From contig CM060191.1 in assembly GCA_030549335.1 (NCBI GenBank), forward strand, positions 2,361,001 through 2,425,000: a stretch of 64,000 bases of DNA, in the 5' to 3' direction. The notes below the pieces were generated by a model that saw only the letters and a program-made list of their open reading frames with translations, made no database searches and was not told where the DNA came from. Both the position numbers and the translations under genes were made by a program. Origin of the DNA: Pontederia crassipes. Its lineage: Eukaryota; Streptophyta; Magnoliopsida; Commelinales; Pontederiaceae. Shown here in pieces: positions 1-64,000 of the stretch (position 1 is its first letter; each line of letters starts with the position of its first letter).

Positions 1-268
1 TAGTTGAGCAATTATCAACAGTTAGAGTTGATACCTTTTTATCCAAATTCCAATCATATAAACAATTCAAAAGAACCTTCAAAAGCCCTTCGGCATTATG
101 CGGTGCCAGAACATAAAGAAACCTATAAGAATAAAAATGATGCATGTTAAAATTTATAATTTCAAAAGTATATAATAAACATAATATCAAGAGTAATCAA
201 TTAATTACCTCACAAGTCGGTGTTGCAAAATCCAATTGTCATCGATAAAATGAGTTGTAATGGCCATA
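1..268 (-). pseudogene. hAT transposase, continuation beyond the CACTA insertion
   Basis: This is the minus-strand continuation of the transposase interrupted at 269-1802. Codons for MAITTHFIDDNWILQHRL occupy about 211-267, followed by a GTAATT donor and an AT-rich intron. A second exon from about base 127 down to base 1 encodes LAPHNAEGLLKVLLN and ends in VDNCST, which corresponds to the conserved TVDNCSTND motif of hAT transposases. The rest of the catalytic domain and the dimerisation domain are outside the window. Confidence 0.75.
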
Positions 269-1802
269 CACTACAAGAAAATCACGATTTTCCGATGGGC
301 AATTTTCGACGGTTCGAAATCCGTCGTAATTTGCGACGAATTTTTTGACGGTTTCATTTTCGACGGATTTTTCAACGGTCATGACCGTCGGAAATGATTT
401 ATATTATTATTTATTTTTTCGACGATTAGAAACGTCGATATTTCGACGGTCACGACCGTCAAAAATAAAAAAAAATTATGTAATTTATTATATTATTATT
501 TAATTTTTCCGACAGATTTTTCAGCGGTTACGATCGTTAGAAATAAAGAAACTAAATTATGTATTTTTTTATATTATTATTTAATTTTTCGACGATTAGG
601 AATGTCGATATTTTCGACGGATATCCATCCGTCGCAATTTTCGACGGTCGTAACCGTCGGTAAATGTATAATAATATCATATGACGAGTATTTTATTAAT
701 ATAACTAGCGACGGTCCAAACCGTCGCTAGTTATATTAATAAAATACTCTCCATATGATATTATCATACATTTACCGACGTCGCAATTACCGATCGGTAA
801 AATAAAAAATAAATATTATATATAACTAAATATATTTTCGACGGTCACAACCGTCGGTAATTTTAAAAATAGTTAATATTTACGTTTTCGACGGTCAGAA
901 CCGTCGGTATTTTAAATTTCATTATCCCGCTTTTTTTTCTTTTCCCGCTTTCTCTCATCTTTTCCCCTTATATATAATTCCTCCTCTCCTCTCCTCTCCT
1001 CTCTCCTCTCTCTCTCTCCCCCTCTCCCTCTCCCGATCGCGCCAGCGACTCTCCTGCACCGGACGCCGGCAACCCTCCTGCGCCGACGACCCTCTCCCGC
1101 ACCGGCGATCCTCTCCCGCACCGGCGACCCTCTCCCAAGCCGACGTCTCTCTCTTTCTCTCTCCAGCCGGAGGCCGCTGTCGGCCGGATCGACCGTCGGG
1201 CGGCCCCCAGCGGTCGGATCGGCCGCCTGGCTGCCGGATCCGACCTCCAACGGCCGGATCGGTCGCCTGGCGGGGGATCCGGTCTCTCGCGACAGGATCG
1301 GGCGTCGATGGCCCGGACCCGGCGGCGGCGACCGGATTTGGCGCCAGGCGGCCGGATTTGGCCGCGGCCAAATCTGGCCGCTAATTTTTTTATATTTTAA
1401 AAAACCTTTGCGACGGTTGCGACCGCCGAAAGATCGACGGTTGTGACAATCGTCGAAAGTTTCGACGGTTGCGACCGTAAAAAATTATCGACGGTTCAAA
1501 GCGTCGTCCTTTTCCGACGGTTGCAACCGTCGGAACTTTCGACGGTTCGAACCGTCGACCTTTTCCGGTGGTTGCAACCGTCGAAAACTTTCGACGATTG
1601 GAACCATCGGGACTTTTTTTGACGGTTCTAACCGTCGATATTTCCGACGAATTTTTTTCGATCGTCGCAAATCGATTTGCGACGAGCATTTTTTTGATGG
1701 ATCATTTCCGACTGTAAAACCATCGGTAATCGCATTACCGACGGTTTTTGGGCTGATTACTAACAGTTCGGACCGTCGGTAATCAACATTTTTCTAGTAG
1801 TG
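269..1802. mobile_element. Non-autonomous CACTA (En/Spm) element
   Basis: The 1534-bp element starts CACTACAAGAAAA (269) and ends TTTTTCTAGTAGTG (1802), an inverted pair with one mismatch, and is flanked by the 3-bp duplication ATA (266-268 and 1803-1805), as expected for CACTA transposons. Both subterminal regions are packed with dozens of direct and inverted copies of a CGACGGT/ACCGTCG motif, the kind of array that binds CACTA transposases. No transposase is encoded. The internal 950-1390 stretch is CT- then GC-rich and has only shadow ORFs. The element sits inside the hAT transposase exon. Confidence 0.92.
661..774. repeat. Long near-perfect inverted repeat inside the CACTA element
   Basis: The arms at 661-714 and about 720-774 are reverse complements with only small differences, separated by a loop of about 5 bases. 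A transcript would fold into a hairpin of roughly 54 bp. The base of the hairpin contains the same CGACGGT motif as the subterminal arrays. Confidence 0.85.
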
Positions 1803-2435
1803 ATATAACATTTATTTTGATTACTAGAAGTCCACATATCAGTAGTTATTGCAATACGACTTGAATTCCTTTCAAGAATATTTGATGTCTATCCTTCTCA
1901 ATTCCAAATAGCTTCAGAATATCACTTTTTATAGTATTACAAGAAATCATTGAATAAAGGTTGCATAGCACCACAAAATCGTCTAAACCCAACATGATCA
2001 ACTATAGAAAGAGGATACTCATGAAGGACAATCATATTTGCAAGTTCCTTTCTTGCAACATCTTGACTAAATGAATAATTACCAACAACAAATGTATCAC
2101 ATTTATTGTCTAAAGTTGGTAAATTTTTTAAAGTTGCTTGCTTTGGTCCTCTTGTTGTACGAAACTTGCAAATTTTTATATGATCATGCAAATGCGAAGT
2201 TCCATTTTTTGTATCGCCACAAATATTCTTTTGACAATACTTGCATATTGGACGAAATTTTCCATCAATTAATTCTCTATGATAATGACTCCATGCTTGA
2301 GAAGTTAAACCTTTTTTGTTTGGGCTTCCTTCTTTCTTCTGATTTTCATTTTCGGAACTTGCCGGGGTATTCTCGGATTGAATTGTATTACTTTCGACTA
2401 TAGTGATAGATTGATTATCCGCTCCATCTATTTCT
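1803..2435 (-). pseudogene. hAT transposase (BED zinc finger), broken
   Basis: A plausible 3' splice site (TTTGCAG) precedes base 2435, after which the frame encodes an acidic Ser/Asn-rich stretch and a BED zinc finger with a CKYCQ half-site and an HLxxHIKIC half-site, which binds element ends. The frame stops at 1937-1939 just after FNDFL. The next motif (NTIKSDILKLFG, about 1885-1935) continues in another frame, so there is at least one frameshift. The conserved ITTDMWTSSNQ motif ends at 1806 where the CACTA element is inserted. The protein then resumes at base 268 (MAITTHFIDD) and reaches a putative intron donor near 213. A further exon (FLYVLAPHNAEGLL...) runs off base 1. This arrangement is typical of plant RICESLEEPER/DAYSLEEPER-like transposases. 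Confidence 0.8.
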
Positions 2436-2495
2436 GCAAAAAAATTTAAATTAATTAAAATGTGAGTAATTAAAAAAATTACAAAAAAAAATCTG

Positions 2496-2645
2496 CACTG
2501 TGCGCAGAGGTGATTCACCTCTGCGCACAGTGCAGAGGAGTCACCTCTGCGCACAGTGCGCGAGGTGATCACCTCTGCGCACAGTGCGCGAGGTGATCAC
2601 CTCTGCGCACTGTGCGCAGAGGCGATCGCCTCTGCGCGCTGGATC
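2496..2645. repeat. Palindromic GAGGTGATCACCTC array
   Basis: A CTGCGCACAGTGCGC module alternates with AGGTGATCACCT and AGGCGATCGCCT palindromes, repeated about five times in about 28-bp steps. It lies in the leader of the hAT element, immediately upstream of the BED-finger exon on the minus strand. The short ORFs on either strand here are products of the repeat and are not genes. Transposase-binding subterminal repeats are a possible role (inference). Confidence 0.7.
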
Positions 2646-2981
2646 ACCTCTGTGCAGCGTGCAGAGGCGATTTCGTGGCGGCGGCAGCGAAATCGCAGCT
2701 GCGCGCGGCGGCGACTTCGCGCAGAGGCGAAGTCGCATCTGCGCGCGGCGGCGACTTCGCGCAGCGGGGCGGTGGCGAAAGGAGCGGCGGCGAAATCGAA
2801 GATGGAATACCTTGTGAAGATGGAATCGCCGGAGACGACATTGATCGCCGACGAAGGGAAGCCGACGGTCGGCGGTTGGCGATCGGCGGTTTCAGGCCTT
2901 TCAACGGCGGCGGCGACAGATTTGAGATATGAGAGAAAAGGAAGAGAAATGGGAGAAAGAAGAGGGTGTTAGGGTTTAATG

Positions 2982-2982
<1 letters not shown>

Positions 2983-3029
<47 letters not shown>
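2983..3029. repeat. (TA)n microsatellite
   Basis: An uninterrupted TA dinucleotide run of about 47 bp within the hAT element. Confidence 0.95.
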
Positions 3030-3032
<3 letters not shown>

Positions 3033-3589
3033 AAATGGACGGTTCAAATATAATCTAATAAATATAATTATAATAATTATTAATTATAAATAATTATTAA
3101 TAAATATTGGGAACTACCCCCGCCCCAATCCCCGAAAGAGGGGGCGGGGGCAGTTTGGCCCCCATCCCCGCCCCCGCAGGGAAAAAAATCCCCGAATGCG
3201 GAATTGAACATTGCCACAAATTCCGGGGGGGGGGTGGGGAATATTGCCACCCCTACTTCTGTCCGTTGCTCTTCCGGATGCCCGAATATTCGATGTCAGC
3301 TAATATTAAAAGTCTTAAATTTTTAGGAAATTTCAGTGTGTTACATTATATGTTACAAACTATTTATTTGTTTCGTTGGATATGGAAGAAACATTTTTTT
3401 ACCTATTGAACATTGAATCTTTGCAAAATTCATTCTTTGTGATTTGAGTTATCCTAGAATGCTTTCGCCTGAAGGAATTGACATCAAACGTTTGTCTTGG
3501 AGCTGCAGATTGGATTACTTCTTTTACGTCAAAGTGAGGGTAATCCAACACCTTTCGAACATAAGAGAAAACAAACATCACTCCCAAGC

Positions 3590-5400
3590 AAGTAGACTTT
3601 GATGGATTGTGCAATGAAGTCAATGACTTTAGACAAGTTATCCAATACTTGACAATTGCAATGCAACCATTGCAAGCAGCGGAGGAACAATGGGGAAGGC
3701 AACCCCACCAAAGAGTACTTCCAGGCAATGTTGTTAGGGCCGAACCGGACCGGCTGGTCGGACCGTCGACCGGCCACTAACACGGTCTACCATGAGCCCT
3801 AAAACTAGACCCATATTTGGACCGGATTGAACCAGTCAAGACCGGTTAAGAACCAATCAAAATCGGCTAAAACTGGTCAAAACAAAAAAAAACCGGGTTG
3901 AACCACGATTCATGGCCAACAAATTTTTTATTATTTCTTTTGTTAAGAAATAATTTTATAAAGTTTATTATAATAAATATGAAAAATATCTAACAATGGA
4001 CTTTCTCCATAAAGTAACACATTAGCCCACTAGTGTCATCCTTTATTTATAGTTGTCCCATTGCTCATATGTTGCTAATATTATGAATGTGGGACTATGT
4101 TGGTACACCTTACTTGCTCTTTTTTCCTTCATTTAGTCTAGAATTTACTAAGCTTTGAACTTTAACTTATGGATTATTATTTTATTCAAAATTTTAATAT
4201 CATAAACGTATATTATAATATAAGTTAATTATATATTTATTATATTATATTATATATAATATTTTTTATATTAGATAAATTAGTTAGAAATGAAAGGTGC
4301 AAACTATAACATACATAACATATGTATAATATACAATAAAACTATAACATACTCAATATAGTATAGTATTATATATATAAATATATATACGCAAATTTAA
4401 AATGCCTTTAATTTAATATTTAATAGGTTCACATTTAATAAATCACTAATTATACTATATATTTATCTATAAAATATATAATCTTTTCATAATATATTGG
4501 AAAAAATATTTATAAAAAATTTAAAGAATAGATAATTTGTATATAATAATGAGATTCAAAACATTTTCATTTATTAAATGTGTAATAATTTTAACATCAA
4601 ATCTTAAATTTAAAATTTATGATTTATGATTGTTATTTTTTGTTTAATTACATTTTTATAGGTATATATTCAAAATATAATAGCTTAATTTAATATACCA
4701 TATTAAATATAATATTTTATTACTATCCGGTCCGATCGATCGGTCTGACCGGTTCGACCTGAAACGGACACCTATCCGAGTCGTTGTTCGGTTCGGTCCT
4801 AACAACATTGCTTCCAGGGGTTCAGCGAGGATGAAGATGACAAACCTCCACGCCAGCAACACAAGGAAGGTGCTAGCTTCAAATCGAAGGTCGATTTTCC
4901 AGTGTTCAACGAACAATTACAGATCAAAGATTTCCTTGATTGGATTGTTGAAGTTGAGAGATATTTTACTACAAGAAAATCCTAGAACAAAAACTAATTA
5001 AGTTGGTTGCTTATCGATTGAAAAAGGGTAGCATAAGCCTAGTGGGAAAGGCTTTAAGCCAAACGTCGGCATCAAGAACGTACTTCAATCCAAACACGAG
5101 GGCGCATAAAGCACTATTTCTACCACTAGATTATGAACAAACTTTATATATATAGTTCCAAGAATGCCGACAAAGCAATCAAGCAAGTAATGCTTACACA
5201 ACTAAATTCTATATATTGTCATCATGTATAGACATATCAAAATATGAAAGCTACCATATTATAGTGTTTTTGTGGGGTCTTCGACCTGTGATCTAGGATC
5301 GGGTAGATATGCAATCTCCAAACACATTGTCAAATGTTGTGTCATTGGTAGAAAAGGCAAAGTGGCAACTAGACAATAATTCAAAAGGATCTTTTAGACC
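3590..5400 (+). pseudogene. gypsy gag remnant
   Basis: Upstream of the MITE the plus strand reads a gag-like helix (FRQVIQYLTIAMQPLQAAEE, about 3627-3690). Downstream of 4818 it continues with an acidic stretch and the gag signature KVDFPVFN...DFLDWIVEVERYF (about 4885-4970), followed by VKLVAYRLK (about 4999-5030) after a short frame change. Frames break repeatedly after that. The gag protein would package the element's RNA; here it cannot be made intact. Confidence 0.75.
3726..4810. mobile_element. hAT-type MITE, CAATGTTGT family, copy 1
   Basis: The 1085-bp element has inverted termini CAATGTTGTTAGGGCCGAAC (3726) and CGGTTCGGTCCTAACAACATTG (ending 4810) and is flanked by the exact 8-bp duplication CTTCCAGG (3718-3725 and 4811-4818). 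Both subterminal regions are rich in ACCGG/CCGGT motifs and the centre is AT-rich without coding capacity. It splits the gypsy gag. The 8-bp duplication and C/TA-type terminus place it in the hAT superfamily. Two other elements starting CAATGTTGT lie at 38961 and 50550. Confidence 0.92.
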
Positions 5401-5739
5401 ATAGCTTCATAAAGCCTCGTACCACTAAAGGAGACAAGTCCAACACAAAAGCTTCGGCATCAAGCTTTGGATCAATAGAAGCTCCACCAATATTCACATA
5501 ATTCATATGCACAACCGATATCAACAATCTACTATCGATGTTGACAACCAGACCACCGATCTAATGAATGCCCGCAATGATCAAGCCTCACCTACGTACA
5601 AGGTGAGACTCGTGTGATTTAGGAAGAAGGGGGAACAAACTCCACTGAATCAAGAAGGCAATGAGGAAAGGTGAGTACAAATTGTATGTCATACAAACAA
5701 TCATGTTGACGTTAAAGAGGGATGACAACACTTAGTGTA

Positions 5740-7560
5740 GTTGCATATTTAAGACCCAAGGCATTGTGAATGGAAAATCATGTGATATCATCATTGATAG
5801 TGGCAGCTCAAAAAACATTATGTCACAATCTTGATTGATCGCCTAAATTTCCCGTTGAACCTCATCCTGCGCCATGTCGAGTTGGTTGCATCAAACGAGG
5901 AATGGATCTGCAAATATCCATGATATGTCAACTGCCATTCTCCATAAGCCATCAATAGCAAGATACTATTACATGTGGTGTCCTCTACTAAGATTCCGCC
6001 GACAAATTGATGCAAGAGACTTTGCATATGGGATGAGAAAAATGTGTGTTCATTTATTAAAAATGGTCAGCATATTCGTCAATGCTCTTAGAGGAACACG
6101 ATAGCCTCACTGCTAAACTCATGATGTTGATTACAAAGTACCATGATTTTGACTACCACATGAGACAAGCTGGTTCCTACTTTGCATTGGTGGAACATAG
6201 TTGCGAGAAAAATACTTGGACTGCTTATGTGCTAGAAATAACTTAACTACTATAGACCTTTCGATCAATAATGTTTGAGGAGTTACCCATTGAGTTGTCA
6301 TCAGATTTGGACATACAGTATCAAATCGATTAATAATACCTGGAGCCAACCTACCAAATCTGCCACATTACCAAATGAATCTCTGTGGACATATGATATT
6401 GAAAGATCAAGTGGAAGAACTAGTTAGCAAAGGACTAATTTGCGAAACCGTTGGTCCTTGTGCTATCCCCACATTGTTAGTCCCTAAGAATGATGGGTCC
6501 TGGTGTATGTGCATTGATAGCCGAACCGAGCAATTAATAAAATGGTTGTGAAATACATATTTCTCATCCCTCGCTTGGAGGATATGCTCGACATGCTCAA
6601 TGATACTAGTATATTCTCTAAATTGGACTTATGAAGCAGTTATCTTCAAATACAGGAGGGGCTCTATGAATAGAAAATGACATTCAAGACAAAGGATGGG
6701 TCTATGAGTTGTTGGTGAAGCTGTTTGGATTGTTAAATGCCCAGCACATTTATGCAAATTATGACACATGTTTTGAAATCACTCTTGGAAAAATGTGTAG
6801 TCATTTATTTCTATGACATATTGATTTATAGTGAATCACGAGTGGAATATTCCAACCATTTGCATGATGTGCTAAAACTTCTATAGGATAACCAACTACA
6901 GCTTAATATGAAAAAAAATGCATTTTCTCATCGATCGATTATTATTCTTGGGGTATATTTTAAGTGTTGCAACAATTGACTAGGACAAGATAAAGATTAT
7001 ATTGACATGGCCAACAACGAAGACCTTAACTCAAGATTAAAGATTTCATGGTTTCATATCATTTGATCATTCGTTCATTCAGAACTTTAGTAGTATCATG
7101 GCACCCATAACAGAATGCACGAACAAGGGCAAATTCAAGTGGACTAGTGTTGTTGAAGCCCGTTTTGTGAGATCAAATGACGCTTGACGACTGCACCTAT
7201 ACTAGCATTACTAGATTTTAATAACATCTTCAAAGTTCAATGTGATGTCTCAACTGTTGGAATTGGAGCAATACTTAATCAAGAGGGAAGATCCAAAGAC
7301 TAGTAGCTTTCCATAATGAAAAGCTTAACGAGGCACAATGAAATTGGACTACGTACAACCTAGAATTTTATTTAGTGGTGCAAGCACTAAAATAATGATA
7401 ACACTATCTAATCCAATGAGAATTTGTCTTGCACGCAAATCATGAAGCGCTCAAACATCTCCAAAACTAGACTCAGTCCAATTGAATGCATATGCATTAG
7501 GTAACCTTTCTTAAAAAATTACATTTGTTATCAAACATAAATCTACTTCTATGAACAGGG
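5740..7560 (+). pseudogene. gypsy protease - reverse transcriptase - RNase H remnant
   Basis: The aspartic protease site DSGS is readable at 5795-5806 within an IDSGSSKNIM context. The RT begins with the DQVEELVSKGLICE block (about 6405-6450) and the [17 protein letters not shown] block (6475-6525). The catalytic box reads VIYFYDILIYS (6800-6832), whereas active gypsy enzymes have F/YxDD, so the first catalytic aspartate has become tyrosine. An RNase H-like LLDFNNIFKVQCDVS motif follows at about 7210-7255. Several stops are present throughout. This is a clearly dead polyprotein. Confidence 0.82.
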
Positions 7561-7576
7561 TGGCTGATGCGAAAAT

Positions 7577-9091
7577 TATTAATGATATAAGACAACAAGT
7601 GCATTAGTTGCTCAAGTAATAAAATAAAAAGTATAAGTTGTCGATCTCACGAGGAACTATTTTACTTATCTATTGAATTTTATAGACTAATATAGGAGAC
7701 ATCATACAACTTGAGGTAAATGTGTTCAGAAAATGAAATTACAGAAAGATAAGATTCTAAAATTAATAATGCATAGGTCCTTATGATGATATATAATGAT
7801 TCGAATAATTTGTAAACTTCTGTAAAACTGATTATCATTAATAAATTCAAATTCAGTCTTTAGATGGATTACGAACACTAAAGATATGATCTTTCTAACT
7901 AGGTAAATCATATATCTTAAATCAATAACAACATACAAGTACTTCATCTATATTTACCCTCAGTTTAATTGAAATTAAGATGTTGTGTTGTAATTTCTAA
8001 ACTACTTAATCATCCACCTGGATTAATTCAAAGAGACCACACAATTTAATATTCCACTCGATTTTATTAAATTGTGACATGCATTGTTTCAACACAAAGT
8101 GAGCAATAAATTCAAAGAGAAAATTATGAACTAATAATTGATTACAATTCCCAATCAATAATCAACTCAAAAGTCATTCAAATATGGAGAAAAACATTAA
8201 GCATAACAAGTATATTCATAAAAACTAAAACTCCTATTATTCAGTTAACATAATTTCTGAAAGTGTTCATACAATAGAACTTTTGCAACTAAAACTAAAG
8301 ATAAAATGAAAATTAATAATTCAAATTATAAAGATAGATAGATAGACATGAAAGCCTAAAACATCATACAATAGAACTTTTTGTGATATTCGTGAAGACT
8401 CGATATTGACCCATAAAATATTCTTATTGAAACCCTTCAACTAGTAACAGTTTGTTAGATAGCTTCATGACTCGTGATGAGTTTTTTCTTATCTGAGACA
8501 CTGGAGGAGCCGTGAAACTATGAGATCCATAAAGATCAACTATAACGACCGTGAAAAATGTCACAACCCATAAGATTTCTTAGTTGAAAGTAAAAAGTGC
8601 TCGCTTTATGAAATATTATAGCTGAAGCGTGAAAATCCGTTGTCACGACCGTGACTAATGTTTCACGGCCCATGCTGAGACACTGGAGGAGCCGTGAAAC
8701 TATGAGATCCATAAAGATCAACTATAACGGCCGTGAAAAATGTCACAGCCCATAAGATTTCTCAGTTGAAAGTAAAAAGTGCTCGCTCTATGAAATATTA
8801 TAGCTGAAGTGTGAAAATCCGTTGTCACGACCGTGACTAATGTTTCACGGCCCATGAGATCATACTTCCTTATAATACAACTCTGTGATAGTCGTGAGCA
8901 TTGCATGTCAGTGCATGAAACAACCTTTTAACGATCATGACAAAAAAGTAACAACTTGTGAAAAGTCAATTTATTTTGGGAAGGTGATTTGACTTTATTT
9001 TATGTGATTCTTCTTTTATTCTCTTCCTTTGTTGTTTTTCATCCATAATTTCTACAAAATATAACAACTAGAGGTAGATTGCTACTTCAAA

Positions 9092-9130
<39 letters not shown>

Positions 9131-9185
9131 TGCTATGATCAAATTAATTACTCAAAATAAGTCTAAATACAAACCTAATTAAGCG
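7577..9185. mobile_element. Unclassified 1.6-kb insertion in the gypsy element
   Basis: The gypsy sequence encoding NRVADAL is interrupted near 7576 (GGTGGCTGATGC) and resumes near 9186 (GGTGGATGCATTAAG). The partial repetition of GGTGG..ATGC on both sides suggests a target duplication of about 9-12 bp that has since lost a few bases. The insert is AT-rich, has no ORF longer than 75 codons, no evident inverted termini, an internal 182-bp tandem duplication and a (TA)n run near its 3' end. A MULE-like or short LTR-type non-autonomous element are both possible. Confidence 0.5.
8493..8857. repeat. 182-bp tandem duplication
   Basis: Two nearly identical copies begin at GAGACACTGGAGG (8495 and 8677), an offset of 182 bp, and differ at only a handful of positions. 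Each carries palindrome-like CACGACCGTGA and GGCCGTGAA motifs. The pair lies inside the unclassified insertion and explains the two near-identical 61-62 codon minus-strand shadow ORFs. Confidence 0.9.
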
Positions 9186-9189
9186 GTGG

Positions 9190-10440
9190 ATGCATTAAGA
9201 GGAGAGCAACCTTATTAGCCACTACACATTCTGTGGTTTTGAGTTTGCATACTTTTCTAGAATTTTATACAACTGATGATGACTTCAAGATTAAATGGGC
9301 ATCATGTTCAGCGGGAAGGAAGAACAGGTGGTTCCCAAATTCATGATGATTTTCTCTTCTATGATAATCGATTATATGTTCCTCGGTCATCAGTCCGTGA
9401 ATTAATTCTATGAGATATTCATGGAGCATATTTCAGGGGACATTTTGGGTGTGACAAAATTGTTGCTGATGTAGAGGAATGATTTTTTTTTGCCACATTT
9501 ATGTCGCGATGTAGATCGCTTTGTGTAGTGCCTATTTGCTAGGTGTCAAAAGGCCAAATGCAAAATACAAGCCTCTACCTCCCTTTTCTAACACCTCAGG
9601 GTCCATGGAGGGACCTTACAATGGATTTTGTTCTAGTACTATCCCGCACGCAATGTGGCGCTGATTTAGTTTTTGTCGTCGTCGGCTGGTCATTGAAGAT
9701 GGCACATTTCATTGCATATAACAAAACTTCATATGTGAGCAAGATTACCCTCTTGTTTTTTTAAAGAAGTTGTTCGTCTTCATGGCTTTCCATCCATCAC
9801 TTCTGATCATGACTCTAAATATTTGTCACATTTTTGGTGCACGTGTGGAACCAACACTTCTTTAAAGTTTAGTAGTACAAGGCACCCATAGTTTGACGGA
9901 CAAAGAGAAGTCATTAATCGTATGATGGACAATCTTATATGCTCTAAATCTGTGGAGAAGCCCAAACAGTGAGGACATTTCCTTTTCACAAGCTGAATTT
10001 GCATATAATTGTAAAGTGAATCATTCGAGTAGTTGTCATTCTTGATTATATATGGGAGATTACCATGACAACCATTTGATCTTGCCTTGCTGCCCCCTGC
10101 GGCCTCTTCTCCGCTTGAGTTTCAAAATATTTATAGAATTCAGTCTCTTGCCAAAGAGCATACGAAATCCACAAATTTGAAATATAAGGAAGCAGTTGAC
10201 TACAAATGACACATCCAATAATGTTCTACCTATGAAAGGAGAATTTTGCAGCTGGATATAAGAAAACTAAAAATAAACAATACGTTCCTTTTCACATTCT
10301 TTGATGTATAAATGATAATGTATATGTGGATCTTCCTAATAATTTTGATATTTTCTCTCCATTTAATGCTGCAGACCTTTCTCATTATTACCCTCTTGAT
10401 CCCCTACCTAACAACTCGAGGTCAAGTTTTTTTATTAGGA
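9190..10440 (+). pseudogene. gypsy integrase remnant
   Basis: Downstream of the insertion the plus strand reads, in shifting frames, a degraded HHCC region (about 9410-9550, ending in an ARCQKAK-like motif) and core fragments such as a [17 protein letters not shown]-like block (about 9767-9825) and a FDGQREVINRMMDNLIC-like block (about 9895-9945). The C-terminal segment ends NAADLSHYYP (about 10365-10395), which resembles gypsy C-termini (NVADL). Stops occur every 20-60 codons. No 3' LTR is recognisable after it. Confidence 0.75.
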
Positions 10441-12774
10441 GATATGCCGAACAAGGGATTATCAGTATCATTCGGAGAACTTTAATCTATAATGGACTAT
10501 TTTTTTAGAAGATAGATTAGTTTATAGTTCTGTTGAACTTTATCTATTTAAAATTATTATTTAATGGGTATGCTCTCTAGTCACCGAGGAAGCATGTTAT
10601 TGCCTATCTCGTGTGACACCCAATTGGATTTGGGTGGCAAATCAATGAAGGCGTGGTTCAACATCTGTTTAGCCAACCAGGATCCCAATTTAATCCGAGT
10701 TTAGTTGCTGGGTAGTTCTGGTTCAAACTGGACTACTTTTTATGGCATGACTTTTTTCTCTCCTCAAACGGATCTGAATCGTGCCCTAGCGACTCCTCTT
10801 CGTGCATCGGGCCGCTCATTGGACACCACCACCCGCAATCTCCTCTTCTCCTCCCGAACTTGCTGGACCACCTCGCTTCCTTCGTGCCTCACCGGACCAC
10901 TTCGCTCGTTGGATGCCACACTCGCTGGACCTTGTCCTTGGACAAGCCAATGCACACGACCTTGCCCTCATCGTGAGTTCCCTCTTTGTTTTGATTGATC
11001 CTAAAACCCTATTTTTCGAGCAACTTTCTACTTCACAAATGCCTTTGCTATGCTCTCCTTCCCCCGCCACCACTCGCTTCCTTCTTATCGTCTTCTACCG
11101 CCTTTGCCAATGCCCCACCTTTATTTACTCTTCTTCCTCACCCGTTGGGTATGGCCGTGACTACGATGACGACGATAGTATTATCACTGGAGATGGGGCC
11201 CACGTATCTCTCCCAAGGAGCCCTCGCAGTTGCCTCTCACCGACGAGTCCTCCGGGTACACTCGAGGCAATGCCACATGCCTCTCCCTGGCCGACAATGA
11301 TCCCCGAGACCTTGCCGCCCTCCCCGCCTACATGCGCCGGGGGTGCACCTTGCCGTGTCGGCCTCTTCCCTGAGCGCATCTTCATCCCCGTACTCCGGCA
11401 CTCCATTGCGCTGGCCACCCATTCGGTGCTGTCCATCTCTTCCTTCCCTGAACCGGGATTAAACCGAGAGCCTTCCCGTCACATGTCCTGTTCATTCTAG
11501 TGTTTTAAAATAATAAAGATATTTTTCAATTTGTACGAATAATAGTGATTTCACATTTTACAGGTGGTTTCATCCTATTCCGCGTTTGACCCGTTAATTC
11601 TATTCCGCGTGATTCTGTACTCTTTATTCGTGAACGAAACAGCTGTTATTTTGTCATGGGTTAATTCTTGGAACTGCGGATTGGATTATTTCTATATGAC
11701 AAATGAAAAAAATATATATACTTTTATATAGTTGGCCCCCATGTAATCATCCTACCTCCGTTACTGCCTGCGTCGTACATGCATAATATTCTAATGCATT
11801 AATGCCTAGTTACATTAGAAATCATCCTATCATAATATGGAGCAATGTATATATTTTCATTACGTTTAATTATTATCTTAAATATTTTCGCCATGCCGTT
11901 GAAAAAAGAAAAACACTAGGGGACCTCTTCATTAATTCTATGATGTTTTCAGGTCGTTATAACTTATTAATCATGGCCATTAAACACATACCTAAATCCA
12001 TTTGGGTGTCGTAACTACATATGAAAGGCAGTTAACTAACTAACTAACTAGGTCACGCATGACGAGGCCTGTTAATTACTACTAAAATGATGAAACCAGG
12101 ATCTGCACCCAAGTGTTAATTGCTTTCATAAAGAATTCTTCTTTGTGTCCTTGTGTTAGTGAATAATATTATATGCCTATGTTCTCATCATATTTCTCAA
12201 GCTTTGTTTCATCATGCAACTTTATATAACCCTCATATCTGAAGTCTGAATAAACAATCTTTTCTAATCCCATTCGATCTCTGAATTTGCATCAATGTCA
12301 TGGTGCAAATGTGTTTCTCCAAAGTAAAAGAACTCAACCGTTTGCTAGTATATATATACATATTTGTTCAGCTTAATGTGATCAATAGGTATTTTTCGTC
12401 AAAAGTTTCAGGATCCTGCAACGTTATCAATTGTGTTAGTCAGGATGAATGAAATCAATGGAAAAAACAAAACAAAATATATATTAATTATGATTAACTA
12501 ATTAGTGAAAACATCATATGCATATTATGCATGAACGTTAATTTGGCATATTATACATATTCTCGTCACTGAGACATCAATATAATACATCAATTTGGTT
12601 TCACAAAAAGATCTTGTACATAGTTTTCATCAACATGATATAATTAACTTGAAGCAATTAGGACACACACATATATATGATTAATGGACATATGCAACAA
12701 GAAGTTTTGATCAGATTACAGAGTTTTAGTTTGCATGGTATCAGTCCATCTACGTAACGTACGTACGTATACAC
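10440..12774. other. Intergenic region with a GC-rich block of unknown origin
   Basis: From 10700 to 11480 the sequence becomes C-rich and supports open frames on both strands (longest 232 codons at 10802-11500, plus), but none shows a recognisable domain and codon use is low-complexity Pro/Ser/Leu. It could be an old LTR, leader or gene fragment. From 11500 to 12774 the DNA is AT-rich and lies downstream of the MYC2 gene; its 3' UTR and poly(A) site should lie in 12400-12774, but no single signal stands out. Confidence 0.5.
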
Positions 12775-14577
12775 CTATCTCGTCATCTTGGCGTAGATTG
12801 CGGATGTGAGCTGATCCTGAGCGAAGACCCGCCGCAACATGTTGACGGAGACCTGCTGCACCATGAGGTCCTTCACCGCCGACACGCTCGCGTACGACAC
12901 CTCCAGGTCGAGCTCGCACAGCGCCGTCATCAGCCTTGCCGCCGGCTGGCACCACTTGAGGCACTGCACACGGATCATGGCCTCCGACCCCAGGATCTTC
13001 ACCTCCACCTCCACCTCCCGGCACCTCGGGATCCCTCCTCCTCCGACGGCCGCGAACGACGGGGCGCCGGCGCCGTAGCACTGACGCTCGCTGTCCTTCC
13101 TGAGGCGTTGGAGCTGGGACTGGAGAGCCATGTTGTCCGACTCCAGCGACCGGGCGCGGCCCTTGAGCTCGTTGATGTAGGAGACGGCGTCGCTGAGGAG
13201 GGAGGCCTTGTCCATCTTCGACACGTTGGGCACCACCGACCTGAGGGCGTAGAATTTTTGGTTCAGCTTCTCGCGCCGCTGCCGCTCGGCCTCGACGTGG
13301 TTCATGGGCTCCTCCCGGCCGTTTCCCGGCTTGCGGCCGCGCTTCTTCGACGTCCTGATCTGCTCAGCCGGCTCCGATCGCTCTTGCTCCATGTTGCCGC
13401 CGCTGTCCGCCTCCCTGACCGAGGCTTCGAGGTCCGAGTTATCCGAGGAGTCCAGCCCGAACGCCTCGATGCCGCCGGAGGCGTCGGAAGGGCGCCTTGC
13501 AGCCGCTGAAGATGTGGCCGAGGAGAGGGAGAAATTGCTGGCCCTCGAGGTCGCAGCGTTCTGTCCGTGGAAGGCCAGGGACCGACCGGACGGAGCGTCG
13601 CTAATATTAGTGTGTTCGACAGGTAAGATGGGAGGCTTTGAGATGGAGTGCTCAATCGCCGTAGGGTCCAAGATCCACAGCTCGGAGGGGTCCTTCTCGA
13701 CGCCCGTGGGCGCTCTATGGAGCGGAGCGAACGGTGGATGTTGCGACCGGGACCGGGTGGTGGCCCCATGGCGGCCGCCGGGGTCTCCGAAGAGAGCCCT
13801 GACCCTGCCAAGGATTTCGAGGCTCTGCTGGATCTCCTCCGTGGACCCGAGCTCCATCACACCGTTGGCGACGGGGACGCACGCCATCGTCCGTAGCCCG
13901 GATGCCAGCGCGTTCCTGGTCCGCTCACACTGCGATGCCGCCATGCGATCCCCGCCCACGATCCACGTCGGCGCTCCGGCGAGTAGGGCCCGGCCCAGTA
14001 GTCCCGCGCCGGGGGTAAAAGACTGCGTCATGGACACCAGGAAGAACCACTCGGAGTCGGTGATGACGTCCTCGTCGTCCGAGACGTCGGCGCCGGGATG
14101 GTGGCCGCCGCCAGAGATGAGGGAGTTCAGCTCCCGCAGCACGCGCTTCCGGTGCGCCTGCTCCGTCGGAGAGACGTTGCAGAGCGTCATCCGCTTCTCC
14201 CCCTCGCTGCCCTTATAGTACCCCTCGCCCCAGGCGAGGGAAGCGACGGCCCCGCCGGCGTTGGCCGTGGAGGAGCTCCAGAAGATGGCATAGGTCCAGG
14301 TGTCGGAAAGGCCGTCGACGAGGGATTGGAGCCGCTGCAGAAGGGTCTCGGATGTGAAGGCGGGGAAAGAGGAGGTGAGAGTGCTGGAAGGAGAGGAGGA
14401 GAGGGAGGTGGCGGCGGGGGGAGAGAAGTGGGACGACATGGTGGCCGCCGTGGCCGGAGGAGGGGCCGGCGGCCAGTGGGAGAAGGAGGTGGTGGCGGCG
14501 GCGGGGGCGGTCGTGGGGGAAGAGAGGAAGGCCTCGATCATGGAGGCGTCCTCGGCGGCGGTTCTCCAAAAGTTCAT
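12775..14577 (-). CDS. MYC2: MYC2-like bHLH transcription factor (complete, intronless)
   Basis: This encodes a 600-residue nuclear transcription factor of bHLH subgroup IIIe, which activates jasmonate-responsive genes at G-boxes and is held inactive by JAZ repressors. Residues about 75-190 form the JAZ-interaction region (TWTYAIFW at 93-100, [10 protein letters not shown] at 114-123). An acidic activation segment with the [13 protein letters not shown] block follows (about 164-187), then an ELGSTEEI block (about 242-249). KKRGRK at 411-416 is a likely nuclear signal. The bHLH is at 425-472 with the H427-E431-R435 triad that reads CACGTG/E-boxes, and a C-terminal ACT-like dimer domain follows (about 520-585). 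The start MNFW...ASMIEAF matches the family's usual N-terminus and the length is normal (about 590-700). The gene is much more GC-rich than its surroundings, as in many monocot MYC2 genes. MYC3/MYC4-type naming is equally possible. Confidence 0.95.
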
Positions 14578-14630
14578 GAGGGGATCTTGGAGTTCGTTTA
14601 TCGCAGTCCGAAGTTGTAATGAGATGGATG

Positions 14631-14665
<35 letters not shown>

Positions 14666-14800
14666 TGGACAGTGGGCTCTCTTGGTGTTTGGCTTGTTAA
14701 ATTTGTATAGTATTATAGTGGTGCTTAAGCCCTTTATGTTAGAATATGTAAACTTGTGAACCATTTTATATAGACAAAGTTCAAATACGTACATGACAGT
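14578..14800 (-). promoter_or_regulatory. MYC2-like 5' leader and core promoter
   Basis: On the minus strand a TATATAAAA box lies at 14764-14772, which would put the transcription start near 14735 and give a leader of about 160 nt. The leader contains an uninterrupted (CT)15-type run (14634-14663 on the plus strand as GA), a common core-promoter/leader feature of plant genes. No perfect CACGTG G-box is present within 250 bp upstream; ACACGTAA at about 14825 is the nearest ACGT core. Start-site placement is inference from the TATA spacing. Confidence 0.55.
14634..14663. repeat. (GA)n microsatellite in the MYC2-like leader
   Basis: Fifteen uninterrupted GA units lie 57 bp upstream of the MYC2-like start codon. 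The tract reads as (CT)n in the transcript. Confidence 0.95.
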
Positions 14801-14829
14801 CATGCATGTGAAACGATATGAAAAGTACA

Positions 14830-15504
14830 CGTAACTTAGTGACCGAATTCAAAGCTTCGAAATGAACTTGGTGTCAGAATCTCAAATTCTAACTTCTTTT
14901 TCTATCAAATATCTTTACTTCTTAAAGAGGATCTAAGGGTATGAAGTTCATTTATGTAAGGTTGAACTTCATTTATCTAACATTAAATTTTTTTGGAAGT
15001 TTTATCCACCATAATTTGGCATGCGACTTGAAACGTCAATTTTAATCGAGATTAATGATGAGTCGAAATTCTAACATCTTGATTTAGTCCAAGTGAGGAA
15101 GTAACATAGTTGCTCTATTCCCGAGTAGTGAGATAATAGAGTCAATCGATCTATTGTATATGTTACTGTTCATCAAAATCGCACTATATAATAGGTCGAT
15201 CAACGCAGCAGCATATAAGCACGTAATATACTCATTTTACTCATATTATTAATGAAAATGATAGTGCTATACCTTTTTATTCATCCACTTTCGAATATTA
15301 CAGTGGCAAAAAAAAAAAAATCTAAAGGAAGGTTCAATGCCTTTACTCTGTTTCACAGTAAAATGATTGAATCTGAACTTTTCATTTCATCGCAAGTAAT
15401 CCATACTGAAATTACTGATTCCAGCAGTTCATGAAGAAGTAAAAAGTCCAAAGCTAATCATTGCATGGTACAATGGTTCAAAGGTATTGTACCTTCATTA
15501 ATCG

Positions 15505-15544
<40 letters not shown>

Positions 15545-18204
15545 TAATGTTTATATAAATTATCTTTGGTGGAACATATTTTAGTAACAATTTTAACAAT
15601 AATAATAATGGCAATATGATGAAAACATACATTACTTTAACATTGTCATATGCTGTAAACAATTAATATCGGATTGCTCGATGATGTTAGGGTTCATGTT
15701 AGTAAGACTATAAACAATAATTTGGATTATGTCCTTAGTGCGCGTCCTTTATTTCTTTTAATATGTGATTATGATATAACATAAAGGGAATGGTCGTGAA
15801 CTACTATGGTAGGATCGTTATCACTGCAGGAGATATAGAAGAAGTCTTATATTTCACATCAGATAAGATCAAAATTATTTTTCTTTGATAGGACTAGTAA
15901 TGAGTAATTCTCAAATATATCTCACGAGATCATGATATTTTGTTTTCTTTTTTGTTTTCCATTCATTGTTAGTGCATAGTTTGTTTCCTTTAAGAATTCA
16001 AAGAGATGAGTGTTCATATATAGGCTTACCTTGCATGTAGGCTACACAATTAGACTTAACCATTATACATGTGTGTATGTGTGTGTTGTGAGAGAGAGAG
16101 AGAGAGAAATCTCTCTTTAATCACTCTTTATGATTGGATGTGAAGATTGAATACTGAATATTAATAAAAACATGTTTTATTGTTGCGTTAATTCGAGTAA
16201 TTAAATGTACATTTGGCTTATATTAGTTTGGTGAGTCAACTATATGTAGGATTCATCTGCTTATGTAAGCGCCAATGTAAGCATTTTTTTTGTCAGCTCA
16301 TACACTACATATATGTGACCAATTTTATTTACCCATATGTTAATGTGAATTTACATAGCTTCTAGTCCATCTATATATTATTTAAATTATTTCTCCCGTG
16401 ACGTTGTAGCTCGTGAGTACAACTCACATTAATTAGTAACTTTTATTTTTTAATTTCCTTGTTACGTACTATGCCTATGAACCTCGTCTACGTGACAGAT
16501 AAAAAAAAAGATGACTTCACATGTTAATTTAATAATTAGTCGTACGTAGTCAGAAAGAAGGGTCAATAATGGTCGGCGTGTTTCTCTGTCATGCATGTCT
16601 AGCAGTAAGTCCCATGAAACGAAAGGAAATGTCTCTCTCTCTCTCTCTCTCAGCTCTCTTCTGCTGATCTGGTCATTCTCTCACTTCCGGCCATACGCAT
16701 ACACGCGTATGCTCGTACACATATGCAAGATCATGCATGCATGTTCAGAGAACTAGGACATGCATATGCAATGTAAGTAGCTTAAGACAAAAATGGTGCT
16801 CCCTCTCACTTTGGACAATGACATGCATGGACTATATTGAAGTCTTGATCACACACGAACCAACAGGCATTTAGAGGAAGGAGAGAGGGGGGAGAGAGAG
16901 AGAGAGAGAAGGGCAAAACAATGGCTACATTATATGGCAACTACAGATAATTGGTTCATGTCATGTACACGTTCTAATCCAGAACCGTTCTACAGAAGCC
17001 AACTATTTATTTATTTATTTAGTTTATATTTATAATTAATATCATATAATAGGCATGAGGGAAAACGTGAAAAGTTAATAAAACGTTCCCTTTGGTGGCC
17101 TCATCAGAGATGACGAAGCCTAGGGCAACAATTATATGCGATCGTGTTCGAGCTACAGTGCATGCCATCATCCCATATACATTTTTTCTTCTTCTTCTTC
17201 TTCTTTGATGTACAATGGTAAATCGATCCACTTACTATAGTTCATACGGTATATTTAATACGCTCGTATCTTTTTATCTTATCATCATTTTTATGATATT
17301 TTTATTTATTATTTTAATAATAGCCGTGAATTAATATGAATAAATTATAATGAATCAAATGATCAATATTTTTTTTGCGTGATATTCTTAGAATGCACTT
17401 GATCTCAGTGGGGAATTTAGGCCTGCCATGTTTTGTTCTATCATGTACAGGTCTTGAGCATTTTCTTACTTTTCAGTGCACACATATGCAGCAGTGAACT
17501 CTAGTTAGATTTCAAATCGCCGAAAGGCTTTACTATAAGTCCTTTTATGTGCTTTTTATATATATTATATATAAAGCATCTTTTCGGTTCAAGAACAACA
17601 TTTCTTATGTGAACAGTTTATAAACATAATATGTGTGTAATATAATATATCATCTTGTGCAATAAAATTATGAATAACAATTAAGAAAATACTGTAACGT
17701 ACTATATATGGGTATTAATTATTTGATGCATAATTTAATTATTTTAGAATTACGAAGTGATTGAAAATTGAAAGCAGATATTGTCGTCATACATCATCTT
17801 CCACTGCAAACACACACATGCAACAGATACAATGAATCATCATCTTTTTCCCACCCCAAGAATGGGCATATTTTAATGATGATGTCGGAGTATTCGCCAC
17901 CTGGTGACGCCAATAATGAAGAAAAATAACCAAAAAAAAAAAACAGGGTGCATGAATTTCATTTGTCATTATCTGATTTTTCAGTTTCAAATTGACAGAT
18001 GATAGAACATGGAGTTGGGATTTCAAATTCAACATTTTTTGGAAGAAATGATAAGCTTCCACGTTGTGAAAAATAAACTTGTGACTTAAAATTAAAATAC
18101 GGAGTTGATCATGAGCTTATAAGTGACATCTTCTTTTATTTATCAATAAATATTTTAAATTCGTACGGGTTGAAAGCCCAAAGCGAACTATATCTTGACG
18201 GAAC
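14830..18204. other. AT-rich intergenic region upstream of the MYC2-like gene
   Basis: No protein-coding or RNA gene was recognised on either strand. The region holds a (TA)n run at 15506-15541, short GA/CT runs near 16088-16108, 16631-16651 and 16888-16910, and a (CTT)n run at 17187-17205. The short ORFs are random. It includes the distal MYC2-like promoter. Confidence 0.6.
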
Positions 18205-18207
18205 TAA

Positions 18208-19834
18208 GGGTTTGTTTGAATTGAGGAATAAGAAAAGGTGGGGTGGGAAATGATGGGGTGAATTCTCTAAAATCTTGTTTAACAAAATTTATTTTAAAAG
18301 TTATGAGGGGTTTGGTGGTATGGATTATATCTCCACATTCCATTTTTTTTTTTCATTCCACCAAATTGATGGAACGAGGAGGGTTAATAGTTTTTAGACA
18401 AAATTATCCTTGATTAAGATTATTTTATTTACCTCAACTTCTTTTTTCTCATCTCCTAATCTATCTTTCTCTCTGGTACGTGCAAGACTTTTGTGATTTT
18501 CCATCATCTTCTGATCTCTCTCTATATGCTACGTCGTCCTTGCAGTAAATCCTAAACTCTCAGTGGTAGACAATTTTTGAAGTTCCCTCTCTCAATCTTT
18601 GATCTCTTGATTTTGCAGGCAATAATTTTTCTCTCTACACTCTCTCTCATAGTCCTTGATTTCATAATTTTGTAGGCAATAATTTGAAACTCTCGTTAGA
18701 TAATTTTCGAGATTTGCGCTCTCTCCTAGTCTTTGATTTCTTGGTTTTGCAAAATTTTTCTCTCTCCTCTTCCTCTCGTTGATTTCTTAGTTTTATAAAC
18801 AATAATTTGAAACTCTCGGTGACAGATAATTTTCGAGGTTTGCGCTCTCTCTTTCTTCTCTCCCCTTGATTTCTTGATTTTACAAACAATAATTTGAAAC
18901 TCTCGATAGACAATTTTTGAGTTTTGTGCTCTCTCTCTCATCTCTTTCCTCTCTTTCTCCTTGATTTTTTAATTTTGCAAGCAACAATTTGAAACTCTCG
19001 ATGGTAAACAATTTTCGAAGTTGCGTTCTCTCTCATCTCTCTTCTCTCTCTCCTCTCTGTCCTCTTTCCTCTTTCTCTCTTCGATTTTTTGGTTTTGCAG
19101 ACAATAATTTGAAATTTTTGGTGGCAGATAATTTTCGAAGTTTGCATTCTCTCTCCTTGATTTTTTGGTTTTGCAGGTAATAATTTGAAACTCTCGGCAG
19201 ACAATTTTCGAAGTTTGTGTTCTCTCTCTCCTCTCTCTTCTTAATTTCTTCATTTTGCAGGCAACAATTTGAAACTCTCAGTGGCAGATAATTTTCGAAG
19301 TTTGTGTTTTCTCTCTCCTCTCTCTCCTTGATTTCTTGGTTTTGCAAATAATAATTTGAAACTCTCGATGGTAGATATATAATTTTCAAGGTTTACGCTC
19401 TCCCTCTCTTCTCTCTCCTCTCTCTCCCATTGATTTCTTGATTTTTACAGACAATAATTTGCGAACTCTCGATGACAGAAGAATACAATTTTCGATATTT
19501 GTGCTCTCGCCTCTCACACTCTTTCTCCTATCTCCCTTCTTGACTTCTTGTACTTTACCTTCCAATATTAACTTGCATTATAAAGTAAATAATTTATTAA
19601 GTAATATAAATAAGAATAAAATATAAAGGGTAAAAAAGACTTTTATCTAAATTAACCTCTAAAATACCATATTTTAAGTATTGTTATCCAAATAAAAGGT
19701 GATTTAATTTATTCCATCTTTTTCCATTATTTTTTATTCAAATATGGGTTTAGTAAAGTCATACCACACCCTCCTTCACCACCTCCTACCACACCATCCC
19801 ATCCCACCCCTCTAGTAATTTTCCAAACAAACCC
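18208..19834. mobile_element. PIF/Harbinger (Tourist-like) element with internal tandem repeats
   Basis: The element is 1627 bp long with termini GGGTTTGTTTG at 18208 and CAAACAAACCC ending at 19834, and it is flanked by TAA on both sides (18205-18207 and 19835-19837). That 3-bp duplication and terminus style are typical of PIF/Harbinger MITEs. Subterminal sequences are complementary in composition (GGTGGGGTGGGA on the left, TCCCACCCC on the right). Instead of a transposase the interior carries a degenerate tandem array. It is unusually long for a Tourist MITE because of that array. Confidence 0.82.
18540..19530. repeat. Ten-unit degenerate tandem array (77-128 bp units)
   Basis: Each unit contains a core of the form AATAATTTGAAACTCTCG followed by a GACAATTTTCGA-like block, a CT-rich spacer of variable length and TTGATTTCTTGATTTTGCAG. 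Cores lie near 18550, 18678, 18801, 18889, 18984, 19101, 19178, 19262, 19350 and 19453. The variable CT spacer explains the uneven period. Every unit presents a TTTTGCAG string that looks like a 3' splice site. Minus-strand ORFs here are repeat products and not genes. Confidence 0.88.
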
Positions 19835-20895
19835 TAAAGGAGTGTTACAAAAAATGTATCAGAGCCAACCTCACGTGTCACTTGAGCCATGTGGAAGCCC
19901 GTGGACCGCTCAACGAGTACGTTGAATCCCACTTTACCTATCAAGACGTGTTTCACAAAAAAAAGTAAAATAATAAATAAATTAGTAAATAAATTAATAT
20001 TATTATATAAATATGATAATATATATAAGAAAATATACATTTTATTTTAAAAAAATATAAATACTAATATAATAAATTTAGCACTAATATAATATATTTA
20101 ACCGAGTCGAGATCGGGTCCGGATTATAATAACCTGGACCTAGTCCCGATCCGATTACCCATAGGGTCGGAAAAAAATTAAAAAAATCCGGTCAGTACAG
20201 GTCGGGGCGATCGGGTCATCCCAGCCTGTGCTCGGCCCTACGTACGAGTTGGATCGTCGACTTTACCACCAAAAAAAAAAACATATATATGAAATCAATA
20301 TTTTTCAAAATCTCACAACAAAATAAAATATGTAATGCGAAAGACGAAAGTTCCTCGTAGTCAATTCATGATGATATTAGGGTGATTTTTTTGTAACTCT
20401 ATTAGATGCATGAAATAATATAAAAACCAATCAAGATCATATAAAGGATATTACAAGATTCTCAAAAAATAATTCTTCATCGATGACAATATCATATATA
20501 CGCAGAAGCAAGCAATTGAACAAGTAGAGATATCCATATTTATATATATGATTCAATGCCACCCAACCGAAAGCTCCACTCCAATGTCGAAGGAACATTT
20601 CAACGAATTGAACCATACATGTAACTTTTTTTTTCTGCGGCGCATGAACATAATGTCATATCATGTTCGACTGATTCATGGATCGCCCACAGGAATCTGA
20701 AAGACATCACTTTCTTTCATCCATCCATCGATCTAACTCAACAATTAATAATTTAATTGGCATCTAGTTCAACCTAATAGTCTTCATCCACGAGTAAGAA
20801 TCAAAGACTAGATATTTCCTTGCTCCAAAGTTTAATCATTAATATTAATATTGATTGATTCGAATCCAGCTAGCTATAATAATATACATAAATAC

Positions 20896-20896
<1 letters not shown>

Positions 20897-20985
<89 letters not shown>
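20897..20985. repeat. Compound (TA)n(GA)n microsatellite
   Basis: About 30 bp of TA dinucleotides pass directly into about 60 bp of uninterrupted AG dinucleotides. Confidence 0.95.
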
Positions 20986-20987
<2 letters not shown>

Positions 20988-22083
20988 TGATTCACCATAC
21001 TTTGGGAGTAAAAAAGTGTTAAAAATATTATATTTTTATAAAAAAATACTCGTTAAAGGTGCCTATATGCACGTTTTCCGTTTGGGTAGTTTGCCTAAGT
21101 GTCATTTGTTAATAGTTTAGACTTTTATAATTATTGATGGTATATCTAATTTACCATTATATAAGCTTGAATGTATAAATAAACCAACGTTAGTTAAAAA
21201 AGGAAATATTAAAAAAATATTTTATTTTGAGGAGAAAATAAATCATGTATTGATTGACATAATGAATAATGAAGTTGTCCTTTGGATGTTTTTAATTTTT
21301 GGGCTCATTACTTTGATTAGAATTTATTATTTAAAAATCGAATTAATCAAATGCTAATAACTCTAGCCATAAATAAGTCTCTACAAAAAAATGAGGTACA
21401 AATAATAAATAATGTATACAACTTATCAAATATTGAATTCGAATTTTATCTATGTTCCAATTTTTTTTTCATATTTCTACCTTAACTTTAATATCTTAAC
21501 CTTCGGAATAAAAAACCCATTCAACTGGATTTCTCACCGGCGGAAGCTCTACATTTACATTTTACCTCGTTCTTGATTCGAAATTCGAAATTTAAATTAA
21601 TTAAATATTAATAATTCCACATATTGAGTCCCCAACAGAGGGAAAAAAATTAAAGCTCATCTGTCTTCTTTTTTTGATCTATTGGAGGAGGACAGGAGAG
21701 AGAAACAAATGTGCGGTCAAAGAAGAGCCAAAACATCGAGTGAAGTCAAAATCTGATCCGTCCATATCTCTCTCCACTCCAAGAACTCTTTTATGAGCAT
21801 TAATTAATTAGAATTGAGCAACGTGATAAAGGAGCAGAAAAACAAAGAAAAGAAGATGTGGGATGTCAAAAACGTGTTCTCTCACCACTCCAATTTTATC
21901 TTCCTTCTTCTTCTCCTTTTTTCTTCTAGTTCTTCTTCTTATTATTATTATTACATTACATCACATGCAGCACGCGGAAAACGATTTCCCCGGCATGCAT
22001 GGCTTAGTCATGCTTGTCGTCACCAGCTTACGTCACCATTCATCTCACCTGGACCTTGGGGCTTCCGCCGTTCCGCCCCCACG

Positions 22084-22086
<3 letters not shown>

Positions 22087-22165
<79 letters not shown>
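22087..22165. repeat. (CT)n microsatellite, about 79 bp
   Basis: An uninterrupted CT tract of about 39 units. It generates long Ser/Leu and Arg/Glu ORFs in several frames that are not genes. Confidence 0.95.
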
Positions 22166-22169
<4 letters not shown>

Positions 22170-25100
22170 AAATAATTTCTTCTCTGAATTTTCATCACAT
22201 ACAAGTTAAAAATAGTATACTTTTTTTTTTCACTTAACAAATGAGTCTCAAAATCTAATACCATAAGTGTATAGGAGATCATCATCAAACTTAAAGAAAA
22301 TTCATTAGAAATCTCATCCAGTATAATCAAACATATTGTTCGGCATAATATCAAATTAATTAGTCGGATTCAACAATTAAAGTCGAGATTTTAACCTGTG
22401 ATTAATGCGCATAATTCTATGATATTGTGGATCAACTTTTTATTAGAGATATGTGAGAGCACATAAGTCCTAAATTGGATTAAAGATAGCGTGCTTTGAA
22501 AATAAAAGAGTTCAGACATGGACACTAATTAATTCTATCCCGATTCAGGTTTCGATTTGGGTCATCGATTGTTTCTATTCCAAATCCGGATCGATATCGA
22601 TAATTTGGATCTCGTCCAAGAATCAACCCCGATCGGATCCCGGACAGAAAATTAAATCTTACAACTCAATTGTCCCAGTTTTAAATTATTTTTAATATAA
22701 AAATATGTCAAATATACCAAAAACTTATAAATATTAATTATAATTAAATTACATTTTTTTATTTTATGATTTATTATCAAAAAGACTATTTTATGCATCA
22801 TATATTGGAAAGATAATACAATATATGAATTATAATAAAATTCCATATATAAACTTTATATGACTCTGAAAAATTGTGTTCTCGTTTAATACTTAAATTT
22901 CTCAATTTATTTTTCGGTGCATAAATTTTTTTTTTGTGCAGAAATCCGTACCATTTTTTTTATGAATCAGTATTCATCTGGCCACTTCCGAAAGCCAATC
23001 CGTTTGCGAATATTCTGAATTCGGCATTAAATTTTCACAGCTCAACATATATTCTTTGATGACTAGATTACCAAATACGACACCAAAACAATTGGAATTT
23101 CCATTGCCGAAAAGATGGCATCAAAGCTGTATCCTGTAATCATAATTAATCAGTGACAAAAAAGTCGGCCAAAATGAAAGCACAAAAACCGGGGGATCTT
23201 GCAGAAAGAAACACAATGATGTCTGCAACACGAGCTCTTTGGAGGTTTTTCAGATCCCCTTCAGAATGCAAAGAAATATATGAATCATATTCATATCATA
23301 TGTGAAGTAGTCCTTGGGATGCGTGCTCTATCATTCTACCTAATATTACATGAGAAATATGAATCATAATTCATAAGCCATGCAATATATGCATTAGTCT
23401 TTGATGTATATTAGGTATGGATGGTATGGCACACATCCCAAGAGTCTAAACCATGGATCGTTTCATTATCCAATCCAACATAATTTTGCTGCTTGGAATA
23501 GAGAGCCTCCATGATTGGTAAAAACCATGTAAGTTGGCATTTCTTCCCCCCTTTGCTTTACTTCTTTTCTTTTTTTCCCAATTTGTTACTTCTTTATCTG
23601 AATTGCATGGGGGCGATTTTTGTCCACAAGGCTGCCAGGAAATATTCGGCCTTGGATCTACTTTTTTTTTTTCTGAGGTGATATTTGGTCGAGTTGTGTT
23701 GAATATGAGGAATTATTTGCAACTCAATAACAGAAATAATATTCGAAAGAGAAAAAAAATTCCAATTCAATTTCAATTTGTATCAAGTCGGATTAATATA
23801 TTTTTAAAATGCTCTGAGACATAATAAGATGTTTTTACGAATAAAAAGTGTTTTAAATAAAATAATTACACTGGGTTTTAAATAAAATAAAAAAGATTTT
23901 TTTATTATCTTTTTGTACAGAAAAAAAACCCTATAAGACAATGATAAAATAATGAATGCTAGAAAAAACAAAACAAAAAGGATGCAAGAGGAAACAAGTG
24001 AGAAATGCGATATAAAGTATGATGAAAGCCATGTTAATGTTATATGCATCTTCCTTTTGATGTCAATGTTGAATGTTTTATATCAAGTTTAATGCAGATC
24101 AATGTTTAGTTCTCTGTAAAATGTTTTGTTAGTTTTTACCTTCGATGGACTTAAATACACAGGTTTTATATTTTATTCTATGTCGTTTGACAGACTGAGC
24201 TTCTAGATCTTCTCCCCTGTTTCTGCAGGCTGCAGGTCAGCAGAACGGTTCATGTCCCGTCTAGGAGAGAGACCCAATAGGCCAATAGTTCAGTGATGGA
24301 TATTAAAAAGGACGTTTCTATTCCCTCTCCATTTTATTAGAGAAGGATAAACTTGTCCAGCAGCACTAATAGAAGAGACTAAGGGTATGTTTGGTTCACT
24401 CTATCTTTTTTTACATTTATAGGCTTCTTGATAGAAATGAGAAATTCTAATATTTGATTATGTATCATTTAATAATGTAAATAAGAATGTGACATTCCAA
24501 TTAGAATGACAATCTTATAAAATGTTAAAATTTTATTACCATCATAAATAATGTCTTTCTCACATTTTAATGATTTATGAAAGAGAAAAAAAGAAAGGGA
24601 ATATGATTCTTTTATTAAACTAAAACAAATATAAAAATAATTAGTGCTTTCGAACACACCCAAACATTAGTGCTTTCGAAAAAAAAAAGTTTATGCACCT
24701 TTGGGTTTGAGAATATGACATTTATTATTCACTCTTCCCCTCATGTACTCTCACGTGTGCACGTGGATTGATCAAAGACTATGTTGGTTACATATTCAGA
24801 TTTGGGAATATATATTTCGAAGGCGTTAATAGTTTTTTCTTATGTTACATGACATAACATTCGCCTATATTAAAGATAAACCGGTCCAAAAGTTTATCCG
24901 ACGAATGATTTTAACGTCCACAAACCAAAAGTTTAATGACCCTATAATAATAATAATAAATAATAATAATAATAATAATAACAACCAAGTCATTATTTTA
25001 GGAAAATTGAGGTACACGAACTTGGAAAACTACAGCATTGTCTTTTTTTTCGATATTATTGTTTGGTCATGTGATGGCCCGATGGCCAAGGAACGAAGCA

Positions 25101-25314
25101 TTCCACAACTATTTTGAACCAGCAAATCTAATACCAAAAAAAAAAAAAAGAAAAGAGAAATCTGCTTGATCACACGTTTTAATACATACATGGTCCAGAT
25201 GGTAGCAGTGTACAATAATCACAACGTTTATATCTCAAAATTTTTGAAATTTACTTGAAAATTTTCTACTGCCAATATACAGCAACTTGCAAAATGCAGA
25301 GCCCCTTAAAGGAA

Positions 25315-28023
25315 CTAGGCTTGAACATTTGCTTTGTTTCCGGCAAGGATGAGGGAGATCTCCAATCCCCTACTGAATGCTTGATTAAACAGAAAGCGCG
25401 ACTGGAAAGTAGACACAAATGGGAACCAAGACAGGAATGCCACAGGAACGAAGATAACAGCGCCCATTCCAGCATCATACATCCGAGCAATTTCGCGGAC
25501 AGAATCCCACAATCCTAATTTTCTTATAAAACCTTTCCATGTAATTGCCAGCTGCAAATGTATTTTCATGTAAGTATATATATCCACATCAAAGATGAAA
25601 AACATACACATGGATTCAAACTTCGGTTGACACGACCTACATGAGCAAAAACATTTCACCAGCAGATGGGTGCAATCGTGGTGCATCCACCACTTACGCT
25701 TGCACATGCACACAGATGGACATGTACAAGTTCATTTATTCAGTCGTCTCCAATTTATATTTACATGTACATGGCTAGAATTCAGTTGTTGGATATATTC
25801 TCATTTTTTTTCATAGGAGATCGTTCTTGGTTTTCTGTTCTAAAGACCTGATTGTTTCAATTTTCGTGCAACTACTGTGGCAAAATATTCCAAAATAAAA
25901 TATCACAACCTCTACATCCTTTTTTTTTTTGAGAAAAAAACTGAAGTTTAATTATGGTAAAACTTTGTCATAAACACTTCCTAGGAGTGCTTGAAGCTCA
26001 TCCACTGCTAACTTAAATTTATATCACAAAACATCAAATAAAATAGTTAAGGAGAAGTAGTTGTCCAAGACTTACAGACAAGACAGCCCAGCCAGTTGGT
26101 ATGAAGGCCAGAACACTTGCAAATAAATCAGGAATCGTCAAATTTGTCAATGCAACAAGGAGGACGAGTGCTGCAATAAGTGCTATTGCAGAAACCCCTT
26201 GTGTAAACCGCATCGCAAGTTGGACATTTGTACTTTTTGGATTAATGGTGAAAAGCTGCATAACCATATGTAAGAACGCTCACACGCATAATAGGAAAAC
26301 GCAATCAAGCATATAATCCTCATTTATAACATGAAAAGAATCAAACAAAACATGTTACAAACCTTGAAGATAACGACAAGGGTAAATAAGACTATCCATG
26401 AAAAGCCATATAGCTGCAAAGACCGGAATTCAATTAAAGACGGAAGTTCAGTAATTAGGGCTATAAATTGTGGTATAACCGTATTTTATCAATATAAATA
26501 AACAATGAAGCACATAATATCACAAAAGGTCACAAGTAAAAATCTATGATGTGCTGAGACTAAGATCACTAACCGCTAAGGAAGTGTCACTCCCAGTGAG
26601 TTTTAACTTGTAGACAATGCCATATTGGAATATGAAGAACCTAAGGCTCAAGACGCTCTCCAAAATTTTTCCCCTCAGTGTCTGAATGTGACTCTGCATA
26701 TTTTCATATAACACTAACATAAGAGATATATAAGCAAAAGGTCACAAGTTGAACAGAAGATAGGAAATGCAATTAAACGTGCTATCACTAAGAGCAAGAG
26801 TAAAATTTTAAGCCCAAATTTGATTCATTAGAGTAGATTTCATGAAGTTCATCAAAATAAACTCATACTGTTTATTCATAGAAGTGGATGCTAAATGACT
26901 ACATCGATTCTTACACAGGATTTCTTTTTTCTATTTTCAATTTCAATCTAGAGATGACTCGGTGGGAGAAAAAAAATGCTGGTTTCAGAAGATTATTTCA
27001 AACATTATGATGAAATGAAATGTCAAGCCATCATCCTTGTTGGTTAGCTTACAAAGGATAAGTGAACGGATTTGTTTCGGTTCGCATACATAAGAATTAC
27101 ATTTACTGCCATGGTAACTCAAAAATTGAAAGCTTGGAAATTCAAGTATGCACATTATATATGAAACCATGTCAGGTATCACATATTCAAGCACCTGTTC
27201 ATCCTCCCACCATGCTTCCCAACTATTATCTCCCTTGACTCCAACTCCACCTTTATAGAGAAGCCAATTTGTCCAGTCATCAAAATCTTCAACAGCCCTG
27301 ATAATTTTGGAAACCAAACAGTAGAATAACAAATTGAGAAAGACACCAAAAGGGAGATACACAAAATAACTGGAAGATAACATTTTGATGTCAAAGAGCC
27401 TCAACAAGTTGCAAAAAAAATCCATTGACCAACGTAACACTAGGCTTCTGAAAGCAACTGGTAATGTAAACAACTTACTTTTGCCATTCAAATCCAGAAG
27501 GATTGAAAATGTATGGTGCAAACAACCATGATATGACTAGGAACCAACTACTGATAGTGAGAAGAATGAACGAAGAAGCACCATTCTCAGTGTAGCCATA
27601 TGCTATATAGACAATCAGAAGCAGTGCCACTTCAAGTCTGCATGAAGCAGAATGTATTGCAACGTAAATATAAATAGCATTAACTACCATAAAAACTTCA
27701 GTAGAAAATAGAAACGCAAGTATAAGAAATAAATCACTTACGCCTTAACAAAGTGACTTCTTGAATAAAGCCTATAATTTTCAGCAAACTTGATGTGGCG
27801 GACAACAAAGCCTCTACCAGTTGCCTTGTACTGTTAATAATTTACATAAGTTATATCATGTACAATAAGCAGACAATAGAATCACAAGGAGGTGAAATTC
27901 ATTACATACTTTAGCACCACCATGAAGAATTGTTCTGCCAAAATAATGTGTTCTAGTTCCAAGAGAAAATGTAAAGAAAACTGCACAGAGCTGGAGTTGC
28001 ATAGTAATAAAGCTAAAAACAGC
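25315..28023 (-). CDS. CALS10: CalS exons, group F: C-terminal membrane domain and stop
   Basis: Eight exons encoding [40 protein letters not shown], several strongly hydrophobic spans ([41 protein letters not shown]), the cytosolic [15 protein letters not shown] loop and the last span. The C-terminus is [18 protein letters not shown], and the stop codon is at 25315-25317. The end is of the CalS9/CalS10 type. The 3' UTR extends below 25315; the only AATAAA-like signals there are weak. Confidence 0.95.
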
Positions 28024-31000
28024 CTGCATACATTTGAACATGAAACATGTCACTGAATATTCAAGCAATGCTACTAAGTATTCACTATTTAAATGATGTA
28101 TGCCTGGAAATATAGTTCTAATTAATAAAATATTTCTAATGCTCATAATATACATGTATCCACAAAACTGAAATAGAGATTTATGATGCATCATAACAAA
28201 ACAAACTGAGAGCATGTGAATGATAGGTTATTGCATTGGCATTTCTTATTCAACAGCTGCGGAACGTAGCTGCACAAAATTCAATGTGCCAGAACAAGTT
28301 TCAAGCTTCTTGAAGTGTAAGCTCTTTCTTGGTGCCAGAACAAGTTTCAAGCTTCTTGTAAGTGTAAGCTCTTTCTTGGTTTCGTTTTCTTTGTTTGACA
28401 TTGGGATGGGGCTTCAAATATGCAGTGGAAAACTATTGATTGCAAGGATTGACCAATGTTTATTTAGTAAACATATCAAAAAGTGATATTTCTGTCCTTT
28501 TTGTGAAAGCAAATGATACCTGCCAAATTGTGCAGTCATACTAATTTTCAGAAATCAACATCCAGAAGAATTAAATCACTAACTCATGGACAAACTCACA
28601 CAAGATTCATCATGTATCCCTTGACCTTAAACAATCATTGTTGACCAGGGGAGAGTTCACAAGCCCTTAGGATCTCTCTATGATAAAACATGTTTTGATA
28701 TCGTATGCCCTAAAACATAGAGACCCTTGGAGCTGTGAACTTACAACAACAACAAAGCCTTATCCCACTAGGTGGGGTCGGCTACATGGATCATACGACG
28801 TCATATTCGTTGATCCATGTTCATAAGATTCGACAAGATTTTATGCTGGCTGTCGGGGCCTAACACAACCCTCCTCCTTTATCCGGGCTTGGGACCGGCT
28901 ATAAAATATAGGCGGAGTTAGAGGTTCCATTTTCAGGGGACTTTGTCTCTTGGTGGTCTCTCATGGCAAGGGATGATATGAGTCCTGGTGATGGTTGAGA
29001 CAGATTGCTGCAGTCCTCATTGCCTAGGCACTGATATCTGGACATAGACTTAGGAAAATTTTCGATGTCGTAGTTGATGCAAAGACCCCAGCCAAAGAGG
29101 ACAATAATATGTGATGACCTATTAATTCACATCATGTTCCTAAAAAGTTTCACATCTTTAGATCTCCATCTCATAGCCTCCATGATGTATGTTCGATCCA
29201 CACGTCTGAGTTACACCTTCACTCACTTGAGCCGATATTATAAAGATCCCGATCTAGATATTAAGATCTCACGAGTTTATGATCTTATTACCCTGATTCA
29301 ATCTCAGTCTTATTTTGAAGATCTTATGTGTAAGATCTCAATATGATCTTAATTTTGATCGCACAATCTTACATGGTGATTAACATAATCATTTAAATAC
29401 TACTAAAAAATATATTCATCATGATAATAATTAACTTCGATGAAATTTAATATGCTTTCATCATTTTTATTATGTTTTGATACAATTTGGTTTAAAAATC
29501 GGTAAAAGTATGACTTACTGAAGTGTAATTTATGTCTCAAGTATGTTAAATTCATCAAAATATAGTTTTCAAATTAGTATTTTTATTAATAATTACGATC
29601 ATACTATCCTAGATCTGACCTTATGCCTTATGGCCCCCATATGATCATATGTAAGATATTGATCTTGAAAAATTGGAGCAATTAGTTGAAACTCTTGATA
29701 ACAGGTAGTTGGCAGCTTCATAGATTGGGAATGGAGTGAGAATTCATTTTACAAGTGTTAGGCATTTAATAATTAGGAATGGTGTATAACTTCTGTTGCC
29801 GGAGTGTTCAAGTGGTGCTATAATATGAAATTAATATTGCACTTTCTGATGCACTTATAGCGCCAAGTTGGTGGTGACAATATGAAACTGATATTGAGTT
29901 TTCTGATAATAGGTAGCTGTTCTTTGAGGGCATAAAGGATTATTGAAAAGGGTGCAATCATACAGCTTTAATGATGATGTAAAGATTTACATTCAATAAA
30001 TGACTAGCAAAGAAAATCACATCCCCGTCCATTCTCTTGCTATGTAGAGTGCTAGTGGTGCAACATTCTCAATATAGTCTCTTGCCCATGAAAACACAAT
30101 TATTATGTTGGCTTTAGCAAGTAGTTGACAGCTTCATAGATCGGGAATGGAATGCGCACTCATTTTAAAAGTGTTGGGAATTTGATAATTAAAACATGAA
30201 GACCCTTTGGAAAATTAGAGAGTTGGGTACGAAGGAATGGAGGGTAACTTTTGCTGCTGGGGTGTTGATGTAGTGTTCTTATATGAAAATAATATTGAGT
30301 CTTCTGATGAGCACTTGTCATGTCATATTGGTGGCGCAAATATATATAACTTGTTTTCTTACAATGGATGAGAGTAGTGTTTTTTTTTGTTTGAGACATG
30401 TCTTTTTCACGTCAAATTATGGTTGTGTTCACGGACCTATTGTTGAAACAGCAATCCTTGATTTACCACTAAGCATGGAATAATGTGAGTAAAGGCTCTG
30501 GATAAAATTAAGGTTAAATCATTATAAATACAAATAAAGAGACCAGTGCTACCTTCATTAGTCCCTGCTCTAGTATGAATCCCATAACCATTGGCACTGC
30601 AGTAAAAACACCAATCTGAACTAAAAATTGAGCATTCAAAGCAGCATCAAGAGCTGTATTTCCCAACAACCTCGCCCGACGAGAAATTGCTGAATCTAAT
30701 CCAGAGAGTGCCTGAAAATATTTTGACGATTTCATGAGGAACAATCTAGTGGTAAAAATATATTCCATCACTAGCATACATAATGTTGGAATAATCATAT
30801 TCGTCTATATAACAGTTAAATCAAATCATAAATGTATCAAATGAAAACTCTTCTATTGTTGATTTGAGAATAAAGGAGAGGTACCAGGTAGACCCTTCCA
30901 TACAAGAAAACGTAAACAGTAAGCACAGTCATCTGTAAGAAAAAGAAAATTCATAAGAGGTGACATCATTAACAGAAAAAAAAACCAGTAAAGGTGCATA

Positions 31001-34000
31001 GGAGGCGTGGAGAAACAAAAGCATATAAAAGATTCATACCATTGTACACACATAAAAGCCAACAGTGGTGAAGAAGAAAGACAACATCCTAAAAAAGTCA
31101 AAAAGCTGCCCCAGTCTATACACATCTCTGCTAAGAACTTGCTCCCCATTTCCGCCAGCTACCTTGCCCTCGAAAAGTGCAATTTGATTCAAGCCAACAT
31201 CTCTACCTTTACCAACCTATCAGGAAGCAATCTTTTAGCAAAGCACAAACAAAATTCATTACAGTTCCACAAAATCATAAGGAGGAAACCTGTATATATT
31301 CATGATGTGTCACATTTCCTTGCCGCAATGTAGAATTGAATCCTATAAACAAATTTGACACTTGCAAACTTTAGTATAAATTGTTTAATATTTACACTTG
31401 CAAACCCTGTTACACACTTGTACATTCATATTTTGGTTTAATATTATATGGATGATTACCAAATTTTAGTCATCTTTTCTTCTTTAGAAAAAAAGAAAAC
31501 ACTTGCCAACCACTTCAAACTATAAGATATAAAAAACAGAGCATAGAAGGGGTAATCAGACACAGCATGGGACCAAAGTCAAAGAGAATAAAACATTTGG
31601 AAGAATTTGAAAGACTGACGATTTAAAAGCATTACGATTGTTTATTGATGACCTCAAAAAAAATTTATTCATGATCTACCACCTCCAGGCATTAATTTGA
31701 GAATTATGAGGGATGAACAAAGGAAGAGAATTTATGAGAAGAAAAAAATGAAAAAGAAAATTAAGGAATGAAGAAACATTAAGAAAAAAAAAGCAAGGAA
31801 GAAGGATTGATTTATGAAAAATAGAGGATGATTAATGGAAAGAAAAAGAAATCAATAAGAAGTTAAAGAATATAAGATCTAGGAAATAATCATTTTAGAA
31901 AAGATAAGTTTAATATTCTTAAAAAGTATTAATTTCATAAAATATAAATGCTGATTTTTTTTATCAAAGATTATTATTAAGCTTTTTTTATTATGTTTAG
32001 TTACACTTATTTTTTTATTAAAGATACCATTAGTAAGTATCTTTTAATGTTTTTAAAGTGGAAGTATCTTTTATATTATAAATAATAATATTTTGATAAA
32101 ACCCAGCTCAATGTCCAGTTCAGGTATAAACGCATTTTGTAGAGCTAGAATCAAAGGGAAAATGTAGACTAAAACATTCAACGAACAGACAATGCAAGAA
32201 TAAAAAGGATTAAAAAACCCCAAGAATGTGGATGCCGAGGTGAGCACGAGGATGAAAAGTAAAATCTCCTCAAACCTCTCGTACCACTAGAATCAGCGAA
32301 ATGGAGGAAATTACAACACTAATCCCTGAATACATAGATTTAAAAAAATAAATTGAATACAAAGTATTGATTGATAATGTAAGGAATTAAACAATATTTA
32401 AAAATTTTACAGCAACCATTTGATGTCAATAAAACATTCAACGAACCAGACAATGCAAGAAGAAAAAGGATAAAAAACCCCAAGAATGTGGACGCCAAGG
32501 TGAGCACAAGGATGAAAAGTAAAATCTCCTCAAACCTCTCGTACTACTAGAAGCATCGAAATGGAGGAAATTACAACACTAAACCCTGAATACGTAAATT
32601 TAAAAAAATAAATTAAATATAAATAAATTGATTGATAATGTAAGGAATTAAACAATATTAATAAATTTCACAGCAACCATTTGACGTCAATAAAACATTC
32701 AAAAAACCAGACAATGCAAGAATAAAAAGGATAAAAAAACCCCAAGAATGTGGACGCCGAGGTGAGCACAAGGATGAATAGATAAACATTTTCATTAAAA
32801 AAAAAGATGAAAAGTAAAATCTCCTCAAACCTCTCATACCACTAGAAGCATCGAAACTGAGGAAATTACAACATTAAAACCTGAATACATAGATTTTGAA
32901 AAATAAATTGAATATAAATTAATTGATTGATAATGTAAGGAATTAAACAATATTAATAAGGTTTACAGCAACCATTTGATGTCAATAAAACTAATAACAT
33001 ATTTTTTTTTAACGAGCTAATAACATAAAATCAGATAAAACTCGAACTACTTTAGAGCACATAACACTCCTAACCCTTCATCCTACAGAAAAAACAGCCA
33101 TATGGGACAAGTAACTGGTCTATTAAACAATATTCGGGAAACTGATTTTATTGTTTGTCCAGACTGCAGTGAAAAGCAACAGCATCAACTGCTACTCCTT
33201 ATTTCAACCTTCTGATTAGCTTCATTTACATATATAGTGTAGTCCATTTCCCATATTGAATATACGCCCATGGAATGAACTTTTGGTTAATAAAAAAAAT
33301 GTCACTGGGCAAATATGCTTGTCATAAACAGCATATCATTCTTCAACAATTAAAAAGATACCATTTGACAAGACTACGTTCAATTAGATGTTTCATTAGA
33401 AACCTCTTTTTTGTCAAACAAAGTCCTGAACATTGCTTATCATATCCTACTTTTTCAAACAAATCGAGAAATTGCAACTATAATTGCAAATAATAAGATA
33501 TGACGTGCGACAATCAACTAGATGTTGAAGTTCAAACTATTTAATCTCTATTTAAAATGTTAGAGCCCAATATATCTCATGGATGGAAGGACCACGACTC
33601 TCCAACTGTAAGTAGTCATTGACCTTCAAGAAAAGTTATACATAACATTAATGTTAAAAGATTACGTAATTCTTGGACCTACCAGCATATATGTCTTCAC
33701 TAATATTGATTACACGAGAAGCCTTGCTTATGCCGCCTCTTGTTATGTGAAATATCCGATCAAAAACATCAGGATGGCCATAGTGCATCCGAACCCTGTT
33801 AAAGGATGATGAAAAGAAGAGTAACGATAAAGATTAAAATAATGAAATCAAATGAACAATCCACAAGCCCGGATATTGTGAAACTCCGCCTATGTTTTAT
33901 AGCTGGTCCCAAGCCCGGATAAAGGAGGAGGGTTGTGTTAGACCACGACAGCCAACGTAAAACCCTGTCGAATCTCATGAACATGAATCAACGAAGCGTC

Positions 34001-34041
34001 ATATGATCCATGTAGCCGACCCCACCTAATGAGATAAGGCT

Positions 34042-34072
<31 letters not shown>

Positions 34073-37000
34073 GTAAATGAACAATCCACAAAGATTGTCA
34101 TTCAAAATGACTTCTAAGCAATTTCAAAATTTTATCCTTGTTTGGTAACTGAAAAGGAGAATTGATAAACACTTATTTTATCTGCTTATAAGACAGAAAA
34201 AATAAGCTGGGGGATCCTAGCTTATTTTGTGGACAAAAAAGCTGATCAATTAATCAATAATATGCACTATTTTACCCTTAGAATATACATAACTTTTCTT
34301 TACATATTTCATCTATTATAATATTAAGAACTTTTTGGTCATTTGACTAAAATAATAACCTATAAGTTTTCTATTACCAAACACGTAACTAATTATTTTT
34401 CAAAATCAGCTTGAGCTATTAGATTACTTATCAGCACTCTAACTTATCAGTTATTTTGTATCAGCTAAGCCAAAGGGGCCCTAAGCACCCAAATAAAAAT
34501 TGACTTATTTGATTCAGCATTCAAAAAAGACCAACCAAGATTATAACTTTGTCTTTGACTACAAAAGTTAGCTAACAATAACATAAAATGAAGAAGACAG
34601 TAAATTATTCAGATACAACCAAACTGATCACCTGCGGGATTCATTGACATTTAAATACAATAATCAATTTAACTGGAAGCAAAGAGGGTTAAACATCAGC
34701 ATATCATGAAGAAAAGAAATCAGGTGATGAATGTTCATGCATATCTCGATATCATGACAACATACCCAAGGGAGACGACATACTCCACACTGCTGACACG
34801 TGTCCAATATCAGGTAATACACTGATGCCCTAAAAAATGTGATTCCAAACCGGCTGTACATGTGGAGAACGACTGGAATGAGGAGGGACACACCATCTTC
34901 CATTCTTTTGTCCAATACCAGCAGTTCGAATCCCCCCCCCCCAACCTTACACCCATTTGACCCTGGGGGAGGAAAGCATGGTGCTGGTACAGGAGATGAT
35001 TGACTGGGATAACACGGGGGGCATGGATCTAAATCAGAGGGCCACCGACTGTGAGACCGAGTCAGTCTAGTTACAGCCAAGAACATGATGACCTCTCATG
35101 GGGAATACAATGTGAACTTCTCCAGGCCATCGAACAAAATGAACAATGGGGGCAGATGTGCTAAATGGAAGTGTGGTAGGAATGAAAGAATGCTGGCTAC
35201 GCAGACAATTGGACAGCTTCCTTAGTTAGGAACAACACCTTATAGCAGAAGTGGAGGCATGGCGCTCATGGACGCCTTTCAAAACCAGGGCATTGAACAC
35301 GCGAAGGAGGATGTGCTGGAAGTTGCTACCGCCATATAAGTCCAGGAAAGACAACCTGGGGCATGCGAGATACATGCACTGCTGGATACCGTGAGGTAGC
35401 AGAGGCGTGCTCGCCCATTCCAGAAACAAGGGGAAGAGATACAGTTAACATGTGAAGATATTAAGCAGGAATGTCAGGGCCTGTCTGAGGCTCAGTGCAG
35501 TCGACCCTTGGAAGCTATCTATAGGAATGGAGGGTTGATATTAACCTCATACAAGATAATAAGATGGAGAATTTTGGGGACTCCCCATGGAAGCAAATCG
35601 AGAAATCTTGGATGAACAAATAAAGGGTTCGATCCATAGGTCTGGAGGATTCACAATCGTTTGAAGGATTCAAGCTGATTTCATTCTCCTCTGGCCAAAT
35701 CTGCATCTCAGTTAGCCTCGAGTCTCAGGAGGTGAGGGATTCTGCTTTCTCTTAACCTGCATTTATGGGCCAGTGGTGAATACTCTAAGGATCCGTGATC
35801 AGAACCCGGAGATCCCCTGGATGATCAGCGGTGATTTTATCATGACACTAAATAGGGAAGACAGACTTAGCGACCTCGTTGAGATGTGAGCAGGCCTTCT
35901 GAACACTTGCCACTTCATTGACAAAGCTCAGTGCAGGTCGACCCTTGGAAGCTATCTATAGGAATGGAGGGATGATATTAACCTCATACAAGATAATAAG
36001 ATGGAGAATTTTGGGGACTCCCCATGGAAGCAAATCGAGAAATCTTGGATGAACAAATAAAGGGTTCGATCCATAGGTCTGGAGGATTCGCAATCGTTTG
36101 AAGGATTCAAGCTGATTTCATTCTCCTCTGGCCAAATCTGCATCGCAGTTAGCCTCAAGTCTCAGGAGGTGAGGGATTCTGCTTTCTCTTAACCTGCATT
36201 TATGGGCCAGTGGTGAATACTCTAAGGATCCGTGATCAGAACCCGGAGATCCCCTGGATGGTCAGCGGTGATTTTATCATGACACTAAATAGGGAAGACA
36301 GACTTAGCGACCTCGTTGAGATGTGAGCAGGCCTTCTGAACACTTGCCACTTCATTGACAAAGCTCACAGGACATAACAACCTTGAACTGTAGTTCACTT
36401 GGCACAGATCTAAGCTAGAACGTTTTCTCTACTCAATTAAGATTACCAAAAATTTTCATATGGCAGACACTTACTCTGGACAGACTTCTATGGGTCCATA
36501 CTCCAATCCTGTTGCGCAGCAACAAGGATATCCGTGTGGGGCCTCCCGGATTTGAGAAGGCTTGGCTCTCCAATCTGGGTTTCAAGGACAAGGTCATGGA
36601 CCTACGGCAGGGTTTGCCTTCAACTACATCGGCGACATGAACTCTTTTCCTTCATCTGGATAGACTGCAAAAAGAGCTACAATTTTATGGAAAATCCTTC
36701 CATGAACAAACGCAAAGCTGTAGGTCTGCAGCCTTTGCAAGAATTGCAGCGTTGGACAGATTGGAGGATGGAGGTACCCTAAATCTGTAAGAGACCAAGG
36801 AAAGATGTAAACAGAAATCAGTAGTTCGATGTGAGGATCTGAAGATGAAGACAATGTTCAAAGCAGCTACGGCTCAAGGAGGGAGATACAAACTCAATGT
36901 GTCAATACTTTCTTTGGCATTGGAAAATAGAGAGCAGCTACTTATATGGAAAAAGCTAAGGCAATACTTTATATTTTTGTAAATGAACTTAATCCATCCA

Positions 37001-40000
37001 TCCATATGAATTGAAAAAAATCCAATTTCACTCCAATATTTGAACGGATCCAGAGGCCGAGATGGATCCGGACGGAATGGGGCAATCCGCTCATGAAGTG
37101 CCAAAAGCTCTGCAAAACGTTGATCTGAAAATGGAGAGCTGAAAAGAGGAGTCCAAGAACCCGTGCTAGGGCTGCCCCTCTCTGACCATGACTCAGCCAC
37201 AGATGCGTCTGGATGTGCAGCCAAAGCCCATAAACGGGGAAAAGGAGCCAGCAAGCGGGCCTCCAGGTAACCAATCATGCTGCCAGAAGGAAAAAGCCTC
37301 CCCGGATCCAAGTGATGGACTCATAAAAGGGCGCACTCTAGGGATTATAGCCATCACTCCCCTCCAGAATGAGGATGCACCACGCGGTAAGATAGGCCTA
37401 GTGTCCCATGATAGATCACGATTGTAGCATGTGAAGAGAACCTCCCGCCATAAGCTGTCCTCGGGCCCCATAATCCCACCCACCCACCGAGCGAGGAGCG
37501 CCCAGTTTGTGGTGCGGAGGTCCCGAACACCCAAACCGCCCTGTGATATGGGTCTGCATATACAACTCCATGCGACTAAGTGAACACGACGAGCGGAACT
37601 GCATCTCTGCGCGGACATCTAGAGCACCGACATGAAGTAGATTGGAAGTGATGAAAGAACGGAACGAAACAGAACAAGACGGCCACCGCTGGAGAGGAGC
37701 TTCGAGCTCCATCCCTGAAGTCTATGCTCAAAGCGCTCGATGACTGATGTCCATCCCCGAGAGCCAATATGACGGTCGGAGAGGGGAAGACCTAAGTATG
37801 TGATCGGTAAGGCCCCCACCGGGGTGTGAAGCTCAGCCGCACAGCTCGAAGAAAGCTCTGCCACCATGCCAAAGGGGATAAAAGAGGACTTGGCATGGTT
37901 GATCTCGAGATTAATCATTCTATTTACTCAACAAAGATTCAAAACTTCCCAAAATCTAGCATCGTGCCTCAAGCGTAGGGTGACAACCCACAAAGCGTTC
38001 TGATCATTGGTTTCTACATATGGAAGTTTTATACTATACTTCTTATTATTTACTTTAATCATGATGCATTTATATATTATTAGACTAATTTTCCTAAATA
38101 AATCATCATTAGGTTAATTTCTGCATGTAAAGCTTCCTTTCTTCTTTTATCTCTTTATTTTGTGTAAAAATTGATAAAGTAGTGTCCTTTTTATTAGTTC
38201 TATTTGCTGCTGCTGTTTTATCTTGTGTACAGGACTATTGATGGCTGGGAGGCACCTTTTGGGGACCACTTTTGCACTAAAAGCCACTTGTCATTTCTGC
38301 TGGAGGAGACTACCTTTTTTACTGCAGCTGTCACATAATATTCCTGCAAAAAAGGTGGACAGATGGCATGCTAGGAGGAAGAGGAACATTCTGATCCCTT
38401 GATCAAAAGGCATCTATGGCCAGTATAAAAGGAGAGGAGGCTGCTGAGAAAAGGGGGCTGGCTGGCTGAGCATTTTTCTAGGGTTTGAGGAGTCTCCAGC
38501 AAGAAAGGAAGGAGGGAAGCTGATGCTGAGAAGTGAAAGTTTGCACTTCTGATTCCTTCTTTGCTTGATTTTTATTTTGAATCTTAGTGATGATTATGGA
38601 GAACTCTTGTTTACATTTATGTGTCATGTTGAAACCAGCCATGTATAGCTAATTTCCTTTGTTTTCTGGGAATGGTTGTGACTTAGAGTTTATCTTGAGA
38701 TGATGCTGGAACCCTATGTTTAATGCTTTATCAGTTCTCTTTATTAAGTTTTTGATATGATTCTGTGATAGGCTTGCTTTGAATGATAAATGCTGAAATG
38801 ATGGTTGAATCTATGGCTGTTTCTACTGAACTGTGTTCTTTCCTTGCTGACCATACTCTGAGAAGAGGTGGTCTCTCCTCATTTTTGTGATTCTCATGAT
38901 CATGTTGTCTAAATAGATGAGTGATAGTATAGCAAATGTGTTATATTGTGGAACCGAGAGCAATGTTGTCAAACTCGTAAATCGGAGTCGACACGGAAAG
39001 TTTAGGTAAACACGTAAAACGTGAGATCGTAGCACGACTCGTCCGATTCTACCGAAATCATATTTTTAATTAAATTAATATTGATTCTGCTTAGAACCTA
39101 ATTTACCTATAAATTAATTATTCAATATGATTTAGAAAATCTAATAATAATTAATGATTAAGCATCTATGATTTAATAAGTTATAATAATTAATTTAAAA
39201 GTTATAATAATTAATAAATTAGCAATACATGACGTGAAAGAGCAGAAAAAAAAAGCATGGAAAAATATGAACAAAAAATAAAATAAAGAGACTGCATTCT
39301 CTCTCCTCCATGAGATTACACGAGTCTTTTCTTGCTGTCAAATCAGAAAAAAAAGGAGACTATCTTCTCTACTCCCACAGAGAGTCTTGAGTAGACAGAA
39401 AAAAAAGGAAAAAGACTGACTGCATTTCTGGCAGAAACCCAAAAATAGTGGACCAAAAAAAAGGACTGCAGGAGAAGAGAGGACGAGTCATTTTTCTGTC
39501 TTGTCCTCCTGCTTGAGCAGTGGTTCTCCTTGTGAGCAGAAGAGGAGAGGGAAGATGGAGAGAGGAGGGAGGAGCGACAGAGAAGAGAGAGGGAAGATGG
39601 AGAGAGGAGGGAGGAGTGAAAGAGGAGAGAGGGAAGATGGAGAGAGGAGGGAGAAGGAGCGAGAGAGGGGCGAACAAATGCTGGCTCTGGTGAGCTGCGG
39701 CATGTGCCGAACAGCGACGGCGAGCAGCAGCGTCGAACAGCACTAGCAGCGACCAGCAGCAGCGGCGAGCAGCAGCAATGGCGGCAAACAGCACCGGCAG
39801 CGCACAGCAGCGGCGAGCAGCAGCAATGGCGGCAAACAGCACCGGCAGCGCACAGCAGCAGCGGCGAGCAGCAGCAATGGCGGAAAACAGCACCGGCAGC
39901 GCACAGCAGCAGCGATGAACAGCAGGCAGCAAACAGTGGACTCGGCGGGACGCCAATTCTACCAATTTTACGAGCAAGCACGCGATTTTATCGCGTGCTG

Positions 40001-43000
40001 GGTGAAAACGATTTTTCTTCCGAGTCAACTCGTTTTTCTTGGGTGACATCGCAAAATTGTCCGATTCCACGAGTTAAATCGCGATTTTGACAACATTGAC
40101 CGAGAGGTTTCTTTTATGCTGAGTTGTAATCTGAGAAGTATCAACTAGCTATTACTCTCTAAATTTGTGGGTAATTAAAGGTTCAAGAATGAATATAAAT
40201 GTTGAGAGTTGAAGTCTTACGAACAGTGAGTTAAAAGAATGTTGAGGAGTCATATTTTTGCTCAGGACACTAACTGAGAGGTTGTGTCCAAAGTCTTCAA
40301 CTTATTTATGTGGGAGTATGTTATTTTCGGTATCAATAGAACCATTGAACTGAATCTTTTATAGATTTCAGCAATCATCTCATACAAAAACTCTAAAAAA
40401 ACTTCCATTCCTAGGAAACTCTTTTCCCACTGGGTTGAATATTTCTACTTTCTGCATAGTTATTTTCTTGTCCTTAAACTAAAATACCAAAAATATCTGC
40501 TCTACCTTTCCTGTTAGAAGCTAGACATCATATTCTGCTGTCAATTCATTTTAGTCTTGTTAACATTCATCTGTCTAATTAAACCAAATTTTATTTTGCT
40601 GCATTTTTATCGGAACTAATAGCTAGTTTGTAAGGCCAATTCTAGACTTTCAAATCTTTGAGGATACGATACCCCGGGCACTACATGATCTGTGCACTTG
40701 CAAATTTGTGAAAGCTAAGGGTTTTTAGAACTTGTTTGAGACCATCAATCCTATTCTCATATTCCTTAAATTACTTGATCCACTCACACCCCTATAACCT
40801 TACACTCATCACGTTCCGAAGCATCCCAAGCGATCGAGCGTTCCGCCAAGTTAATAAGGTACTTCAGTTGTTTTTATGAGATATAGAAACATATTATCAC
40901 CAAGTTAATAATCAAATCAATAGTATGCTTGCTCCAAAAATTGACAACATAAATTACTAGAAGGCAGACCTCCTAAAAGGATCAAAACCCATTCAATTAT
41001 TCACATCAAACATTTGCTCATGAGTCATGACCAAAGACTATTCAGCTCCATTTATCAGTTTTTGCCAAATCAAACCAAATTACCAAAGCACCATATATGT
41101 AAAAAACATCGGAACTTAGTTCAAGTAGCTATAATCATAAAACCAGAAGTAAAATTTAAAAAAAAACAGTTCATCATCTAAAAACGTTCTCCTAAAAATA
41201 TCATCCAAAAACATTAACGAGCTTAAGTTCTTTGAGAAAGAAAGAGCCTAAGTTTTAATAGCACTGACATTACATGTCATCACGATACATAAGTAAAGCC
41301 AAACAAGAATTTGAGCAATGCATATGAAGTTCCATAATTAGTTTGGAATGACTAACTCACTTGAGAGGATATGCCAAAACACGTTGGCCTAAAGTAACAA
41401 AGCTGGTTTCTTGATTTGACATGAACATGGCCAATGATGACACACTGCAAGAAGACCAATAAAAAATGAAATAACAATTAAGCCATCAATCCTATGACAA
41501 GACAAATACAGAAAAGAGAGAATAAAATCAACCTTCCAGTAAAAACATGCTCCCTGACACCAAGAATTGTTGGGGCTCGGAGATCATGATTCCCATGGAA
41601 TTCTTCAAGAAGATTTCTCATTTTTATAGCCTCTTCCAGGTAATTGTCCTGCATGCGCAAATTAATGTTCATCACTTAAAGCATAAAGTGGCCGGCACTA
41701 GTAATTTTGAACATAAGAGATTCTATAGAGCCACATCTAGAAAATTAAATAACCAGAGATTCCTGCTGAACCATTTCTTTGTAATACACCCAATTTTTGC
41801 ACTTATTCTTATATCTTCAGTTTTATATTCAATTGGATGTAAAAAGTTATTGTGTGAACTGCATGATCAGTATCAAAGGCCTGATGAAGCTAATCAGCTG
41901 TGTTAATTTGCCACAAAAAAATTCTTTGTTTCATTCAGTGGGTTAGAAAAAACATAATTTTTCCTCTTGGGAAAGAATGAAATCAGATCCAAATTTCAGA
42001 TAAAGAAAGGAAAAAATGCACTACTTAGCTGGGGATCTATCTGCAACAGAAACAATAAAACAACATCAATAGTTATTCTTCTTTTTTAACGAAGAAAGGA
42101 TGCTATCTAAATATAGTAGACATCGAAAAATATTACAACCATATATAGGATTTAAAAAATATGTGCATGTATGACAGTATGAGGAAACCAAAAAACGGTA
42201 TCCATATGAGCCAGGCCACAAAAAGAGCTATGCGAATCCCCACGGGTGGATAAGAAATGAGGCATGGCTAAGAATATCGCCAGCAGTGATCTCCAACCCC
42301 GGCTGCCCCGTCTGTACAGTGCTCGTAATGACGTCTAAAAGGCTGAATGCTGAAAGGTCCAACTTGGTATATCAATAGTTATTCTGTTTGTGCCTAATGT
42401 CCCGAAAATCAAACGTCTAGTTGTTACAAGATTGAAAGTCATATGATTATTGTGGAATTAACATATAAAAGATGGAAAGGAAGATATCAAACAGTAAAGT
42501 GCAATGTTCTTATAGGCCATTGCTACCTAAGAAAGCATAATGTTTTGATATTGAAACAGAATTCAACGGATTTAAGGACTCCCATGAAAAGAATTCATCA
42601 ACAAAAACAAACATTCAATAGAAGGAATCCACAAATAACCTGATTCATATCAATTGTTTGGATAGCCTCTCCACGTGTAAAGATTATAGCATGATTCTGG
42701 TTTTCAGGTTTCCCTTCTCCAAGTTTGGGATCTCCAGGAAGCTTGATGGAAAATATTTCCTGAACACGTGAAGCTCAAAATCACAAGTACTTCTCAAGAT
42801 ATTGATCAGTCTCAAAATCACAGATGATCAGTCTCAAAAAAAAAAAAAAACAGATGATCAGAACATTTTTTTATAAGATATTGTCAACATGCCATCATTA
42901 GGACCATGACAAGCATGCAAACAGAGGGAACTGCTTCTGGTGAAATTTTAAACAAAGCAAAAAACGACAAAAATAACTTAATAAATTTATCATGGAAAAA

Positions 43001-46000
43001 GATGGTGGATTCATTTTTTTATAATGCCATCAACGGAATCAGACTACCCTTGTTTAATTAAAAAAAGCAGGACAAAAATAAAAACAAATCACTAAAGTTG
43101 ATATTAGACACACAAGTGGTGAATAAAATATCAAAGTGATCAATTAAGAAACAGATAAAGATGACGAAAAGCTGCTATCAGAAAAACTGGTGAGTCCAGC
43201 CAATCAATTACTTTATACCTGGTCCTTTCCATGAACATCTGCTTTCACAAGCTTCGAATAGAATTCTTTTGTAATCTTTCCATCAGCACCTGTTATTTCC
43301 TCGGAGTGTATGAAAGCAACCCGAAGTGCCTCATTTCTAAAGTCAAACAAAAGAAGAAAAACATCATATGGGTGATCACTGATAGTTAGCACTTGAAATT
43401 CAGTGTAAACACAATCAGTTTTCTATGTATAATTCATCCATTGATCATCATTTTTATCGTTGTTAATACTTGAAAGCATCTTTACATTGATCTAGGCACT
43501 CTTTTTCTCTTTTCACTTCTTATTATTACATTATTATGTTGGCTGCTGTTTGATTTGGCCTACAGAATTAGGCTGCTGCTGAGGAAGAAAATATGAAGTC
43601 GGACCACAATTTTGAAGCTGCCAAGTGTCCAAAGACAACAACCTCTTTTGCAGCTCTTTTGAAACGAATATTCTGACGGAAAAGCTGAAGGACAGATGGC
43701 AGGGAGTGATTGAAAATTTCTGATTTTAGATCAAAGGGCAAACAAAGGTATTATATAAAGAGGATAGCTGCTGTAGAAGACATTGGATTTCTTGGGAGAA
43801 GGGGATAAGCAAAAGGCAGCGAGAAAAAAGAAGGAAGAAGAGAGCTTTGGTGAGTATTTTTTTCCTGATTCCAAACTTGAATTGAATTGCTGCCAGTTGT
43901 ACTTGTTTTCAGTTCTGCAATGAATTTCTGTTAAAGAGCAGCTATTTTTATGCTCTTGGGGAGAGAAATAGTCTAAAGTGCTATTATGGTTGGGGAATAG
44001 AATTATTTTAATATTATTAATGATATCAGCTCTAATTTGCTAATTTGTGTGCTGTAAAGATTGGATGCTGTGATTGTTAAATGTGTATTGAAATGGAAGC
44101 TAAGATGCAATCTCTTCTCTTCTTCAGAAAGGAAATAGAAACATTTGATATTTGCAATCAAGTTTTGATGTTATATCTCTTTGTGGACAGTTTGAATTCT
44201 TTATGCATCTGATGATTATCTTCTGAAACAGTTGCTACACAGGTTGATCATTCTTGTAAGACTGAAATGCCACATTCCCTGTTATGCTGATATCTGAGAA
44301 GATATCAACAGCAATCCATTCTAGGAGATATATGTTGATTACTACTACTTCTTTTGTAGTAAATCAGTTCTATTCCTGGACTGTCTCAAATGATTTTGTT
44401 CTCTACAGATTTCTACAAGATCTCATTTGGATGCTTTCCTGAAACAGCCTAGCTAATTACCTATGAGAATATGATTTTTGAAACAATGCACTGTGAGAGC
44501 AGTTTTTCTTAAAACTAGATTCAGTTCTTAAATTGTATTCCCACTGTTTTAAGTCCATTCAAATTAATACTTCAGATGAAACCCCTCCCTAAGAAACCTT
44601 CGCCAATCCTTCTCAAAGAAAAAGAAACCTTCGCCAATTGTTTGGATCTCTTTCTAATTCTTCTGTTTATTTTGTTTATCTTCAGCTTTAGTTCATCTAT
44701 TATAAAATCCCAAAAAAATAGCTTAATTCATTCAGTTTTATGTCTCAATCAACATTTTTTAACTTACCCTTCATTTTGTTTAACTTTTAACACATGTTAG
44801 TTTAGATTTGTTTAGATAGTGTCAAATCACAATGGATAATCTACTATGATCAGTATACTTGCAGTTGAAAGTAGTTAACGGAAAACAAATTGAGTGTTCC
44901 ATATGACCATATCCATTCATTTACGTATAATCATATATAACCCTCGCACTCATCAACGGGAAATAAGCATGGCATGCATTCCAAGAACTCAATAGTACAA
45001 TAACAGGGGGTTAACTATAATGGTACAGAACTAGCCAACACTCATTTACTGCCATCAATGAAAGACATTCTACAGGTTTCTTTATATAAATGCCAAAAGA
45101 CAGTCTTAAACACTGCTATCAGTTGAGGCATGCCTAAAGGAATAAGAATGTGCAATGATGTCCTAGCACAGCAGGGAAATATGGCCGGAGAAATATGAGA
45201 GAGTAAACAGTGGACTATCCCTGTTTATAAGGATGAGATCAAGACAATTATAAAGGGCAAGAGAAAAAAGAATATTCACATATAATGATCTCGCTGCACA
45301 AACAAAGGTCCCCAGGAAATATCTTTGTGATAGTGGAAGTGGCAGACCATGATATGGAAAGTAACCAATGGTGTCCATTCACAGGACAAAAGATATTTTA
45401 AATTCCTCTCTTCATTGAACTCAATTAGGCATTCTTCTCACACGAGAGAAATGAATATAAATACTGTCAGGTGATATGACAAAAGAAAAATCCGATCATG
45501 TGAGACCTGTAAACCATTACAGGCATATTATCCCAAGCAGCCTGAAAATAACCTCATACCAACCTAATAGAAATGATAGATGTGATAAAACAAATGTGTA
45601 AATTACAATCTTGAAACTCCATGTTCTACATTAAGAACATCACATACTCGTTCACGCATAAATTCCTGAACACAAAAAACTTTGGTGTTGTACATTAGAA
45701 AAAGGGAGGAAGAAGCTATAGAATATCCACACCAACCAAAGAACTAAATGTGTAAGGATAAAAAAGAGTACAACAGCATCAAAATTCATGCCATTTACTA
45801 ATAATGATTCACATGTCAAAAAAAATAATAGGAAAAAAGAGAGTCAAACAAGAATTGAACCTTTGCATCAGAAGTGCAATATCAGCTGCTTCTGGAGCCT
45901 TTTTCTGTTTCTGCTGCCCATAAATTTGACATGAAACCACGTAAGTAAATTTAAGATCAGCTTGGGCACGTGAATCTGGAGATAATTCATAGCCTTGTAT

Positions 46001-49000
46001 GTTGATGTAATCAATCCCAGAATAACCATCTTCAATTCCTGCAATTTTATTGACCAAATTCATAGAGCTGACTTAAAGGTAAAGAAAACAACAGGCTACA
46101 ATCAAGTTTAGTGACATAAGAGCATCCACAAAAATATGGTAATGTTCGGACCTTGGACTATTGAATAAATACATCGAGAAACTATTAATCAAAAGCTATA
46201 CAAGTAAAATTCTTAAAAAAAAAGATAAGTAAAGCATAAACAACATCCAGACGCATGACTCCTAGGAGTATAAGGTACCTCCAAGATACCGTCTTTCCAA
46301 ATAGCTTTGCAGCATAAGAGCCCTTCTATAATACATCATACCACGCACTGTCAAAGTAAGACATGAAGTGTTGTCACACAATGCACAAAAATATCACTTC
46401 AGAACAAAATTGAAGAGCTAAGGAGATTAAGCGAAAGGATAAAACCAAACATAGATGTTAAAGCATGTTCAGAAAACTAATTTATAATACAATACAACAA
46501 CAACAACAAACAACAACAAAGCCTTATCCCACTAGGTGGGGTCGGCTACATGGATCATACGACGCCTGATCCATGTTCATGAGATTCGACAGGATTTTAC
46601 GCTGGCTGTCGGGGCCTAACACAACTCTCCTCCTTTATCCGGGCTTGGGACCGGCTATAAAACATAGGCGGAGTTTCCTACTTCAGTGTTACCAATCACA
46701 AGTTTTGCATCAGGATAGCGGGACTTTAGCTCTAAAAGTTGCTTAAGTTTCAAAGGTCTATACCATCTAAGTCCACCAAAGCCATGCAAGCAAAGAGGCA
46801 AATTCTTCTTCAACGTAAGCTCTGGTGGAAAAATAAGTTCCTTGTCACCATATGAGCTTCCATCAACTTCGTCAAATGAAACAGGTCCATTTTTTCTAAT
46901 ACAATCTAACAAAAAAATCTAGAGAGAGAAAGGGAAGCTAGTTCAATTCCCGTGTATTCAGGTAGTTGGCAACCTGCAACAATGACACACTGACCTGTTC
47001 TGGCTAATGTCTGCCCCCGATATGATACCCAAAACCGCAGCTCCAATATGTCATTTGGGTTATCTTTAATACGACCAATACGTTCTAAGAAATTTTCCCA
47101 TTCATCTGTAAAAAAGGAAAATTTGTCATGTAGCACATAGAGAAACAAAAGATAAAATTAAAAATACGAATATCATCACATTTACATTACACCATAGCAG
47201 GCATTTGAAATTAGCCTTGTAATACAAATTGGCCACAACTTTTATACTAGTGGATTACTATTTATTAGCCCTCCCTTATCATCCTTTTCTCACTAAAAAA
47301 ATTGAGTTGTCATTTCATGCACCCTTGACAACATATGAACCATGCTGTGGTTATGGTGAACAAACAGAAAAGGCAGATGGCCAAGCAAGTAGAATGACGA
47401 CAATATAAAAATATTATGATATGTCGTGCACCGATTACGTATATTACTTTTCTCACAAAGGGTTACATATAATAATCAACATTTATCCATAGATAACAAG
47501 CGGGCCCATCTTTTCTGTAATAATAATAAATGGTAATATGATTGTTTTTTACCTTTTCATGTCTTTTGCATACAACTTCTCAAAATAATGAATGTTTGTT
47601 ATTATTAAGAAGCATTCATCTGGGGAATGTTGGCAAACAGAAAAGAATTACATGAGGAATGATGAATTACTTTCAACTTTCAAGTTGCAACGTATCTAAA
47701 GCTCAAAGAAATAGTTATTGATCATCACCTGGGAAAATTTTCTGAAGATAGAAAAGAATGGAGATGCCATCTTCATTCTCATCCCGGAGTTCTGAATAAC
47801 TATATAGTACAGTTTCACTATAGTATGGAGTAAAGACACTGCATTTGAAAAGAACAAATATCTTTAATGAAAACATTAATATGAAAATGAATGATCATGA
47901 AAAGCTAAAGTTTTGACTTGAGAAGTTACCTAAATGGTATCATCTTTGAAACAGGTACTGCTGAAGGCATGTTCATGAACAAAGAATTCGTAAAGAACTG
48001 TAATCTTCTTCTAGCTTCTAAATTCTTAGGAATGTTGGCAGAAGAATCTTTTACAGTTAGAAGCAAGTGCAGACGTTTTACTTGTTCCTTCTGTGAAAGA
48101 AAAGAATAATAAGATCAAAGAGAAATTGCTAGTCAAAGTCAATGTTAAAATAGAAAAAAAAAACTCATACAATTTCTGCTTGTTTGGGCCAAGATATGTT
48201 AGAAAAGAGGCGGCCTTCGCTTATCGCTCTAGACAAAATTTGCCAAGTACCAAACTGTTCACTGAGAACGATGAGCTCAATAAGATATGAAGCAGTGGCT
48301 TTATAATGGATCACATAATGCAAGTACAAACAATGATCTCGATATTGCATAATACCTGAGGTTTTGTGATAAAAACTCACGAGTAATAACATCATACAAA
48401 TCATAAATAGCTTTTGAAGCACCTTGTCCTGGAGTCTCATCCCATATCTGTAAAATGTTTGAGCCAATTCCTAAAAAAGAGTGAACAAAAAAAAAAGAAG
48501 AAAAGAATAATCCAAAAACCTGACAATTGCTGCAATTTTATCAAACTGAAATCTAGCACAGTTGTGCAGGAAAAAATACTCAGAAGTAATATCAAGGAAA
48601 GAAGTTCACAAATACAGAAACAACGATATTTGAACATAAGATATAACACAACATAAAGAAGAAAAAATTATCACTTAAATTTATTCTTTCAACATTTATA
48701 CTTCACATGGAAGAGGTGTTAGTCTAAACACAAGTGCAATTAATATGCCATCATGAAATATCAGAAACTAAAACCTCACAGTTACAACCAAAACCTCCTC
48801 GTGTCTGTGTCTACGGATCCAGGAGGCAGAGGACCCCTCCCTTAGCTATCTGGACCACGGACCAACACGATTTTAAGTGAAGACTTTATTTGGGGAGTGG
48901 ATAAGTTATCTGTAGTGTGGTGGTGTCTTCTTGTTTTCATGGCCTAACTTATAATGCTTTCGCTGGTCTTTCTTGTTTTAGAACTTCTTTATAATCCCTC

Positions 49001-52000
49001 TTTAGATTAATGAAACCTATGTACGATTGCCACCTTGCTAATCATCCTTTCTTGTTTGAAAAAAACAATCTGGCGGTTAAACTTGTTACTTTAGCTAATA
49101 AATATGTTTGAATAAGAACAATAAGAGTTGAAACTGATTTTTTTCTAAAAATAAGTAGTTTACTCTTTGGATAAAGTGCTGGTAAATTATATATATACAC
49201 ATTTTGGCAGCATGGCTGGTCCCCTGGGGGCCCACTCGCGGAGGCTTTCCAGACCGCATGCATTGGTAGTGCATCCTAACGCGACAGTGGCAGAAACTTG
49301 GTCAGAGACCGATGACCCCGGCTTTGACTCTTGGACCCCTCTTCATATCAACCCTCTCACATCAGCGCTTCACCGAACTTCTGGCGTTCCACCAGAGGTC
49401 ACCCCCTTCCAGCCCGACCACTCTAGGTCTGACGGTACTGGTCGGCACGGCGCCTCTGCATCCATTTTCTTCGCGAGACAGTGGCACCAGGGACTTCAGG
49501 AGGCATTGCAGGCTCATCGAGCGATTCTGGCACTGAAAGTCAAGATCTTTGCTTGGCTTATGCGGCGAGACCGCAGGACGTACAGGGCGAAATGGGCACC
49601 CCACATCGACACATCCTATGTTTTTTCTTTGCTCTCTTCAAGAGCACACACTTGTATATGATTCTCATTTCATGGTTATATATATCCCTGGATGACAACC
49701 ACATAACCTAGCAGTCATCCTTTTTCCTATCAAAATATATATACATACACACACACATATATATATATATGAGATTAATGAGGGTGTAACACCCTTTAGG
49801 TGTAGCTTTGCGTAACATCTAAATCATCAAACAGTCCAGATCAACCTAAATCCTCTCATTTCATGGTTATATATATCCCTGGAGGACAACCACATAACTA
49901 GCAGTCATCCTTTTTCCCATCAATATATATATATATATATGAGATTAATGAGGGTGTAACACCCTTTAGGTGTAGCTTTGTGTAACATCTAAATCATCAA
50001 ACAGTCCAGATCAACCTAAATCCTCTCCCCTCCCCTCAGACCGCTGCCCCCCATCACCCCCGCGAACGCCGGCCAACAGCTCCACCTTCCCCACCATTGC
50101 GAGCACCAACCGACAGCCCTCATCTTCCCCACCCTCATGAGTGCCGGTCGGCGACCGCCAATGTCCCCGACGCCTTGCGACCTCCCCTCCTCTTCCCTTC
50201 GTCTTCCACTCCGACGCCCTATCGTATCTTGCAAGCACCGGCCGTCGAAGATGTCTCTGGATGGGGGCGGACAACCTCGAGGAGGAAATGAATCATCGCC
50301 GGATGGGGGAGGTCGAGGGTGGTGCTCGCAAGGAATCGTCGATTCCCATATGGATCGCCGGCAGGTCGCCGTAGGGCGCAGATAGTCATTAGTGGATTTC
50401 CGGATGAGGATGTCGTAGGGGATCGGGGCTGGACTCGCAGGCGATCAGAAGCAGAGTGGGAGGAGAGCGCTTGCAAATGGACTGTTCAATTAGATCCAGG
50501 CGATTTCATCTGGACCGTTGGATCAAATGTTACACCCAAGGGGTGGTACCGGTGTTGTCAAAAACGCGTGTTAACTCGTAAAAGCGTACGATTTTTTTTC
50601 TCAAAAAAAAAGCGTACGATTTTACGTCTTCACCTTTGCATTTTCGTGCTCGATCTCACCTGGAAACGTTTTTGGCCAGCACGCCGTAGAATCGCGTGCT
50701 GGCCCGTAAGATCGGTGGAGACGCACGACTCCACCGATCCCACAATACTTTTTTTTTATGTTTTATAAGCGTGATGGGTACACATCTCTTTTTGTTTGCT
50801 GTCTGCTGCTGTGCCCTGTCGCCGCCACCACTGCTGTCCTGTTGCCGCCACTCAATGCTGCTGTCGCCGCCACCACTGCTGTCCTGTTGCCGCCACTCAC
50901 TGCTGCTGTCACCGCCACCACTGCTGTCCTGCTGTCGCCGCTCACTTCTGCTGTCGCCGCCATTTGCTCTTGCTGCTTCCACCGACGCGCTGCTAACCTA
51001 ATGCTGCCACCACTGATCTAACAGGTTCCTCCCCCTCCCTCTCTCGTGCTTTCTCTTTCTCTCCCTCTCCCTTTCTCTTCTCGCACTCTCTCCCTTTCTC
51101 TTTCTTCCCTCGTTCTCTCTCGCCCTTTCTCTTTTCCTCCCCTCTCCCTCTATCTCTTTCTCTCCCTCTCCCTCTCCCTTTCTCTTCCCGTGCCCTCCCC
51201 CTTTCTCTTTCTCCCCTCTTCGTCTCTCGCCCTTTCTCTTTTCCTCCCTCTTCATCTCCCTTTCTCTTCCCGCACTGGAATATGTTTTTTTTCCTCCTTT
51301 TCTCTTTCTCTCAGTCTCCCTTTCTCTCTACAAATCGAAGCAGGTTCTTTTTTTTCCACGAACCCAATAGTTCTCCCCATTGGTGGACAAGGGTCTTGGC
51401 TACCTTTTTTTTATTTTCTATTATGTTATAAATTTAAAACATTTTTATATCTATACTATGGTTAATATTTGCTTAATAAAGTGGAATCATCAATTGCTTT
51501 TAATATTCTGAATTTATTAGTGTTAATTTTTTATATATTAAACTCCGCCTATGTTTTATAGCCGGTTCCAAGCCCGGATAAAGGAGGAGGGTTGTGTTAG
51601 GCCCCGACAGCCAGCGTAAAACTCTATCGAATCTCATGAACATGGATCAACGAATAGAGCGGAATGGCGTCGTATGATCCATGTAGCCGACCCCACTTAG
51701 TGGGATAAGACTTTGTTGTTGTTGTTGTGGTAATTTTTTATATATTAATAATGAAAGTTATTTATTGATGTGTTAATTTTTCATGAATGAATTATATTGA
51801 TGTGTCTGTTATTCTGTTATTATTACAATTTGTTAAGGTCATGAATTTATATATATATAAATATATATATAACTAAATAGGTATGAATATCATGAAGTGT
51901 GATGTTAAAATTAGAAATTTGGACATGTAATATTGCATTTTGTACTTATTAGTTCAAAGATAATTTGCATCTCACTACTAATATCATGATTTGTATATAT

Positions 52001-55000
52001 TATTATATATTAATATATACATTTAATATTAAAAAATAATCTGGTAGAATCGGTCGTGTCGTGTTACGTGTTCACGATTTACGAGTTTTTCCGGCCCTCC
52101 GTGTCGAGTCCGTTTTACGTGTTTGACAACATTGGGTGTACACCTCCATTAAGCCATATATATAGAGAATAAGAAGGATGTCTACCAAGTTGTGGTAATC
52201 ATCGACAGATGTATTAAAACCCCACTCTCAAAACAAAAAGTAGTTTTGTAGCCAAATGACCCACACGATCGCCAAATACCTCGCCATAGGTTGGTTATAT
52301 GCATGGTTGTTTCACCTATTGAGGGATCTCAAAGACCTCTATGAAGCCTCTAAAGTTTGTGATATGTGCTTATCGCACATCTCCCTAGCGATGGCACAAT
52401 GGGGGTATAGATCGGTCGTGTCCTCTCTGATGCTACACAAGCAACAAGATGTGTTGGTGCTAGGCATCAACCTCACAGGATAGGCTTTGGTAAATTTCAT
52501 GTAACACTCCCGACCAACGCATAATACTATCCACTATGGGCCTTGGCCTCACGGTTTTACCAAAACATGTCACGCCCGAGCAAGGCCATGGAGCACCTTT
52601 CCCGTGACATGCACGTGGAACTAATCCAAGGCATGTCTCTTGCATCCTTCCTTCTTAGGGGCTCAACGTACTCATTGAGTGTTCGGACCCCACCATGCAC
52701 AAAGAACCACGTGAAGTGGTTCAATACCATAGATAACATTCAATGCTTCTGTGACCCATAGGGCATGAAAAGATTCTGACTTTAAAAGGAATGCGGGATC
52801 TCCAAACAAGTTTTCAATTCGTCTTAAGGTTATCCATGTATGTGCGCTCCGAAAGGAACTAGAGATATATGGCACTAGGCAACAGGGGGTAATCCTTTGA
52901 TGTAGGGCCAATAACTCGATGATGCACTGTCAGAAGCCCAAGCGTGGATGAGAGGGAGAGTGTGCAAATGGAAAGAAAAGATCAAAGAGGAAGTGTTTTT
53001 CACTAGGTGAATGAGCCGCTTTACTTCTCCTGGAGCATTTCAGGCGGACTCGCATTGGACCAGAATTAAGCCACACGTTTTGATCAGTAACTGAAATGAT
53101 TTCAGTTTGATGACTCTGATGTTGGTGGTTTTTTTTATTTATAAACTATTAATGCTACAAATAATTGAAAAATGCAGGTTTGATCAGCTGATCATTCCAG
53201 CCAAACTCCCTCTTAATTTGACAATTATATGATGGATCTTAAATCAACATCATTACTGAATGATGCTATTGAAGTACTTTAATAATTAATGATTTTTTTT
53301 TTTTGAGAAGGAAAAGGATGACCGCCCTTAGGTTGTCATCCGGATATATATATATCACCAAAAATAAGCATCATATACAAGTAGAGGCTCTCCAGTATAG
53401 AGCAAGGAAAAAAGGGGAGGAACAAAGCTAAACAGGACCCCACTCCCGAAGAAAGCAAAAAGTGTGATGTACAATACTATCCACCTGACATCTCTCCCCA
53501 CAAAAAATGACTCGGTTACGCTGGAGCTAGATGGCCCAGGTACCAGCCAAGAAAGTCGCCAAAATAGCTCTCCAGTCCTGCCTCTGTCCTGCAAGACGTC
53601 TGATAGCCAGCCAACAATCTGCAGCCGTCTGGGGGAAAACACCACATTAGTGAATAAATTTTAGCAGCTTCAAATTCGCATCATTACTGTTTTTTAGCAG
53701 CTTCAAATCAGCAGTCCGGACACCACATGCAGGGCACCTGGACTGTCATCCCACTTGAGGTGCAAACGGTCGAGCTGTACCCAATTTCAAAATCCACATC
53801 CAACCTGTAATGCCCCCGCATGCGAGGTGAACCCAATCCACCAATCAGCCACATTTCCCTTGAATCCAACATCGGGTCGTGAGTCGACTCGACCTCCTTC
53901 CATCATGAGCCCAACATCCATAATCCCTCCGCCCAATCCCACCACCCGATGAATCTGAACACACGCCTTCATGCTCGGAATGAGCTAGACCATTGTGTGC
54001 AACCACAACCCCAACCTACCTCCCTCCTCCGCTGTTGATCCCGTGAAGACACCCACCCGCATCGACTCCGGCAATATGCCGACCATCCTCCGGCGACCAG
54101 CCACCATCACCACCACCACACCCCCGTCTTCGCCAGAACCACCTCATCCCATCGGCCAAGCCCCGACATCACCCACCTCGCCGCATGTACGGATTTCACA
54201 GCCTGCGCAACTTGCTGATGACCAACATCCTCGAGAGGAGCATCCCGCAACTGCCACACTCACCAGCGATGGGTTGGCATGCCTTCTCCACCGATGGTCC
54301 TTCCTTTGCCTACACAAGCGTCAGATCTGGGAGGACAAGGCGCAGCAAAGGACGATGCTCTGAAGGTGGTTGCAGACCGTTAGGCGACTCCCACCACCAC
54401 ACAGACATGGAGGTGGCACAGCCGAGCCTAGGAGACCATTCAACTAGAGGACCAGATAGTGGAGATCCAATGGAGGTAGTCAGACCTGACTTCAAGAGGG
54501 AGATGTCAATACTCGATTCTTCCACTTATATGCAAGCTCTTGACGAAGGATGAACAGGATGAACAGATTGATATGCAGGGCTAGCAGATCTCCGATCATC
54601 ACAGCATTGAGGCGGCCATCACGTCCTACTACTATGCATCATCTCGGCAGCGAACACTGGGCCAGGGAACATCCACCAACTTACTGATGCATAGTTTTCC
54701 TTGGTGGTGCAGGTTATTACCGAGGATGAGGTCGTCAAGGCCCTCCATGACCTCAATAGTGAGGTTCTTCCTGGGCCCAAATGGTTTTCCAGTTTTTTTC
54801 TACATGGAGTTCCGGCCGGTAGTGCGTGAGGAGATGCTCACTGTCATCTGGGAGTTCACTAACAGTGCAAAGCGCACCCTTGCAGAGCAAGTGAACTTTC
54901 GGTCAATTGTCCTATCAAGTGCCATCTATGTGGCTCGAGAGGTGCTTCCTGAGCTGATCCATCCAGCACAGTATGTGGAAGACATGGTGTTCTTCATTGA

Positions 55001-58000
55001 GGGCTCTGAGAAGAATGCTCAAGGAGAGGCCATCCTTGTTGAACTTCTCGACACGACGACCCAGCCTAAAGATTGACCATGCCAAGTCCTTCATCCCTTT
55101 GGCATGGTTCCCGAGGATGCAGCTTGATGTATGGCTGAACTTCACACTCCGATCAGCACCCTACTGTTCACTTACTTGGGCCTTCTAGTCACGGACAACC
55201 ATATCATCTCCCGAGGGTGGACTCCGGTCATCGAATGGGCATCGCACACTAAAACATCTTGCATTCTTTGCGGTGAGGTATCCCGAGGCATCTGGCCTTT
55301 TCTCATCCGACTTGGGACCATGTGACAGTCACTCCAAGGTTTGGCTCGTCAGAGACAGAGGTGGAGAACGTCCTTGAGGGCTTTTTTGGTCAATATCTAG
55401 GTCATCTGGATCCAGCGCAATCGGGTGATTTTTTATGAGGAGCGATGTCAGGCTAAGCATATTGTACACATCTTCTATCTTCGAGAGTAGGGTTTTTAGT
55501 AATTTTGCTGCTCTCTTTAAAAGCCTACACTTGTACATGACTTTCATTTCATAGTTATATATAAATGAATGACAACCACAACTCTGGCACTCATTATTGT
55601 TTTCCTAAAAAAATACTAAGTAAATAGTTGGCCCAATAACAACAACAACAACAACAACAGAACCTTATCCCACTACGTGGGGTCGGCTACATGAATCATA
55701 CGACGCCATTCCGCTCTATTAGTAACATATTCGTTGATCCATGTTCATGAAATTCGACAAAGTTTTACGCTGGCTGTCGGGGCCTAACACAACCCTCCTC
55801 CTTTATCCGGGCTTGGGACCGGCTATAAAACATAGGCGGAGTTGTCATTGAAAAAAAAATGCATAAAAATTGTATCACAAAAATGAATTCTAACAAGATG
55901 GACCTTCATAGCTTTGACTGTCTGAGCAAAGTGGCCACTCCCGCCATCTGGTAGGTCATCCCGGTCCACACTAGTCAACACAATGTAATCCACTCCCCAA
56001 CTCGCAATTGCCCAATAAGTGGCAACAAAATACAGCTAAGTCTTTTAGGTTTGTTTGTGGGGCAACAAGAAGTCCAAAAGTTAAAAATACCATCCAATTC
56101 AACTTTGAAAACAGAATACGGTTTTCTAACCAGTATAGAAAGCATTATCCAAAATCACTACCAAACACATTCATAATATTTTTTTTAAGTCATTCATATT
56201 CATTTATTAAGAAATAAAAAAAATGCACCAACCCATTATACTCTTCTTAGTAAGTGTATCAAATAAACTTACAAGGAGCCCAGTCAAGGCAGTGAACCTT
56301 GACAAAACCAGTGGCAGCTTTTTAAGGCTTACAGTTACAGCAAGGGAGCCCATAGATATACTACTGTTTAGTTCAAAGAAGAGTTTCTCAACCCTGCATT
56401 TGCATAAATAATTATAAATGAACATTGTGAGCCAAAAATATATGGATCACGAACAAAAGTTCAAAATTCAAACAAAAATGGTTACATAATTTTTAATATA
56501 AAGAAAACAGGCATACCAACGGCTTCCTTCGCCATCAACAAGAGAATGCAGAATTTTCTCTACACTGTAGTAGCATTCCTTAATAGCATAAGCCATGTAT
56601 TCATCCTTCGCTATTTTATTCCACAGCTCAGATTGCGAGTCCTTGGAGTCTAAAACCATTTCTATAGCCAATGATATCTAGAAAGGATAAAGAAGAGAAT
56701 TCAGTGTACTAATTGAAGTCAGCTTGCCAGTCAAGATATTTTAAAAAGATAGAAATTGCTACAAAAAGAACCTTATTGGTTAGAAGAAATAATGGCCACT
56801 GCACTAATCGCCAACTTCCAGAATTGCTTGGTATAGAAAGCAAATCCATTTCCCTGGAAACATTGAATATGGATTCATATAGCACAATTAATTTGATAGG
56901 AAAAAAAAACATGACAAATATACTATAGACAAAAACAGAAAGCATCAACCTGTTACTAATATAATCCTCTTCGCGTAAACTTTTGATAATTTCATTCCAA
57001 AAAGGAGAAAACTTGGCAGCATATTCCTTGGCTTTATCTTCAGGATCCTGATGCATTAAAATAAAATGAATACTGAACTCAGAAAGAAAATCACAAAATT
57101 AATTAATAAAACAATATCAATATGGAGTCAAAACCTCGAAATAAGCAACTCTGGAACAGTTCATGCCACTAGTCAGAGGTAACTGAAACTAATTTCAATC
57201 TCCACATTTCAAGCCAAATCTAATAGAATTAGAATGATGTTTGGTAGGGTTCCAAAGCCACATAATCCTCTCCCTTCTCACTGACAACGAATTATTAAAA
57301 TAAGATGGAGCCATTCTAAATCCTATCTAGCCAATCTTCCCCCATTTTCTCACCCCTCTAACCTAACCAACCAAACAATGCTAGCAAATAAATCTAAGAC
57401 AGATGGAAAAAATAACCATAGAATTTTACAATTAAAAATGGTAGTAATAAAAGGAAAAACATTACGACTTCGTTATCTCAAATTAATAGAAAGAAAAAAA
57501 CATTGGCCTGTATATAGCATGTAAAGACAATTTTTAAATCTTTCACACCTGTGGCAGCCTATTATGCAGATTCCTACAAATACAAAAAAACAGCCATTAG
57601 GGAATACAAAGAGAACAAAAGCGCGGTCACAGCTTCAACAAGCAAAAATGAGCATATAACCTCTCGGTTTGGGATGACACTAGATTGTTCACAAAAGCAG
57701 CAGGAAAGCTCTCAAATCGTTTATGAAGCATTTCAAGCGTCCGTATCTGCAAAATTCAAGTTAGTTTTTGTAGAAAAAAGAATGGCAGAAATTTATGAAG
57801 AACTATGTAGGCAAGTCAGACCTCTCCTAGGCGAGCTCGTGCACCAATTACGCCACCAACAAGGGCTGATAAGACTGTGTACCATATGTGAATATCCATA
57901 AGGTAAATCTGAATATAAACATGAACAATCAGTATGAGGGTTTATTTTCCACTTAGTAGAGCAATCACATCAAAATGAGCCAAAGGGAACTTACAGCAAC

Positions 58001-58044
58001 TACAGGTGCCCAAAGACTAAGGATTGTCAATGCATTTCTGTTTC
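25315..58044 (-). CDS. CALS10: Callose synthase, CalS9/CalS10 (GSL8-type) clade; last 32 exons
   Basis: A plasma-membrane 1,3-beta-glucan synthase (GT48) that makes callose from UDP-glucose; clade members act in cytokinesis, plasmodesmata and pollen. Exons in transcript order: 57995-58044, 57822-57908, 57661-57746, 57549-57573, 56950-57047, 56772-56853, 56517-56677, 56273-56393, 48356-48447, 48171-48261, 47930-48090, 47729-47838, 46995-47105, 46279-46347, 45861-46038, 43219-43336, 42640-42759, 41533-41648, 41361-41444, 33683-33795, 31290-31342, 31040-31216, 30885-30932, 30553-30711, 27910-28023, 27742-27830, 27479-27637, 27195-27297, 26574-26693, 26363-26413, 26076-26255, 25315-25551. All have AG/GT borders; lengths total 3563 nt, an unbroken frame of 1186 residues plus stop. 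The family is about 1900 residues, so roughly the first 700 are encoded beyond 64000. The frame is intact, so the gene is probably functional. Assignment to CalS10 over CalS9 is from remembered similarity. Confidence 0.93.
28743..28919 (-). mobile_element. Au-like SINE, copy A
   Basis: Read on the minus strand it starts AACTCCGCCTAT and ends GGGATAAGGCTTTGTTGTTGTTG. The 3' CCCACCTAGTGGGATAAGGC plus (TTG)n tail matches the Au SINE family of angiosperms. It lies in the intron between CalS exons 24 and 25. An ORF-like GC-richer stretch abuts its 5' end at 28920-29090. No long flanking duplication was found; only ACTTA is shared by both candidate borders. Confidence 0.8.
28920..29120 (-). pseudogene. 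Unidentified open stretch at the 5' side of SINE copy A
   Basis: On the minus strand about 70 codons without a stop lead straight into the SINE, with ordinary amino-acid composition (for example [10 protein letters not shown] and [13 protein letters not shown]) and higher GC than the surrounding intron. I do not recognise the protein. Its position mirrors the xanthine dehydrogenase and lipoyl synthase fragments attached to SINE copies C and E, so it may be a third captured exon. It could also be intron sequence that is open by chance. Confidence 0.3.
30553..31342 (-). CDS. CALS10: CalS exons, group E: end of the catalytic loop and first C-terminal membrane spans
   Basis: Four exons encoding [37 protein letters not shown] and [17 protein letters not shown] hydrophobic span ([13 protein letters not shown]) continues in the 48-bp exon 30885-30932 ([14 protein letters not shown]). 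Then come [15 protein letters not shown] and the [12 protein letters not shown] span. These are the loop-to-membrane transition of GT48 callose synthases. Confidence 0.94.
32172..32990. repeat. Intronic tandem triplication, period about 260 bp
   Basis: Three copies begin at AAAACATTCAACGAAC (32173), the same motif at 32431, and AAAACATTCAAAAAACCAG at 32692, and run to about 32990. They share a CCCCAAGAATGTGGA block, CTCCTCAAACCTCTCGTAC and the closing CAGCAACCATTTGA. The third copy has an additional insertion of about 36 bp (32776-32811). The array lies in the CalS intron between exons 20 and 21. Confidence 0.9.
33683..33795 (-). CDS. CALS10: CalS exon [14 protein letters not shown] block
   Basis: A single 113-bp exon isolated between a 7.6-kb intron (33796-41360) and a 2.3-kb intron (31343-33682). 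It encodes the highly conserved [20 protein letters not shown] and [12 protein letters not shown] segments. Both flanking splice sites are canonical (CAG acceptor, GTAGG donor). Confidence 0.94.
33867..34074 (+). mobile_element. Au-like SINE, copy B, with 17-bp target duplication
   Basis: The body (AACTCCGCCTATG to (GTT)n) spans about 33882-34074 and is preceded by 15 extra bases. The whole unit is flanked by the exact 17-bp repeat AAATGAACAATCCACAA at 33850-33866 and 34075-34091. That is a clear retroposition footprint. It sits in the CalS intron between exons 19 and 20, antisense to the gene. Confidence 0.92.
34135..34481. mobile_element. Tourist-like MITE (tentative)
   Basis: The left end reads TCCTTGTTTGGTAACTG and the right end, reversed, reads GGGCCCCTTTGGCTTAG, giving imperfect inverted termini. 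The flanks are TTA on the left and TAA on the right. The approximately 350-bp interior is AT-rich with complementary subterminal sequences (GATAAACACTTATTTTATC; CAAAATAACTGATAAG). The style matches Harbinger-type MITEs, but the termini and duplication are imperfect. Confidence 0.5.
34760..36840 (+). mobile_element. LINE fragment with endonuclease remnant
   Basis: Plus-strand fragments resemble the N-terminal part of a plant L1-type ORF2. An endonuclease-like [20 protein letters not shown] segment is present twice (near 35815 and 36255) because of a 437-bp duplication, and downstream blocks continue to about 36780. Frames are broken throughout. It is in the 7.6-kb CalS intron, head-on to another LINE fragment on the opposite strand. 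Confidence 0.6.
35490..36363. repeat. 437-bp tandem duplication inside the LINE fragment
   Basis: The segment beginning CTCAGTGCAG near 35491 is repeated head-to-tail from about 35927, an offset of 437 bp, with only about six differences noticed. The two identical-looking minus-strand shadow ORFs (35515 and 35952) are consequences of it. Confidence 0.93.
37010..37920 (-). mobile_element. LINE fragment, 3' half of ORF2
   Basis: Minus-strand blocks in several frames match the RT-to-C-terminus region of the LINE at 58100-61340: [54 protein letters not shown], and later a degraded tail. The strand orientation faces the neighbouring plus-strand fragment. Many frameshifts are present. Confidence 0.75.
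38190..40870 (+). mobile_element. LTR-like segment (possible solo LTR) split by a MITE
   Basis: The stretch has a promoter-like CAGTATAAAAGGAGAGG motif near 38418 followed by GC-richer leader sequence. Near its end it carries a CGATACCCCGGGCACTAC-like motif (about 40667) often seen near LTR or leader ends. Parts of its 5' portion resemble the segment at 43480-43880 (GGACAGATGGCA, GATCAAAAGGCA, TATA motif). Terminal TG/CA and a flanking duplication were not established. A hAT-type MITE interrupts it at 38961-40098. Confidence 0.4.
38961..40098. mobile_element. hAT-type MITE, CAATGTTGT family, copy 2
   Basis: The 1138-bp element has termini CAATGTTGTCAAACTCG (38961) and GATTTTGACAACATTG (ending 40098) and the exact 8-bp duplication ACCGAGAG (38953-38960 and 40099-40106). 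The interior holds GA-rich and (GCAGCA)n-like stretches that create long false ORFs. Copy 3 at 50550-52134 has the same ends and the same kind of interior. Confidence 0.93.
41361..43336 (-). CDS. CALS10: CalS exons, group C: catalytic domain core
   Basis: Four exons encoding [92 protein letters not shown] and [13 protein letters not shown]. One residue is notable: the last exon reads [10 protein letters not shown] where callose synthases normally read SLAWFMSNQE, a tryptophan-to-methionine change. Codon phase is consistent across all four junctions. Confidence 0.94.
43480..43880 (+). mobile_element. LTR-like segment related to 38190-38540
   Basis: It shares short blocks in the same order with 38200-38500: a GGCTGCTG-type start, GGACAGATGGCA, GATCAAAGGGCA, a TATATAAAGAGGAT TATA-like motif and GCTGCTG. 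The segment lies in the 2.5-kb CalS intron between exons 15 and 16. Exact ends are unknown and it may extend to about 44570. The two copies are well diverged. Confidence 0.4.
45861..48447 (-). CDS. CALS10: CalS exons, group B: start of the glucan synthase domain
   Basis: Seven exons, separated from group A by a 7.8-kb intron (48448-56272). Signatures in order are [35 protein letters not shown] and [13 protein letters not shown]. Next is the conserved [13 protein letters not shown] block that opens the catalytic domain. [39 protein letters not shown] and [14 protein letters not shown] follow, then [20 protein letters not shown]. The exon-13/exon-14 intron (46348-46994) contains a SINE plus a xanthine dehydrogenase fragment. 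Confidence 0.94.
46494..46675 (-). mobile_element. Au-like SINE, copy C (3' half of a SINE-XDH compound unit)
   Basis: This is the same SINE consensus as copies A, B, D and E, with the (TTG)n tail at the low-coordinate end. Its 5' end joins the xanthine dehydrogenase fragment directly at 46675/46676. The compound 46494-46896 is bracketed by TAATACAAT at 46485-46493 and 46897-46905. It sits in the CalS intron between exons 13 and 14, sense to the gene. Confidence 0.85.
46676..46896 (-). pseudogene. Xanthine dehydrogenase exon fragment (FAD-binding domain)
   Basis: About 73 codons in one open frame encode [40 protein letters not shown] and [13 protein letters not shown]. These are the conserved start of the FAD-binding domain of plant xanthine dehydrogenase (purine catabolism). 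A full enzyme has about 1350 residues, so this is only a fragment without a start or the rest of the protein. The fragment ends abruptly at the SINE and begins abruptly at a 9-bp direct repeat. The reading frame has no stops, suggesting recent capture. Confidence 0.88.
49195..49740 (+). mobile_element. LINE 3' fragment
   Basis: The plus strand encodes the C-terminal part of the LINE ORF2, with [12 protein letters not shown], a [13 protein letters not shown] block and [13 protein letters not shown]. The 3' UTR includes TCATTTCATGGTTATATATA and ATGACAACCACATAAC blocks shared with the fragment near 55540-55600. Related to the fragment at 37010-37920. It lies in the 7.8-kb CalS intron. Confidence 0.75.
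49666..50015. repeat. 170-bp tandem duplication spanning a LINE tail and a TIR-element end
   Basis: The block TGAGATTAATGAGGGTGTAA occurs at about 49770 and again at about 49940, and the preceding LINE tail (TCATTTCATGGTTATATATA...) is also duplicated (about 49666 and 49857). The duplication therefore happened after the TIR element had inserted next to the LINE tail. Confidence 0.88.
50550..52134. mobile_element. hAT-type MITE, CAATGTTGT family, copy 3
   Basis: The termini are CGGTGTTGTCAAAAACGCG (50550) and ACGTGTTTGACAACATTG (ending 52134), the same family as copy 2. The flanks GGTGGTAC and GGTGTACA are an imperfect 8-bp duplication. Inside are (GCCGCCACCACTGCTGTCCT)-like tandem units at 50820-50990, a long CT-rich tract at 51030-51330 and a complete SINE at 51542-51730. 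No transposase. Confidence 0.8.
51542..51730 (+). mobile_element. Au-like SINE, copy D, with 18-bp target duplication
   Basis: A complete SINE body flanked by TAATTTTTTATATATTAA at 51524-51541 and 51731-51748. It is inserted inside the hAT-type MITE 50550-52134, so the SINE is the younger of the two. No extra sequence lies between the 5' duplication and the SINE. Confidence 0.92.
52153..53287. other. Intron sequence, probably old transposon remains
   Basis: Part of the 7.8-kb CalS intron. A moderately GC-rich stretch (52200-52950) has open frames of 60-80 codons on both strands, but no recognisable protein family. It looks like eroded transposon sequence; no ends were found. Confidence 0.4.
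53288..53650 (-). mobile_element. LINE 3' fragment with poly(A)
   Basis: Reading on the minus strand, the fragment ends in CTTCTCAAAAAAAAAA at about 53288-53304, preceded by GACAACCTAAGGGCGGTCATCC, the family's 3' UTR. Upstream are the C-terminal ORF2 blocks ([22 protein letters not shown]). It is heavily 5'-truncated, as is common for LINEs. Confidence 0.72.
53680..55612 (+). mobile_element. Internally deleted LINE
   Basis: The plus strand carries Pro/Thr-rich ORF1-like sequence (53750-54360), then RT pieces: [15 protein letters not shown] and [10 protein letters not shown] (about 54712-54800), a [11 protein letters not shown] segment (about 54979, where intact relatives have YADDIVFFIEGS), [15 protein letters not shown] (about 55137) and GWTPVIEW. 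The 3' UTR matches 49660-49720. The YADD catalytic box is altered to VEDM, so the RT is dead. Confidence 0.75.
55640..55843 (-). mobile_element. Au-like SINE, copy E (3' part of a SINE-LIP1 compound unit)
   Basis: The SINE body reads AACTCCGCC to a (TTG)n tail on the minus strand. The compound unit 55640-56009, with the lipoyl synthase fragment 60 bp upstream, is flanked by the exact 9-bp repeat GCCCAATAA at 55631-55639 and 56010-56018. It sits in the 7.8-kb CalS intron, sense to the gene. Confidence 0.85.
55904..56009 (-). pseudogene. Lipoyl synthase exon fragment
   Basis: 35 codons in one open frame include [20 protein letters not shown] followed by [14 protein letters not shown]. This is the unmistakable signature of plant lipoyl synthase (LIP1/LIP1p), the radical-SAM enzyme that inserts sulphur into octanoyl groups. 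The FeS-binding cysteines lie outside this piece. The coding match stops at AAG|GT, an intron-donor-like border, followed by 60 bp of AT-rich, intron-like DNA and then a SINE. The other end coincides with a 9-bp direct repeat and lacks a splice acceptor. Confidence 0.9.
56273..58044 (-). CDS. CALS10: CalS exons, group A: end of the N-terminal membrane region and start of the cytosolic catalytic loop
   Basis: Eight exons. The first two encode hydrophobic helices ([12 protein letters not shown], then [19 protein letters not shown]), the last transmembrane spans before the large cytosolic loop. Then come GARARLGE, the [12 protein letters not shown] block, and a 25-bp micro-exon (57549-57573). 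The [18 protein letters not shown] block follows, then LLSIPSN and VQWPLFLL, the [19 protein letters not shown] helix and the RFTALTGLL segment. All are family signatures. Introns here are short (76-500 bp), apart from the flanking ones. Confidence 0.93.
57235..57380. mobile_element. Small MITE (tentative)
   Basis: The left end TGATGTTTGGTAGGGTT and the right end, reversed CATTGTTTGGTTGGTTAG, form imperfect inverted termini about 145 bp apart, with complementary C/T-rich and G/A-rich interiors. It lies in the CalS intron between the 25-bp micro-exon and the next exon. The duplication is not clear. Confidence 0.45.
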
Positions 58045-58094
58045 CTGGGTTATAATAAAAAAAAAAGATAAATGTTACTTCAAAAAAATAAAAA

Positions 58095-61000
58095 GGTAAA
58101 CATTTTTTTTTGAGAGGGGAAAGGATGACTCCCATTGTGGTTATCATCCAGGTATGCATATAACTATAAGAGCAACAGTCATGTACAAAAATGAGTTCTC
58201 AAGAAAAGAGCGCCAACACGTGCGGGGTGTACAATAGCTAACCGAAACCCCACTCCCGGAGAAGAAAGGAAGCATGAAATACAATAGTATCAATGAGAAT
58301 ATGCTCCTCACAAAAAATAATACGGTTGCACTGAAGACAAATGGCCCAGGCACCGACCAAAAAAGACGCCAACAAAACACGCCATGTCAGCCGCTGGCTA
58401 GCTCGAGCGCGGAGTGCGTGCCAAAATGTCACAGCCTCATAAGGGAAGGCGATCAGCGACTCCCATGTACCCATCCTCAACCAAAAATCCCGAGATACCT
58501 TGCAGGTGAAGAAAAGGTGATCAATATCCTCCGCTGAGTCTCCGCACAAGGGGCAGGAAATGTCTGCGTGTGGTGCCCACACCCGAGGGAGAATAGATGC
58601 CACACCCCTCCATAAATATGAAGCCCCCCAAGGAAGAACAGGTCTAGAGTCCCATGATAGGTCATGTCCATATCAGGTAAAGAAAACTGTCCTCCAAAAG
58701 CTATCAGCTGGCCCCATGATCCGTCCCACCCATCGGGCTAGGAGAGCCCAATTGGTGATGCGAAGGTCGCGTACTCCAAGGCCCCCCCTGGGTCGTGGAT
58801 CTGCAGACGATGTCCCATGCAACCAAGTAGACTCCTCGGCGGTCAGAGTCACACCCGTGATAATAATCAATCCGTCTCTGTACCTGACCACGCATCAAGA
58901 AAACCGACATGTAATAGATGGGTAAAGCTGAGAGAACATATCGGAGAAGAACAAGCCGGCCACCCCGTGATAATAATCTGGAGGTCCACCCATGGAGTCT
59001 GTGCTCAAGTCGCTGAATAACTGGAGTCCATCCTCTAGAACCTATGCGTCGGTCGGAAAGTGGAAGACCCAAATAGGTGAGCGGTAGGGTATTAATCGGA
59101 GTATGGAGCTCTGCCGCACAACGATCGGTGACTGCCGAGACCATGCCAAAAGGGATGAATGAAGACTTAGCATGGTTGATATGGAGACCCGATGCAGCAC
59201 CAAAAAGCTCCACTAATATAGCCACCCATCTGGCCTCCTGGACCGAGCCCTCAATGAAGAAGACAATGTCGTCTGCATACTGCAAGATCGGAACAAGGAT
59301 GTCGGCAAAACCTGTGAGTAGCCCGGCCCTACACGAAGCCTGGGTGCATCTGGTTAAGGCATCAACTGCTAGCACGAAGAGCATAGGCGCGAGTGGGCAG
59401 CCCTGTCGAAGCCCCCTCTGGGGTTGTACCCAGCCACCAGCCAGAGCCCCATTGACCAGGACAGAGAAGCAATGCTTCATCCACGTGATCCAAGTCGTTG
59501 GGAATCCTCTAACCTGTAGTGAATGCCAAAGAAATGACCACGATACAGTGTCATAAGTCTTACAGAAATCTACCTTCCATCCGAAGGCGGGGGCATCGGT
59601 CCTCCTCCAATGTGTTATGATCTCAGTAGCAATGGATGAACGCTGACTGTGCTGGATGAATGAGGTCAATGTGCTGGATGAATGAGGTCAAGAAGCACCT
59701 CCCTAAGCCGGTTAGCCAATATCCTAGCCACCAGAAGGTAGATGGCATTAGATATAGCTATCGGCCTGTAATCCTCAACATGCTCCGCCGGCGTGATCTT
59801 GGGCCGCATGAAGAGCAGGAATCGATTGAGGCGCTCGAAGCCCCGCTAGCGAACTCTTGAACGACATCCATCACATCCCCACGAAGGGTAGACCAGAACT
59901 CTTTGTAGAAAAAGAGCGGGAAGCCGTCTAGCCCTGGCGATGCATCAACATTGAGGTCCCCAGGTCCCCGAGCGCCTGGGCCGCCTCATCCTCTGTGATG
60001 GCTGTGATGGCACAGAGACTGAGCATCAGTGAGAGTGGAGATGTCCCCAGGGGACCACCTCCGGGAGCCCGGAGGCTGCCGCCTGTAGAACTCTCGATAA
60101 TAAGAAGCAATGGCTGTCCCGATGGACTGCTGGCCGACAATCTGCTGCCCCTATCTCCAGTCGGTCAATCATGTTCGCCCTGCGATGAGAGCTAGCATAT
60201 AGGTGGAAAAAACGAGTATTGGTGTCGCCTTCCCGAAGCCAAGACTGTCGAGAGCGTTGCCTCCACTAAATTTCCACCAATCTGTCCTCAAGCAGAATGG
60301 TCTGCTGAGCCCGCCGATCCTCTGCTAGCTCCGCCTCCGTGAGGTGGCGATCGTCCCCCAAACGGTCCATCTGTGTGATAATCCCCAATGCCTCTGTTTG
60401 GCGCCTCTCCCTGTCCTCCCGAACCTGCCTCCGAAAGGTCCAAAGGAAGGACCGCAAGCTATCCAGCCCGGTGGTAAACGTCCTGGCGGTGGAATCAAGA
60501 CGCCGGAACACTCTTTTGAGCCTTCTTGGCACAAGGCGATGTAATGGTCTTCTGAGCCTCCATGTGGCCTCCGCATGTGCTCTAGGCCGCCTGCCCAGGT
60601 AGCCGGTCAGCGCTGCCGCACCGAGTGCGTTCAGCGAAAGGGGGGAGGCAGGCAACCGAGCATTGCCATCCGGCTGTCTGGACAGAGAGGTAACCCCAGG
60701 CAGAAGGTGCCGGCGCCGATAGTATTGCACTCTGTTGGCCCCATCCGGGCTGTGCAGGCTGTTGTCAGAGGGAGCCCGGCAGTCATGGCTGCCCGAGATG
60801 GGTGGAATCAGGGGGAGGTCGAGCTTTTGGAGGGTTGCAGGCGGGGGTGGGGGGGAAGGGGAGACTGGTAGGTGGCTGGGGATGGGAGTCGCCTGCAAGG
60901 CCGGGGTCGAAGGGGATGGTGTCGGCGTGCGGCAGAGGAGAGGCGCCGTCGGCGATAACAGAGGAGGGGGAGGGACTGTCGGTGAGGGCAGTCCAGTCTC

Positions 61001-61340
61001 CTATGGCCTTCGCCCCTGCAGCGGAAGCAACGAAGTGGGCCAGAGCAGAGGCTGGCGAAATGGCATAGGTAGTGGAGGGGCATCGGTGTTGGTGGCGGCA
61101 GTCGTCAGGTGGTCACGTAATGATCGCCCAACCATCAGCTGCAAGGTGCACCTTCCGGGGCATATTGTAAGGGGTATGACTGTGGTGGCGCCGCTGGCAG
61201 GGACTGCCAGAGGCGGAACAGGGCGCCACCGGCAGGGACTGCCCGAGACGGAGATGGCACTGCTGGCAAGGGGTGCCGAAGGCAGAGGTGGCAGCCGGCA
61301 GGGACTGCCGGAGGCGGTGGAAGTTGAGTCCTACTGAGGA
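58095..61340 (-). mobile_element. LINE (L1-type) lacking its endonuclease region
   Basis: The minus-strand element ends in CCCTCTCAAAAAAAAA at about 58103-58118, preceded by the family's GACAACC-like 3' UTR. Going upstream it has a reverse transcriptase ORF (58704-59669), further degraded RT sequence to about 60250, a region encoding EDRRAQQTILLEDRL and long helices (60266-60898), and an ORF1-like CCHC knuckle (CFRCRGEGHRRLDCP, near 60980-61030). The apurinic endonuclease part of ORF2 seems missing. It is in the CalS intron upstream of the first visible exon. Confidence 0.8.
58704..59669 (-). pseudogene. LINE reverse transcriptase ORF (partial)
   Basis: A 321-codon open frame retains RT motifs: WKVDFCKTYDTVSW (catalytic D34), GLRQGCPLAP (86-95), the catalytic YADD box (131-134), and the [14 protein letters not shown] and [17 protein letters not shown] blocks. 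The first Met is not the natural start; RT sequence continues upstream in other frames, so a frameshift separates it from the rest of ORF2. It is the best-preserved ORF of its LINE family in this window. Confidence 0.82.
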
Positions 61341-61927
61341 CTCATTTCACAGCGTATTCTTCCGACACCAACATGTTATTATAAAATAACTTTAGTATGG
61401 GAACTAAAATTTAACACTATCATAAAGTTAATTGAGCCGCATTCATTTCTGAAGAATCACATATTGTAGACCATGCATAGATTAGCAAAGATCTAGAATT
61501 GTGGGGCATAAAGAATTTCTCGCATATTATTGCAAATTAATCTATTTTCTAATGGACAAAACAAAAAATATTATTTATAGTGACAAACTAAAAGATAATG
61601 AAAGGAAATGAGGAAAATCAGAAATAACTGAGAGAATGAAATTCAGTCGCCAATGAAAACATCCAGGTTTTTTTATACTAGTTTGTTTTTCACTTTCATG
61701 TGCATTCCCTTGTTCTATGAATGGTGGTCATCATTTTTTTCGTCAAAAAAAAAATAAACTTGTTTAAAACCATTCATCCCATTTTCATATCAATTACATT
61801 TCACATGATCCACTCACACCCCTACAGCTTTGCGCTCAAAATCTAATATAACGAAAATCCCTTGCAAACTCCTAACTATAGTGTAAATAGAAGGCCCATA
61901 ACCAAATACTAATAACTCATGGTCAAA
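61341..61927. other. AT-rich sequence with nothing recognised
   Basis: Sequence between the LINE and the 60-bp tandem array. It should be intron of the callose synthase gene or transposon remains; no CalS exon motif was found on the minus strand. Confidence 0.5.
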
Positions 61928-62165
61928 AGGCCCATATAATACTAATCTTGTCCTACATCACAAAGGATAGAGGACTTCGGGTGATTAGGCCCATATAATA
62001 CTAATATTGTCCTACATCACAAAGGATAGAGGATGTCGGGTGATTGGGCCCATATAATACTAATCTTTTCCTACATCACCTAGGGTAGGGGATATCAGGA
62101 GATTAGGTCCATTTAACACTAATCTTGTCCTACGTCACCTAGGGTAGGGGATGTCAGGAGACAGA
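61928..62165. repeat. Four-copy 60-bp tandem repeat
   Basis: Units start at GGCCCATATAATACTAAT (61928 and about 61988 and 62047) and GGTCCATTTAACACTAAT (about 62106). They share CCTACATCAC, a GGATAGAGGA or GGGTAGGGGA block and a closing GGTGATT or GGAGA. Units 1-2 and 3-4 form two subtypes. Confidence 0.9.
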
Positions 62166-62299
62166 GTGTCCAGCTTTCTAAACGTGCTATTCTGGTGTGC
62201 ATTCCATGCATTAATAAAAATGGATGTCTACAACAATTGGTAGCCATCCTTTGATTCCACTTAAAAAAGATGACAACTGAATAGTGCGTTACATGCTTA

Positions 62300-64000
62300 A
62301 TATTTAAGATTCAAGGTAAATGTAAACTATAACTTTGAGAAATCATATGCAGAATCATGCAAGATCATGCAGGATCTCTTTTATATTAGGAAGTTTTCCT
62401 TTTGACAATATATCGTATTTATTAGAAATAGGAGCACATAGGTAGCTTTCCTACTCCTAGCAAGCTGCCCCATAATTATGGAATTTGATTCCAGCCTTCC
62501 AAATTTCATCTTTCCTAATATGTTTAAAGGTTCGAGTCTTGTATATAAGTGGTTGAATAGAGAGAAAATAATAGAGCTTTTTGCTACAATTTTTCACATG
62601 GTATCAAAGCTTTAGGCTCTTTTCTGGGATTCTTGATTCTAGCCTTCATTGCTGTGAAACTTGTGGCTTCCATTGCTGTGAAACTTGTGGCCTTCATTGC
62701 TATTTTCTAATATTCTTGTGATAAACTCCTTCATTGCTGTGAAACTTGTGGCCTTCATTGCCACGCAGTAATCCTTGCATTCTTGAAAGGATTGTTTATC
62801 TACATATTGTCATTCAAGATGTCCAAGATTCAGGAATTTACTACAATAATTCAATTAGAAGAGGCAATCCAAATTCAACAATCTAGAGCATTGGAGAATA
62901 TTCATGCCTCTTACAGGTTAGATGGGCAAACCTATATTGCTGGAGGAATGCAAAAGGCATCGACACCACTACCACAAGAACCAAATGGTTTCAATCAAGA
63001 TGAGATTGATAGACTGAGATCACTGATCAATAGTCTTGGAGAACTTGAAAAATCTGAAGGTACTTATTCTTTGGTGCATTCGGGTGAACTTCCATCTTCC
63101 ATTGGATTAAATGCCTCAGGTACAACCTTTACCAACTCTTGGATAATGGATTCAGGAGCTACTGATCACATGACTCATTTCTCCAATATTTTTTCAACAT
63201 ATACCCTATGCCCAAGCAATAGAAAAATAGCCACCACTGATGGATCCTTGACTATTGTAGCAGGGTTTGGAGAGGTCAAAATTAGTCCATCAATAATCCT
63301 AAGAAATGTTCTTCATGTTTCAAAATTATCCACAAATTTGGTCTTTGTACAAAAACTTACCCAAGATATATGTTGCAATGTCATTTTTTATAATAATTAT
63401 TGTATATTTCAGGACAAGAATTCTGAGAGGATAATTGGACATGCTAGAGAAAGGAATGGCCTGGACTACCTTGAAACACCAAGTCAGTTGAACATGATTA
63501 AGGGCAAATTATCTTCTTCCTTCAACTCTGAGCTCATTCTATCCAATAAAGACAAAGTTTTACTTCATCATTGTCGACTTGGACATCCATCCTTTAGGGT
63601 TATTAAAGTTCTATTTCCTTCTTTATTTAAGGATTTAGATGTTGAAAGCATTCATTGTGAGGTGTGTGAACTTGCCAATCACAAGCGCGTCTCTTTTCCA
63701 ATCAGCAATAAAAGAAGTTCTGTCCCTTTTTATCTCATTCATACAGACATATGGGGACCATCTCCTATTTCTAGTGTTTTCGGGGCACGATGGTTTGTCT
63801 GTTTTATTGATGATTGCACTCGTGTTACCTGGTCTCCTTGAGAAAACCAGAGCCTTATTGTTTCAGAATCATGTTCCTAAGATGTTTTGGGGAGAAGCAA
63901 TTCTTACATTCACCTATTTGATAAATTGTTTGCCTTCAAGAGTCTTAAATTTTAAGAGTAATTTTAAGAGCCCTATGAATATGCTATCAACATTCTATCC
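62300..64000 (+). mobile_element. Ty1/copia retrotransposon, deletion derivative (5' part)
   Basis: A primer-binding site TGGTATCAAAGC (62599-62610), close to the initiator-Met tRNA site, follows an LTR-like end (…TTTTTCACA at 62598) that contains a TATA-like TGTATATAAG near 62538. The LTR's start was not resolved; it lies somewhere between 62280 and 62400. The internal region encodes a short gag, protease and part of integrase, then jumps to a later part of pol. The element runs off the window end. Confidence 0.85.
62819..63841 (+). pseudogene. copia gag-pol, shortened (gag remnant, protease, integrase start)
   Basis: From Met 62819 (MSKIQEF) only about 110 residues of gag-like sequence precede the protease, without the usual UBN2 capsid domain or CCHC knuckle, so gag is internally deleted. 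The protease has WIMDSGATDHM (active Asp at 63149-63151). A gag-pre-integrase zinc finger (HHCRLGH ... CEVCELANHKR) and the start of the integrase core (HTDIWGP, then FIDDCTRVTW) follow. The frame ends at 63841. From about 63842 the sequence matches a later pol segment (MFWGEAILTFTYLINCLPSR) in another frame, skipping most of the integrase core. Confidence 0.85.

Follow-up and report, generated by a model that had tools for sequence, protein, structure and literature searches.

A lipoyl synthase fragment and a short RTE-derived element within one target duplication

The window analyzed here is a stretch of 64,000 nucleotides of the Pontederia crassipes genome (C9:2361001-2425000 of a 1.13-Gb assembly in 43 contigs). 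Within it, two copies of the 9-bp repeat GCCCAATAA, at 55631-55639 and 56010-56018, enclose a composite unit, hereafter the LIP unit, which reads along the minus strand (55631-56018) as target duplication, 106 bp of lipoyl synthase, 60 bp of intron, an element with a (GTT)n tail, and target duplication. The 5′ duplication (TTATTGGGC on the minus strand) occupies 56010-56018 and the 3′ duplication 55631-55639. The sequence-only reading had already proposed that gene fragment, intron and element form one unit in one 9-bp duplication, and locating the repeats on the minus strand bears this out. It had also described the 106 bp as a single exon piece; the gene was correctly named, but the segment consists of the final 15 bp of one exon (55995-56009, minus strand, 14/15 identical to the donor described below) and the entire 91-bp next exon (55904-55994, minus strand), fused without the 258-bp intron that separates them in the donor. 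The 60 bp of intron start from a GT donor (55844-55903, minus strand) and end with the left arm of the duplication that surrounds the donor's element. The element itself, a short internally deleted RTE element (SIDE; 55640-55843, minus strand), starts with AACTCCGCC and ends in (GTT)n. A match to the type-P1 twister ribozyme spans 55789-55848 on the minus strand (63.8 bits, E 2.9e-14, for a gathering score of 67.2).

Broken stretches with reverse-transcriptase-like words adjoin the LIP unit at window positions 54000-55560 (plus strand) and 58238-59687 (minus strand). A Pfam search of three window ORFs returned no match; one of the three resembles what we presume to be callose synthase, an identity that we do not claim.

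An RTE LINE with its middle deleted

The element had been called an Au-like SINE. It is instead an internally deleted RTE LINE, a SIDE in the sense of the R2 literature, and not a tRNA SINE. An RTE reverse-transcriptase query, similarity to which defines the class assignment, detected an RTE family at 73-75% identity (150 scored of 8085 candidates). Many copies carry a 1033-aa open frame, so the family has probably been active recently. A full-length representative, L077 (C9:2501500-2505900), has the 1033-aa frame, a 16-bp duplication, a GTT tail and the same AACTCCGCC start. The short copy L039 is 94% identical to L077 over its first 115 nt and 95% identical at its end, over 64 nt, and by reading, the end of the RTE frame corresponds to the residues that the 3′ end of the window SIDE would encode. 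About 115 nt at the start of the SIDE and ~55-70 nt at its end are RTE LINE sequence. A Pfam RVT_1 search for the LINE gave frames of up to about 1540-1640 aa, with a few longer, which by reading are LTR-type.

Among 45 short elements (40 sampled loci and five in the window), 44 map to both ends of L077; the other, L070, has no 3′ match to it. Breakpoints fall at 94-122 for the 5′ part and at 3090-3146 for the 3′ part of the 3160-nt reference. The 44 elements show 28 breakpoint pairs and seem to stem from numerous independent internal deletions, not from a single master family. New short elements may keep arising when the reverse transcriptase switches from one end of the RTE RNA to the other. 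At the breakpoints, RTE nt 100-109 are perfectly complementary to nt 3118-3127 over 10 bp, and both arms are kept in 39 of the 44 elements; the duplex energy calculated for the end regions did not beat chance, with 52 of 500 shuffles reaching values as low. That RNA structure would guide the birth of the short elements is our guess from these sequences.

A donor gene on C13 and a related copy on C3

Searched alone against the 1.13-Gb genome, the 164 bp beside the SIDE occur in three places: the window, C3:36209155-36209311 (100% identity to the query) and C13:54616930-54617079 (99%). The C13 locus is the donor gene. Its joined exons encode a protein of 391 aa with a TIGR00510 lipA score of 398.8 bits (cut-off 310.25), in a model whose first intron was one of several open choices and was picked by likeness to known lipoyl synthases. 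A SIDE lies in sense orientation in the intron that follows the 91-bp exon captured in the window, as a test suggested by the sequence-only reading had anticipated. It is flanked on both sides by its own 17-bp duplication, TTTTTTTTTCAATGACA, and therefore reached the lipoyl synthase gene on its own. Both the window copy and the C3 copy include the left arm of this duplication and contain no gene sequence past the SIDE tail, which sets the direction of copying from gene to window.

The donor intron between the 15-bp and 91-bp exon parts measures 258 bp, has GT..AG ends and is removed exactly in the window copy; in the C3 copy the identical exon join is preceded by 8 bp of the upstream exon. This exact loss indicates that the template was RNA, spliced upstream and left unspliced at the SIDE-bearing intron. 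An unspliced RNA or a DNA-level source had been suggested before: an RNA that kept the SIDE-bearing intron is what we find, but its upstream intron had been precisely spliced out.

The window copy contains 7 nt more of the upstream exon than the C3 copy does and so does not derive from it. Over 152 comparable LIP positions the two copies have no differences, and each differs from the donor at one. They have in common an intron T where the present donor has C. This shared base and the identity over the 152 positions would suit a C3 copy that is a daughter of the window copy, as opposed to separate origins of both from the donor gene; the T, however, may be the donor's older state, and we regard such descent as rather unlikely. 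No target duplication of at least 10 bp was found within 3 kb of the C3 copy. In this copy (L013, C3:36208953-36209311) all 19 private changes counted fall in the SIDE, and 16 of them are C>T or G>A; 16/89 C/G sites are changed in the SIDE vs 0/62 in the LIP part (Fisher p 2e-4). The pattern would be consistent with methylation that targets only the repeat, or with a different origin of the SIDE part.

A putative twister motif at the 5′ end

Rfam searches place a match to the type-P1 twister (RF03160), a candidate ribozyme, in the initial ~60 nt of the SIDE, the window copy falling below the gathering score, which is exceeded in two of the 19 loci given (L039 and L048). Ten of 11 loci given match at E≤0.001, all except the decayed C3 copy (L003), and the 5′ end of the full-length RTE also matches (59.6 bits). 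Twisters are described as cutting at U-A, with the U less conserved and stem P1 dispensable (PMC5408937). The Rfam alignment places the conserved UAA so that a U|AA cut would leave AACUCCGCC. An A precedes ACTCC in 30/30 copies of the first sample described below, and in nine copies from both samples the duplication ends one base earlier, so that this A belongs to the insert. Ordinary copies thus start at the expected twister cut site. The twisters of the donor and the window copy are not visibly broken, the sole exception being one donor-private change that is absent from the copies.

Host sequence is not rarely carried by the copies sampled

An 80-nt pattern of the SIDE 5′ end has 9,836 genome copies at no more than three mismatches, and 11,543 when its first 9 nt are dropped. 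Forty copies were inspected, comprising the first 30 exact matches listed, every one of them on C1, and 10 of the 82 variant copies. A near duplication, indicating a normal 5′ end, was present in 25/40, of which 22 were scored by script and three by eye (L038, L070 and L072). A far duplication enclosing 0.3-1 kb of host sequence was present in 5/40, a fraction to be read as 'not rare' because the sample is small, comes mostly from one contig and consists of young copies, two of which (L036 and L052) share one captured segment. Excluding duplications, the host sequence carried amounts to 388 bp in L036, 545 bp in L048, 992 bp in L050, 950 bp in L052 and 327 bp in L068. One further copy, L051, is a tandem duplicate of L050, and nine were assigned to no class (L025, L026, L027, L032, L034, L042, L043, L066 and L067). 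Far exact matches of 13-15 bp occurred in 4/30 copies of the first sample; among 868 mispaired-flank controls one reached 13 bp and none was longer. L068, whose segment contains an antisense SIDE, is the weakest of the far cases, and L044, scored near (10 bp at −3), also has a 16-bp match with one mismatch at −152.

XDH, kinase and other captured sequences

A second unit in the window (46485-46905, minus strand) carries part of XDH. Its 5′ duplication ATTGTATTA lies at 46897-46905 and its 3′ duplication ATTGTATTA at 46485-46493, both on the minus strand. Between them, on the same strand, lie a 221-bp XDH exon fragment (46676-46896), the translation of which scores 26.4 bits against PF00941, just under the cut-off of 27, and a SIDE identified by element comparison and breakpoint mapping (46498-46675). 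A second XDH unit, L015 (C9:30864957), has a 16-bp duplication and ~580 bp before the SIDE, 557 of them aligning to XDH. Both units have the same mid-exon break at the SIDE 5′ end, and five other XDH copies that were retrieved have an exon that continues with no SIDE at the breakpoint. The LIP and XDH units had been thought to share one architecture; both do enclose an element and an exon in a duplication, but the XDH unit differs in kind, with its mid-exon break and five element-free copies. The 5′ end of the long XDH unit (L021 about 6600-6640; C9, about 30864600) appears by eye as a patchwork of short XDH words.

The carried segment of L052 contains a spliced junction, a kinase exon (PF07714, 25.6 bits, cut-off 23.1) and roughly 830 bp of intron. 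The kinase chimeric junction recurs, with different 5′ ends, in L036 and in L057, whose duplication was recognized by eye. The kinase donor intron contains no SIDE, and the chimeric junction has an 8-nt filler. The sequences of the XDH and kinase units suggest template jumps whose products underwent a later round of copying. With the LIP, XDH and kinase units and the others found here, the recurring mechanism suggested earlier is upheld.

L080 contains 134 bp plus a SIDE within a 12-bp duplication, and L082 is a similar site that is empty. L079 and L081 (C20:3448900-3450800 and C9:6659100-6661000) have the host sequence of L080, its 134-bp piece and the SIDE, followed by other 3′ flanks; they resemble daughters of an L080-type unit, a possible serial transduction. 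L078 shares its chimera with L050, and the upstream part of the L050 family recurs in several places. Elsewhere in the window, a SIDE at 33850-34062 (plus strand) has a 17-bp duplication and 15 extra 5′ nucleotides, of which GCCCGGATA recurs inside the element; a 5′ template jump might leave such nucleotides. For the SIDE at 28743-28919 (minus strand) no target duplication was found within 4 kb upstream, and it is possibly a longer transduction.

Discussion

We conclude, at a probability of about 0.88, that the LIP unit is a 5′ transduction from the C13 donor through a partly spliced RNA: host sequence that lies upstream of the SIDE in the donor has moved with the SIDE inside a new 9-bp duplication. 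A SIDE had inserted in sense into an intron of the C13 lipoyl synthase gene, making the 17-bp target duplication. A lipoyl synthase RNA then lost its upstream intron and kept the SIDE-bearing one, and this partly spliced RNA was copied into DNA from the SIDE 3′ tail and inserted in the window with the 9-bp duplication; a related copy lies on C3. We infer that the RTE enzyme performs the reverse transcription. Four findings count against this reading: the RNA 3′ end lies at the SIDE tail, inside an intron; the window twister is below the gathering score, which only 2/19 loci reach; the donor's twister change is private to it, so that there is no sign of breakage at the time of copying; and the C3 copy was found without a target duplication.

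The XDH and kinase units bring a different route into view, in which reverse transcription starts on a free SIDE or RTE RNA and jumps at its 5′ end to a host RNA. For XDH and probably for the kinase, host RNA would first have been joined by such a template jump at the element 5′ end, as the mid-exon XDH break at that end, the five XDH copies without an element, the SIDE-free kinase donor intron and the 8-nt filler all suggest; in vivo jumps of R2 elements to U12 and to tRNA have been reported (PMC3414825). Applied to the lipoyl synthase RNA, this explanation encounters a donor SIDE at the very same position, where a jump need not land, and the left arm of that SIDE's own duplication inside the copies. 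It is nearly refuted for LIP, and we consider it very unlikely there. Capture at the DNA level, by Pack-MULE, Helitron, segmental duplication or repair, could account for the retained intron sequence, but the upstream 258-bp intron is exactly absent, an argument that holds unless this donor intron is younger than the copies. Judged by this missing intron, the unit is not the genomic fragment with introns kept that a Pack-MULE or Helitron would carry; moreover, a retroposon tail ends the unit and a target duplication flanks it, which leaves DNA-level capture next to no chance. Nor are the copies ordinary processed pseudogenes with their own poly(A), as they end at the SIDE tail and have no downstream exons.

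The size, TTG-rich end and intron position of the element are like those of plant SINEs, and an Au-like tRNA SINE transcribed by pol III could have acquired upstream sequence by read-through. Plant Au SINEs are indeed short retroposons found in introns, as here, but Au-like SINEs are described as ending in poly(T), (PMC3747384), whereas the ends of the SIDE derive from RTE and its tail is (GTT)n. The rule for tRNA-type SINEs puts an A box near +14 and a B box near +54 (PMC2774510); in the SIDE, the best B-box match has two mismatches and lies at position 30, and the A box is matched exactly at just two positions, 130 and 135, within the RTE-derived 3′ part. With the first ~115 nt and last ~55-70 nt coming from an RTE LINE and a twister match at the 5′ end, we rejected the Au-like SINE, and the read-through explanation is barely credible.

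For the 5′ transduction that we favor, the twister motif offers a candidate cause. With somewhat better than even confidence, we propose that the SIDE is promoterless and rides on host transcripts, that the putative twister would free it from them, and that failed cleavage would result in upstream host RNA being carried along. A truncated twister at the 5′ end of RTE elements has been proposed to free the 5′ end from upstream transcripts, in a 2020 review that refers to work in preparation (PMC7761336); its passage on RTE twisters is silent on short deletion derivatives and on carried host exons, both of which are present here. The R2 SIDEs of Drosophila similarly combine a 5′ ribozyme motif with a LINE 3′ end across an internal deletion; they too depend on a host cotranscript, and R2 shows template jumps to cellular RNAs (PMC3414825). 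The systems differ in that R2 has a self-cleaving, HDV-like ribozyme and an rDNA site, whereas here there is a twister-type motif, an RTE LINE and ~10,000 dispersed copies, with exons of protein genes carried. In 5′ transduction by human SVA, upstream host sequence likewise moves with a non-autonomous element from a host-promoter transcript, although SVA differs from the SIDE in element, helper and tail (PMC13317346). Ribozyme-headed SIDEs (R2) and 5′ transduction (SVA) are therefore already known, while the relevant passage of a 2026 review treats plant 5′-transduction as so far unreported (PMC13317346), and our search of the openly licensed (CC) literature, as far as its texts were available, turned up no account of a SINE or RTE element causing 5′ transduction in a plant.

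Here the donor, the spliced daughter and the target duplications are all present in one assembly, and the twister motif makes the cause of upstream host carriage accessible to a simple cutting assay. More tentatively, and at something short of even odds, these sequences suggest ribozyme-gated exon shuffling, in which promoterless, twister-headed RTE derivatives residing in pre-mRNAs would relocate spliced exons whenever a cut fails. If this is true, ~10,000 copies with 5/40 carrying host sequence could imply about a thousand events, as an order of magnitude, within a single plant genome, some of them perhaps serial, and if it is general, plant genomes with RTE elements may contain many unannotated exon-carrying inserts.
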